Below, piece by piece: positions 1 through 64,000 of a DNA stretch of 64,000 nt; within the stretch, counting starts at the first letter, position 1; every line of letters begins with the position of its first letter. The notes below the pieces were generated by a model that saw only the letters and a list, made by a program, of their open reading frames with translations, did not search any database and was not told the DNA's origin. The stretch spans positions 55,858,406-55,922,405 of the forward strand of contig NC_065542.1 of NCBI RefSeq assembly GCF_932294415.1, in the 5' to 3' direction. The position numbers and the translations under genes were made by a program. This stretch comes from Quercus robur (Eukaryota > Streptophyta > Magnoliopsida > Fagales > Fagaceae).

Positions 1-189
1 CCAGTATCACATTCACCCTTATGAGAGAAAATGTTGAATATATGACTATGGCCTTGACTCTGTCTTAAAGTGAACTTGGAATTTTAAACTCCGTCATAGT
101 TTGTTAACTTCATGAATTATTTTGATGCTATTTTCCAGCTCGAGAAGTTATTGATGACATAAATTTGTTTGTTATGGTTTCCTAACTTT
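1..189. other. Unassigned AT-rich DNA
   Basis: No reading frame, repeat or motif that I recognise lies here. It borders the first copy of a direct repeat that starts near 190. Confidence 0.5.
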
Positions 190-823
190 AAGCTTCCCTG
201 CCAGTGACTTCAACAGGTTACTGGATTATGAGGTAGACACCTATAGGAAGTCTTTTTATTTGTTGATTGTTCAATAAATTTTTTACTAGTATATATATAT
301 ATATATATATATCTTTGACGTGTACAGGGAACTGAGATACTTTGTACGTCAGACCAAAAGCAAAGTGATTGGATACCACACATGGGCTTAGAAATTTGAA
401 ATATAAAGTTAGGGATAGTGGTTTTACATTGCAATCCTTCGCTACTTCATTGCATCGGTAAAATTTCCTATGAAAGTTCATTGTATTGCGGTCCATTTGT
501 TTGATTTTCAAATTGTCTTTTTCTTTGAGTGTGACTGATCTGACATTGTTTACTTTTTTTTCCTACTCTATGTTTCTTTGGTCTACATATGGGTATCTAT
601 TGTTCAAACCATGCATTGCCTGAATGGGGGACAATTGTTCATGAGCCATAGTCACAACCTCTCCAAGCATCAACAATAGCTGCAATGGCAATGACACCAA
701 GGTATTCTAAATTCTCTATCTCTCATGAGTTTGCATGACTTTTATTCTACCCATTTATTTATTGTTTTTCTGAAATTTAATAATTTGTGTAATTACTTTG
801 TCAAAAAAAAACTTATTTCTCTC
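190..823 (+). repeat. Direct repeat unit, copy 1
   Basis: This segment matches 2858-3450 in the same orientation through several blocks: the opening 'gacttcaacag' block, the (AT)n run followed by 'gtgtacagggaactgagat', the 'catgcattgcc' block, the 'ctccaagcatcaacaatag' block and the 'tgcatgacttttattctac' block. The order of blocks is the same and small indels separate them. I see no long open frame. It is either a local segmental duplication or two copies of an unnamed repeat. The last ~110 bp occur a third time, inverted, at 8900-9011. Confidence 0.7.
290..313. repeat. (AT)n microsatellite
   Basis: Uninterrupted AT dinucleotide run. The paralogous run in the second direct-repeat copy lies at about 2921-2945. 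Confidence 0.9.
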
Positions 824-2227
824 AGTAGACTAAATTACTTACTTTCAACAAAAACAATTGTCAATAACTTTCTTCGTTGGGTTAATTACTTTGTTCTTGT
901 AATTGATTTTTTAATAAATTTTTTTACTTATTTTTAGTGTGCAAATTGGTCTCTACTATTGTTGCTGTAGTTGGCTGCATACACTTTCATTCATAAGAGG
1001 GCTTGTTTTGTTTAAAATTGTTTTTTCTTTTCTTTTATTGCTTGGATATTTTATATTTGGTTTGGTTATGAAGGTTTTTCCTTCTTACTAACTCACACGT
1101 TAACTTAACTTCCAGTCTTCACAGAGGTCAGTGTTTTAATATATTATGATCCCTGTCTTTGTAATTTTTCCTTTTTAATCTATGTTTGGAAGAATGAGTC
1201 AAAATCAGTAACCTTTGCAATGAGACCCTCAAAATGTTTGACAAAATGCTAGAGTATGTCAAGCACTTCATGCAGCACCCCTTTTCTATTGGTTAAAAAA
1301 TATGCTTAATATATTGTAGTATTAAGTGGTTTGTGCTGATGTCTCTTGTACTATAGATTGCTACCAAGCAAAGTGGTTTGTTGGATGATGTTCTCAATCA
1401 TTGTCGGGTCTATGTTTCAATGTGTTTGATGAAATGCCTATAAGAAAGATTAAAAAGAGAAGGTATGGTCATGTTTATACATACAAAAAATAGTGGAAAA
1501 TGTCGATTCAAGAATCCATACTACTACGTTCTTGAGGCTTCATGGAATTTATTGCAACAATGAAGGCAGTAAAAGTATTGATTCTGGGTATGGTTACAAG
1601 TCGTCTCATTAAAATATCATGGCCTCACTCTTTGTCTATTTATAATCTTGCACAAAATTATTAGGAAAAAGATTGTCTCTAAAATTTGTTTTAGCTTTAG
1701 TAAGAAATTGCAGGAAAATGAAGCATGCTCTACCTAATTGGGTGATTTTAATAGCTTTTTTTAAGCCAACCGTGATCTTAGCTGATCTGGGACTCCCCTG
1801 CTTCAACCATTGTTGCGGATTCTTACTTATTAATAAACCATTGTTGCAGGTTCTTGATTTATTTGAGATGAGTCATTCTTCCACTATTTGGTGCTCATAA
1901 ATTCCTCCACTATGGAATTTGAGAAGTTGCTTAATGCTTTGTTAGTGCTCTTTGATAATTTATATGTTGTTGATAGGTTTTGAATAATTTGTACAGTTAT
2001 TATCTGTGTTGTTATTCTTAAATTGTTGCTTTCAGTTATAATTCTGTTGTGGCTGTGTTTTGTATATGGTTTTTTCCTTAATTAAATTTGTGTATCTATT
2101 TAATTGATTAGTAGATTGGTTTAGAATTGTTATGGTATCAATGATGTCTGGTGGTTATTTGACTTATTGGTTATTTCTAACTAGAATGTTGCTAACTATT
2201 GTCATGTAATCCAAATCTAAGTTTAAT
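824..2227. other. AT-rich DNA with a possible PPR relic
   Basis: No sustained coding frame. At 1401-1460 on the + strand one frame reads '..FNVFDEMPIRK..', which resembles the 'vFDEMP.R' core of a plant pentatricopeptide repeat, but the similarity does not extend to neighbouring repeats. Treat it at most as a shred of a PPR gene. The rest holds T-rich tracts only. Confidence 0.25.
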
Positions 2228-2294
2228 ATTATAATTTTCCTCTTTTTTTCTTACTTATCAAAAAAAATAAAAATGAAAATTATAATTTTCCTCT
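2228..2294 (+). mobile_element. Tail-only retrotransposition scar with 16-bp TSD
   Basis: A perfect 16-bp direct repeat, ATTATAATTTTCCTCT, at 2228-2243 and 2279-2294 flanks only 35 bp. The insert carries the motif CTTATCAAAA followed by an A-rich tail. The same CTTATCAAAA end recurs in other scars of this window, for example at 36547 and on the opposite strand at 18987. It reads as a LINE or SINE 3' end inserted after extreme 5' truncation. Confidence 0.75.
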
Positions 2295-2609
2295 ACCATT
2301 AAAAGATGCTGCACAATATATATGTGTAAACCTAATTTGCAGACTTTGTCCAATCCCTAACGTCTTAATTATTCAAAAGAGGGATGATGTTTTTGTCTTG
2401 AATGGTTCTTTAAGTAATTTTATTTGCTGTTATAGTGATTTTTGTTCTTAAGTTTTAGAATTTTTAGACAGATTCTTTCCAAATGGTCATGGTCATGGTG
2501 CAATTGGTTGTTTTGTTTTGGGTTAATAACCAGTTGTAGGTTTGGTTTTTAAAAGCTAGTTTACTTAAAAACTAGAGCCCCCACTCCACTGTTATCCTGC
2601 CTAAATAAA

Positions 2610-2736
2610 CTTTATTTTATTTCATTTTTCGATTGGTATGTTACACACGCACCCAATGTTTCTTGTGCATGACTTCACCCTCCACTTGATGCTTTCAAGG
2701 GAAGGAAGTGCGAATTGAGCTAGAGCTCATTGGCAT
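2610..2736 (-). mobile_element. tRNA-derived SINE, copy 1
   Basis: Read on the minus strand this begins GCCAATGAGCTCTAGCTCAA, containing an A-box-like 'TAGCTCAATTCGC'. It then has 'AGTGGAGGGTGAAGTC' in the B-box position and ends in an A-rich tail. The same order is found at 38321-38443, where the B box reads 'GGTGGGTTCAA'. The layout (A box, B box ~45 nt later, short unique 3' part, poly-A) is that of a plant tRNA-derived SINE. The B box of this copy is decayed. Confidence 0.65.
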
Positions 2737-2857
2737 CTTACCTTTAAGAAAACATTAATTTAATATTTGGTTCAATTGCAAGTATATTGTAATGTGTCCC
2801 CTAGTTTCACAAAGTCCCCTGTCAATCCAATTGCTCTGAAATTAAGAACAAATTAAC

Positions 2858-3450
2858 TTGAGGATTCCGTGCCGGTGACTTCAACAGCTTGCTATATTAT
2901 AAGGTAGACACACACTGAGATATATATATATATATATATATATATCTTTCATGTGTACAAGGAACTGGGATACTTTGGAAGTCAGACTAAAAGCAAAATG
3001 AGCTTATGAAATTTGAAATACAAAGTTTGGGTTTGTTGGTTGTACATTTCAATCCTTCACTACTTCATTGCATTGGTAAAATTTTGCTATCAAAGTTCAT
3101 TGCAATGTGGTCCATTTGTTTTATTTTCAAATTGTCTTTCTGTTTAAGTTTGTGACTGATCTGACAATGTATACCTTTTTTTTCCCCTACTCTATGTTTC
3201 TTTTGTCTAACATATGGGTTTTAATTGTTGAAACCATGCATTGCCAGAATAGGGGACAATGGTTCATGAGCAGTAGCCACAACTCTCCAAGCATCAACAA
3301 TAGCAACTATGGGAATGACAACATGGTATTCCGAAGTCTCTATCTCTCATGACTTTGCATGACTTCTATTCTACTCGTTTATTTTATTGTTTTTCTGAAA
3401 TTTAATAATTTTTGTAATTACTTTGTCGACAAAAAATTATTTCTCTCGGT
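2858..3450 (+). repeat. Direct repeat unit, copy 2
   Basis: Partner of 190-823, same orientation, block by block, including a (TA)n run at about 2921-2945. Its last ~105 bp (from 3345) coincide with the outer end of the left arm of the large inverted repeat, so one breakpoint of the inverted duplication lies inside this unit. Confidence 0.7.
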
Positions 3451-3869
3451 AATTACTTTTCCAATTCCTTCTTTGCACAAAAATCTCTATTAAATCGATA
3501 CCGATAGGGGCATGGGATGGTTTTTACCTCCTGAGTCACACATTTGCTTCCTCTAAAATGGGAAGAAAACTAAGGAGAAAATACAAATATAAAAGAGAGA
3601 TATTATTTTTCCCTTTATGTCTCTCACTCTCCCCATCCTCAGCCGTATGCAAAATTAGGAGATTACTCACCAAAGTCTGAGAAATAAACCAATATTGCAA
3701 GATTTGAATGACTTTTGTGGCATGCTCAAAATCAATTTTACCAAGATCTGAGCGCAGGAACGGACCTATTAAGGGCTCGGGCCCCCCTAGCCTAAAAAAA
3801 AATAAATAAATAAATTAGTAATCATACTCCCCCAACCCCAACCCAGCCCAACCTTACAAGTCCCCCTAG

Positions 3870-4677
3870 TAGGGCTGTCCACAGGTCGGTCCGGGTCGGG
3901 TTTGTGCCCAACCCGCAACCGACCCGATCAGATCGGGTGGAGAAATTCCAGACCCGTCGCCGACCGCGAAAAGCCACCGGGCGAGTCGGATCGGACTCGG
4001 GTGGGCAGCGGTCGGAGTTGATTTCGACCGAAATAAATTGTAACAAACACAGAAGAACCAAAATCAACAAAAATCAACAGAACAAAAATCAAACTTCAGT
4101 GGTTTGATTCCTGAAGAACAAAATCAACAAATCTACAAACCCAAAGAGAAGATCTACAAACCCAAAGAACAGATCCACACATCCAAAGAACAAAAACCCA
4201 AAGAACAGATCCACAAATCCACAGATAACCGAACCTAAGAGATGAAATAGAAAGATTGAATCTGAGAGATGGAGGCGAAGACGAGCTAGGACGTTGCGGA
4301 TGAAGAGCACAGATCAACGACGAAGAGGCAGAGATCGACGATGGAGAGGCATATATCGACGATGACGATCGATGAAGGGTAAACATCGGCAGTTGGATCG
4401 GCGAAGGGTAAGAACTGAGAGTGAGGATGACTTTGGAAAGTAAGGACTGGAATGAGATTGGTTAACAAGCTTCAGACCTTTAAACCCATTGATATGGCGG
4501 TCGGGTCGGGTGGCTCGGGTATTGGAGGAAGAGACCCGCACCCGATCCGTCGGAATCGGTTTTGGAAAGTAAGGACCCGCCGCTGACCGTCGGAGGAGTC
4601 AGATCGGACGGCGGACAGTTCGGGTCCGGTCGGTTTGACCGGGTGGGTCGGATCTGCGGGTTGTTTGGACAGCCCTA
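3870..4677. mobile_element. Non-autonomous hAT element (808 bp)
   Basis: Terminal inverted repeats TAGGGCTGTCCA (3870-3881) and TGGACAGCCCTA (4666-4677) are perfect over 12 bp. They are flanked by a perfect 8-bp target duplication CCCCCTAG (3862-3869 and 4678-4685). An 8-bp TSD and a TAGGG start are diagnostic of hAT. The subterminal regions are GC-rich and rich in CGGGTCGG-type motifs on both sides. No transposase frame is present; the open frames inside are low-complexity shadows. The corresponding place in the right arm of the inverted repeat (about 8460-8475) holds a single uninterrupted copy of the target. Confidence 0.93.
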
Positions 4678-4778
4678 CCCCCTAGTTAGAACAGCCCCGA
4701 GCCCAACACAACCCAAAAAAAATAAAAAAACATGTTAACCCTTTTACAAACCGATCTCAGATTAAAAAAAAAAAAGTC

Positions 4779-4803
4779 GAGAGAGAGAGAGAGAGAGAGA
4801 GAG
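4779..4803. repeat. (GA)n microsatellite
   Basis: GA dinucleotide run inside the left arm. The mirror position in the right arm (about 8361-8372) has a shorter CT run, an easy length marker between arms. Confidence 0.85.
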
Positions 4804-4920
4804 GAATGGAGCGAGTTTAGAGGTGAGACCTAGATCCATGCTGCCACAGATTCCCTTCACGCTGCTGCCATAGCTCTCCTACTGATCCACACGCCGCCAC
4901 ACCCCTCCGCGCCTCCAGCA

Positions 4921-5068
4921 AATGTGTTCCAGATCAAGAAGCATACGCAAAAAGAAATTCCAAAAGGAAGCGAAAAAAAAAGGCTTTGTTTGTCTTCTAC
5001 AACAGGGAAAACTGAAAAACTTAGTTCGTCCTTTGCAAAAACAGGCGATTCAGCAAATAATTCAGAAG
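4921..5068 (+). other. Exon-like segment upstream of the RLP fragment (left arm)
   Basis: An open stretch in the frame reading 'NVFQIKKHTQKEIPKG...' ends at CAGAAG|GTAGGC, a good splice donor (exon end 5068). A plausible acceptor, TTTTTGCAG, ends at 5332 just before the LRR-coding segment. The mirror segment at 8102-8249 of the right arm preserves the frame and the donor. The lysine/serine-rich peptide is not one I recognise and is not a signal peptide, so the normal 5' end of an RLP gene is missing. Whether it was ever an exon is inference from the splice signals. Confidence 0.35.
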
Positions 5069-5332
5069 GTAGGCATGTTTTTTTTCCCCTTTTTTTCTTT
5101 TCTATTCAATTACTGTTTCTAGGGTTTTGAACATTAGAGTAGATTTATTGATGATTTCTCTCAAATTGAAATCGATTTGGTGCTGAAGAACATACATTTA
5201 TGTGTTGCCAAAAAAAATAAAGTTCTGTCATTTCATTTATGTTGTTTTTAATTTTTTGTTGAAATATTTTCCCCCCTTTATATTTTCGTTTCCCATGCCT
5301 CTTTTCTACCATTGTTATTAAGGTTTTTGCAG

Positions 5333-6524
5333 TATATATTTAAAGTTTTTCGATACCGAGCAACGCGCCCTTCTCACCTTCAAGCAAGACCTTATTGATC
5401 CATTAAATCGACTCTCCTCTTGGACTGTTGATGGCGATTGTTGTCACTGGGTCGCTGTTGTCTGCCATAACCTCGCTGCTCACGTCCAACAACTCCATCT
5501 CAAAAGCTTCCCTCCTGTTTGGGATGATTCTATTTCTGACGAACAAAACGGACAGAATTGGGCTCAAGAAGAAGCCTATGAGCGGTCAATGTTTGGTGGT
5601 AAACTAAATCCTTCTCTGCTTGATTTGAAGCATTTGAATTACTTTGACCTCAACTTCAATAATTTCTTTGCTTTTCCCATTCCCTCATTTCTTGGTTAAA
5701 TGAAGAGTTTAACATCTCTTAATCTCTCTTATGCGGGATTTGTGGGACTCATACCTCATTAACTTGGAAATCTCTCCAATTTGCTCTATCTCAATCTCGA
5801 ATGTCCTTGGGTTGATTTATATGTGAATAACCTTCAATGGCTTTCTGGTCTTCCTTTACTACAACATCTCGATATGAGTGGTGTAGATCTTAGCAAAGCC
5901 TCTGATTGGCTACAACTCACAAACACACTCCCTTCCTTGTTTGACTTGTGCTTGTCATCTTCCCAACTTCCTTTCATTCCATCGACACCCACTGTTAACT
6001 TTTCATCACTCCTCACCCTCGATCTTTCAAGGAATCAATTTGAAAACACTTTGATCCCATCATGGATCTTTGGTCTTCGTAATCTTGTTTCTCTTGATCT
6101 ATCTTTCATTAACTTTCAAGGTCCAATCCCTGTTGATTTCCACAACATGACTTCTCTTAAGCACCTCCATCTATCTGGAAACTATTTCCACCATAGACTT
6201 CCTAATAGTTGTCTTGAGTTTCTCAACCTTGGCGTCAGTAGTTTGCAGGGTACAATCTCCAGTGCCATTGGAAACCTAACATCTGCAATTAGTATTGACT
6301 TGTCAAAAAATGAACTTGGAGGAAAGTTGCCAAGATTGTTGGGTAATCTCTGTAACTTAAGGGAAATCAAATTGTCATCCAACGAATGGAGTCAAGAGAT
6401 ATCTGAAATCTTAGAAAGTTTATCAGTGTGTCTTTCAGATAGACTAGAGATCTTAGACTTAAATATTTCTCAACTTCATGGTTATTTGAAGGAAGTCCCC
6501 AACGGCATAGTACTAGACTTATGA
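5333..6524 (+). pseudogene. LRR receptor-like protein (RLP) pseudogene, N-terminal half, left arm
   Basis: From 5358 the frame reads EQRALLTFKQDLIDP, then a DGDCCHW segment: the LRRNT_2 cap of plant cell-surface RLP/RLK proteins with its paired cysteines. LRRs of the 'L..L..LDLS.N.F....IP' plant type follow, to about 6490. The family (EIX2/Cf-type immune receptors) sits in the plasma membrane and senses apoplastic ligands. This copy cannot encode one: it lacks a signal peptide, has in-frame stops at 5697-5699 and 5760-5762, and ends after about eight LRRs without C-terminal LRRs, transmembrane segment or tail. The longest uninterrupted frame is 5781-6524, whose last residues leave the LRR at the inverted-repeat boundary. 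The opposite arm has different lesions, so the two copies decayed independently after duplication. 13 amino-acid differences separate the arms over the ~235 residues I could compare. Confidence 0.88.
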
Positions 6525-6676
6525 CTGTATCACAATATTGTGTACATTTAATAAAAATTTATAGAAAAAATAAGAATAAGAAAAACCTTAAAATCAAGAT
6601 CCAAGGTAGTTTTTATTTATTTCTTTAAAATTGTAGGAAAATTTTCTCCTATTTGGCAAGGGAGGAGAACATTTTA
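6493..6676. other. Spacer between inverted-repeat arms
   Basis: About 185 bp of AT-rich DNA with no symmetry, forming the loop of the potential hairpin. The right end continues an LRR-like frame read on the minus strand for a few codons (…KMFSSLAK at 6649), which suggests the right arm keeps slightly more of the ancestral gene than the left. Confidence 0.7.
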
Positions 6677-7836
6677 TCCGTCAAATGACCATGAAGTTGA
6701 GAAATACTTAAGTCTAAGATCTCTAGTCTATCTGAAAGACACATTGATAAACTTTCTAAGATTTCAGATATCTCTTGACTCCATTCGTTGGATGACAATT
6801 TGATTTCCCTTAAGTTACAGAGATTACCCAATAATCTTGGCAACTTTCCTCCAAGTTCATTTTTTGACAAGTTAATACTAATTGCAGATGTTAGGTTTCC
6901 AATGACACTGGAGATTGTACCCTGCAAACTACTGACGCCAAGGTTGAGAAACTCAAGACGACTATTGGGAAGTCTATGGTGGAAATAGTTTCCAGATAGA
7001 TGGAGGTGCTTAAGAGAAGTCATGTTGTGGAGATCAACAGGGATTGGACCTTGAAAGTTATTGAAAGATAGATCAAGAGAAACAAGATTACGAAGACCAA
7101 AGATCCATGATGGGATCAAAGTATTTTCAAATTGGTTCCTTGAAAGATCGAGGGTGAGGAGTGATGAAAAGTTAACAGTGGGTGTCGGTGGAATGAAAGG
7201 AAGTTGGGAAGATGACAAGCGCAAGTCAAACAAGAAAGGGAGTGTGTTTGTGAGTTGTAGCCAATCAGAGGCTTTGCTAAGATATACACCACTCATATCG
7301 AGATATTGTAGCAAAGGAAGACCAGAAAGCCATTGAAGGTTATTCACATATAAATCAACCCAAGGACATTCGAGATTGAGATAGAGCAAATTGGAGAGAT
7401 TTCCAAGTTGATGAGGTATGAGTCCCACAAATCATGCATAAGAGAGATTAAGAGATGTTAAACTCTTCATTGAACCGAGAAATGAGGGAATGGGAGAAGC
7501 AAGAGAAATTATTGAAGCTGAGGTCAAAGTAATTCAAACGCTTCAAATCAAGCAGAGAAGGATTTAGCTTACCACCAAACATTGACCGCTCATAGGCTTC
7601 TTCTTGAGCCCAATTTTGTTCGTTTTGTTCGTCAGAAATAGAATCATCCCAAATAGGAGGGAAGCTTTTGAGATGGAGTTGTTGGACGTGAGCAGCGAGG
7701 TTATGGCAGACAACAGCGACCCAGTGACAACAATCCCCATCAATAGTCCAAGAGGAGAGTCGATTTAATGGATCAATAAGGTCTTGCTTGAAGGTGAGAA
7801 GGGCACGTAGCTCGGTATCGAAAGACTTTAAATATA
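6649..7836 (-). pseudogene. LRR receptor-like protein pseudogene, N-terminal half, right arm
   Basis: Minus-strand mirror of the left-arm RLP. The LRRNT_2 cap reads ELRALLTFKQDLIDP near 7813-7770, then plant-type LRRs run down to about 6680. Lesions differ from the left arm. One extra base near 7500 shifts the frame relative to the partner (…NNFSCFSHS… instead of …NNFFAFPIP…), and a TGA lies just before the open stretch that starts at 7428 (…LSYA*FVGLIPHQLGN…). The positions of both left-arm stops are sense codons here. The longest frame is 7428-6649. As in the left arm, signal peptide, C-terminal LRRs and membrane anchor are absent. Confidence 0.88.
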
Positions 7837-9011
7837 TATTGCAAAAACCTTAACAACAATGGTAGAAAAGAGGCATGGGAAACGAAAATATAAAGGGGGA
7901 AAAATTTTTCAACAAAAAATTAAAAACAACATAAATGAAATGACAGAACTTTATTTTTTTGGCAACACATAAATGTATGTTCTTCAGCACCAAATCAATT
8001 TCAATTTGAGAGAAATCATCAATAAATCTACTCTAATTTTCAAAACCCTAGAAACAGTAATTGAATAGAAAAGAAAAAAAGGGGAAAAAAAACATGCCTA
8101 CCTTCTGAATTATCTTCTGAATCGCCTGTTTTTGCAGAGGACAAACTAAGTTTTTCAGTTTTCCCTGTTGCAGAAGACAAACAGAGCCTTTTTTTTTTCG
8201 CTTCCTTTTGGAATTTCTTTTTGCGTATGCTTCTTGATCTGGAACACATTTGCTGGAGGTGCTGAGGGGTGTGGCGGCGTGTGGATCAGTAGGAGAGCAA
8301 TGGCAGCAGCGTGAAGGGAATCTGTGGCAGCATGGATTTGGGTCTCACCTCTAAACTCTCTCTCTCTCTCGACTTTTTTTTTTAAGACTGAGATCGGTTT
8401 GTAAAAGGGTTAATAGGTTTTTTTTATTTTTTTTGGGTTGGGTTGGGCTTGGGGCTATTCTAACTAGGGGGACTAGTAAGGTTGGGTTGGGGGGGCCAAT
8501 AAGGGCTGGGTTGGGGTTTGGGGAGTATGATTACTAATTTATTTTTTTAGGCTAGGGGGGCCCGAGCCCTTAATAGGTATGTTCTTGCGCTCAGATCTTG
8601 GTAAAATTGATCTTGAGCATGCCATAAAAGCCATTCAGATCTTGCAATATTGGTTTATTACTCAGACTTTGGTGAGTAATCTCCTAATTTTGCATATGGC
8701 TGAGGATGGGGAGAGTGAGAGACAAAGGGAAAAATAATCTCTCTCTTTTATATTTGTATTTTCTCCTTAGTTTTCTTCCCATTTTAGAGGAAGCAAATGT
8801 GTGACTCAGGAGCTAAAAACCATCCCATGCCCATATCGGTATCGATTTAATAGAGATTTTAGTGCGAAGAAGGAATTGGAAAAGTAATTATCTGGAAAAG
8901 TAATTACCGAGAGAAATAATTTTTTGTCGACAAAGTAATTACACAAATTATTAAATTTCAGAAAGGCAATAAAATAAACGAGTAGAATAAAAGTCATGCA
9001 AAGTCATGAGA
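6677..9011 (-). repeat. Large inverted repeat, right arm
   Basis: Reverse complement of the left arm (3345-6492) without the hAT insertion. The pre-insertion target, read on the minus strand as 'agtCCCCCTAGttag', is intact at about 8460-8475. The outer end at 9011 stops within the short block shared with both direct-repeat units. Confidence 0.93.
8102..8249 (-). other. Exon-like segment upstream of the RLP fragment (right arm)
   Basis: Mirror of 4921-5068. On the minus strand it reads CSRSRSIRKKKFQKEAKKK in one frame and is followed by the same donor-like CAGAAG|GTAGGC. Conservation of both frame and splice signal in the two arms simply follows from recent duplication and does not prove function. 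Confidence 0.3.
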
Positions 9012-9044
9012 ATTTAGATTGTCTTCTCACTCTTTTGTAATGAA

Positions 9045-9160
9045 TGTGCCAATGGGGCTCCTACTTTTAAACTCAATGCTATCACTGTGAGTTCTTGTCA
9101 AATTGATCCAACATTTCCTGCATGGTTACCAAACACAGAAATCTTAAGCATTTTGACATC
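9045..9160 (+). pseudogene. Short RLP leucine-rich fragment outside the inverted repeat
   Basis: The + strand reads FKLNAITVSSCQIDPTFPAWL followed by PNTEILSIL, which matches the central 'fqL..L.L.sC.igp.FP.WL..Q..L..L' segment of EIX/Cf-type RLPs, downstream of the repeats kept in the arms. It is in the same orientation as the left arm. A later piece of the same ancestral gene may therefore lie beyond the inverted copy. The frame closes after about 35 codons. Confidence 0.5.
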
Positions 9161-10280
9161 TCATAGTTAGAATTGCAGATGCTGCCAAACTAGTACTGGA
9201 ATTTGGATATATACCTTGGCTTAAATTGATCAATCTCCCTGAGAAAAAATTTGATTGCAATGTATACAAGGTATTGCTAAATTTCAAACTCATTGATTGA
9301 GCTTTGATTATTTTTCTAGACCAATATCCTCATATTTTTGCCAAAACATGAAAAGAGATTGGCTTGATAATTTTAGATGTATTGGATAAATGTCTATGAG
9401 GATAACTGCATCATTGCCAGATGCACTGGCTATCTTTGAACTGTATTAAAGTCGAACAATAAACCTTCATATGTAATTCACAACTCACTAGCTCCCTCAT
9501 ATAAGCTTGAGCCCTTGTGCTGAACAACAATAGCTTGTTCATAACCGTACCTTTTTCATTGACTACACACATTGTAGGCTTCTTGATCTAGGCTAGATAG
9601 GAGAAATGATGCTCATCCAAAAATGTGGCAATTTGCTTTTCTTTTGGTATTGGATTTTTGCCAATAATAGCCTTTGGACATATACAAAGGTGCTCAAAAG
9701 AACCTAATCCTAACGGTTTCTTCTTTTCTCTAGCACTTTCTAAGAGTCTTTTAATATTCCATATTTGAAAGGAGCATAGACCTTTCAAGTAACTTGTCTG
9801 TATCAGTTTCTATCGAGGTCTTACAGGATTTCATTTCTTGAACTTGTCTCAAAGTCATATGATATTGTTGAAAATCCCTAATTTCTAAATAAACAGTATT
9901 TTTGGCAAAACTGTCCAAGGCATATCTAATTTGTCTTTTCTTGGTTACATGAACTTTCATACAACAAATTTTTTAAAACAATTCCTTCACACACCTAGCC
10001 TAAGATTTTTGATGCATTTAGCTACATTGCCGATCTTGAACTCAATGAAGCTCCTGTTTCCCAAAAGTGCTCAATAAGCAATTAACAAAAATGAGGATGA
10101 CTCTGAAAATTCCTGGTTATGTATAGAAATGAGAGTCGGATGTTCTGTTGGTTCTTGGGGAATCTGTGTAGTTCTCTTCTTCAAAAGGAATTCAAGGCAT
10201 CATGATTTTAGGTTTATCAATGACGCGAAAGATCAATGTGACTACAATGTTAAAAGTGAACTGGTTCCTTGAAATTTTGA
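9161..10280. other. Unassigned gene-like debris
   Basis: On the minus strand 9960-9588 gives two short frames (KVHVTKKRQIRYALDSF… and …KKPLGLGSFEHLCICPK…) with balanced codon composition, so this may be a decayed exon. I do not recognise the family. On the + strand, 9185-9270 has a short open stretch ending in a donor-like AAG|GTATTG. No complete gene can be built. Confidence 0.25.
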
Positions 10281-10978
10281 GTGAGCTGGTATTTGAGCTT
10301 AATTTTTGGGAGGAAAGTCACAGGAAGATGTGTTCTCGCAAAGTCTAGCAATGTTTACCTTCAACTTGAGAGAGGCTTAGTCACTGAGCTTGAGAATCTG
10401 CAGAAGGACAATGTGATAACTGTGCCTGATTGTGTAGGCTCTGGAGGGTTGAAGGATAAGCCTGGTTTTGAATTGTTTGTTAGGCCGGAAAAAGGTGTTT
10501 AAAGAAGTAAATAGCTTGCATAGGAAGAGCTCATCTGTTCTTTATGAATATTCAATACAGTGCCTGTGAGCCATTTGATTTGGGCCTTACATGGAAGTTT
10601 CCTGTAGTTTGGTCGTGTCCACGAGCACCATTACACTCTACTAGGTTCTTAATGGGTAGTGGGAATCAAAGGGGCACTATTGCAATATCTTTTATATCCA
10701 CAGATTTAGAGGAGGGGTTCCCGGGTGCTAATATTGGTGAAGACAGTTGTAAGTTGCAAGTAGACATTTTTCAAGTTGTGCCTTGGTATATTAAGGTCTA
10801 TTATCATACTCTACGAGTTTTTGTTGATGGGCAACCTCAAGCTATTGCTAATGTTGTAGAGAAGATGTATGTTTCACCTTCTGGAGACAAAGTATCGCCT
10901 GGGGGGATGGAACTGGTCCTAATATTTCCTTGTGCTGTGAAATCAGCAGCTTTAACTTTTGAGTTTGATAAGGTATGA
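10281..10978 (+). pseudogene. GPI transamidase subunit PIG-T (GPI16) pseudogene fragment
   Basis: The segment matches plant PIG-T/Gpi16, the ER-membrane GPI-transamidase subunit that helps attach GPI anchors. It has FGRKVTGRCVLAKSSNVYLQ, then LERGLVTELENLQ and PDCVGSGGLKDKPGFEL. After a gap in frame comes FDLGLTWKFPVVWSC, and then VDIFQVVPWYIKVYYHTLRV with an 'FEFDK' end. A frame slip near 10495 separates the first block from VFKEVNSLHRKSS, and a second slip near 10540-10555 separates that from the last block. The similarity stops exactly at GATAAG|GTATGA, a donor-like junction. This points to a genomic piece containing a large exon, and gives no sign of retrocopying (no poly-A seen). The N-terminal third and the transmembrane end are absent. 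Confidence 0.85.
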
Positions 10979-11239
10979 ATCATATGATCTAGCTATTCTT
11001 CACTATGTTTTTTTTTCAGGGGATTTCATTTATTTGATAAAAAAACTTCTTCTAAATCTATGCTGTGGTTTTGTCTGATTGAATCACAGATCTTCTTTGA
11101 TCAGATGCACAATGCTATTTTAAGGTCTCATAAATAAATAACTTTGTAGCTTAGAGTGAAACACTGCCAATTATGTCATGTGTTGCATAGGATGTCAATA
11201 TAGTGACTCTAATAATGAATCCTGCTAATTCATTGAAAT

Positions 11240-11246
11240 GACTTCA

Positions 11247-11282
<36 letters not shown>

Positions 11283-11301
11283 AGAAACGACTTCATAGCT
11301 T
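11240..11301 (-). mobile_element. Tail-only retrotransposition scar with 13-bp TSD
   Basis: GACTTCATAGCTT occurs at 11240-11252 and again at 11289-11301. Between them lie only a run of T and GAGAAAC, i.e. GTTTCTC plus poly-A on the minus strand. This is the signature of target-primed reverse transcription that copied little more than the poly-A tail. Confidence 0.75.
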
Positions 11302-11364
11302 AATAATGGACAAAGTTGATAATGTTATTTATAAATATAGTTTGTCAAGTTCATTAGTTTGAAC

Positions 11365-11575
11365 TTTCATCAACCACCTAGGGCTATAAATGAACCAACC
11401 TGTTTACTAACAGCTCTGGCTCAGCTCAAAATTTTTTTTTTTCCCTCTGTCTATCGAAAAAAATGTTACTTTATTTGGCGAATGAGCCAAGCTCGAGCAT
11501 AAGTTTAAGCTCAGCTATTAAACAAGCCATCCTCAAATGTAATAATGTGTTTGTGAACAAGCTTGTGAACATAGC
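11365..11575. mobile_element. MITE-like repeat, family shared with 15925-16105
   Basis: The blocks 'agggctataaatgaacca', 'agctcagctattaaacaag' and 'aataatgtgtttgtgaac' reappear in the same order at 15925-16105. The GAACAAGC/GAGCTCA-rich composition is typical of short non-autonomous DNA elements in plants. No clear target duplication is left. It abuts and may truncate the 3' end of the neighbouring LINE. Confidence 0.45.
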
Positions 11576-12189
11576 TACCATGAAATCTCCTTTGAAGTCG
11601 AACAATGATACCAGTACAATACCGGAATATTGATCATGTTCATATAAAGCACCATCAATGTTTACCTTTTACCAATCCAAGGGAGGGGGCTTCCAAGAAC
11701 ATCCCTGATTGATACTGAAAGGTTGGGCCTGCGTTATCATAGGACATAATCCACACAATAACACTTTCACTTCACTATGTATCTGCAGTGGTAAACCACT
11801 TCCATCCTCATGAACTATGCTGTTCATGTTTTTCCACGGTGCCCTAGCTATACATAAGAAAGATCCCACTGCCTCTGAATTGAAGAATTTGAATTCATAA
11901 TCTGCACAGCAAGGTCAGTAAAATCCTCCATCTGGCCATCCAATAGCGACAGATTCCCTATATTCCATACAGCTTCTGCAATTGGGCAGCAACTTCACAG
12001 CCTCTAAACAAGTGTTCTATGGTTTCATAATGTTTATTACACAACTTGCACAAAGGATTAAGGATTAAACCTCTTGAACCCAGCACGTGAGCCGTGGGTA
12101 GACTATCATGGAGACAAAGCCATATAAGAAATTGAATCCTTGGGAGTGTTTCAGACTTCCAAACCCATTTAAATGACAAAGTTTCCAGG
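11576..12189 (-). mobile_element. LINE ORF2 3' part: zf-RVT and RNase H-like domains
   Basis: The minus strand reads WVWKSETLPRIQFLIWLCLH, then DSLPTAHVLGSRG and LCKLCNKHYETIEHLFRGCE. This is the zf-RVT module of plant L1-type LINEs, with its C..C....H....C metal-site pattern. Further on it reads WKPPPLDW, a stop, then KVNIDGALYEHDQYSGIVLV, the start of the RNase H-like (RVT_3) domain with the 'NxDGA' aspartate. No poly-A tail is visible at the low-coordinate end, where a MITE-like repeat begins. It continues, with a few residues missing, from the + strand segment 12190-12995. Confidence 0.85.
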
Positions 12190-12995
12190 TTCAGGGGGTT
12201 TAACTTTGTTCTTGATAAGGTCCAAAGTAAGCTAGCTGGGTGGAAGTCTAGATTGCTGTCTAAAGTAGGAAGATTAGTGCTTGCCAAATCTGTTGTTGCC
12301 CCCATTGCAGAGTATTACATGTAGTGCCACAACCTCCCAGCTAAAGTGTGTGATTCCTTTGATAAAATGATGAGGGATTTCATCTGGGGGTCAACTGAGG
12401 AAAGAAGAAGAATGCATATGGTTAGGTGGAGTACTGTTACACTGCCCAAAGAGTTGGGAGGTTTGGGGCTTTATTCAATGAAGCATAGGAATGAAGTCAT
12501 TCTAGCCAAACTTTGTTGGAGGCTTGCTCATGAGGAAGGGAAGCCTTGGGCAAATATGTTGTTAGCAAAATACCTCTGCCCCAGTAGATTGACTGAAGAA
12601 GGAAGAAAATTGCCCTGCTCTCGGATTTGGGTAGCTTGCTAAAAGGGAGGGCCGATCTATGTTAAAGGCTTGAGATGGACTGTTAGGAATGGTGATTCTG
12701 TGAATATGTGGATGGATTTTTGGTTACCTAATGGGAGATTAAGGGAGCTTATTGTTGGTCCCCTGAACTGTGGAGAAGAAGTGTTGACCGTTAGACAATG
12801 TTTTGATGAAAACCATGGTTGGCTGCCTTCAAGCATCTCCTTTGAGCTCCCAGCAAGTGTGCTTGGCACCATTAAGGCCACACCCTTCTCTTATATTCCT
12901 CAAGCTAATGATAGTCTAATGTGGGCCTATTCCAAAAATGGCTCTTTCACTATACAAGCTGCTTACCTCAGTACACAATTATTACTTCACATTTC
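12190..12995 (+). mobile_element. LINE ORF2 middle part, inverted relative to its 3' part
   Basis: The + strand reads FNFVLDKVQSKLAGWKSRLL, SKVGRLVLAKSVVAPIAEYY, a stop, FDKMMRDFIWGS, GGLGLYSMKHRN, one more stop near 12640, GLRWTVRNGDSVNMWMDFW and DSLMWAYSKNGSFTIQAAYL. This is the end of the reverse transcriptase and the linker leading to zf-RVT in plant L1 LINEs. The next piece of the protein lies on the opposite strand at 12189-11576. Outer flank = point nearest the 3' part, inner junction = most 5' part: the geometry produced by twin priming. Confidence 0.88.
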
Positions 12996-14909
12996 ATGGT
13001 ACCCACTTTCTTTAATTAAAACATAAAAATTGTGAAATGATGTTTTTAAAACATAATTTCACAGTTTTAATTGAAATTGAAATATAATTTCAAAACAAGG
13101 AATGCACGATATATATTTTCAAAATTTGAAAAGCAAGAAATCATGGGTTCACTTTTTTTTTTTTTTTTTACTCCAACAAAACCAAAATGGTTTTGGCATA
13201 AACCCCATGAAATTTCTCTCTCTCTCTCTCTCTCTCTCTCGATCAGAGAGAAATTCGAACCCTAGATTTCTCTCTCAATTAGAGAGAAATTTCATGGCAT
13301 AAATAAACCCCATGAAATTTCTCTCTCTCAACAAAACCAAAACGGTTTTGGTACGTTTGGAGGTAAGGGGTTTGGCCACTTCAATATGACGTCATTCGCC
13401 CCATCCTCGACTGGATCTTCACCTCTCTCTCTCTCTTTTTCAATTTTCCATTTCAATTAGGGTTTCTTATTTTCGTTTACTTTAAATCATAGGCGCGAGC
13501 AATTTTCCACTGAATTTGAATGTTTTGGGTGATTACAGGGAGAGAGGACTTGGACTTTGCTTTTGATGATTGCATTTCTGCCTTTTTCTGCTAGACCAGG
13601 AAGGAAGCACTTTTTAGCGTTGAAGAAAGATATTGGGTATTCTCTCTACTACACATTTGCTTTTACTTGTATATGGTTATCAACTACTATGGACTGAAGT
13701 TCACTCACCGCTTCTATAACTTACCAATAAAAACATGGCTGTTGTACATTTTTCGCTTTGAAATATACGAGGCATCAAACATATTTGGGGTTTGGGTTTC
13801 AAATTTGCATCATAGTGGTTGTTGTAGTTTGTTTGGGGTTATGGTTTCAATCTTTGTTAAATATGCATATTTATTGCATGCCTTTTTTCATGTTTGAGAT
13901 AGGGCTTTTAAAGTTTAAACTGTAACTTTTGTATTAGGTTCATCTCCATTTGAAATGGGTTTATTTCGTGGTTTTTATTAAATATTACGAATCTAAAGAT
14001 GTAACGAGTGCCATTCCATAACTTTTAGCCTTTCCCAGCAAGCTTACCAACAAAATGCTTGTGTTTATGTATAAAAGCTTTCTTCTAGAAATTCAATACG
14101 CTTTACATATTCAAGTACTTCTTAGCTTCACATCAAGAATTTTGGCTTACAGCTGAAACAGATGTAAAGTGTGAAATGGATTTGTTGGGTTTGTGGTTTT
14201 ACTTTGCACATAGTGTTTGATACTTTATTTCTCTTATTTTAATCTGTTGATGGTTTTGAGTCCAAGATTTTGGATGGAGTTTCATTTTGGGAGCAGAAAT
14301 TTTAGCGAGTTTGAATCATGATGGATGATATTTATCTGTGTCTTAATTTGATGCTGAATCCAATGATTATCTTCTGGGTTGTATTTGGTTTTCACTTTAT
14401 TATATTATATTAACTAAACATAGTGTTAGGTTCATTACGACAAAGGTTTTGTTGTAGTATTTTTGTACCACTCATGCTGTGAAGAATCACTATCAAAGGA
14501 TGTGTAATTAGTTGAAAAAAATGTTTGGAACTTGTTTAAGCACTTAAAATTGTATGTTTAAAAAGAACAATAAATTTAAAGTTGAGGTCATGTGCATGGC
14601 TACCATGCTTCTGCTTTCCTGCTATTTGGAGTATGTTGTATGTGGTTTGCTTCCTATGACGCATATAATTTGTTTGTTGGTTTTGCTTGCCTTCTGCTAT
14701 TTTTGGCTGAGTTTTTGTATTTCATACATAACTGGACTGTTGATGTCCTAGTAGTTCACCTATATTTTCATTTGTTTTGCATAGAAAAGGGCTCAGAAAG
14801 GGCATAAAAATGCCAAAGCTAAAGAAACATTTGATTGGAGTTTAGAAATGGTGACTAGTAGGAATGTTTGAATTTATTGTCTTCAGACACAAACAAGATT
14901 TAAAAAGAA
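12996..14909. other. Non-coding DNA with CT-rich, locally hairpin-forming stretch
   Basis: 13166-13352 has a local duplication around CT runs. 'caaaaccaaaaYggttttgg' (itself palindromic) occurs at both ends, and 'ccatgaaatttctctctc' occurs at least twice directly and once inverted. 13420-13480 looks like a plant 5' leader (CT-rich, 'attagggtttctta'), and 13560-13640 could be a short decayed exon ending before GTATTC, but no protein family can be named. The remainder to 14909 is AT-rich with no supported feature. Confidence 0.4.
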
Positions 14910-15275
14910 TCCCCCATTTTTATGGATAAAAAGCTAATGATTTTAACACCAATTAAAGCTGGATTCCATGATCTCATCATTGAGGGGGATAATATTAATG
15001 TTAGGAGCAAAACTCTCTATGCTGAATATGGACTATTCACGACTTGGGCATATTTTGCAAGAAATAAAGACGTTGGTTGGGTGGTCTTCGCAAAGGCTCT
15101 TTCTCATATGTCAGGAGATCTGGCAATTCAATGGCACACTCTTTAACCAAGTTTGTTAAATCTATCTTTGATGATGTAATTTGGATTGAAGATCCTCCTT
15201 CTCTTGCCTTAGAGGTTTTATTCTTTGGTGTAAATGTTTTTCTTTTGTGAATTAAAGTTTTTTTCCCCCCCCAAA
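14910..15275 (+). mobile_element. LINE 3' end fragment (RNase H-like tail)
   Basis: The + strand shows 'GFHDLIIEGDN', the '.d.iiEgDs' block of the RVT_3 domain in plant LINEs. After frame changes come 'GDLAIQWHTL' (equivalent of 'gN.vAh.La') and 'WIEDPPSLALEVL', the usual ORF2 C-terminus. The segment ends in a C run plus A11 at about 15265-15281, likely the remnant of a poly-A tail. It is 5'-truncated and frameshifted. Confidence 0.6.
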
Positions 15276-15924
15276 AAAAAAAACTAAAAGGTAGTTCAAA
15301 AGTTGCTAAATCTAACTCTGATAATGTGATATGATGTGTTATGTTTATATCATAATTTAATTCATTAAAATAGTGCGTAAAATTTCCTGGAATTCAGTAA
15401 AATGTCAGAGTGAAACAAAAATTTGCTGCACATGGTGTTCATGGATATAATAAGTATAACTTCTCACCAATACTTCACCAAATTGAACAAGACACTGAGC
15501 ATCATAACATTTGCTAGTTGCTCGTAACCATTGTCCTGCTGAAAAATTCGATTAAATGAGTCATAGTTATTGTCGTTACTTTTTATTAAAAAAAATTAAT
15601 TAGCAAGTACAACCATAGTCACCAAAATTTTATTGTTTATTATTTATTTTATAGTTAGAAAACTGTGTACTGTGCTTTGTTTTCAAACCTTTGAATTTGA
15701 AAAACAAGAATTTTTTTTTTTAATCTGAAAAATAAGTTTTTGAAAACAAAAATAAAAAGCATTTTCAATACATAACCTTATCTTTCAATTGCTTTCTTTT
15801 CTCTCTGATCTATATCTCTAACAAAAAACTCTAATCACTTTGATGTTTTGTACATACTTTTTTTTCCCTCATTTCTCAATAATAAGAAGAGAAACATGAT
15901 ACTCTTTATTCTAATGGAGGGTAG
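15276..15924. other. Unassigned AT-rich DNA
   Basis: A/T-rich intergenic sequence with short A and T tracts. I see no coding frame or paired repeats. Confidence 0.5.
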
Positions 15925-16105
15925 GACTGGAAATGAACTAAACTATTTATGAATAGTTTGAGTTTTATTTAAAAAAAGCTTTTCTATGAACGTTTGTTTA
16001 GAGAACAAACCAAGTTCAAGTATGAATTTTAGATTCAATTATTAAACAAGTTAAGCTCAAACAAAATAATGTGTTCGTGAACATAAAGACTTGATTTAAC
16101 GATAT
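15925..16105. mobile_element. MITE-like repeat, second copy
   Basis: Shares the ordered blocks '..aaatgaac..', '..ttcaattattaaacaagtt..' and 'aataatgtgttcgtgaacat' with 11365-11575. It is more diverged. Confidence 0.4.
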
Positions 16106-16821
16106 AGCATAGAACAAAGATTCTCTCCAAACTAATTTGGAGAGAAACAGTACAAACTCTGCATATATCTCTATATTGAGTGTGAATTTTGATAATCTAG
16201 TTGTTAGATTGCATGTTTTTATTATATTCTTTGTGCATATAGAATTTCAAGAAGATCAAATATCAATTGCTATCTCTTTAAACAAATGTTGAAATTTCGA
16301 ATTTTTATGATCTAAAATTGTGTATAAAAAAATAAGTTTATTGATCGAATAGTAAATAATATCTAACTTGAACGAAATTTGATATGCATGTTAAAAACAT
16401 AAGGAACATGAAATTTAACAGTTAGATTTTCAAAATTCATACACAAGAAAAAGAGATACATAAGTTTGGAGAGAAATTTTGTTTTATATAATATTATATT
16501 TTTATATGTATAATTGTCTAAAGATATACTCATATAGACTTGAAATTGCATTGTATAAGATTGTCAATATGTTCATATGATATTAAATTATTATTTTTAA
16601 CTTATTGATAATATAAATAGTCTATTCGCTGTTAAAAAAAATAAAATTATTCACGATTTCACAATATATATTTAGAAAATAATAAGTTAATTAAGTAGAT
16701 TGTAAATAATTTTGAACATAAAATCTTGTTTGGTGATAAGCTCAAATTGATTTTGTGATAAAAAAATAATAATAAAATAAACTAGTTTGAACTTTTAATA
16801 CTTAGCTCGTCTTATTTACAA
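16106..16821. repeat. AT-rich repeat related (inverted) to 25735-25985
   Basis: 16160-16450 contains, in reverse orientation, the blocks found at 25735-25985: 'gcatgttaaaaacataagga', 'aaataagtttattgatcga' and 'gtgtgaattttgat'. An old dispersed repeat is the simplest reading. Its ends and class are not visible. Confidence 0.4.
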
Positions 16822-17619
16822 GGATATTTTTGGTATTTAGCTTGATTTTACCAAAAATTTTGTTAATTGACAAGAAAGCCAAACATAAATCTTGAGTCTT
16901 GAAGACTTGAGTTCTATATAAACAACAACATGACAAACCCAGTAAAGAAGAAGAAAGAGAATTAGAGGGCAGAGAAGGAGAAGAAGAAGAAGAAGGAAAA
17001 AAAAAAAAAAAGAACAAGCAAAGAAGAAGAGAGAGAGAACACCTATAGAGAAGCACTAAATGATTAGATCTGCAAACTCGGAGAGGATCAGATTCGTCCT
17101 CCAAGGCCTGATTTGGGCTTAATCTAATGAGAAGAAGAAATATTAGATCTGGAGAGAAGAAGAAGGATCAATGGAAAGCTTGAGTTTTTCTCTTGGTTTT
17201 CTTTGAAGAAACTTGAGTCTTAAGTTTCTTATGTGATTTCGAGGCGAAAATAGCCAAATGGTCATAAAATTCTAACTATTTAGTTTGTAGGTCAGTTTTG
17301 AAACTATATTATTTACTAACAACTCGAGTTTAAGAGACTTGATTTTGGCCTAAAAATCGAGTATTTGAGACTTGATTTTTATAGTCTGATATGGTCCAAT
17401 GTGGCATATTTTTTCACGTGGTGAACACATGGAAATCGAGTCTTTAAGACTCGATTTCCAACCTTATAAATATCAAAGAAAAACCCAGAACATATCAGAG
17501 AAGAACCCAGAGAAGGAAGGGAAAAAAAAAAAAAAAAAAAACCAGAACAAAAGAGAGAAGAACCCAGATTATAGAGAAACGAGAGAAAGAATATGGAGAA
17601 AGCTCACAACTCACCTCAC

Positions 17620-17762
17620 TAGCGCGGCTTGGGGTTGGCGTGGCCTGGGCTCGCGCGCAGAAACAGGTCGCTTGCGACCTAGGTTGCGCGGCCTAGGCTC
17701 GCACTACCTGGGTCGCGCGCCTGGGCTCGCGCAGCCTGGGTAGCAGGGCGACCTGTTTCTGG
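17620..17762. other. GC-rich core block within the Mutator-like element
   Basis: About 140 bp rich in GGCCTGGGCTCGCGCG-type motifs, repeated three to four times with variations. They lie between the inverted pair 'agaaacaggtcg' and 'cgacctgtttct'. Its composition is unlike the surrounding 70%+ AT sequence. Pack-MULEs often hold captured GC-rich host fragments, but I recognise no gene here. Confidence 0.5.
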
Positions 17763-17764
17763 GG

Positions 17765-17797
<33 letters not shown>

Positions 17798-17811
17798 CTC
17801 TTTCTTCTCTT

Positions 17812-17918
17812 GGTGGTTTTCTTTGTTAGGATTGCTGTTGTTGCTGTGGTTTTGTTGGTTGTTGTGGTGGTTTTCTTTGTTAGGATTGCTGTTGTTGTTG
17901 TGGTTTTGTTGGATGTTG
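17812..17918 (+). repeat. Tandem duplication, 54-bp unit x2
   Basis: GGTGGTTTTCTTTGTTAGGA begins at 17812 and again at 17866. The two units are nearly identical over their 54 bp, rich in TTG triplets, and lie between two poly-T tracts in the element core. Confidence 0.85.
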
Positions 17919-18304
17919 AGTTGAGAAGCTGTAAAGGCAAAATCTTTTTTTTTTTTTTTTTTTTTTTTGCTGTAAATGTAAATCGAGTCTTAGTAAGACT
18001 AGATTTACAAGTAGATGCCACGTGGGAAAAATGCTAACTCAGACTCGATTAGAACATGCAAACCGAGCCTCAAAGGCTCGATTTACAGGCCCAAAATCGA
18101 GCCTCTAAGGCTCCAGTTGTTAGTAAATGATATAGTTTTCAAACTGGACCTACTAACTATATAGTTGGTTTTTTTATTGCTAGTTACCCATTTTTGCCTG
18201 ATTTCGATCTCAAAGATTCGAAATGCTACTTAACCAATATGTTGGCAAAACTTGTCAACTAACAAAATTGTTTGCAGAATCAGGCTAAATGCCAAATATC
18301 CCCC

Positions 18305-18535
18305 ATTTACTGCCCTAAATTGGAGGGAATAAAAAATGAAATAAAATAGAGATTTTCAGAATTATTTTGATAGTAACTTTCAAGTATTGTTGTTCAAAAT
18401 AATGTGAAAATTGTAATTTAAAAGATGTTGTGAAAATATGTGTTTAAAATACTTATAGTGCAAAAAATGTTTTTAGTACCATGTTTCAAATAACATATTT
18501 TAATATGTGAAAAATATAATTACGTGTTTGGTATA

Positions 18536-18576
<41 letters not shown>

Positions 18577-19781
18577 TTTTTTTTCTTTTTAAAAAAAGTG
18601 GTAACTTTCTAACAAAGACAATTATTTTATTAATATTTATTAGAGGAGTCCACGTGAGAGAGAATAGAGGAAAAGAGAGAAAGAATAAAATATAAAAAAT
18701 AAAAAAAGAAAAGAAAAAGATGAGCTGTGTGAGAGAAAGAGAGAGACAGAAAGATGGAATGATGTTAAGTCTTATCAAGTGGGTTCTCTCACTTTTTTAA
18801 ATATTTACAAAAATATCATTGAGTAATGTTATTTGAAAATTTTTTTGTTTCTCAAAATTAAAATTAAAAAAATTTCTAAATATCCTAAAATAAAATACAT
18901 AACTTAAATATTTCTAAATGAAATCTCTTACCAACCACGTTATTTTGTTACTTCCACAATTTTCATTGTTCACCGTTTTCAGTGTTTTTTTTTTTTTTTT
19001 TTTTTTTGATAAGCACAGTTTTCAGTGTTATTCGATCTAATAACCATAAATTGCATCTTCAAACGGGTTGAACCGGTGTCAAGCCCATCCCAACTTTTAA
19101 GCTAGCTCATAAGTCACATGTGATATGAGTATGACTATTCAATTAGAGTGACAACTGGTATTGGATAAGGAAGAATCCAATCCCTTCAAAAGTCAAAAAA
19201 TCATAAAAACCTCATTTTTAAAAATAAAGTACACATCGTACTCACCAATCAAAACAAAAACTGACCCAGAATCCAACGAAAGATGACCACTGAGTTACCC
19301 TCATCCACACATTCTCACCCGTCCGATTCCTCTCTCACTCAATTACAACCGTCCATTCCCCACGGCACCTTTTCAATGGATTCCTCTATACTCTATCCCC
19401 CACCGGAATCCAAACCTTTCTTAATTTCAGTTTATTCCAAAACAAAAACATAAAAAAAAAAAAAAACATAAAATGTTTTACTCGCTCAAACACAAACGCC
19501 ACGTCATCAAAACAAGGACGACCTCGTAATTAACTAACTTTAAAATTACGATAATGCCATTCCCGCGAGTGAGAAAAAATATAGTAGCGTGCGTGTAACG
19601 CTTAGTAAGTCGTGCTCTCTGATTCGGAGTCTCTTTTCTTTGTGCGTGCAGAGTTTTTTTTTTTTCTATATGTGTTGGCGGGGAGAGAGAGAGAACCAAA
19701 AAGCAAAACCCACAAAGGGTTTCTGAGATTGACAGATTGAGAGAAAGTTTTGAGTGATTTAAAAGAGTGAGAATTGTGAAG
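18305..19781. other. Intergenic region and SUMO 5' flank
   Basis: Contains an (AT)n run at about 18546-18572, purine-rich DNA at 18655-18755, the tail-only scar at 18971-19029, and the probable SUMO promoter/5' UTR. The 5' flank from about 19560 has a 'aaatatag' TATA-like box near 19578 and a GA-rich leader just before the start codon. The promoter assignment is positional inference only. Confidence 0.4.
18971..19029 (-). mobile_element. Tail-only retrotransposition scar
   Basis: CACCGTTTTCAGTGTT (18971-18986) and CACAGTTTTCAGTGTT (19014-19029) are 15/16 identical. They flank only poly-T plus GATAAG, i.e. CTTATC followed by poly-A on the minus strand. This is the same 3'-terminal hexamer as the scars at 2244, 36547 and (as TTATC) 37753. 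Confidence 0.75.
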
Positions 19782-22607
19782 ATGTCTGCAACGGTAGGAG
19801 GTGGCGGTACTGGTGCTGGTACAGGAGGACAAGAGGAAGACAAGAAACCTATGGATCAGTCTGCACACATTAATCTCAAAGTCAAAGGCCAGGTTTTATA
19901 TCATTTTTTTCTTGGGAATTGAATTTTTTCATCTGGGTGTTCGTTGTTTTGGTTTAATTTTTCTGGGTTTGTGTCATCATGCAATGTTATGGTGTTATTT
20001 TGTGGTGAAAAATGGTGTGTTGTCACTATATTAAGTATGTTTCATGTATGTTTGAGCAAAATTAAAAAACCTTTGTATACACTAGGTGTTATGTGAAAAA
20101 TTTAGCTATATTATATGGTGTTATGTGGTTTTAATATGGTGTATTGGCAGTTGGCACTATATAGAATTGTTGTTTGCAATGATGTTAAACTGTGTGAGCT
20201 ATGTTATACATGTTAGTATTAGTACACTCCGTATCCACAACATCTATAATTACGATCATGATGTACACTCATGACGGGCACATTTATTACGCGGGTGATG
20301 CGTACAAATGATGTTCACTAACAAGTGTGGAAGAATCAATGCCCTAAAATTGCTGTTTCCACTTTGTGCCATGTGAAATCGGTAGTATTGTATTCTATAC
20401 TTTGTTTTCTAAAAATGAATAATATTTAGCTCATATTATTATTATGTGCATTGTATCTTCATTTTGGAAATGTTTGTAAATTCTAAATGAAGTAACTTTG
20501 TAAATGAAAGTCATCAATGACTTGAAGTCATTTATTCTTAGTTGAGTTTTTGCATTTGTTAAAATCTTTTAACAAATGCATTTCTTATAGTTCAAGAATG
20601 AGCTGGGTCTACTTTATTTAATAGAACTATGTTGTTTGATTACTCGGAAGGTGTACTTGGCCCTGATCAAATAGATTAGGGTCACCCACCTCTCAACCGA
20701 TCCCAGTTTGAGAATCCCCAATCCAGACCTTCTCTGGAATTTACTATACATGTTCTCACTGTGTCTGTAGCTGGCACTTACTAGATTGAATTAATAGTTG
20801 GTGTAAATCATATATGATTGGTTTGGTACTTTTAGCTACTATAAAGAACGCTTATTTACTTGGAAATAGCTGGATGTGGAATCAAATTGAAACTGTTTTG
20901 GTCTGGTGGACAAAATTTAAATTACCAAGTTGCAAAATGTTTCAAGAATTTTTATTAAGACTAGTGAATTTTAATGTTTGCATTGCTTATCTTTAGTCCT
21001 TCTATTAAATGAGTGCTAAAGGCTAAACAACCGTAGTTGAGCTGAATTTAGTATTGGATTGTTCCACCATATTGGTTGGTTGGATTCTTGGGACTCAAAA
21101 TTGTCACTTCTTGAACAAACAATGATCTCTTCTTTCTTATTTTATCCATGAGTGCCTTTGTGCACATTCCATTGTATACTATTCAATATAAATTTCTAGT
21201 CATATTAACTGTAGGATTAGTATCCTTCTTGCCATATCGCTTTAAATTTTGCTTTTGTTAGAGTTTCCTTTTTTAGCTTTTTAATATTACTTCCTGTTTG
21301 CATCAACAAAGTGTGCTGCCTCCTTTTCCAGTTTCGTCCCATTTTTTAATCCCTGTGGGTCTTGTTTGATTGTAGGATGGCAATGAGGTGTTCTTTAGGA
21401 TCAAACGAAGCACCCAGCTTCGGAAACTCATGACTGCATACTGTGAACGTCAGTCTGTGGAGTTCAACTCCATTGCATTCTTGTTTGATGGGCGAAGACT
21501 CCGGGGAGAACAGACCCCAGATGAGGTAGAATTTAATTATTTCCAAAATTTTTGCATACTTGCAAATTTTAGTCAATTATTAAAAAGAAAAAGAAACATG
21601 AATACAATGTTTTCACGATGGTGAACAGATAAAAGACGAAAAGCAAAGAAACATAGAAACATATAAATAAAGATTGCATTCTAAGAGAAGAAGTAAACTC
21701 CATGATAGAAGAACAATTCAAGAAGCCCCAACACCTAGACCAATCAAAGAGAGTCCACTAGCACAAATCTTGCAACTGAACCAATGATTTCTCAGTATTC
21801 TTGAAGGAGTGATTCCATTCCATCCAAATGATCCACATCAAACATCCCAGGACCAAATTCCAGATATCTGAATTATGTTTCCCATCCCATTGCTACCAAC
21901 AAAATAATAAACTAGCTACGGAATTTGGCATGACCCAATGAATCCCAAAAAATTTGAAGCATATGCACTAACAGAGAAATTGCTGTAGGACAAAGAAGGA
22001 GATGGTCCACAGTTTCCATAGTCTTACTTTTTTATTTCAAGGAAATATTTTTGGAAGGTGTTGAATTTATAGCAATCTCGTTCTGCAGTTTTTTTATCTT
22101 CATAATTGGTTTTCAACAATTGGAAGTATATTGAATTCTATTATAACATGGCCTGACTGCATTATTCCTTTGTTTTTCTGGTTGAGGCATTTCATTACAA
22201 TTATGGATTAGTATTTTGAGTTGATTCAGTCTGATTGCATTTGGCAACAGCAAAAAAAAAAAAAAAAAATTGCTTTTTGGGATTTTGTGAACTTTTTATG
22301 GCAGGCCCCACGCCCAAAAAAGAAAAGAAAAAAACATATTTGCCGACTTTCTCTAGAGTACTTCAACAAATAATCAATTAACAAAATACATCCAAATGTA
22401 CTCATTCGAAGTGTTCTAGAGATTTACGGTCATGCCAGTGATTTTATTTGAGAATTTATAATTTTTTTTGCCTCCTATTCATTGTTTTGGTGTTTTCTTT
22501 CTTTGTTTTATGCATATAACTTTGTCATGGATTAGCTTGAGATGGAGGATGGTGATGAGATTGACGCAATGCTTCACCAAACTGGAGGCGGGAACAGGTG
22601 CCCTTAA
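19782..22607 (+). CDS. Small ubiquitin-like modifier (SUMO) precursor
   Basis: Three coding exons: 19782-19892, 21376-21525 and 22536-22607 (GT..AG introns, all phase 0), encoding 110 aa. Exon 1 gives a Gly-rich N-tail, EEDKKP and HINLKVKGQ. Exon 2 gives [38 protein letters not shown] and [11 protein letters not shown]. Exon 3 gives [18 protein letters not shown] followed by the tail GNRCP. This is the canonical plant SUMO1/2-type beta-grasp fold; ULP proteases would cleave after the di-glycine to expose it for E1/E2 (SAE/SCE1) conjugation to nuclear targets. Length is slightly above the usual ~100 aa because of the glycine/threonine-rich N-terminus. The start is the first ATG after a GA-rich leader and in frame with the family N-terminus. 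Intron 2 carries a reverse-oriented LINE fragment. The gene looks intact. Confidence 0.96.
21575..22050 (-). mobile_element. LINE ORF2 C-terminal fragment in SUMO intron 2
   Basis: On the minus strand one reads '[17 protein letters not shown]', the H..L..C end of zf-RVT, and further on '[11 protein letters not shown]', the ORF2 C-terminus. The 'agaagccccaacacctagac' block is shared with 33310-33650 in the same relative orientation, so the two are the same LINE family. It is 5'-truncated, disrupted by stops, and antisense to SUMO. Confidence 0.7.
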
Positions 22608-22773
22608 CTTCAAGCAACATGGCTGATGTGAAGTACAAATTTTCTTATTTTGCTTTGTCAATCAGAATATTACTGTAATTAGAAATGGATCTAATGAGCT
22701 GGAAATGTTGAAGTTGAGGTCATGTGTACCGATGATACTTTCTACTTTTTAGTGTGGCGTTTAATGCGTAGTT
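22608..22773 (+). other. SUMO 3' flank / probable 3' UTR
   Basis: Follows the TAA at 22605-22607. No canonical AATAAA is seen within this stretch, so the end of the transcript cannot be placed. Confidence 0.4.
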
Positions 22774-22851
22774 ATTGCCTTCGGACTCTTAACTGCCACT
22801 TGCCTTCGTTGTAAGCGTGTGTGTTTCCATAAAAAAAAAATTGCCTTCGGA
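22774..22851 (+). mobile_element. Short retrotransposon 3'-end insertion with 12-bp TSD
   Basis: ATTGCCTTCGGA occurs at 22774-22785 and again at 22840-22851. The 54 bp between end in 'gtgtgtgtttccat' plus A9-10. A GT-rich stretch before poly-A is also seen in the insertion at 54901-55004, so both probably derive from one LINE or SINE family. Extreme 5' truncation. Confidence 0.8.
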
Positions 22852-24029
22852 TGCTACATTATGTTCTATATATAGTACTTTGATATTAATTCCCCAATGT
22901 CTTATCTCGCTCTCTTTCTATTTTTGGATTTATCACCTCAAATTATTGATATTTGATAAGTGTCAAGGATTTTTTTTTCCAAGTTACACTCTTGTTTGAG
23001 GTGTTAGTAAGGTCAGGTTCTCAAATTGCAACGGACCTGATAGCACGATCAAGCAATCGAGAATTTGAGATCATAAGTTTCAGTATAATACACGTTACTT
23101 AAAATTGCGCTTCTGTCAATTATTTAATTGTTAGCACAAATCTTTTTTTTTTTTTTCATTTCCAATATGTTTAGCGATTCCGAGATGAAAACATTTTGAT
23201 ATTGAAAGAGTTTTTGAAAGGGGGGGACTATTGTCACTATCTTTTGTAATCTGCATTGGCAGTTGATATTCGGTTGGTATTGGTGTTCTATTTTTTATTT
23301 ATTTATTAATACCTGAATATAATTTTATTAAATCAGCTGAGGAGATATCATTATCAAAAGCTCATAGCCAAAACACGATCAAAGTTGTATAGTTCTGCTA
23401 GACAAGTTTCGAACTACAAAGTTGCTACCAGTTTGATGAATTTAAAACTAGAGTATTTCTTCATGTTGGCATTGATTATTCGATTATCCTTCATAATGGG
23501 ATTAAATGAGAGCTAAACAATCATGGTTGAGCATTATTTTAGTAATGAATTATTCACTATATTGGTTGGTTGAATTCTTGGACCAAAAATTAACTCTTCT
23601 TGATCAACCCATGTGTAGACGGCTAAATTTTGAGATTGAACCATGTAAAGGTTGGGTTCAAGCTGATTATTAAGTAATAGTGGTTGCTAGGTGTTGGGAA
23701 TGATGAACCTATAGTGAGAAATGGTTATGAGAAGGAGGATTTAAAAATTTGAAAGAAGCAGATCTTCATTTCATGATCTGGTGTGATTTTATTGATGAGC
23801 TTCAACAATCCGAACCTTCTATTTATATTAAAGAGATGAAGAATAGTAAACAAGTATGTTAGATGAGAATGGTGGATGAGAATTTTCGGTGGGAATTGTA
23901 GATGAGAGAATGTTTGACACTGAATTGGAATGGTAGGTGAGAAACTGGTAGGCGCCAAACGGGAATGGTAGGTTGAATTGGTAACTCAATGTAATTTCAA
24001 GTTTAGGATACACTTGTGAGAATTCATTT
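22852..24029. other. Unassigned intergenic DNA
   Basis: AT-rich. The short frames here are not persuasive, and no paired repeats or RNA genes are visible. Confidence 0.5.
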
Positions 24030-24690
24030 GTTGTATTATGTTGATAATCTAGTGGTTAAAACAAAAAGGAGGGAAGACATTCTCGCAAATTTAATCTATG
24101 CTTAACTGTCTAAGGAAGTATTAACATAAAATAAACCCCCTTAAATGTGCTTTTGGCATAACATCTGGGAAATTTCAAGGTTTCATCGTAAGACATCGTG
24201 GTATTGAGATTGACCAATCCAAAATTGAAGCCATCTTGCTCTTTTCTTTACCATAGACAAATTGAAGTACTACATGCAAGCATACATGGTCCATTTGATA
24301 GCAAAGACAAACCTGATTAAATATGTCCTTTCTAGGCCAGTGGTTTTCGGTCGAATAGCTTGATGAGCGGTTGCTACAACAATATGTCTTTGCATACGTT
24401 CCATTAAAAGCTATCAAAGCACAAGCATTGGTAGATTTCTTATCTGATTACCCAGTTTTGTTTGATTGAGAGTTTTCTGATGATTTCTTGGATGAAGAAG
24501 TGTTTTACATTGAAGTAATGCCGCTATGGATGATGTTTTGTGATGGGGCTGCACGTCGAAAAGGGGTAGGGGTAGGTGTAGTGTTTGTTTCTCAACAATG
24601 GCAAATACTTCTATACTCATTCTCATTAAGCAAACTTTGTTCTAACAATGTAACCGAATCTCAAGCATTGATTATTGGTCGTTCTTGAAA
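24030..24690 (+). mobile_element. Ty3/gypsy LTR-retrotransposon pol fossil (RT to RNase H)
   Basis: Recognisable landmarks in order are a YVDD-type reverse-transcriptase block, the 'KC.FG' and 'GFIVRHRGIEIDQSKIEAI' connection block, and an RNase H start with 'FCDGAARRKGVGVGVVF'. The closest family is Ty3/gypsy of plants. No LTRs, gag or integrase are seen nearby. The fragment is old and broken in several places. Confidence 0.75.
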
Positions 24691-26057
24691 GCTTTGAGGC
24701 TTGATATCAAATTCTTAAATCTCCAAAAAAATCAAATAAACAAAAATAACATATTGAATTATAGATAAAGATTTTGATTATATGTTGTTGTTTTACTATG
24801 GCAAAAGTAAGAGCTTGTTTTCAACTAAACAAACTTGTTGGATTGATTGTTCTTTTCCTTTCTGGCATATTATAGAAAAAAAAAGAAGTAAACAAACTTG
24901 TTTCCGTAATGAAATAAGCCAAAATTGTCACGCCTATAAAATGGAGGAACAAGAAGATTTTCACCCCTTGGCCCTACGTGGAATCCCAAAAGAGAAACCA
25001 AGTTGGGATGCTTTGTGATCCGACATTAACAGACTCTACCAAAAGCTTCTATCTGCATAGAATCCCAGCAAGGAGCCATTGCAATAGCTCTTACCACTCC
25101 AAAGATGAACAATGTGTCGTTCACCAACAGATGAGGTGAGGTTATAGAGATCTCGGGTAGATTAGGTGAAATTTGTAGGCTTGAGATAAGTTATGTCACA
25201 TGATGTGGCTAGTTAGTGCCGCCATTGGCAAGCCCCTTCATTGTGATAAACCTGAGTGCTGAGTGAGTGTAGACAGTAGAGGTAGACGCATCTAAAGAAT
25301 TGATTTCAGATTTTGATTTGTAATGCCTGAAGAATCCCTTTAAAGCACCAAGATATCGAAGCGACCACCACACAACTCGCGATGTCTCTGCCACTTCGAT
25401 GAAGACGCTTCCATGTTGACTGAGATTCCCCAAAATGAAGTGGATGGGTATTGTTGGGTCTTTGTCTTTGATATTGCTTTGTGTGTGTGTAATTTGTTGT
25501 ATGCTTGTTTGGTGATGGTAATTAGGCTGCGGCTTGGAATGGCTATGGCTTACAGCAGCTTCGGCTCAATCTTCAAAGATGGAATGAGCCCAACGAATTC
25601 ATAAAAGGGATTTTTATAAATATTTTATTGGAAAAAATAAATAAGAACTTAATTTTGCTGAAAACTTAATTCTAGCCAATGACTACAACTCCAACTAAAA
25701 ACATTAACAGAGTTATATATTTTAAAATCTAACGGTTAATTACATGTTCCTTATGTTTTTAACACGCATGTCAAATTTCATATCAATTTGATATTATTTA
25801 TTATTTGATTTATAAACTTATTTTTTATAGATAATTTTAGACTACAAAAACTTAAAATTTAAACATTTGATTAATGATATAATTAGTAAATTTTTTTTTT
25901 TTTTTACTTTTTGGAATATTTGCAAGTATGAAAAATTTGAGAAAGAAAATGTAATCCAATAATGGATATATCAAAATTCACATTAAGTAAAAATATATTG
26001 AGTAAAATTGTAGTCATTGACTACAATTAAGTTTGTAGCCAAACTTTGTAAAAAAAA
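24691..26057. other. Unassigned DNA
   Basis: Contains a short minus-strand frame at 25433-25209 (LSQHGSVFIEVAETSRVV…) with coding-like composition that I cannot assign. At 25735-25985 lies an AT-rich repeat that is the inverted relative of 16160-16450. Nothing else is supported. Confidence 0.35.
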
Positions 26058-26431
26058 GGTAAATTATAACTTATCGACCTGTGGTTTGGCCGAAATTTAA
26101 GTTATCTATCCGTGATTTGAAAATTGATATTTTACCCACTTGAAGTTTGACCTAAATTTAAGCTGTCTATCTGTGATTTGAAATCCCATGATGCAAGCAT
26201 TCTATTGGATTTTTTGATCTTATTTGAACTTGTATGTTTATGTTTTTTGTGTTTCTAGAGGAAAGCAACATAAAAGTGGAACAAAATTATATATTTAAAC
26301 TTGTTTTTAATAGATGTGGGTTACGGAATTCTAACTGAGCTAATTTCAGGTGAGTAAAGTGTCAATTTTCAAACCATATGTAGACAACTAAAATTTCGGC
26401 CAAACTACAGGTGGATAAGTTGTAATTTGCC
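26058..26431. mobile_element. MITE with ~85-bp terminal inverted repeats
   Basis: The left end, GGTAAATTATAACTTATCGA, pairs with the right end, whose reverse complement is GGCAAATTACAACTTATCCA. The pairing runs through 'cctgtRgtttggccgaaatt' and '..tttgaaaattgaYaYttta' for roughly 85 bp. The centre adds a second internal copy of the 'tttgacctaaatttaagctgtctatctgtgatttga' theme. Flanks are A-runs, so the TSD cannot be read. No coding capacity. Confidence 0.75.
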
Positions 26432-26895
26432 AAAAAAAAAAGTTTACTTTTTTTAACATCTTTTTATATTTCTCTTGAAAGTGATATCAAAATTTTCGTA
26501 AAATTGTCTATTAACAATATCCTAAAGTTTAGTATTTGTGGGTCACAAATTCTAGCTATAAATTCCACACAAAAATTCTCAACATTCCCTTTTATTTCCC
26601 AAAACAACAGTGTAAACACAAAATCTCAAGTTTGGAAAACAAGCAATTTAATATGTTTTACAAGTGTAAATTTGTATTGATGAATTTGTAGTTACAATTC
26701 TCTATATTTAGGTTCTTATACAATAAAATAATCCATTGATTCAATCTCCTTAGAAAAGACTTCAATTATGTTGATGTAGTCTTGGCTCGAACACAAGATG
26801 TCTGCCACTTAGATTGGAAAGTGGATTGAAAGATCGTTGGAATGAAGTAGCGATGAATCTCGGGCTGTGTGCTTGTTAGATATTTCTTGTTCTTT
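26432..26895. other. Unassigned AT-rich DNA
   Basis: 26460-26520 resembles 46800-46870 ('ttgatRYYa', 'aaaattgtctattaacaa'), an old dispersed repeat. No genes. Confidence 0.35.
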
Positions 26896-27300
26896 GTGTT
26901 CTTTGTATTCTTCATGGGTTCTTTAAATGTTCTTGATCTTCGAAAATTTGTGGTGAAAGCTCTTCGGAACTTTAGAACTTGAATCTGATGAAGATTAATG
27001 GATCAAAGTCTTTGAAGTTTCTGGAGGCTTTGAATGTTCTTCGAATGTTCCTTGTCTTTGAAAATTTGTATAGTGGAAGTTATTTTGGATTTTAGAGGCT
27101 TGAATCCGTAGAGATTCACTAATTTTTAGTCTCTTGATATTTATGGAGGCTTTTGAGCTTGATTCCAATGAACTTTGAGATCTAGAAGAATGACTTGAAT
27201 GATTTCGCTTTGAATGTTCTTAAGATTCGAAGGTTGAAGTTCTTGATATTCTTGGAGGCTTAGGAGTTTGATTCTGGCAAAGCTTTCAGACATCTAAATG
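26896..27300 (+). repeat. Degenerate tandem repeat, ~105-bp unit
   Basis: The order 'gttctt(c)gatcttcgaaaatttgt', 'ggaactttagaRRcttgaat', 'gaRattNaY', 'tctttgaYRttt.tggaggctt' recurs about three times with indels. Units are strongly diverged. This may be an internal repeat of a retroelement or a decayed minisatellite. There is no coding frame. Confidence 0.55.
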
Positions 27301-29429
27301 CTTTTTAATCCCCTCCATAATTTTCAACATAAAAACATTTAAGTGATTTGGTAAAACCAGGAAGAAGGAAATTAAAAAGGGGAACCAAATTGACCTAAGG
27401 CACCCCCCCTTCAAAGAGATGCATAACATTTATAGATCTCAACAAATAATAGAATTCTAAATTTTCATAGCTTTTAGTTCTCTCTCTCCCTCTTTCTCTT
27501 TCTCTTGTGCCGTCAGCCCCTCTCCACCACACTTTGTCTCTCTCACCCAAATCCCTCTTCCCTTTTCATCTCTCAAAAAGTCAACTACTACTAGATCATC
27601 CCTCTGGCCACAATATACTCTCTTCTATGATTTGTGCTCATTCCCAATAATAATCTAAGGTAAAATCTTCATGACTCACTTTCTAATATCTATGGATATG
27701 TATCCTATCTTGTTTGAATTGTTCTTTGATGTTGTGGGTTTTGTTTTGGGAGTTATTTTATTGAGCTTTTTGAGGCATTTGAGACTTGATAAGAGGTTTT
27801 AAATTTGAAGACATGAAATCAATGTATTGTTTGATGGCCATGTTAGTCGGGTTTCTTGCGCAATCATATATGAGTTTTTTATTTATGTGGAAAAGGGGTT
27901 AATTTACTGAAAGAGGATTTCCTTGCATCTTGAAATGACTATGGCATATATGGGTGTGAGGGTAGTATTAACCATGAATTTGTTTTAGTGATTTGGTTGC
28001 GGTAATTATTTATATGAGATTATGAGTTTCATTTCTTGTTATTAATATGTTTTTAACACTAATGCATGAGTTAGAGTAACACTTGAATATGTGATGATGT
28101 TAATAGAAAAAGTTTAAGTGCATGTAGTAGTTAAACTTTTATGGTAATTTCTCTAATTGAATTTGTAAGGTTAGGATGATTAGAATGCTAACACGTTCAC
28201 CTTTAATTTGGTTCAAGGTTCAAAGCACTTGGCACAGTAAGCCTTGGGTGTGGTAGACCTGGATTTTTTGTTGAGGTTGCGTATCTTAGTGAGGATCGTG
28301 ACTTTGTGTTGATTTATTTAGAGTTTGAGAATATACATATGTATATTTTGAGACACATGATTTGTAGTTTGTATCGTTTGTGAATATGTTACAAAACTTT
28401 GTATGCAAATAAGATTTTAGGGACTAATAAGTGTAATCTTTAAACTATTAACTTTTTTACATCTTAAAATACTATTGTCAAAGTATAAAAATGATATTTT
28501 ACTACTGAGGGATTGGGTAATATGGTGTAGAGCAGATTTACGTGAAAAACCACAAAGAAAATGGGAAGAAAAACCATGGTGGTGCAAGGACTGATTGTCC
28601 CTACTACGAGAAGGATTTTATTTGATGAATACCAAGAAGGATACAAGGTATAGCTTTCTAGGACTTCGCTGTTACCCTTTTAAGGACAACTGGTAGTGTT
28701 CGGGCCCTTCGGGGCATCATAGGTCAACATTCCGAGGCATGCATATATGTACCCTCCTCCAATGTCCTTTACAGTTATAACAGGAGTACACCTTTGATTT
28801 GAACATCTTTGGCATGTTATGAACTTATCCTTTGAAATAGTGCCTACACTTGTAAGGTTGAAATTAATTAACAAGGTGTATTAGCCTTAGTAAACTGCAT
28901 TTATACCCTAACGATAATACACTATTCCCCTGACTGTCAATGGTACGTTCAGTGCGGTAGGGTCATTTACAGTCACATCTTTTCGCATTGAATGTTCCCT
29001 TCACATTAGACCTTTGGCCATTAGGGAGGAAGTAGCCGTTTGGCATGGCGTCCCTGCACTCTCTATATACTACCATAATGTTTCATTCATTAACCTATGT
29101 GAACTGCCATGATGCCCACATGGATACAATTTTAGGGTGACTTATGTAAATTGTTTGTTAAGTTATTATTTCATTAACAACTACGTCAATTCCAAATCTT
29201 CACAAATACATAAAACATAATTAAGTATAAGACTTACTTGAATCCATTTCGTTAGTTTTCACAAGTTCCACTCTTTAATTAATGAAACTTCTTTATAGGA
29301 TAGGTTTCTCTCTCTTGGTCCTCTTTGCTATACACGTCAAAATTAGTATTTGTAATGAGAAAAATAATTACTTTTTGCATGAGTAGAGAGAGAACCAATT
29401 TCCTTGTACAACTTAATCTCCACTTACCC
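27301..29429. other. Unassigned DNA
   Basis: 27480-27660 is CT-rich and looks like a plant 5' leader followed by a donor-like TAAG|GTAAAA, but no exon follows that I can identify. 28680-29060 is less AT-rich than its neighbours and has a 64-codon minus-strand frame with cysteines (ITCQRCSNQRCTP) that I cannot assign. Possible gene debris; nothing can be named. Confidence 0.3.
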
Positions 29430-29483
29430 ATCAAAATAGGAGTCTTTTTTTTTTTTTTTTTTTAAAGGATCAAAGTAAGAGTC
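29430..29483 (-). mobile_element. Tail-only retrotransposition scar (diverged TSD)
   Basis: ATCAAAATAGGAGTC (29430-29444) and ATCAAAGTAAGAGTC (29469-29483) agree at 13 of 15 bases. They flank a poly-T run and a few bases, i.e. a poly-A tail on the minus strand. Confidence 0.55.
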
Positions 29484-29950
29484 ATTTAATAAACTGCTTT
29501 TTTTTTTTTTTTAATTGACCAATTAGATAAAGAGACTTAAGAATATCCAATTATATCTCTATGCAATTTCTAATCGGCAAACCATATATATTTGCATTCA
29601 CATCCCATTGAAAACCAATCAATTATTTCAAATAATTCTCAAAACCAACAAATCATTTAATTTCTCTATCAAAGTTACAAACTACGGTGAGACGATACCA
29701 AGGGGGAAAAGAAGGAAAAAAAAAAAAAAGAGACACAAAGACATCAATTAGTTTAATTAAGAACTAGGAAACTTGGTGAAAACCTTGGTTCCCTCAAAGA
29801 CGACTTTGGAATGAAAATTTCATTTGTGTTTTTTTAATATCTGATGTGGTTATTTTAATATTTTAATAGCTAACGTATTATAGTCAATATCACCATTTTA
29901 TAAAATAACTTGCGGCTCTAGTATTACTAAAAATTAATGCTAATGGTTTA
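29484..29950. other. Unassigned AT-rich DNA
   Basis: No feature beyond T- and A-tracts. Confidence 0.5.
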
Positions 29951-30075
29951 ACTTTTGTCACAACTTGCCCAAGTGGCGAGTTGTGAGTAAGTGAAAAAAA
30001 GTAATAGGTTTATGTGAGTTTACAATTCCACCACTTATAACTCGTTATGTTACATGGGTAAGCTATGACAAAAGT
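29951..30075. mobile_element. Small palindromic MITE (~125 bp)
   Basis: ACTTTTGTCACAACTTGCCC at the left pairs with the right end, whose complement reads ACTTTTGTCATAGCTTACCC. The symmetry continues to the middle ('gagttgtgagtaagtg' versus 'cacttataactc'). TA dinucleotides flank both ends. No coding capacity. Confidence 0.7.
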
Positions 30076-30750
30076 TACGTAATTTGTTGTGGGCCCAACA
30101 TTGTTAACTTATAAATCACCACTTAATGAATAATTGCAAGAAATTCTTCCAAACTAGTTTAGAAAAAACTAACTCCTATTTTGGATGCTATGAGAGTGAG
30201 ATGTAAAAAATCCAGCAAATTATTCTATGTTGGTAGCAGGACTAATAGGTAAAATATGGTATGTACGGGTAGATTGATTCGTTGATTGATATGCTGGCAC
30301 TATGGATACATAACAACCAGGACTTGAGTCGCTTGACTTCAATCTAACAATGATGCTAACCCAGAAACAGAAGGTTAGGAAATCAAATTGATGCAAGTGA
30401 TTAAGCCATACTAGCAGCGCATTGTCTGAACACTGAAGTCTATTACATTATCTTCTTTCTATTTTTTTGGTCACCAAAATTCAGGTAAAATAACTGATAT
30501 AGATACAGGATCAGCTCAGACATCTTAAATTTGATTCCTCCATATGGCGATGTCCATTGTTTGCTGGTGACCTGCACTTAAAATTATTGCCCCCAAAAAA
30601 CCAATAACCACTATTACTTTCTTCTTTTTAGGCCAGACAAATGTCTTAGTTAAAAAACTGACATATCTCTAAGCATTTTGCATGGAAGCATTTGCATATC
30701 CATAAGCATTACAAGACAAATTTAGTTCCTAACAAATGAGGAGGATGTAC
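30076..30750. other. ERD2 3' flank
   Basis: Region downstream of the minus-strand ERD2 stop codon. It should contain the 3' UTR, but I see no clear AATAAA on that strand close to the stop. No other feature. Confidence 0.4.
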
Positions 30751-32287
30751 TCAAGCTGGCAATTGAAGCTTTTTGTTGTTCTTCCAGCTGCAACCATAAT
30801 TTCAAAATTCACATAAAAGATTAGAAGACTCAAAGATGGAATTTGAATCATTAGCATGAACACAACTTTTTGTAAGAGCCGGAGCATTTACCTATGGAAA
30901 TAATAATAGAAGAAGTCAGCATAAAGCAACGTTTGAACAAGCCCAGCTATCCAAGCTGCAACAACCAAACAAGAAAACTCAACACCAAATTATGGGAAAA
31001 AACAATAATCAAGACACCCACATAAAAGGAGTTCAAAATTTCAACTATTAGCTACTTAATAATACACTATATATATATGGTTATCAGTTTTGAACGTAAT
31101 TATATTCAAGAAGTTATAACAAATTCTAGCCCTATGGATAAAAGAGGTTTTAAAATCTCAAAATGTGGTCTTGGACCTCAAAGCATTAGGCTTAATTCTA
31201 TTTCTACAGCCACTTCCCAAGAAAAAGGTGTAAAATACACCACCATCCCTTGAGATTTCATGAAATGACACTCCTCCCCTTGGGATTTGCTTATATGACA
31301 GATAAATCTATGTCTAACTTTCCTAACGGAGTTTTTTATTTTATTTTTAAAGGTTCCAACCCAAACTATGAATGAAATGACACTCCCCGCTTGAGATTTG
31401 TACAAAAGACACTCCTCCTTGAGGTTTGTACAAATGAGTAGCAATCTTGTTTTAAAATGAAAGATTCAGGGAAGTAACAATGTGGAAGGATATGAATTTA
31501 TCTGTTGCATTCATACAAAACTCAATGAAGAATGTCATTTACACAATCTTTTTGGGAAAAGTGACATTTTGATAAGTCTAAAGGGAGATTAGTATAGTTT
31601 ACCCAAAAATGAAAAGTTAGACCAAATTGCAAAACTGTAATGAAAAATCAAACATGACATTAAATTAGCAGAAACACAGGCAATAAAGGGTGGCAAATTA
31701 AACCAAAGTAAATATTGATCATATGCATATTATTATACGGGTGATGTTCACATATGGACCCATAAACTATGTCAAAGGCACTATTATGCAGAAATGGTTC
31801 AACATGAGAGATACTTCCTGCAACGACAGCGTGAGCAACACACTGCAGGAGTGCTATCATGCTATTCATATTTTCCTTTTTTATTGGAAGCAGCACTGTT
31901 AGCAACTGCCTCTAAGAACATCACCCACTGTAAAAATTATAATCAGTAATTCTACCAGAGAAAAAAAAAAAAAAAAAAAACGACAGGGAGCCGTGTTTAT
32001 ATAACAGTTCACAATTCCAAGTGTACATAAAAGGAGGCACTAATGTACATGTCTTCATTAAATACACCAGATAGAGATATATGCACATACTGTATTGCTA
32101 TGTTATGAATGTGTATTACATATGCATACACATACACATATACATATATTCTTTTTTTATAATTAAATAAAATTTATTGCAAAAAAGACATAGAGATTTG
32201 TATGTGTATGTGTATGTGTATGTGTATGAATGCATCTGACTAACATGCATACACAAAACACAAGCTAACCTGCATTATGAGAGAAAA

Positions 32288-32318
<31 letters not shown>

Positions 32319-35300
32319 TGTCATACGTATCCAATGGACATAGTGTGGCTCAGTGAAGTAGCGATAAATCCAGTTGAGAATGTATAATGCTCGGTAAGCA
32401 CTGCATTAAGATGGACAGAAATTGAATGATCAAAAGCAGATTTTATTTTCTTGGCACATAAATCAAGGATGCAACAACTTGGTCAAATTAGCACATAACA
32501 TGTACACCTATATAACTGCACCAATTGTAAGGCAATCCTATAAGAGTAGGATCTTTTTGGTTTTGGCATTCAAACATTACACCTAAGAAGAGGCAACTTA
32601 GAGAGACAGACAGACAGACAGACCAACAGAGAAGGAAACAACATTAAAGACTACAACAGAAAAAAATAAATAAATAAATCGTGAAGCCAATTACTACATA
32701 TCATCTTATATAACATCTGCCCTTTCACTATAACATCTCTTCCAGATGCTGCAGGAAAATCATGACTTAAAAAATGGTAATTAAGAAAAATACATGAAGC
32801 AATTTTTCTTTGAAAAAAAAAAAAAAAACTGATATTGTAACATTTGGTGGAAATTTAATTTAGAAGGATCAAAAGTTTGAATATTCACTGGAATTAACCC
32901 GAATATGGTGGACTAACTTATGCGAGTTTTCTTTTGGAGTTCTTCAAACTGGTAAATTTAATCTCAAGCTATCATAGATGCTATCCATTTGTAGTACCAT
33001 TGTGTCAATCACAGATTTCTTTCTTACATAACACTTGTACTTCTTCTCCTCTTGCTATTAATATGAATGAATATGATCTACCTGAGGAAATCTACATAAC
33101 CTTCCTAGTAAGCTTCAAGAATTCGTCCTAAAATGAGATCCACAGTACTTACATGCAAACTATGGTCCACATATGAAATTTACAATTGGGAGGATTGTTA
33201 TGGAAAAGATGAGCGGAGTTTCTTTTCAAGAATAGTTTAATTTTATAATTTAATATAGCTTTCTTTTCTTACAAAACTTTGCATTTATCAAGTTAAAACT
33301 GTTTTTTGTTTTTTATATAGGTAATAAGAGTATTATTAAACAAACTGTAAAACTGAAGAAAGCAAATACAAGGTGTTCATGATGGTGAGCACAAGAAAAA
33401 GCAACAAAACAACAAACAGCAACAAACAACAATGAAAAAACTTAAGGTGCAATACTAAGAGAAGAAAGAAACTCAATGATGGAAGAACAATTCGAGAAGC
33501 CCCAACACCTAGACCAATCAAACAAAGTCTTCTGGCATAGAGATTGTAATTGAACCAAGGATTTCTCAGTATCCTCAAAAGAGCACAGATTTCTTTCCAT
33601 CCAAACAATCCACATAAAATTGTACTCATACAACCAAATGTTTCCATTCCACCAGTGAAATATTGAAAATTTTAAGAGTATAGAAAATAGGGATTCACCT
33701 AAATTTACCCAGAATAGTTAAAAATGGAAGGTGCCCTCAAGGCACCACGATTCTATAATCTATACACCATAGGTGCAAGGCACCATCCTCCGTGCTTGAG
33801 TGGTGCAACCGTTGAAATTCATTTGGAACCATAAAAGCAGAAAAACAAAATCTATTTTGAATTCTGTGGAAGCACATTAAAACTAAAATTAAAAAAAAAA
33901 AAAAATTAGAGGAAAAACAACAAACAAACACAGGCATGCATTGTCACCCAGTGATAAACCAGCACTGATATTTTACATGGTTCTAAAGATAGTCAAGTAG
34001 CTTGAAATTATACTATACTACAATGAAGAAAAATGAATAAGACAAAAATCTAAACTGTTATCACTGCTTCATAAATTGAATTAAAGAAATAGCATACCCA
34101 AGAAGAAATACATATTGCCCTGTCAAGTTGTCAATATTTCTAGTTCTTTGTAACAGTATGAGCTGAGGAAGTATGGCCACGGCTTCTAAATATAAAGAAA
34201 ATGTCCACATGACCTGATCCATTTTAATGTGAAGTACATTAGAAAGAAAATGAGGGAATTGAAGACAACCATCTTCTGTCAAAAAGCTTGTTTAAAAGAT
34301 GTAAAGATGGTATAGGAGCTTGAAACTATAGCTATGATTTGCACAATGTTATAAAAAATATAACTAAACTAAGATGCAAGCATACCTCCTTAAAGGTGAA
34401 CTTCTCATTGATAACTAGTGCAAAGAATAAGCAAGGCAGTACAAGGAAATAATGGCGGAAGGTATCTTGGTCTTTATCATAGGACCTACGAACAATTTTG
34501 TGGCGCCTCATGTACCAAACAATTGAAAATGAGCTCCCCAAGAATATTAACTTCATGATGGTATTATAAAAAGATATATAGTCCGTAAAAATATCCAAGT
34601 AGCGGGTAGCAAAAACTAGGGCATAGAGTTCTTGTGTCTTCAAAGAAATACCTGCATATAATGAAGCACATCAAAGGTAAAATAAACTCCAGCATATTTC
34701 AAAAGATAAAAAAGAGTTCGGTTTTAATCAGAAGATCCTAAACAAGAAATTTACATAATTAAACCAAAAATCATGCAGAGAACAGATAAAGAACTTAATA
34801 TGAATCTAATGCCACTATAGATTTTAATATGTGAAGGAGGTATCCTCCCCATACATGTGCTTTTAAATATACAAAAAGAAAAGAATTCACACCAAAAAAA
34901 GAAAAAGAAAAAGAAATACTTTTTAACTAACAACTACAAGAAGAGTGGTTTTGGAGATGGATGATGTGCACCTGACTCAGACTTTTCTTAGCCATATAAA
35001 AGCAAAAATCTCTATTATGAAGTTACACCACTCTAACTGCTCTACCAAAAATTTAACACAATGATTTTTACATGCAGCCTGCGAGGAGGTAGTGAATCAT
35101 GTAAATGTGATCCATATGCATTTTCACTTCTAATGTTGGGACCAGTGGTGATCTCCAAAAACAAAGAAATCATCTTCCCAATGAAACTTAGGGAGTGTTT
35201 GTCAAAATTTAGGGGTAAGAAGACCCAAATGGGATTCACAAAAAACTGTGATACCAATTTTGAAAGGACCATGTACAGGAATCAAAAGACCCCCAAAGTC

Positions 35301-38300
35301 CTAGAGACCAATTCATTTTTTTCCCTCACTCAAGCTACAATCCCTAAATATTTATAAGACATATTTATAACATAGGTGCAACTTTGGCAGGAACTTTAAC
35401 CATGGACAGCTTGTAGACCACAATGTTCAATGAGAAAGATTACATAACAGTGAACCTACCACCTAAGAGAAGCATAGCCTCTCTTCTCTTTCAAAAGGCT
35501 AATTTCTTACTTGCCAACAAAGGCAAGATGATTCCCTCCTATGGAGGATAGAATTGTCTTAAAATTTATTTTTCTTAAACTATATAGAAAATTTTCTTTT
35601 CTTGAATTTCACTTAATCAAAAGTAATTCTTCAGATCACTTCATTTGGTGTTCCCAAACAGATAACAGATCAGAGAAAGTGAATGCTAAACCTTCGTTTT
35701 TTTTTTTTTTTTTTTTTAAATCACTCCTGATTAAAAGAAAAGGGAAACTAAAGTACAAGCACAGTACCGAAAAGGATCCTGTAAACTGGATATTTAGAAT
35801 GCCCACAAGCATGTAAAACTGGGACTGTCTATTATTTGTGTTGAATAAGATGGGATTTGGTGAAAGACGGAGAAGCTGGATCCATTCATGTATTTCAATG
35901 ATGAGATATCTAGTTCTGGTAAATGGCTAACGGCTAACCTTCAAGATTATTATTGTAGAAGATTTAACTTGATTCATGGTTCATATTATTTGCCTTATTA
36001 TGTTTTTGTAGAAAGCCGCATAAAAGAGATGGGAAATACACTTGACATTGTATTTATAAACCTAATAATATTTTGGGAAGAATAAATATTTCTTATGAGA
36101 TTCCTAGGAATAACATATATGAGGATTTCACATTCCAAGGAATCTTATCAAATTCCTAATCAAATCAAACATGGGCTACTTACATTCCCGGGCATCCAAG
36201 GGGCACATTAGATTCCCCGAACTAATCACTTTGTAAGTTCCATCTAGTGGATTGGTATACAATTTTCTCTTCCTTTACAAATGGTGGTTTGGTGATAAGG
36301 AAGGTGGGTAATTTAATAGAGCTTTGTTGAGCACATGGTTATGGCTTTGTATAGAGAAAAAAAAAATCTAATTTGTTTGAAATATGGGAACAAGGGGGGA
36401 CATTGTACAACAAAGGAATCAAGCTTTGTTGGGCACATGGTTATGGTTGTATGGGGAGAAGAAAAATCAGCTATGGAGATGGATTATTTGTTTGACATGT
36501 GACAAAGAGTGGGGACATTAGACAACAAAGGTAGGCAGAACAACTACTTATCAAAAAAAAAAAAAAAAAAAGAACAACTATGGTTTTCGTCTATGGAGGA
36601 GTGTCAATGCTGGTTGGGAGAGATTTGCGAGCTATGTTCAATACATGATTGAAGATGGTTGCAGTACAGTTTTGGCATGATGTTTATCGTCAGGACTCAA
36701 CCTTCGAAGGTGCTATATCCGGATTTGTAATCTTTAGCAGTGGAGAATTATGTTTGTATTTTTCCTACTTGGAGATCTTGAGTGTGGGAGAGATATGTTC
36801 ATAGAATATTTGTTTTGTATGTGTCTAATGATTGAGAACTGGAATTAGTTTATTTGTGCTTTGATACCTTGTATTCCAACATCCCCAAGAGGTACGGGCC
36901 CTGATCAGTTGAGACGGAGAATAAGCATTAATGGTAAGTTTGAAATGCATTCCTATTACGAGGCTTTAAAAGGCTCCAACGGAGTGGTTTTTCCATGGAG
37001 AAGTGTATGGGAATACAATGATCACTATGTCTAATGTAGGTGATTTGAAGGGAGAGGGATATTTGCTCTTATGTTTCTGCGGAACTTTCAGATATGGAGT
37101 TGAAAATTTGTTCTTGTGAGTGTTATTTGAGTGGTCTTGTGCTCTTGGAAATAGTGAAGAGCATTCTATTGTAATTTGCATAGGCTCTCTTTCTTTTAGA
37201 GCCTAACTTTTTTTTCTGTTTTTATCTTTTAGGAAAGCTTAAGTCTAGCCTTTTTTTTTTCTCAATAAAATTTATTATTTATCAACAGAAAAGAATTCTG
37301 TAAAAGGAATAACCTTTAACCTAATACTAAAAGATCCAAAAATATCTCAAGAATGTGGATACAGCACAAATTAACCATTGAAAGAAAGATCTTAGATACT
37401 TAAGCTTAGGTTTATTCCATTGCAGCTTAAAAGTTTAGCTATTCCTTTCCCTCCAAACATACCACACAACACAAAGAAGTAAAGCATTTAATTATCAGGT
37501 AGAACTCATGATAATTCTAATATCCCAGCATAATTGTAAATGTATAGATAATGCCAATGAAGACCTTGAATTGCCTTGTTAGCTGATTATGATTTAATTA
37601 TTATGTTTCATGGTGTTTATTAGCTACTGATCAGATTTAATTTATTTTATGTATATTTCAAGTGTCAAGGATATTTCTGCAATTTTCTGATTATGGACAT
37701 GGCTACACTTTTGGCCTGTTATGTATCATTTTGGGTTTTCAAGATTGCCTAAATTATTTATCAAAAAAAAAAAAGATTTCCTTTAAGCATTCTGTGAAAT
37801 GTAACCCCGTCACAGGTGAGATGATGCAAACCTAAGTGTGATGCTTGTGTTTATTTATTGCTTCTCCTTTTCATTTTCCTTTCAATTTTCTAGCAAGTTC
37901 CCAGCAAATTCTAGCCAAGATAATATCCAAAACTTGCACAAACTATTTTCAAAAATCTTAATCTTTAAAAGTATATTAGCATAAGCCACCCCTACCTCAA
38001 TAAAACCACCACAAGAAGCCAAAAAACTAATCCTGGTTACAGTTCTCGGCCCAGGAACAGCCACCCAAACCCTAAAGTTTTCCACTTTGTTTCATCTCCA
38101 AATCCTACCCTTCCCTTACACCATTAGAAACCCTATATTCCCTAATAGTTTCCATCTCTTGCCCAATAAAGCCCTAGCCCCATATATCCAAAAACCCTAC
38201 AAAGTTCTGATGCCAAATAATCCTAGCTAAGATAAAGGTCCTTCATTGCTACTGTCCTAGGTCACAGTGTTAATACTAGATTCGATGAAATTCTTAAATG

Positions 38301-39186
38301 GTTGAATCTGAGCTCAGTCCTTTTTTTTTTTTCAGTTGTTAAGTTACACACACACCCAATACATGTTGAACCCACCACCTCACCCTCCACCTAAAACTTA
38401 TAAGGGGAGGAGGAGCCAACTGACCTAGAGCTCATTGGCTCGAAATCAATCATGTTCAGACTGATCCTCAAAGCTAAGTTAGAGTTGAATGGTTAAAGCT
38501 AATTTGGTAATGTTAGAGAGTGAATTTGTTAATGGTATTTATGATAATCCTTAAAGAGTGGCCATTTGGTTCATGGAATCCACAAACCAACCGGCCCCTA
38601 AGGGAGGGGCAACATAAATATTACAATAAGTCTACTGTAGATACACAACTTTTTGACAGATATTGAGGTAGCAAGTTGAGATTGGTGCAAAATAATAGTG
38701 ATGCCAGTAGTAGCGATCTCTGACATTGCAGTAATCACAATTTGTCACCTCAAAAGATGTGAAAATTTGTTGTGTCTGTAACATTATTGTAAATCTTAAC
38801 AGCATGTTGCATTCAAACGAATCTCAATCTCCCCTCTCTCCAAAAATACGAAAAAAAACCCAGAAACCCAGTACATAAAAACGTAAATTTCAACAACCCC
38901 AGAAGTTTGTGTCGGATCCGGTCCAAAATGGATCAGATTTGAACAAAAATTTAGCTCTCAGTGCTGCAAGTTCAATTACATTAGAGCACAAAAAACACAT
39001 TTGCAACATTACCCAGAAATGAGAACTGAGAGACAAGCAATCCAAAAATACAGAGACAATTTATAATATAGATTAAAAAAAGGAGAGAGTGGTACCAGCG
39101 CAAGATTTGATGGTGTGGATCTTGAGGAGCAAGACGAGGACGCTGGCCAAATGGGTCATATCACCAGATAATCTGAATATATTCAT
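30751..39186 (-). CDS. ERD2: ER lumen protein-retaining receptor (ERD2, K/HDEL receptor)
   Basis: Six coding exons on the minus strand: 39186-39096, 34651-34386, 34213-34098, 32400-32327, 30955-30892 and 30787-30751. All junctions are GT..AG and the total is exactly 648 nt = 215 aa, the usual family length. The protein starts MNIFRLSGDMTHLASVLVLL and ends WKNNKKLQLPA. It is a seven-transmembrane Golgi/ER receptor that binds escaped luminal H/KDEL proteins in the cis-Golgi and returns them by COPI vesicles. Ligand-site residues of the family are present: R5, R47, E119 and W122 (plant numbering). Other family blocks are LYLEAVAILPQL, TRNIDNLTGQYVFLLGAYRA, and YFTEPHYVHWI followed by PWIAGLVQTLLYADFFYYYF. 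The C-terminal lysines precede the LPA end, as in other receptors. Intron 1 is 4.4 kb and intron 3 is 1.7 kb; both hold retroelement debris. No break seen. Confidence 0.96.
32195..32229. repeat. (GTATGT)n-type microsatellite
   Basis: Five to six copies of a GTATGT/GTGTAT hexamer in ERD2 intron 4. A complementary ACACAT/ACATAC-rich stretch lies about 70 bp away at 32120-32150, so the two can pair. Confidence 0.7.
32291..32319. repeat. (GA)n microsatellite in ERD2 intron 4
   Basis: Uninterrupted GA run that ends only a few bases from the splice donor of exon 4 (the exon ends at 32327 on the minus strand). On the transcript it is a CT-rich run immediately after the donor. Confidence 0.85.
33310..33650 (-). 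mobile_element. LINE ORF2 C-terminal fragment in ERD2 intron 3
   Basis: The minus strand reads 'WIVWMERNLCSFED', then '[20 protein letters not shown]' and 'GFSNCSSIIEFLSSLS', the standard ORF2 end of plant L1 LINEs. It is the same family and orientation as 21575-22050, but more 5'-truncated. It lies in the sense direction of ERD2. Confidence 0.75.
36280..37290 (+). mobile_element. LINE ORF2 3' portion in ERD2 intron 1
   Basis: The + strand has 'NRALLSTWLWLCIE' (equivalent of 'N.ALL.KWLWRf..E'), 'KYGNKGGHCTT', 'NAGWERFASYVQYMIEDG', 'NGKFEMHSYYEALKGS' with 'VVFPWRSVWE' (zf-RVT entry) and 'LFEWSCALGNSEEHSIV' at the C-terminus. The 3' end near 37260-37285 is T-rich, then 'tttattatttatcaa'. It has several stops and indels and is antisense to ERD2. 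The KYG segment is partly duplicated (36310-36420 and 36425-36530). Confidence 0.75.
36537..36580 (+). mobile_element. Tail-only retrotransposition scar nested in the LINE
   Basis: AGAACAACTA at 36537-36546 is repeated exactly at 36571-36580. The 24 bp between are CTTATC plus poly-A. The host sequence is the 36280-37290 LINE fragment, so this event is the younger of the two. Confidence 0.85.
37300..37510 (-). mobile_element. Possible LINE C-terminal relic
   Basis: The minus strand has a 'VVCLEGKE'-like stretch that could be the 'W.iW.eRN' block of ORF2. This is weak; the rest is too decayed to align by eye. Confidence 0.3.
37741..37782 (+). mobile_element. Tail-only retrotransposition scar
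   Basis: AAGATTGCCT (37741-37750) and AAGATTTCCT (37773-37782) agree at 9 of 10 bases around 'aaattatttatc' plus poly-A. The TTATC-A(n) end is that of the other scars. Confidence 0.6.
38321..38443 (-). mobile_element. tRNA-derived SINE, copy 2, in ERD2 intron 1
   Basis: The minus strand reads GAGCCAATGAGCTCTAGGTC, with 'TAGGTCAGTTGGCTCC' as A box and 'GAGGTGGTGGGTTCAAC' as B box. Then comes 'attgggtgtgtgtgtaact' and a 12-nt A tail. It matches 2610-2736 throughout. Internal pol III promoter boxes plus poly-A define a plant tRNA SINE. It is in the sense direction of ERD2. Confidence 0.75.
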
Positions 39187-40597
39187 CTTCACTTCTTTGC
39201 GTTTGGGTTCTTCTTCCTCAGATTAACTGCTTTCGTCTCACAGAGATAACAGAGAGATTCGAGCTTGGTTAGAGCTCTCTGGTTGTTGGTTTTTTTTTTT
39301 TTTTAATTAAAAATAAATTGAAGAAGAGAATAACTGGATTTTTGTTTTCAATAAGGAAAGAAGGTAGGGAAAGTGAGTTAGATCTAGGAAGCAAAGGACG
39401 TCGGTTACTCAGTTACCCATGATGTCATTGTTTGAATTGAATTGGTTCTTTCTAGTTTCTACTCAATTAGAATTTTTTTTTAAATTTATTTATTATTATT
39501 ATACTTACCTTCATTCTAGTTGAAAAAGATATTTAATTATTCTAAAATGTAAACTATTTACATTAATTTTCTCTAAATAACTAAGAAAAGATTTTAAAAT
39601 TTTACAAAAGAAACGCTTTAAGAAATAGTTTGTATTTTAAGAAATATGAGTGTTTTTATTTTGTATTTGAGAAGAGATGGTCACAATAATGATAAACCTC
39701 GTAGGAGGTCAATGCAATGTTCTTTTTGTTGAGAAATATCAATGCAATGTTCTTAAAAGTTAATTCTATAATTTATATGTATCTATTCTTCTATACCACA
39801 TATAAAAGAATTTTTGGTTTGATTTTTAACATTTTACTTACTAAAATACCCTCACATAAATTCTTAAACTTTCCAAAATACCTCTATCTTTTAGTTAAAT
39901 AATTTTAAATTAAAAAACACAAATTGATTAAAAGAGTAATTTACTGTTCCTAAATTTTAGGTTTTTTTCATTTATTTTCTCCATTCGACCTATAACTTAT
40001 GATATTATTTCTATATCATTTTTAAATATTATTCCACTTTATATTACTTCTTTCTTTTATATAAAAAATTACACACAGTTATTTACATATTACTTTTAAA
40101 CATTATAACACTAAACCATAAATAAATAAATAAAAAAACATTATTGCAAGCGCAAAGCACATATGACGAGTCCAATAAATAATTGAAATAGTATTGTTTA
40201 AAAAAAAACCAAAATTGAAATATAATTTGACTAATTGCACTTTTGCCCCTTAACTATAAGGTAGACTTCAATCCGTCCTAAATCTTAAAATGTGGCAATA
40301 TCCCCTCTAAGTAACACAAAATTCTAACTTTTCCTTTGCCTCATTTACTCATCAACCAAACATAAAATTAGGTAGAAAGAACCAAAATTGGCCAATTAGG
40401 TTATCCAATTGTGCAAAAGGCTAAAATGCATGAGTAAAAACCAACTTTCTCAAAGCCTTCAATGTCCTTATTGAGAGTTAATCAAATCATTTTACATAAC
40501 ACATAATCAAAAACAAAATTGAATTATGAATTTTCTAGATTGGAAAATGAGATTTTGATGAGAGAGAGAGAGAGAGTTTGTGTGTGTGTGTGTGTGT

Positions 40598-40633
<36 letters not shown>

Positions 40634-41089
40634 GTTGTCTCATTGATCCCATCTCCATTGCCAGTCAATCCTCCCACATCAATCGAATCCCCACCATCCA
40701 AAGTGCTAGCCTCATCCCACGACATCATCGTTACAAATAAATGTGCCATCTTTGGGTTCCTAATTGTGAATGTCCTAATAAGCTCTCGTTATAGACACCT
40801 TATTTTATATATGTAAACAACCTTTAATCTCTGAGCCCAATGATGAGATTCAAATATGTCAACTAAGATTAATTGAAGTGTTCTCAATAGTTCAAAGGTA
40901 ATTACAGCTCAAAAGTGCTCAAAATCACTTTGAAAATAATGTTAAAAAATAACATTTGCTCACTATTTTGACCATAACTTTTTAATCCCAAATAATTTTT
41001 GAATGAGGCTTTTTAGACATCTTATGCTTCAATTTTGCCCAACTAGGATTTAAAATGAGTAAGTTATGACCATTCAAAGTCAGGGTATC
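39187..41089. other. ERD2 5' flank and intergenic DNA
   Basis: 39187-39300 is the probable ERD2 5' UTR/promoter side (minus strand). The rest is very AT-rich with no frame. 40558-40632 is a compound (GA)n(GT)n microsatellite. Confidence 0.45.
40558..40632. repeat. Compound (GA)n-(GT)n microsatellite
   Basis: GA repeats followed by two GT tracts separated by a single GG. The open frames that cross it are low-complexity artefacts. Confidence 0.9.
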
Positions 41090-43110
41090 AGTGTAGTTAA
41101 ATTTCAAGGATCTTGGTGAGTCTACGTACACGACTTTGGCGCTATGTATGCAGCCTCACTTCTAGAACCCTTATTTTCCATATTTATGCCCCCAACACTT
41201 AAATATTTAGGTGGTGGTGCCTCACAAACCTTTAGGGATGTCTGAAAATCCTCCAAAAGGCTCTAAAACCCTAGTTGACTCCTATATATGCCTCCATTCC
41301 AAAAAACCTAAATATAGAGAGTTTCTTTTAGCCACCATGCTTTCTAAAAATCATATTTCCCTTCTCTAATCTCTCTCACCAGCATACTTGCACAATTTTA
41401 AGTATTCAAAAACCTCTCTCTAGTAGTCACATAAGATAGAAACTATTTTTTAATTTCATTTTCAAAAACGTTTTTCAAATTAGTTTGTTCTTGCATTGTG
41501 ATTACTAAGTTCTATTGTGTTCTCTTCTCTCAATTTAATCTCTGTGTTGTAGGTGTTGGGTTAAGATAGTTTGACCTCAGTTAATTAATTCAATTACTCA
41601 AGTTGATTAATTAAGTCAAATTACATGCAAATCATGGAGGCACCAACAAATTACCAAATAACTAATATGCAGCAGAAAATAAATAACTCGGTGATTTTTT
41701 AACGAATGGGGAAAACCTCTCTCAAGGTAAAAACCCCACTAGGTGAATTTAAGGTCACCACTCCCAAGAATCCACTAATCAACAATCAAGCGGTTACAGG
41801 TATAAGGAATCTTACTACTACCCTGGGCTATCCTGAAATACTAACCTACAGTTAAACCTTCGCTCCAATACCCAATTGAATTTGATATTGTAGTAGGTTT
41901 CTTTCTTTTGTTGCACAAATCTTCAATTTGTGACCAACTCCTTTGCACAAATCCTAATACGTGACTAACTCCAATAATTTGAATGATTGTAGTTGGCTAC
42001 AAAGTTCTTTACTTCATAAACGATGAAGATCAGGAAGTACTTGGTTACAAAACCTTATGACATATAAACGCAGTAGCTTTGCATAGAGAAAATTAAAACT
42101 CTTGGTCTCTGTATCTGTATATGATGACTTTTAAAATAAGCCTTATATATGTCTAGGGTTGTGAGATAATAAGCACTAAACAAATACATCAACATGGCTG
42201 AATTTCAAATCTGGAAATTTTGAAATCGTAGTTCTCGATGGATTAAGCTTGTGTTGAGTTATGTGTCGAGCTTCCCATTAATTCTCGATAGCAGCTATCT
42301 GTCGAGCTTTGGTAAAACAACTTTTCTTCACTTGTTTCTTGGATCAATCTTCATGTTTTTAATACTTCCACTTGATATGTATCAAACCCAACTTAAATCT
42401 ACCCAATTACAAAGAAAGTGCATTTTGTCAAAAGATTAGCCAATTACATAGAAAATATGACCCTAACAATAGGCACTAAGGGGTTTGTTTAAAAAAATTC
42501 TAAACTCATGAACCTAAGTAAGTTGAGTATTCTTTCAATGATCTCTTTCTTTGCTTAATAGGATTCACATGAGTTTCTTGATTTAGTTCATTTAAATTCT
42601 TATGTTTGATTTGTTCGATAGTTTTTAACTTTTTTGATATGTATTAATCCAATCTTGGATTGATTATTATATGTTCTTATTTTTCTTGTGCATTTATTTC
42701 ATTATTGTGTTATATCAATAATGTAGTTTATTTTATATTTATGTTAATTTGTTTTATTGTCTGAACGTGTAAACTACAAGTTTTGTGTTAGGATGCGTAT
42801 GCATCATCAATCTTAACCCAAGGTCACGCATGTGTACGTATCCCAAACCCAAATTAGGCAAAAAGTCATGTTTTTATTAAATTGATTCTTTTCCTATGTG
42901 TTTTGTGATCTGTTTGGCTTTGAATATGTAGGATTAGAATATAGTTAATGATTTGTCATGGTTTTCTCTCTTAATTATTCCATGTTTAATGTGATTTAAA
43001 TATGTTTAGAATAAAATTGCTTTTGTCAACGCATGCTTATTAGGTTTGATTTAATTAATTGACTTTCCATGTCTAATAATATTTGTTTGATTTGGTTTTA
43101 AACTTTAAAG
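41090..43110. mobile_element. Unclassified LTR-type fossil repeat, copy A
   Basis: Ordered similarity to 59450-61910: a leader with TATA-like 'tatatatgcctcc' and 'aaaccct' motifs, 'agtttgttcttg..gtgattactaa', 'tttaatctctgtgttgtagg', 'aataggattcacatg', and a 'gcgtatgcatc…gtacgtatcccaaaccc' block. I see no protein domain. It looks like the non-coding end of an LTR-type element. Old and fragmentary; it contains a later nested LTR. Confidence 0.5.
41554..42468 (-). mobile_element. Solo LTR (915 bp) nested in copy A
   Basis: Begins TGTTGGGTTAAG and ends CCCTAACA, i.e. TG...CA ends, read on the minus strand as TGTTAGGGTCATATTTTC. The 5-bp flanks are GTAGG (41549-41553) and ATAGG (42469-42473). The unoccupied form of the host sequence is visible at 59925-59945 ('tgttgtaggcattgagggg'). 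No internal region or second LTR is present, so it is a solo LTR fossil of LTR-retrotransposon type, perhaps Copia. Younger than its host repeat. Confidence 0.75.
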
Positions 43111-43865
43111 TGTTTCCTTCAATTGTTGTGATGTAATCTTTGACATGTTGTATGTGTTCTTTTTTAATAATGTATAGGGGTTGATTGAAGTGTACCCCAT
43201 AGTTAGGGGATAATGCATTTAACTCAATAGTAGTATTATTTATTGTCCACTTTTCTATAAATACGAAAAATAACCATATTATCTTATTAAAAATAATTAA
43301 ATAATAAGATATATTAAGGATATGAAGCTATTTAGAATTTTAAATTCAAAATTTGCCAACAATGATATGCTTTTAATAAGAAAAAATAAGGATACGATGT
43401 CCTGATAATGATCCACTTCTAATCCATAACTTCCAGGATCCTCATTGAGTCACTAAACTAGTAGCAGTGTGGTACCTCAAAGGCTCAAACTAAAGAAGTT
43501 CCATTGGTGGATAGACCTTGCAAATACCTTACTTAAACTCTAACACTACTTTTGAGGAGCCATTCAGTAGTATGTACAAAAATGAAGGGAATGCATAGAC
43601 CAAGTTCAGTCTCTGATGACTTGAGAAAGAGATAGTTCTAATCTTCCATCGATGCCTTTAAGCGACCACAGTATGAGAATATGGTTGGGAATCAAGTCCA
43701 TTTTTTCGTTAACATGATACAGGTACTAATAGGAGAAAGGATAGAATTGAAGACGGTATCAAATGAAAGAGAATTACCGACATAATAAAATTGATGACCC
43801 TTTTGAGTGAAGATTAAAGAAGAAAGATTAAGTACCTATGGTCTTGGAAGGACAAAGGGAAGGAC
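43111..43865. other. Unassigned DNA
   Basis: 43400-43800 is less AT-rich and may be retroelement or gene debris. Nothing can be named. Confidence 0.35.
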
Positions 43866-44110
43866 CAATCTCCAATGCCAGACTACGTGTGCATTTGGAT
43901 AGCACGTTTCCAGCGTGCAATCCAGCGTTTGCACTTTTGGCTGGGTCCCACGGCACTTTTCACGACCCAGCCAAAAATGCAAAACGTACATACCAATGCA
44001 TTTTTGGATTCCACGGCATAATTCACATCTTTAACAATTATTTTGCTACAGTATTTTAAGTAATAAATTTTCAGTTTTCAACAAATAAACAGTATCCAAA
44101 TACACATAGT
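43866..44110. mobile_element. Tourist-like MITE, copy 1
   Basis: The ends 'gtgtgcatttggata' and 'tatccaaatacacat' are complementary. The internal blocks 'ttggctgggtcccacggcac', 'ttcacatctttaaca', 'tattttgctacagtatttt' and 'cagttttcaacaaataaaca' are shared with 54705-54893 and 58214-58466. The TSD at this copy is unclear. Confidence 0.65.
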
Positions 44111-44376
44111 AGTACAAGCACTGCCCAACAATCCTACACCTCTGCAGCTGGAATGTACCTAATCCTATTGCAAAAAACAGACTTATTGCACCACAAATCT
44201 TGAGGATGAAAGAAGGCTACCTTCCAATAGACAAAAATCTAAGAAAGACTTGCAAATTCCACTATAGTGTCCTTGTGCACTGCTTAATCCTTAGAAGGTT
44301 GCTAGCAACTAAGGCATAAGCTCCAAGATTTGATTGACCACAAGATTCTGAATCTAAAGTTTTAAGAAGCAAAGAC

Positions 44377-44590
44377 GCCTATGGTGTGTTTGGATGACAT
44401 AATTTGGGCATTTGGATTTGAATTTGAGTAATTAAAATCCAAATAGCTTGTTTGGAACATTTAAAAAAGGTCAAGGATTTGGATTTCACAAATCCACTAA
44501 GGACTTTAAACTTTTAAAGTGCTTAAATTTGAAATAACTCTTAAAATCAAAATCCCTTGATTTCAAATCCAAATTCCCAAACACAAGCTA
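44377..44590. mobile_element. MITE with GTGTTTGG/CCAAACAC ends
   Basis: 'gtgtgtttggatgacataatttgg' at the left faces 'ccaaattcccaaacacaagc' at the right. The interior is largely self-complementary ('ggatttgaatttgag' versus 'tttcaaatccaaattc'). Non-coding. Confidence 0.6.
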
Positions 44591-44737
44591 ATGTTTTAGC
44601 AAATCCATTGCCTAGACATGATGGTGCCGTAAACATGATGGAGGTAGAAACGCCTAATGTGGGACCTAGGTTTTGCATCAATTTTCATTAAAAAAAAAAA
44701 AAAATTCTATATTTGGGCTTTTATTACTATTATCTAT

Positions 44738-44892
44738 AGAGTAATTCTTAAGTACTCTTGGAACACAAAGAATGATGCTCCCTCCTCTCACATTCATAAT
44801 AGGGTCTATTCATTAAATTTATGGTGGGATCTATTATCAATATAAAATGAGGGAGTACCATTTTTCCATGCTCTAGGAGTACTTAAGAATTT
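44738..44892. mobile_element. Small palindromic MITE
   Basis: 'agtaattcttaagtactctt' pairs with 'ggagtacttaagaattttcct' (complement 'aggaaaattcttaagtactcc'). TAG occurs at both outer edges, compatible with a 3-bp TSD. Confidence 0.6.
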
Positions 44893-45988
44893 TCCTTAGC
44901 TACATATGTGATATTAAAGTTTTAAAAAAATATTTTTGGCAATCTTCAATGCTTTGTTTAGCTTATACTTACTCTTTTTGGTGTCTTTATTGTGGAACGA
45001 TGGCTTAAGTTATTGGTATACAAAATAAAGTGTCTACAACTCAAAATGACATATTTTTTAATAGAATTTTTTTTTGTTGCATTGAGCTTATATATGACAT
45101 TTAACGACTATGCCATCGACATGTATAAACAAAAATGCCCAAATCAAAACATTATATAATGTTAGACATTGAATCTAAAATTTTAAACATAAGGGGGTAA
45201 AAAATCAATATATCTCCAAACTTTAAGAGGTAATTTAGAATTTAGTCCGACTACTTATATTATATACAAATCACTGGCATTATATAGGCTTGATTTCTAT
45301 TTTATGAGGATAAGTATGCAGTCAGGAGTGGCAAAGCTCATATTATTCGAAATAAATGCAACCACCATAAAGATTGTGACATATCATGAACATGGTATTT
45401 TCTCATGACTATCAGTGATAAGATTTCAATATTTATGTCCCCCATCATTAAAAATCAAATGACCACTGTCGTGACCAAAGTACACTCTCTTATATTATCA
45501 TTTTTATAATTTTATTTTTTATTTTTTTTATCAATGATATATAAATCCATGTATCTTCTACAATGCATTGAAGTGAAATTGTTTAGATTTTTCTACTTTT
45601 TTATTTTATTGGGTAATCAGAATATTTTTCATTTTTATTTTTTGATTTTTTTTTGCATACCTTTTCTAACGCTCCCATGCCCAACTCCACCCACTCCAAA
45701 GACACGTTAACTCAATAGAGAAATTTCAGGTGTCTAATTAAATTTAAAATTATTACCCCATTCACATTGCACCTAAAAAAAGTCAGTACGAGCGCCTAAT
45801 TCATAAGGAATAGTCATATCATATAATAACTTCTGCATTCTAGACCAACCCAAAAGATGTCCTGCCTGCGTGGGACCGTATGACTTTCACAGCTCCCTCT
45901 CTTTTATTGGAGGATTTTACTTTCGCACTAAAAGAATCATGTGGTACGAGTTAACTTAATCGGTCAAATTTATTTTTGTTGAATAAAA
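44893..45988. other. Unassigned AT-rich DNA
   Basis: No frame or paired repeat supported. Confidence 0.5.
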
Positions 45989-46354
45989 TGGACAAAATAA
46001 GTAAATATCTTTAATTTTAAAATTATGTAGCAAAATACTTCTCTTTTCAAAGTATTTAGCAAATTTTTTATTTTTTTATTTTTAGATTTCGATTTTAACA
46101 AAATTGAGTTGTAAGTGGAAGTCGGCATATTTTGCCACTTAAAATTTTTTGAAAATTTAAGTAGAACTTGACATTAGTAATGTCAAGTTATACTTAAGAA
46201 TACACATAGAACTCGATTTTGAAGATATCGAGGTTTATACAACTCAATTTTGTTAAAATTGAGTTCTAAAATAAGGGCATTTTGCTAGATACTCTAGAAA
46301 GAGTGGTATTTTGCTATATAGTTTTAAAATTAAGGGTATTTATCTATTTTGCCT
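45989..46354. mobile_element. Mutator-like MITE with ~130-bp TIRs (366 bp)
   Basis: The left end, TGGACAAAATAAGTAAATAT, matches the complement of the right end, AGGCAAAATAGATAAATACC. Pairing continues through 'ttaattttaaaaYtatRtagcaaaata' to 'tttaacaaaattgagttgta'. The 9-bp flanks TGAATAAAA (45980-45988) and CGAATAAAA (46355-46363) agree at 8 of 9 positions. A 9-bp TSD plus long TIR indicates MULE. The centre holds 'gaactcgattttgaag', like the palindromic units of the 16822-18304 element. Confidence 0.85.
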
Positions 46355-47349
46355 CGAATAAAAGCAATGATGTTCAAACCATGCCTGCACTATCATGAAG
46401 AAAATGCAATAAAATAAATTTATATTCTATCTTTTAATCTTTATAATTTGTTATTATAAAAAGCATGTAAATAATGACTATTAGGTATCTAAGAAGAGCA
46501 TGTAATCCACCAAGTGTACTGAATAATTACTCTTATAAATTGCTTATTTTGTATGCCAAATACAAGAAAAGTGTGTGTCCTTCGATATTACTTGGAATTT
46601 TATTTTTTTAAACAAACTTTGGATCCAATGAGCTTAGTTTAAATTGCTAACGAATATAAAAGAATCCATTTGTGATTGCTCTCAGAAGTAGAGTTTTAAA
46701 TTGCTAACGAATACAAAATATAATAGTATTTTTTTTTTCTAAAGAAAGGCAAGTTGATTATAAAAGTTCTTTACATTATAATTTAAAAACAAATTAATGG
46801 CCAAATTTTATTATACCCCCAGGGTATTTGTTAATAGACAATTTTAAGAAAATTTTGATGCTATTTTTATGGAAAATATAAAAATTTGTAGAAAAAATTA
46901 ATTGCCTTTTTATTTTTCCATAAAAAATTTCTAAAATTATTTAAAAAAAAAAAACTTTTAAAGCATCTGTTAACTTTTCTCGTTTTATTGTTGTTGTTGG
47001 GTAAGCATTGGTATCATTTCGGGAAAAAAAAAATAGTGAATAGACAAGTATATTTATGTCATTTACTAAGTTGAACTTGTGCACTAAACAACCCTAATGC
47101 TAAAACTCAGAATTCCAACTTTAGTTCAAAAATGAAAAGGAAAAAAAAGAAGAAAAAAATCTACAGTATTTAGCAAGATTGTCAAACAAATGGCAAATTT
47201 TGTTGAAAATGTTTAATTGTATGTTTAGAGGAATGGAGGGAGAGGAGAGTAGAGAGGAGAGGAATAGTTATCTCTTTATCTTGGTTTTGGACATTTTAAA
47301 AATTAAGTGGGTAAAGAGGAATAGATATCTTTAGATCTCAATTTGTTTA
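46355..47349. other. Unassigned AT-rich DNA
   Basis: Includes a direct repeat 'ttaaattgctaacgaatayaaaa' at about 46635 and 46694, and a relative of 26460-26520 at 46800-46870. No genes. Confidence 0.45.
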
Positions 47350-47787
47350 GGGCAGGTTTGATAAGAGAATTTAAATGCAATATTTTGTTTTGGAAACTAT
47401 AAAATGGTAAATCCCATGTTTGAATCTATTGTTTGACTAATGTTTTCAAAATATAGTATTCAAAAAATAATTTCCTAGTTGTAATTAAATTGAAAACAGT
47501 AGACTCTACAGATTTGCCCAAACTCTTTTATCCCTTAAATAAAGAAACTTATTTTTATCACAAAAAAATTCTCACCTTTTAAATTTGAAACTTATCATTA
47601 TTAAAAATAAAAAATAAAAAGAAGGAAAGAAAGGTACATTAGTTCTATTCCCTCACATCATTTTTTTTTAAATATTTTTTTTCTTAAAAATCGGAGCCAA
47701 TCACATATAATATAAAAATGATTATTTGAAAATTATTTTTATACTGTTTTGAAAACAAAAATAAAAATCCTCTCACCAAACATGCTC
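47350..47787. mobile_element. Tourist-like MITE (~440 bp) with TTA TSD
   Basis: Left GGGCAGGTTTGATAAGAGAA against the complement of the right end, GAGCATGTTTGGTGAGAGGA. TTA lies immediately outside both ends (47347-47349, 47788-47790). Internal complementary stretches include the 'ttttgttttggaaactataaaa' type. Non-coding. Confidence 0.7.
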
Positions 47788-49067
47788 TTAGATGTTTTAA
47801 AAATTAAAATGAAAAAAAAAAATGATAAGGCATCATTTAAATTGATTAAAATGATAAACATAGCATTTTTTTGGGACAAAAAAAAAGCATATTAAACCAA
47901 CTACATTCAGTTTTTTACTTAGAAAAACTAGTAAATAATGAAATAAGTAGTTCATTGTTCAAAACCAACCACTAAGTCAGTGAATGAAGGATTCTCAAAA
48001 AAAGAAAAAAAAGAAAAAGAAAAATGTAAGTGAATGAAGAAATATATTAAATAAATATAAATATCATGTCTTTTATTCATCAGTTATTTTCTTTGAAAAC
48101 ATAGTCAAAAATTGAATAGAAAATACTACTATATTAAATATTTAATTAGTTTATTTTTTCATAATATCATATGAAATTATTTAAAAATAACAAAATTATG
48201 CTACTAAATAATAAATAATAATATAAAAAATACTTAACATATATAGACATACCTACATCGATTAACATTTTTTTTTTTCATTTATGATTTTTTTTGTCAA
48301 AATTAAAAAAAAAACTTTCAAAATCTTAAACCAAATAAAATGCATTTGTAATAATATTCGGTACATTTTTTTAGAGAATGAAGCTATATATTAAATATTC
48401 ATATTATTTTTCTTAAAAAAAAAAAAAGATAATGGGCTTGGGCTAATTTAGGAAATAAACTCTAAAATGGAAAAACCCCACATCAACTTCCTCAATCCAC
48501 ACGTCCCTTAAAATAATATCTTGCTACAATGCTTTAAAAAGTGGGAGAAATAATAAATATTAGCATTTTGATTTTCCATACACTTTTTTTTTTGTATCTC
48601 CGAAATGACAAAAAAAAAAGTTAATGTTTTGAAAAGTGAGAAAATAAATAAAAAATTATATTTTAATAAAATAAAGTATAAGATAAAGAATAGATACAAG
48701 TATTTTGAAAAATGGTTAATTAAAAAGAAAAGTTTCTTACCCTCAATTATATTTTGAACCTTTGAGGCTAATAATGGCCTTATAACAAGATAATAATTCC
48801 AAGAAAAGAAAAATATGTTGGAAATTATTACGGCTTTGGTGGATTTGTTTTGTTTAAATTTTTTTTGATAATAGAGTTTGTATCTTTTAATTAAAGAGAA
48901 GAAAAAAAATGGTGTTGGGATATTAAAAAGGAGAAGGATTAGAGTGGGGTCGTAGAGAGTAAAAGCATGCAGTATAGTAGTCATAGTCGTGTGGTGTGGA
49001 CCTCACTCTCTCACTCCCTCACTGTCCCTTTTTTTCTCTTATGTCCGTCCGATATTTCAGTCTAACG

Positions 49068-49112
<45 letters not shown>

Positions 49113-49331
49113 ATTCTAAATAAAAACTTCCAACAAGGAAAGAAAAAATATATAATCAACACAAAACCAACCAAAAAAAAAATAAACAAAAACAAAGAGA
49201 CAGAGAAAGAGAGAGAGAGAGAGATAGTGAGAGTCGGCGCTTTTTTTCTTTGTTTTCCAAAACAAAATAAATAGCGCACATCTCAAGCAAGCACCACCAC
49301 CAGACTCAAAAAAAAACCCACATAGAGAGAG
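47788..49331. other. Intergenic DNA and XRI1 upstream region
   Basis: Extremely AT-rich to 48500. The long minus-strand frame at 48984-48508 is low-complexity K/F/I and is not a gene. 49068-49110 is an (AC)n microsatellite, followed by A-rich and GA-rich DNA. Confidence 0.5.
49068..49110. repeat. (AC)n microsatellite
   Basis: About 20 AC units in the upstream region of XRI1. Confidence 0.9.
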
Positions 49332-49356
49332 TTATATTTATATATTTATATTTACA
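49332..49356 (+). promoter_or_regulatory. Possible TATA element of XRI1
   Basis: TATATTTATATATTTATATT, about 115-135 bp upstream of the start codon at 49469, in otherwise GA-rich DNA. Position fits a core promoter. No direct evidence of a start site. Confidence 0.35.
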
Positions 49357-49468
49357 GAGAAGAGTGAGGAAATCGATCTTTCGAGTAACGGCTACTTTTG
49401 CTGTTGTAGTGTAGTAGAAGAGGAAGAAGAAGGGCTGTGGTTTTCTTTTTCTTTTTTTGTTGTTGAAA

Positions 49469-49489
49469 ATGGATTACAACAATGACAAG

Positions 49490-49520
<31 letters not shown>

Positions 49521-52500
49521 GATTGGGTACTGGGTTTGCATGTTTATCGTTTTTCGTGAAATGTGTTTCTGGGTTTGTTCTGAAAAATGAAAATGTACAA
49601 TCTTATCTGGGTTTATTATCTTCCCCCAAATTTTTATTTTATTTTATTTTTTATTTTGTTTTGAAAATGCATTTTGCTTGACTTTCTTTGATTTTTTAGT
49701 CAAAATATTTGTTTAAAAAAAAAAAAATTAATAACTGTTGGGTTTGTCTTTGAGGGTATAATGAGAATGAGGATGAGATGTGGGCTCTGATTTAATTGGT
49801 GGGTCATTTTTTTTTTCTTTTTTCTTTTGCTTTTTCTTTACTCATTTGTTGGACCTGATTCTGATTTGTGTGTGTGTTTAGATCCAAGTAGCATACGCTT
49901 TTGTTTACTGTTAAAAGTATGATTCTTCTGAACGATTCTTCCAATTGTTGTCATTTTACTTTTCTAGTTCTGATTTGTTAGGTGCTCCCATCATGATGCT
50001 TGTTTGGGATTTATCTTTAAGTCCTTGAAATTTGTTTTGTTTGCATCTTAAATAGGAGAAAAATATCAATGTAGATTTCATAGTTAGCAACTATTATTAT
50101 AGGCAATTTGGGTCGTGAGCTCCTTAGATTTCTTTCACATTGACACTGGCATGAACTTAAAACTTTTGTGATTTATGCATTTACCTTGTTTAGCTTTAGA
50201 AATGTTTATTTATGAACACCGGTTTGCTTTCCTCTTTGCGTGAAATGGTAGTAGTGAGTCTTGGAATTGGCATAGGGAGGATTACTGTCTCCAAAAGGAT
50301 CCCAATAGTAGTAAGTTCTTATTCTGTTTCATAATTTGCTTGTTGGTTTGTATACTCGAAATCAGGATGTTTGAGTTGGTTTGATTGTTTTGAGCAGACA
50401 TATCTGAATGCCTATGGAATGGAGTGCCTCAGAATGAAGAAGATCTTTCCTACATGCTTGATGAAACAACCCCCATCAAGGCTTGCGGGGATCTGGCTTA
50501 CCATGTTTCTCATAGTGGTATCTTTTTCCCCTCATCCTTCGTTTGTTCGCATTATCTTGTGACATAATCTCGCTTGTATGTCCAATTCAGTGGATGGTGC
50601 CTTTTTCTTTATTTTAATAATTTGATAGTTTTGTGTTCAGAGAATATGACCAAGGAACCAGAAGAATGTAGAGAGACTTCTTCACAAGTAAAGAGGCGCC
50701 GGATGCTACAATTTAACAGTCAAGCTATGGATCCTTCCCATGAGGAGAAGTCATCTGCATTCCTAAAATCAATTGAGTGCGGGGTAACTCTTGACTTGTC
50801 TTAATTGTCAAATGAAAATAATTTCACATGGTTCAATTGCTATATTTGAAATCTGTTTTGAATTTGTGATGTGGAAAAGAAAAAGATATTTCAAGCTCTG
50901 GGGCAGAAATCTAATGTGCAATAGATAACATATTAGAACTGCTTGATAAATATCTGCATATTTCTATTTTAGTAGAACCTCTTATATTGTTAATTAGGAA
51001 AAAGACTGTTATCCACATAATGTGATATTCATTTAGGCTGTAACTCATTTGTAGTAATTATGTAGTATGACTGTGTGTTAATTATCTAATTTGTTAAACC
51101 AAGATTTAATGGGGTTTTTTTTTTTTTTTTTTTTTTTCCCTGTAGGAATTTTGAGTTTGGTATTTTTGTGACCAATATAACTGTTGGAATAAAAACTAGT
51201 CCAATACCAGTGTCATGGCACTCAAATTACACAAACATTACTTCACATTTGCTGAAGATATCATCATCATCATCATCATCACATCATTGTTTTTGTTGTA
51301 ATCATTTGTTCTATTCTATGTTTAGGAGAGGGAGGATTCAATTGAAGAGATTTTCCCTGAAACGTCATATTGGGTTTCTGGGCCTCCAGGTTCATCTCTT
51401 GGAATATTCTTCTCTTATGATTATGTACTATAATTTATTATTCTTAGTTTCTAATCACAATGCAATATATCTTAGGAAATGCATCTGCTTCTGCTTATGA
51501 GAGCCTGGATCACTCATCTGAAGAGTGGCTTGCAGAATGCTTTAATGATACTGAGATGAATTTCAGCCCTGATGATATGTATGCTTCTCTGGACTTAAGC
51601 TTTTTAGTGTGACCACTAATTTTGTCAATCTGATTCCTTTATTATGTGAGATTCAGGAATTTCTCTGGGGCATCTGATATTCAGTTCGATATTGGAGGTA
51701 TGTGGGGTTGTTTTTGCCTTGAATATTATGTACCATTGTTTCTTTATTATCTTCTTTCTATTTTTCCTCTGTGCACCATTATTTATATTATTGAATTTGT
51801 TTTCTCTTGTAGATTTGTGTGACTTCCCACAAGAGTATGAAGCTAATGCGGTCCAACAACAAGTTTCTCGAACCCCGCAAAAAATTATTTTTAAAGGTCT
51901 TTCTCTGTTCCCATGTTTTCTTGTTGCTTATATTTATTGTTCTCAAAAGATCAATGGATCCTCTTATAACAGTTATCCCTGTGACAATGTGGCAACTATC
52001 CCTTGGTTGCTTGGATATAGTGACTCACTTTTGACTAACAACGGTTTTGAAACCCTAAGCCAGAAAAAGGGAAAAACAAACAAACAAACAAACTAAGGTT
52101 ACAAGAGATTTTAAACATGTGTGCTCCTCAAATTGATGTCCTTAAGCTTGAGGTTACAACATTATGAGGTGCAGCAAGATTATTATGCCTGGTGTCAGTG
52201 CAGATATATACAATAAATAATAAAATAAAACTAACTGGTTTTGGATCTCTGTTTTGCCTGCATAGGTAGGAAGTCTTACATACGGACTCCAACTAAGTTG
52301 GCTGCTTCTGTGGCCTATCCATTTGCCTTCATTAAACCCAGTGGGGCTCATGGAGACGTAACTCTGAAGGAGATAAACCAGCGGATTCTCACTCCACCTC
52401 CTTCAAAATCGAAGAAAGGTAATGAAGATCCTGCTGCTTCTTACCCTACTTCAGCTTTCTCTGGGAAGCCTGTAGTTGGAAAAACAAAAATCCGCACTGA

Positions 52501-52543
52501 AGGAGGAAAAGGCAGCATCACAATTATGAGAACCAAAGGCTGA
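49469..52543 (+). CDS. XRI1: XRI1 (X-ray induced transcript 1) family protein
   Basis: Nine coding exons: 49469-49488, 50252-50310, 50398-50517, 50641-50783, 51326-51389, 51476-51578, 51657-51697, 51813-51896 and 52266-52543. They total 912 nt = 303 aa with consistent phases and GT..AG junctions. Landmarks are WNWHREDYCLQKDPN, ISECLWNGVPQNEEDLSYML with DETTPIKACGDLAYHV, EDSIEEIFPETSYWVSGPPG, SSEEWLAECFNDTEMNFSPD, and the conserved C-terminus RKSYIRTPTKLAASVAYPFA ... GDVTLKEINQRILTPPPSKS. In Arabidopsis XRI1 is transcriptionally induced by ionising radiation, is needed for meiosis and pollen development and interacts with MND1. It has no catalytic domain. Exon 1 contributes only six codons plus two bases. 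Exon 2 has a tandem TAGTAG acceptor. A CT run follows the first donor. The start is the only ATG giving the conserved MDYN N-terminus. The gene looks intact. Confidence 0.94.
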
Positions 52544-52642
52544 ATGCGTAGATAAGTGTTGTTTTGGATGCAACTTTTATTGGTCCTACCATCTTGCCTC
52601 ATTATTAACTGGGGTTGGATTTTGCTGTAATATTCCAGGGCC

Positions 52643-52648
52643 AATAAA
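52643..52648 (+). terminator. Polyadenylation signal of XRI1
   Basis: AATAAA 100 nt after the TGA at 52541-52543, in a T-rich context. Best candidate signal for this gene. Confidence 0.6.
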
Positions 52649-54704
52649 GTATAGAAGTTGATACTGAATTTTTTTGTTGGACTGGTTCTTGGAAGTCATA
52701 AATTATGTCATTGAAGTGTTTATGTCTCCAAGTGGTACTTTAGGTGTCAAATAGCTGTTGTTTCTACAATGAGAATCTTGATATCTAATTAGATCCTCTT
52801 GTTAATGATTCCCAAGAACAATGTTACATCATCTGAATTTCATATAATGCAGGAAACTTAATTACTGGAATTTATACCTAGGCTGTGTATTTTAGATGAA
52901 ATGCAAGGCACAAAACTTTTGTCTTAAATATGCATCGACTGCAGACAGATTCTGAGTTTGTACCAACTTTAACTATATTTTTGAATTTGTTTTTGTTTAT
53001 GTTACAAACTGATGCTGAGTGTGTTTTAACAGTTATAAACATGATAATTTTCTCCTTGTACACTTCCTTTACCTGCGAAATTAATCATCTAAGTATATCA
53101 CAGAGATTTATATATTTATATCTTTAGGATTATCCATCTGTATGTGTACAATTCAGTTATCTTCTTGTCATTGATTTCCCTTCTAAAATGATAGAACTAG
53201 ACCCAATATTCCTAGAAACTCACATGTTCTATAAATTTGATCTTGGGACCTCCCACGAGTGTATATCAAAGTGCTGTTTGATCTACATTTGATGATCTGC
53301 AGTCAGATTATGACTTAGCATCTATGGTTTTATTATGTTGCCTTCATCTCTCCCTCTATAGGAGGGAGGGGAAAGTCTTCATGGACGTGTGTTTACTATT
53401 TTTTGTTGTTGTAATAATGTAGTAATTTAGAAGTTGCTTCTTTTGATTTGTTTATATGGGTGCCCATTTTAGACTTGGACTGGAGGACCAAATGTGCTTT
53501 AAATATGGCAAACATGCCCGGCGTGCTTGCTCGCTGCGACAGGCTTTAAGGGAAAGAAGAAAAAATAAAATGAAAGGAAGAAAAAGACTGCTCAAAGGCC
53601 TTTATTTTTTGTCAAGTTCACATGCTTTCGTCTTTCTATGCCTAATGCCTTCAAGGTTTTAGAACATAGAGGCTGGTTTTGGTATGATGACATTTTATGT
53701 CACTTATGTTTTCAATGCTATGGGGTAGTGCGTTTGTATTATGTCCCAAAAGCTATGTCCATGTGGGGTACAAAATACAAATAAGCTAAGCCAAGGAAAC
53801 TGCAATGTTCCAACCTTTCATCCAAATAAATTAAAAAAAGGAAAGTGCAATGTGTGGTACTGCTTTGGAGTAAATGTTGGGTAAGTAAATTTACTTTACT
53901 TAACTCTATTAAAATAAAGACAAAGATCGATAAGCCTTGTTTGATAGGATTATAGTCAATTTACGCATAGAGCATTACATCAAGAACGTATTCAATAGTG
54001 ATTGCAATCGATCTTTGGTTTAGGTAAAATATAATGATATGCTTATTATGTTTTTTCTTTAAGAAGAGTATACTTATTATGTTGATCTTACTTATAAGTC
54101 AAAAGAAATGGAATGATTTATTATGTTAAGACGGGCTAACCCATTTTTCATTGGTCAAAAAAAAAAAAAAAAAAAAAAAAAACCAATAATGTGATTTCTT
54201 GATTCCATATGTATTTAGATTACATTTTGTTAATAAGTAGGATGCGATAGTCATGGTTTAATTTTGGTAGAATATATTTATTGAATCATTTGTTATAAGA
54301 TCATTTAGCATTTCTCATATCCTGCATCATTTAGGAACATGTTAGGTTTATAAGATTTTGACATTTAATAAAATGATTTAGATCATGACATGTGAAATTT
54401 ATGTCATGATAGACTAAGAATTTGGTATGACCAATGTTGTGAGCAATTAATTTCATTTGGCAACATATGATTAAATTTTGTTTCAATCAAGATTTTATGA
54501 AGTTTCATATATAGAAGTATGTTTCTCATGCGAAATATCTAAAAATCGGATTTAGATCCTCTAGATTTATTAGGGTATTCTATAAGTAGATTTATTTAAA
54601 TTCAAACCATTATTTTATAATTTGAGGGTCTAAATTCTATCATATCAGCATTTTACTAACAATACTCTTAAAATAATAAAATAATGTTACAAACAAAACA
54701 ATTA
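52649..54704. other. Intergenic DNA with a possible zinc-knuckle relic
   Basis: 53485-53560 on the + strand reads 'MCFKYGKHARRAC', reminiscent of the CCHC 'CFKCGK.GH....C' knuckle found in retroelement gag-like/ORF1 proteins, then a basic K/R-rich run. One cysteine is replaced, and nothing else of the family is found. An A26 run lies at about 54157-54182. Otherwise AT-rich and featureless. Confidence 0.3.
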
Positions 54705-54893
54705 AGGGTCTGTTTAGATATCGCTTATTATTGAAAACTGAAAACATTGTAGCAAAATAAATTTTAAATGTGTGAATAGTACTATAGGACTTAGTTTTAA
54801 AGTTAGATTTACATTTTTCCGTACTTGCAGGTCCTGTGAACAGTGCATGGGACCCAGCCAAAAAACGCAAACGCGTTGCTATCCAGACTAACA
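54705..54893. mobile_element. Tourist-like MITE, copy 2, TTA TSD
   Basis: Starts 'agggtctgtttagata' and ends 'tatccagactaaca', with TTA at 54702-54704 and 54894-54896. It shares 'gaaaactgaaaacattgtagcaaaata' and 'tgaacagtgcatgggacccagcc' with the copies at 43866 and 58214 (in opposite orientation to the former). Confidence 0.75.
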
Positions 54894-54900
54894 TTAAGAG

Positions 54901-55004
54901 TATTGTTAGAGTGGAGTTGTGGAGTACTTTTGTGTTAGAACCCCTTTGTCTCTTCCTTGTGTGTGTGTGTTTGTTTCTTAAAAAAAAAAAAAAAATATTG
55001 TTAG
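54901..55004 (+). mobile_element. Short retrotransposon 3'-end insertion
   Basis: TATTGTTAG at 54901-54909 is repeated at 54996-55004 around 86 bp that end 'gtgtgtgtgtttgtttctt' plus poly-A. A GT-rich 3' end before poly-A also marks the insertion at 22774-22851. It lies directly beside MITE copy 2. Confidence 0.75.
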
Positions 55005-55217
55005 TGGAATATTGACATACCGGAATCTAGACTCTTAAATCATAAAAGAGTGGCTAGGATTTAAAGAAATTTACTAGTTGAGTACTCTAGGAAATCTAGA
55101 GGATTTGAATCCCTAAAAATCTAGCGTATTGTCATTTAACTTCAAGCATGTGAAATAATAATATTAGCCTTTAAGCTTGTGCTCATGCGTGTGCTTAGAA
55201 ACTTTTTTTTTTTCCCT

Positions 55218-55418
55218 GAAAGTTAATAATTTCTATTAATCATAATTCTGAGCTTCGACATTCTTCAATCACAAAAATATCTAGATGTGTGATGAGATTT
55301 ATGCATTTGTGGGTGAAATAATTTTTATTTATATAAATTTCATCACACCCCTAGGTATCTTTATGATTGAAGAATGTAGTAACCCCAAATTATGATTAAT
55401 GAAAAATTATTAACCTTT
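55218..55418. mobile_element. Palindromic MITE (~200 bp)
   Basis: 'gaaagttaataatttctatt' pairs with 'attattaaccttt' at the far end, and 'aatcataattctgag', 'acattcttcaatcacaaaaa' and 'atctagatgtgtgatgaga' are each met by complements in mirrored order. Nearly the whole element is one imperfect hairpin. Flanked by T and A runs. Confidence 0.75.
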
Positions 55419-55796
55419 AAAAAAAAGAAAAAAAGAAAAAAAAAAAGCCTCTAAGTACGTTCATTTCAATCATTGAAAAAGCTAGGGCTATGATGAGATC
55501 ACACAATAAAATTTACGCCCACATATTCTGTAACTCAATATTCCTCACCACACGGGGTACCACAATGTTGTTGGTTAAGAATTTCCGTGCGATCAAGGCT
55601 CCATCATTTAGGATAAAATTTGTGATGCATTAACAAACTTGAAATAGTTTTAAGTAATTTTTGGGTCTCTTTCAAGGAAACTGCGCTTATAAACCGAGCC
55701 AAATCCATCTTTTTCCAAGCTTGTTAATTACTAAAAATTAATCTATCTCGTCTCTGAAATGATCATAAAAAGTTTGGATTTGGCAACTGGCCTGCG
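55419..55796. other. Unassigned DNA
   Basis: Possibly further decayed PP2C introns/exons, but nothing recognisable. Confidence 0.35.
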
Positions 55797-55942
55797 GTTG
55801 AGCTTTGCGATGATAATGAGTTTCTTGTTCTAGCCACTTGTGATGGGATTTGGTTAGTTGGTTTCCATCTAAGTTCTCTTATTAATGTACTTTTTCTCTC
55901 TAATTTGTGAAATTTATTCTGATGCTTTAGGGACTGTATTTG
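55797..55942 (+). pseudogene. Protein phosphatase 2C (PP2C) gene relic
   Basis: 55797-55852 reads VELCDDNEFLVLATCDGIW, the PP2C motif 'vel...DEFlvLACDGIWD' around the metal-binding aspartate, with one extra residue (T) before CDG. The exon ends ATTTG|GTTAGT. A TTTAG acceptor at 55930 resumes with G|GAC TGT ATT, restoring 'I-W-D-C-I' across an intron of 78 bp. After that the frame is lost at once. A decayed genomic fragment of a plant PP2C Ser/Thr phosphatase is the simplest reading. Confidence 0.6.
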
Positions 55943-57520
55943 TTAAGTGGTACTCTGAATTCAAAACTCTCTGAATTTGGTGAAAGTGTAGATGGTCTTA
56001 TGTTTATGATGATAAACTAGGCTTTAGGTACGCCATTGCTTTATTGGTTTTGTTGGAAGTGCTTACTAGTCCCGAGGGCACATTCAGTGCAAAAGAGAAT
56101 TGGAAATCAGCTTCTTGGATTACACTCGCAGGAATCAGTTGTGATAACTTATGTTCATCGCTTTTGACTTTTTTGTTATGGTTGATAATGTCGTGGGCAT
56201 CATTTTAGCTGCTAAATTCAATTGGGTCTTCAATTATTTTTTATTTTCAATTGTTTAGAAAATTTGGTATTCACAATTTGGCACCTAATGTGAATTAGAA
56301 TGTTCACCTGTGCATTTTATAGTGGTGGAAGGGTTCTGCAACCGTTTGTCACAATTGGACATTAATGAAATGGAGAACATTTTTTTTTGCATGCTTTCTA
56401 ACATAATTAACTATACTCCATCTCCTGTATAAAACCTTGACATTGAAGGACTTCTAGGAATATCTATTTGAATGTAAAAATGTTGACTTGGTGTAGTTGT
56501 TGAGGGTTTGAATGATCTGATTATTTTTATTGATTAGTCTATGAGTTTGTAAACTTTAGGAGCAACACCAAGATCTTTGGATTCTAATATTAATATTCAG
56601 AGTTGTCAAAATATGGCTTGATTATTGATATTCAGTTATACTACTAGACTTTATGCGTAGTATCATGTAATGTCTAAATTTTGGACATATTACTGCTATA
56701 TGTGTTGGGCTTATGCCCTTATTGGATTCTCTGATTTGTCATATTTTGATTATGTTTTTATTTCATAGATTTGACTGTTTTTACCTAGTTCCTTTTTTCC
56801 CCCTTATTAGGGAGATGCAAATAGTGCACTGGAGCAGAAGTCCGACAACAATAGATTAAAGGGAAGAAAGAATCAAGTTATCTTTATATTTAAGAAATTC
56901 TGTTAAGAGAAAAGATAGTGTTTTCTAAGGATGTTGAGTATTGTTAATCAGAAATTAGTTATTCAAAACATTGATAGTTTTAGCTCTTTCATGTCTTGTT
57001 ATTTAATTGGGATTGTTCAACAATTGATAGTATCAAGTTATGCCATTTTGCACTCAATGTTGAACTCAAATATTTAAAATATTAGCAAAAATTGAGTTAA
57101 ATACCAAGTCTTGAATTTTATTTCCCCACAAATTTTTATTAGATCTTTTAAAATTTTTATTAACACAATTTTGACTAGAAGATTTTTTTAATTAATTGAA
57201 ATTTTTAATATTAAAGTTTCATTTAAAGCTAACTATTTTAGTAATTTCATTTAACATATATTTAATATAAAAATGAAAAAGAAAAGAGGAAACCATCGTT
57301 TCAACTTGGACTTTACAAAATATTGTTAAAGTGTTGGGCTAACTTAATTGAATTTGAAATTATCCCAACTTATAGAAGCACGTATATGTGCTAGGTCAAT
57401 GGGCCTAAATGTACATGTTCTCCCAACCATCACTGTTAGCATCAAGCTTAGCCCAATCAAAATCAAGGCCAAGAAAAGCTTGGGATTTTTGTGATCATCA
57501 TCATCATTGTCATTATGGGT
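55943..57520. other. Unassigned DNA
   Basis: 56813-56880 has a short open stretch after an acceptor-like TTATTAG (GDANSALEQKSDNNRLKGRK), possibly the last exon of the same PP2C relic, but the family's C-termini are too variable to say. The rest is AT-rich. Confidence 0.3.
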
Positions 57521-57524
57521 GTTT

Positions 57525-58035
57525 GGGTTATTTCAAGATTTTAGGGATATTTTACTCATTTTAAATGTTTTTGAGGGGTATTTTGGTTATTTACTAACTT
57601 GCACCCAACACCTTGATCAAACTGATGTGAACTTTCCAATATGTTCTCGGGAAACAAATGGAATAACCAAAGAATTAGAAAATTTTGCAGATTGAAGGGG
57701 AAAAGTACTAAAATTTATAATGCGAAACTAAGATATACAATTTTTTTTTAAGGTTTCGAGGGAATTTCGATAATTTTTTAGGTTTCGGGGGTAGTACAAT
57801 ATTTTTTGAGGTTATAAGGGTATTTCAATCATTTTTTAGGTTTTAAGGTCACTCCGATCATTTTTTAGATTTCAAGGTCATTCAATCATTTTTTAGATTT
57901 CAAGGTCATTCAGTCATTTTTTAGAATCTAAAGGCATTCTGGTAATTTTAGAGGGTTTCGGGGTATTTTGGTTACTTTATAAGTTTCGAGAGTTTTTCAG
58001 TCATTTTTTAGGTTTTGGGGGTATTTTTGTTATAT
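57525..58035 (+). repeat. Degenerate minisatellite, ~30-33-bp unit
   Basis: Around a dozen units with the consensus 'aggtttcgRgggtatttcaatcattttttt'. Units at 57840-57925 ('agatttcaaggtcattcaatcatttttt') are nearly identical to each other and probably the youngest. Outer units are diverged. No coding meaning. Confidence 0.8.
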
Positions 58036-58213
58036 ATATTTGTCGATTCTTGGGTGGATTGGGTTAGGTTGGATACGGTCATATCATATGTGATATTAGT
58101 AATGCTTAATGTGACAATTGAACTGTCAAATGTGAGTTAAAAAAAAGAAAAAAGAAAAGGAAAACTACAAAATATGACAAAAATACAATTATATGTGATG
58201 TTGAAATTGCTTA

Positions 58214-58466
58214 GTACCCGTTTGGATACATATGATATTTATCAGCGTTTGCGTTTTAGCGTTTTTTTTTTTTTTTTTGAGAAGAGCATTTCACGTGGCA
58301 TTATACTTTTCCAATAGGTTCCGTGCACTGTTCACAGGACTCATAGGTATTTTATTAAAAAAAAAAACTTTAAAACTGAGTTCCACATTACTATTCACAC
58401 ATTTATAAATTATTTTGCTATAGTGTTTTCAGTTTTCAGTAAAATAAACGGTATTCAAACAGAACC
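58214..58466. mobile_element. Tourist-like MITE, copy 3, TTA TSD
   Basis: 'gtacccgtttggatac' against 'gtattcaaacagaacc', TTA at 58211-58213 and 58467-58469. It contains the family blocks 'gttccgtgcactgttcacagga', 'ctattcacacatttataaa' and 'attttgctatagtgttttcag', plus a poly-T run absent from the other copies. Confidence 0.75.
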
Positions 58467-58782
58467 TTAATGTGACGATAGAATCATTAAATGTGAGTAA
58501 AAAAAATAAATAAAAAAAAGAACCACTAAATGTTACAAAAGTATGGTCAGTTGTAATATTGATACTGCCCAATGTAACCCTAAAAAAGTTTTGTTGTAGT
58601 ATCGTATGTATATAATAGGAGGCCAGTTTACAATTTGCACCCAACACCCTAATTAAATTGATTTAGACTTACCAATATGTTTTTGGAAAACAGTGGAATT
58701 ACAAAAGAATTAGAAATGGAATAACAAGAGAAGAGACTTGATGCAAAGAGATTACGATTGAAATGATAAACTTTGAACACAC

Positions 58783-59449
<667 letters not shown>

Positions 59450-60042
59450 TTAGGGCATGTGTACGCATGAATCAAGGGTGCATGCGCACCCTCGAAAGAT
59501 GCATATGTAGGCCAATTTTCTGGGCAATGGAACTTCATTTTTAAGAGCTGAAAACATCATTATTTGATGTGGGCCATCCCCTAGACCCTTGGGAACGTCC
59601 AAAGACCATTGAAAAGTCTCGAAAACCCTAATTTTAACTTATAAATACTTATCTTATATTTCCAATCAAAACCTTAGTTAGAGAGAGTGATTTTTTGGTC
59701 TCCATCTTCTCTAAAACCCTATTTTCTCTTTTCAAAACCCTAACACAACACCTTTGCACATTTTTTACAAATAAAAAAACTCTTTTTAGTTAGTTTCAAG
59801 GCAAAAAGTTTGTTTTCCAAATTGTTTTCTAAAACCTTTTCAAAATCTTTTGTTCTTGAGTTCTGATTACTAACCATTGTTGTATTCTTTAATTATTCTT
59901 GTTCCTTCAATTTAATATTTGTGTTGTAGGCATTGAGGGGTCGGTTAAACTATCTCAAATTTGTGATTCTAAAGCAAGGTGAGTTCTTTTCCATGATTTC
60001 TCACTTTGCTATATAGGATTCACATGGTTCCTTGTTTGATGT

Positions 60043-61139
60043 TGTGAGAGTGCCCTTTTCTGTGACACTTAGGCCCAAGGATCCCGGGCCTAAATAAAAG
60101 GTTTGGTGAACTGGGCCTTGACTCACCGCAACTAACAAGCTGTTTAAGAATCAAGTGATATACAGGGGATGCTCCTAACAATAAAAAAAAAATGACAAGT
60201 AAGGATATTCGTATTGAAGAATGCCAAAAAACAACAAGGTAAATTCAAAAGGAAAGAAGCAGGATTAGCAAAGTGGTACAAAATTAATGCTAAGGGGATC
60301 TTGGGATTAATGAGGCATATTTCATTAATACGTTGTCTGTTAAGTTACAGAAAGCTCACTAGGACGTGATACAAAGTTCAATCAAGCTCAAAATTTACAG
60401 TCTTGAGTGGCTATTTCAGCCTTCAAAACTTGCAAAGTTTGATTCACTTTGAATCCGAGTATGTGCAATAGTGGCTTTTACAGGATACCGGGAAGCAATA
60501 TTCGTTTTCCCTTAGTGTTTTCTTTCTCTTCACCACAGATTTACTGATAGTTTTTTCTCTAGAAAATCTCTTCTTTTTTCTCTCTTTTTCGCTGCCCTTT
60601 CTTCGCAACCCATCCCTTCCTTTTATAATGGAGTTCTAGTCTTCCCGGGGAACCTTTGGTTCCCCTGTTTTGCCTTCTTGCGAACAAAGCCTGTTCCATG
60701 CCTATCACTCGGTAAGTCCCATTTCCCGTTTTTCTCATTCTTTCCTTCTTTTAGCTCTGATTCTTTTGAAAGTTCCTGGTTGGCCACCTTCTTTGGGATG
60801 TGTTGAGGTATGTCCTTCTCGGCATCACCGTTTTTTGGCAGTTTCCACTTTTCCCTTTTCTTTCCCATCTGGGCGGAATCCTGTTCTGCCAACTTGAAAG
60901 CCGCTTGTTATCGTTCTTTTTTTTTGTACTTCCCTGTTCTGGTTCCTCGAGGTTTTTTCTGTCTGTGCCATGAGAAGTCGCTGGGTTCTACTGGCGCTTG
61001 TATTCTTTTGCTTTTGTTTTTTATTTTCTTCTTCTGTCTTTTTCTTTCGAGCTGTCCTAGTCTTCCTTTGTCTTTGTGCCTGAAAGGATCCGCGCCTCTT
61101 GATGGTTGCTGAGGATCCTGACTTCTTATCCTTTGCTGT

Positions 61140-61196
<57 letters not shown>

Positions 61197-61357
61197 CTTT
61201 TGGATGCTTCTTCGTCCGGGCTTCAAGTCTCCTGGGCTTTTTTATTCCTTCGTGGTTCCCCTGCATCTGCTACTTTGGACTTAGCTTGATTTTTTCCTTT
61301 CGGGCCTGACTCATTCTTTTGGGCCTCCTTCACTATGATCCTTTTTAGACCTCAATA
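60043..61357. mobile_element. Nested LTR-type insertion (1315 bp) in copy B
   Basis: GATGT occurs at 60038-60042 and again at 61358-61362 around sequence starting TGTGAGAGTGCCC. Copy A continues without interruption at the matching place. Its composition (CT-rich, 'gggcctaaat') is unlike its host. A solo LTR or similar fossil is likely. It contains a 55-nt T run. Confidence 0.6.
61142..61196. repeat. T55 homopolymer
   Basis: 55 consecutive T within the nested insertion. The exact length is prone to sequencing and assembly error. Confidence 0.9.
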
Positions 61358-61910
61358 GATGTTATTATAAGTGTTCTTATCATGTTTGATTGATGTTATG
61401 ATCTTTTTGATATGTTCTAATATAATTTTAGGTTGTTTATAATTTGTTCTTGGTTTGTTATTTTAGTTTTATGTAAAGTTTAACATGTTTATTTATTTAA
61501 TGTAGTCTAGTTTAATTATTTTATTTTGTTTCTAAATTATTTGTTTATGATGATGTTTGTTTTATTTGCTTCATGTTAGTTTAGTGTTTAGAGTTCTAAC
61601 ATACTTGTTTGATCTCACATGTTATATCTTTGTTTGATTAACCTCTAAAAATGTCATTTTTCGGATCTATGCTAAAGTATGCGTACGCATCCATCGAGTA
61701 TATGTGTGCATGGTTTAACCATGCATACGCATAGTTGAGTATGCGTACACATCCCGAACCCAGGTTAGGGCAAAATTCTTATTTTTGTTTATTTAGTTAT
61801 TTTTCACATGATATTTGATTATGTTTGACTATGTTTAGGTTAATTAATTGTGTTTAATTATTTTTCATGTTTGTTAGAGTCTTTTTTCCATATTTGGTTT
61901 ATTTTATAAT

Positions 61911-62419
61911 CTTTTTGCCATGTTTGGTTTATTATGCTGATCTTACTTAAATGGGAGATTTATTTTCCATCACAATTTTCATTAAGGACATCTATTAATG
62001 AACCATTTCAAGAAACTTTTTTATAGAAAATTGAAAAAGCTAAAAAAAAAAAAAAAAAATTACTTTTTTTTTCTTTTTCCCATAAAAAGTTCCTTAGGGT
62101 GCCTCTTAGTAAAATCCTTGTTAAAAAACATTGAAACCAATAGATCCATCCTCACCATTAACAACGATGCCATCCAACCAATCACGATCCTTCAACTTAC
62201 AGTTGTCAAATGTGACCATATTAGGGGCTCAAATCCATCTATATGGCATGAAGTCAAAATAGCGTGCAAGCTTATTTTTCTTTTATAATTATTATTACAT
62301 TCAATCAAACGGAGATTGAACTGAGTTCTCCATATAAAGGAGACAAACGACGTTATTGAACTATAAAGCTCCTTGCATATGCAAGCTTATTGAAAACAGA
62401 TACTTTTGGAAAGCATGGT
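61911..62419. other. Unassigned DNA, P450 3' flank
   Basis: Region downstream of the minus-strand P450 stop. No clear polyadenylation signal or other feature. Confidence 0.45.
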
Positions 62420-64000
62420 TTATATTTCTGTCTGGGATTGATAGAGTTTGGAAGCAAGGCGTGGAGTGAGAAGAACTTCAAGGGGAGTTGCCTTAGGTAA
62501 GGTAATGCCCAACCCTTCCGTCATATCTACCAGCATATTTGATGGGGTCATGAACTCAAATCCCTGAAGCAAGCGAGCTAGTGCCAAGTAAGATACTTGC
62601 AATGCAAATGTGTAACCCGGACAGGCTCGTCTCCCAGACCCAAATGGTATGAACTCAAAATGTTGACCTGAAACATCTATACTTGCATGGCTTGTGAGGA
62701 ACCTCTCTGGTAGAAACTTTTCTGGGTCCTCCCAAATTCTTGGATCTCGGTGCAACTTCCACACATTAACAAGCAAACGAGTACCCTTTGGGATGTAATA
62801 GCCACAAACATGACAATCCTCCATGGCCTCATGTGGAACTGATAGGGGGCTTGGTGGGTACAAGCGCAATGTTTCCTTCACTATGGCTTGGAGGTAAACT
62901 AGATCTTTGATATCATGGTCGTCCACCCACCTATCTCTACCAACCTTGTGATTGAGCTCTTCCTGAGCTTGCTTCAAAGCGTGCTTGTTATTCAATAATA
63001 TGGACGAGCCATGTCAAGTTTAGAGATGTAGTGTCAGAGCCAGCCAAGATGAGATTCTACAATATGAAATTGAGGCCACACTTAATTAGAATTGCACTGG
63101 TTATTAGTTATTACACACGGTGTATGTAACAAAATTTTTCCCTTATTAGAAAGCAATGTTTCTTTATAGGTAAATAAAAGAAAGTACTATCATTATATGA
63201 TAAATTTGAATGAACACGGGTCAAAGTCACTATATATATATATATACCCAATTGATTTTAGGTGTAGAAAAGATTCAATCTATATTTCTTATTCGACAAT
63301 GTAAAAAAATTTACCAATTGAGCCAACTAAAATCAAAAACCAAAATAAAAACATGGTTGATTAATTAAGTAGTGCAATAAATGACTATAACTTACCATTG
63401 CTGTTGCCTTTATAATGGTTTCACGCGTATGGCCAAATGCATCATCCTCAATTTTGGATAACATGACATCGATGAAGTCCAGCTTGTCAGTTGGTTCACT
63501 ACCCTTCAGCCTTCTCATACTATGTTCTTCAACCCAACTTCCTGCTACAGAGTCCAATTCCCTTGCAATACGCTTCATAGATTTTACTTGGCCCAGCAAA
63601 TCAAAACATCCTAGAAATGGAATCAGATCCGAAATGATAGGGACACCAGCTGCGTACATGAAGGCTTTAATATTTTTCCCAATACGTTGTGCCTCTCCAT
63701 CATTTCCATGATTGAAGCTATCAAAATATCTCTTTCCTGCAATCATTTTAGTAATAATATTAAAGGTTAGGCGCTCAACCCACTCACTAATCACCACGTT
63801 GGCTTGGTTGCCCTCGTTGCTCTTGCAGAGAGTGTACAAATCTTTAATCACCGTTTCCACCTCGAATACTTGCACATTCTTTAGTGTTTCAAGCCGACGA
63901 CTAGAGAGGAGTTCTAGCTTGGTTAGCTTTCGCATCATGTGCCAATATTTTCCATAACTGGAAAAACCAAATACTGCATAGTTGTAGCCAAGGTGCTTTC
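62420..64000 (-). CDS. Cytochrome P450, CYP82-like, partial and frameshifted
   Basis: Minus strand. Exon 1 (64000-63396, 5' end outside the window) starts within KHLGYNYAVFGFSSYGKYWH and includes MRKLTKLELLSSRRLETLKN and WVERLTFNIITKMIAGKRY. The donor is ATG|GTAAGT. Exon 2 (63056-62420) starts NLILAGSDTTSLNLTWLV (oxygen-binding I-helix A-G-x-D-T-T). It continues with KETLRLYPPSPLSVPHEA (K-helix E..R), PERF, and FGSGRRACPG, the haem-cysteine loop (F..G.R.C.G), to a TAA at 62420-62422. CYP82 enzymes are ER-anchored monooxygenases of specialised metabolism (terpenoids, phenolics, alkaloids). Between WLV and LLNNKHALKQ, at about 62997-63005, the frame slips by one (or loses two bases), so exon 2 is not continuous. 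Either a recent pseudogene or a sequence error; all catalytic motifs are otherwise intact. Confidence 0.88.

Follow-up and report, generated by a model that had tools for sequence, protein, structure and literature searches.

We find that the inverted repeat at positions 3345-6493 and 6677-9011 of a 64-kb stretch of Quercus robur DNA (64,000 nucleotides; hereafter, the window) is probably the silenced relic of one inverted-duplication event inside a gene for an LRR receptor-like protein (RLP). In this event, the first part of the gene together with ~1.2 kb upstream would have been duplicated and the second copy reversed behind the first, with the two N-terminal parts ending up tail to tail. 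The decayed rest of the gene would follow behind the right arm, still in its initial orientation, as suggested by a weak but well-placed match, and ~135 codons are presumably missing between the N-terminal and later parts. Afterwards, both arms drifted, a hAT-like element entered one arm, and C/T differences accumulated at CG and CHG sites.

The original prediction described two ~2.33-kb arms that carry the same LRR fragment and face each other across ~185 bp, and this architecture was borne out, with a spacer of exactly 183 nt. Once the 808-bp insert and a single copy of its target duplication are left out, the alignment of the left arm (2333 nt) with the right arm (2335 nt) contains 2217 matches, 79 mismatches and 11 gap events, i.e. 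96.6% identity over ungapped columns; long near-complementary arms separated by a short spacer are one of the features expected of an endogenous inverted-repeat (hpRNA/endoIR-siRNA) locus. Identity varies little from end to end (94.7-97.5% in stretches of 200 columns), and each arm, insert excluded, contains the N-terminal ~380 codons of an LRR RLP and ~1.2 kb of upstream sequence. The inverted repeat greatly exceeds what chance would produce: exact inverted matches within 2500-10500 reach 97 nt, compared with at most 18 nt in 50 Markov-1 resamplings. No internal repeat of at least 13 nt was found in the spacer.

Table 1. Features of the inverted repeat and its surroundings (positions in the window)
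Feature	Position	Strand	Description
Direct repeat of 183-854	2854..3483	+	Crosses outer end of left arm (3345)
Left arm	3345..6493	+	2333 nt without insert and one target copy; upstream region and RLP N-terminal part, sense
TATA-like motif	3588..3594	+	CCAAT at 3461; candidate core promoter
hAT-like non-autonomous insert	3870..4677		808 bp; 12-nt terminal inverted repeats (TIRs); left arm only
RLP N-terminal part, left arm	5355..6493	+	LRRNT_2 and LRRs; two in-frame TAA
Spacer/loop	6494..6676		183 nt
Right arm	6677..9011	-	2335 nt; same segment inverted; RLP sense is minus strand
RLP N-terminal part, right arm	6677..7817	-	LRRNT_2 and LRRs; 1-bp insertion and TGA (in frame of left arm)
Mirrored TATA-like motif, right arm	-8752	-	CCAAT at -8879; candidate core promoter
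Degenerate later RLP LRR part	9012..9290	+ (left-arm orientation)	Adjoins right arm; frameshifted; 7drb_C match with weak statistics
Gpi16/PIG-T (GPI-transamidase) fragment	10284-10972		Two pieces in different frames, 41 nt apart

The insert is flanked by an 8-bp target duplication, CCCCCTAG, at 3862-3869 and 4678-4685, and the right arm holds the uninterrupted, empty insertion site. The TIRs measure 13 nt rather than 12 nt if one flanking base is counted, and we take the insert to be of the hAT class from its short TIRs and 8-bp target-site duplication. Long-read assembly is known to produce spurious long palindromes when two haplotypes, or the two strands of a single molecule, are joined head to head. 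With 79 substitutions, 11 indel events and the 808-bp insert separating them, the arms are not one molecule read back. A join of haplotypes, in turn, should run past 9011 into a copy of 2854-3344; RLP-like sequence is found there instead. We consider it extremely improbable that the locus is such an artefact.

The direct repeat that crosses 3345 in the left flank was absent from the original prediction. Because its second copy (183-854) is collinear across 3345, this position is not the end of an element. Moreover, visual inspection of the 20 nt flanking the arms on each side revealed no target duplication. A TIR transposon or Pack-MULE-like gene-capturing element was ruled out on these two grounds.

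Both arms have LRRNT_2 and LRRs in common with LRR RLPs, as represented by PDB 7drb_C, which we take to be RXEG1. In contrast to the 934 residues of 7drb_C, the arms end at ~residue 366 and are broken; the collinear matches end near this residue with a weak match (domain 3, 10.1 bits). The earlier claims that the lesions are different in each arm and that the arms are non-coding as proteins both hold, i.e. there are stops in both arms, a frameshift in the right arm and no intact reading frame (Table 1). A functional LRR-RLP gene was ruled out by the same stops and frameshift and by the presence of the N-terminal part only.

RLP-like sequence resumes after 9011, an observation absent from the original prediction. 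The segment 9018-9290 matches residues 501-551 of 7drb_C, a weak match to a single chain (E 0.015-0.02) that past ~9167 depends on reading through the frameshift. Nine WD40-type chains outscore 7drb_C in total for this segment, by summed repeats; among the three of these chains with domains printed, no single domain has an i-Evalue below 30. The arm proteins gave no tblastn match in 9012-9290 at E up to 1, which is expected because the LRRs are different ones, and which lends no support either. From these matches, the right arm seems to be embedded in this very RLP gene, whose degenerate later part resumes past 9011.

Among the 35 coding differences between the arms, 24 are nonsynonymous, compared with a neutral mean of 25.3 (2.5-97.5%: 20-30), and identity hardly differs between the upstream (96.2%) and the coding part (96.9%). 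Both arms have drifted in the manner of non-coding sequence, without detectable protein constraint. The uniform divergence from end to end, at a similar level upstream and in the coding part, argues for one event followed by neutral drift. The order of an N-terminal part (+), an N-terminal part (-) and a later part (+) is also the outcome expected if two older RLP genes in tandem had undergone an inversion, with a breakpoint after the N-terminal part in each and subsequent deletion of the intervening sequence, in which case the arms would be paralogues. RLPs frequently lie in tandem clusters, and the region already has another old duplication (183-854/2854-3483). However, in two genes under selection the coding parts should have diverged less than the upstream parts and with few nonsynonymous changes, and here the pattern is neutral (96.9% versus 96.2%); likewise, the arm proteins find no other RLP in the 64 kb, with no intact paralogue elsewhere in the window by tblastn with three arm translations. 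We regard such an inversion as distinctly unlikely. Selection on the hairpin was rejected as the reason for the high identity, the divergence pattern being neutral. The similarity of the arms (~3.5% divergence, neutral coding pattern) can be explained by a fairly recent duplication alone and, because this suffices, it is no evidence of function.

Transitions, scored between the two arms alone and therefore undirected, amount to 13/165 at CG, 14/209 at CHG and 28/1384 at CHH. C/T transitions are enriched at CG and CHG versus CHH (odds ratio 3.8, p=4.6e-6), transversions show no such excess (odds ratio 1.3, p=0.58), and the transition pattern is the same in the coding and upstream parts. This excess points to past methylation and to silenced DNA. 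Because the repeat pair 290-827 and 2923-3451 shows a similar tendency (CG 9/18, CHG 4/38, CHH 12/277), the methylation signature may be regional rather than specific to the palindrome; two other repeat pairs in the window have no CG/CHG transition excess. All these pairs are too short or too diverged for a clean methylation control.

The sequence is able to form a very long hairpin, as had been proposed: the predicted fold of the 971 nt around the palindrome centre, which concerns structure only, has an energy of -738.9 kcal/mol versus a mean of -222.2 kcal/mol for 20 shuffles (z -65). The description of this hairpin as near-perfect has to be qualified, since only 972 of the 2313 left-arm 21-mers (42%) find an error-free match in the right arm. 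By its predicted structure, a hairpin RNA is possible. MIRNA precursors are far smaller than this foldback.

Both the stability of the predicted hairpin and the 972 perfectly pairing 21-mers would suit an active endoIR/hpRNA locus, in which a transcript across the spacer would form a hairpin that is cut by DCL2/3/4 to 21/22/24-nt siRNAs lowering RLP relatives in trans. Each arm may have its own inward-facing promoter, so that an outside gene would be unneeded: a TATA-like motif with an upstream CCAAT is kept in both arms, and the two pairs are candidate inward-facing core promoters. Such words are, however, common in 2500-9500, where both strands contain 29 TATA, 30 CCAAT and 26 AATAAA words (expected 5.1, 22.4 and 11.6), with 20 of the 29 TATA words forming one TA microsatellite. 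Moreover, the spacer has AATAAA motifs on both strands (+6550; -6617 and -6621) that could stop transcription before the second arm, Rfam gave no match at gathering score in 1-14000, tblastn found no intact target in the window, and the CG/CHG decay suggests a silenced state. Altogether, we consider an active siRNA locus possible but unlikely. It is more doubtful still that the locus is a self-driven silencer, in which the inverted copy of the gene's own upstream region would provide an inward-facing promoter in each arm, yielding a hairpin with the expression pattern of the receptor gene that tunes down the RLP family from inside the wreck of its founder gene. For the silenced relic that we favour, the likeliest activity, if any, would be local: the arms might occasionally be transcribed into dsRNA, or give rise to Pol IV transcripts, and the resulting 24-nt siRNAs would maintain methylation of the locus.

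By analogy, the arm length, spacer and tail-to-tail layout resemble those of natural loci tied to 21/22/24-nt RNAs or silencing. According to the available text of PMC7649420, the rice long inverted repeats Bin795 and Bin1556 at sRNA QTL hotspots have arms of ~1.3 and 7.4 kb and spacers of 343 and 278 nt, and the authors call them probable precursors of sRNA hotspots; in a form with a 6.2-kb spacer, sRNA levels are near zero. These probable hpRNA loci likewise have kilobase arms and a ~300-nt spacer, and the oak arms (2.3 kb) and spacer (183 nt) are of the same order, in favour of an active siRNA locus. GmIRCHS at the soybean I locus, in the part of PMC13051633 available, is a tail-to-tail 1,087-bp pseudo-CHS3 repeat with a 78-bp spacer and the candidate for the CHS-silencing allele; as a tail-to-tail gene-fragment repeat whose spacer is very short, it is a further precedent for such activity. 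By contrast with the oak locus, which is known from sequence alone, repeat expression and 21/22/24-nt RNAs were measured in rice (PMC7649420), and GmIRCHS is preceded by the promoter region of a DnaJ gene, its dsRNA was detected, and its phenotype is tied to deletions (PMC13051633). The Arabidopsis endoIR-siRNA loci IR71 and IR2039 likewise have a long stem-loop precursor; the likeness is one of structure only, whereas for IR71 the available text of PMC4687873 gives a precursor that accumulates in dcl234 and known siRNAs. Finally, 16 young Arabidopsis MIRNA loci were born by inverted gene duplication, the same kind of birth event as that of the oak palindrome, and large young foldbacks may first yield siRNA-like mixtures, given a nearby promoter (PMC1790633, available part). 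Unlike these loci, the oak palindrome has 2.3-kb arms, no Rfam match and no known discrete miRNA/miRNA* duplex.

RLPs are an expanding family, and it is conceivable at most that the locus silences RLP relatives in trans. Inverted duplications have been proposed to dampen related members of a family and to buffer dosage effects (PMC1820830). No report of an RLP inverted-repeat siRNA locus turned up among the literature search results inspected, which is no proof of absence. If no small RNAs are made, the locus would be an ordinary example of gene fragments copied, inverted and silenced; if they are, it would be a natural RLP gene turned hairpin silencer at an early stage, with 3.5% arm divergence and mostly pairable.

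The Gpi16/PIG-T fragment is the nearest gene fragment found downstream and is broken and isolated. A tblastn search of the window with an approximate PIG-T query sequence yielded no further exon of this gene, and the first piece had no PDB match up to E 1. The idea that the palindrome lies in an intron of an expressed housekeeping gene, which would have supplied transcription, was dropped, since the sole neighbouring gene match is this fragment, with its pieces in different frames and no further exon in the search. Since no intact neighbour was found, read-through from a neighbouring gene cannot be assumed. A scan for bacterial-type promoters and terminators, which is uninformative for a plant, gave 16 and 6 sites versus 14.2 and 5.7 expected.

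On the plus strand, C>T or A>G would account for 35 differences between the arms, and changes in the reverse direction for 20 (p=0.058). GC skew is positive over most of the window, and this strand asymmetry was accordingly given no weight as a trace of transcription.

Two copies of the first part of an LRR receptor-like protein (RLP) gene face each other at the place given by the original prediction, across a gap of 183 nt rather than the approximately 185 nt proposed there. The two arms of this inverted repeat are nearly identical, as predicted, with 2217 matches in 2296 ungapped columns (96.6%), 11 gap events (the 808-bp insert and one copy of its target left out) and an identity per 200 columns of 94.7–97.5% without a clear gradient. 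Exact inverted matches reach 97 nt here but at most 18 nt in 50 resampled sequences, which excludes an origin by chance.

Coordinates of the inverted repeat and of other features in the window
Feature	Position	Strand	Remark
Left arm	3345-6493	+	
Right arm	6677-9011	-	
Spacer	6494-6676		AATAAA motifs on both strands
Insert	3870-4677		808 bp; left arm
Old direct repeat	183-854 with 2854-3483		blastn of window against itself
TATA-like motif, left arm	3588	+	inward-facing
TATA-like motif, right arm	8752	-	inward-facing
Intron-like stretch, left arm	5069-5332		GT..AG
Tandem duplication, right arm	8881-8923		16 nt
Gpi16/PIG-T fragment (GPI-transamidase)	10284-10972		two frames; Pfam E 1.2e-25 for 10511-10975
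LINE-like stretch	12136-13023		
Cytochrome P450 gene	62420-63998	-	Pfam p450 E 1.5e-53 for 62423-63013

By domain content, each arm encodes the N-terminal portion of an LRR receptor-like protein, with Pfam matches to LRRNT_2 (E 6e-11 left, 1.2e-10 right) and LRR_8 (E 1e-11 left, 7.7e-16 right); a search of solved structures with the right-arm reading frame placed FLS2, GSO1 and the receptor-like protein 7drb_C at the top. The coding part of the left arm comprises 379 codons, and the duplicated segment also takes in ~1.2 kb upstream of it. No RLP signal peptide was seen by eye ahead of the coding part in either arm. As anticipated, the lesions differ between the arms: two in-frame TAA codons in the left, and a 1-base insertion and a TGA (in the left arm's frame) in the right. 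Ahead of the RLP part, the left arm has an intron-like stretch (AAG|GTAGGC ... TTTTTGCAG), at the acceptor AG of which the right arm has AA. The right arm also has a tandem duplication that is absent from the left arm, within a run of related TAATTAC words.

The coding parts differ by 24 nonsynonymous and 11 synonymous changes (dN/dS 0.62), and 24 of 35 is near the mean of 25.3 (20–30) of a simple neutral model with assumed transition and G+C weights. Moreover, identity is alike in the coding (96.9%) and upstream (96.2%) parts. Thus, there is no sign in the sequence that the arms have been working protein genes since their origin; judged by these substitutions they are drifting neutrally, and a single duplication event fits better than two older genes brought face to face by inversion. 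The K2P distance of 0.035 corresponds to 2.5 million years at an assumed 7e-9, or 8.8 at an assumed 2e-9, substitutions per site and year, and the true age would be lower given methylation.

The insert, presumably a hAT element from its 12-nt terminal inverted repeats (13 with one flanking base) and the flanking 8-bp duplication CCCCCTAG, is absent from the right arm, which keeps the uninterrupted site; so either it inserted into one arm once the duplication had taken place, or the copied version lacked it.

Among C/T (or G/A) differences between the arms, we counted 13/165 at CG, 14/209 at CHG and 28/1384 at CHH sites (CG and CHG versus CHH, odds ratio 3.8, p 4.6e-6), with agreement between coding and upstream parts, while transversions had no such excess (odds ratio 1.3, p 0.58). 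A CHG excess indicates silenced, transposon-like methylation and not gene-body methylation; the excess in the arms points to the former, and the palindrome is probably silenced. As controls, we ran five further repeat pairs from the window, all short and old, so that they decide little: the direct repeat had the same tendency (CG 9/18, CHG 4/38, CHH 12/277), 21601/33365 (CG 2/4, CHG 2/11, CHH 17/150) and 16114/26049 (CG 5/10, CHG 0/6, CHH 20/115) had high CG rates at few sites, and 17242/18199 (CG 3/22, CHG 2/13, CHH 16/108) and 54701/58471 (CG 1/6, CHG 4/23, CHH 9/56) had no excess. The trace may be a property of the whole region instead of the palindrome alone.

The direct repeat (84% identity by blastn; 89% in its main part when gapped columns are excluded; close similarity ending near 827/3451) had no match to the RLP translations and continues unbroken past the left arm's outer boundary, so that this boundary, as the alignment reads, falls at an arbitrary place within older sequence rather than at an element end. 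Directly after the right arm, one plus-strand frame gives FKLNAITVSSCQIDPTFPAWL, followed by a decayed continuation in another (by eye). Outside summed repeats, the best PDB match of this stretch is 7drb_C residues 501-534 (E 0.015), or 505-551 (E 0.02) if the reading is carried across the frameshift, with stops written as X; nine WD40-type chains rank above it in both tables via the sum of many repeats, and in the three with domains shown in the first table no single domain has an i-Evalue below 30. The collinear matches of the arm to 7drb_C reach ~residue 366, the last part being weak (10.1 bits). The arm proteins had no tblastn match in this stretch (E up to 1), as expected for a different part of the protein. 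The simplest order is thus N-terminal part (+), N-terminal part (-), later part (+), with ~135 residues missing, which quite likely places the inverted copy inside the gene. In total, we conclude that the palindrome is, from its structure, a genuine relic of an ordinary kind, left by an inverted duplication that probably took place inside an RLP gene. With three arm translations as queries, tblastn to E 1 across the 64 kb gave no additional RLP sequence, returning arm-to-arm matches, weak repeat matches within arms, and 37460-37350 at E 0.46.

The original prediction also proposed a hairpin-RNA locus feeding small RNAs. Its structural part held, as the 971 nt around the centre could fold at -738.9 kcal/mol, compared with a mean of -222.2 for 20 shuffles, none of which matched it; the palindrome is a candidate source of hairpin RNA, a role with precedents elsewhere. 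In both arms CCAAT lies 127 nt upstream of the TATA-like motif, and these inward-facing motifs, words common in AT-rich DNA, would allow a self-driven hairpin. The AATAAA motifs of the spacer could terminate transcription ahead of the second arm.

In rice, one study names long inverted repeats as the probable precursors of sRNA hotspots, their arms measuring ~1.3 and 7.4 kb and their spacers 343 and 278 nt; sRNAs were near zero in a genotype with a 6.2-kb spacer, and, per its authors, an RNA measure of one repeat disagreed with the sRNAs (PMC7649420). Other reports describe GmIRCHS, a pseudogene repeat whose copies lie tail to tail across a 78-bp spacer, as the candidate for the CHS-silencing allele (PMC13051633), and very long stem-loops as the source of endoIR-siRNAs, for which RDR is not needed (PMC4687873). 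Two inverted pseudogene pairs in rice have strand-biased small RNAs, and for the one described none came from its parent gene (PMC2708354). Fahlgren et al. expect large young foldbacks near a promoter to pass a stage of siRNA-like mixtures and cite evidence that the MIR163 duplication carried its promoter along (PMC1790633).

The last readable stretch of the Gpi16/PIG-T fragment ends before a GT (GATAAG|GTATG), resembling an exon end; an approximate query found no further PIG-T exons in the window. The LINE-like stretch resembles the final part of a reverse-transcriptase gene of a plant LINE, and 12643-13023 matched no Pfam family. By its gene content (LRR-RLP, cytochrome P450), the host would be a plant. 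In the P450 region, a second open frame (63333-63998) runs past the end of the window.
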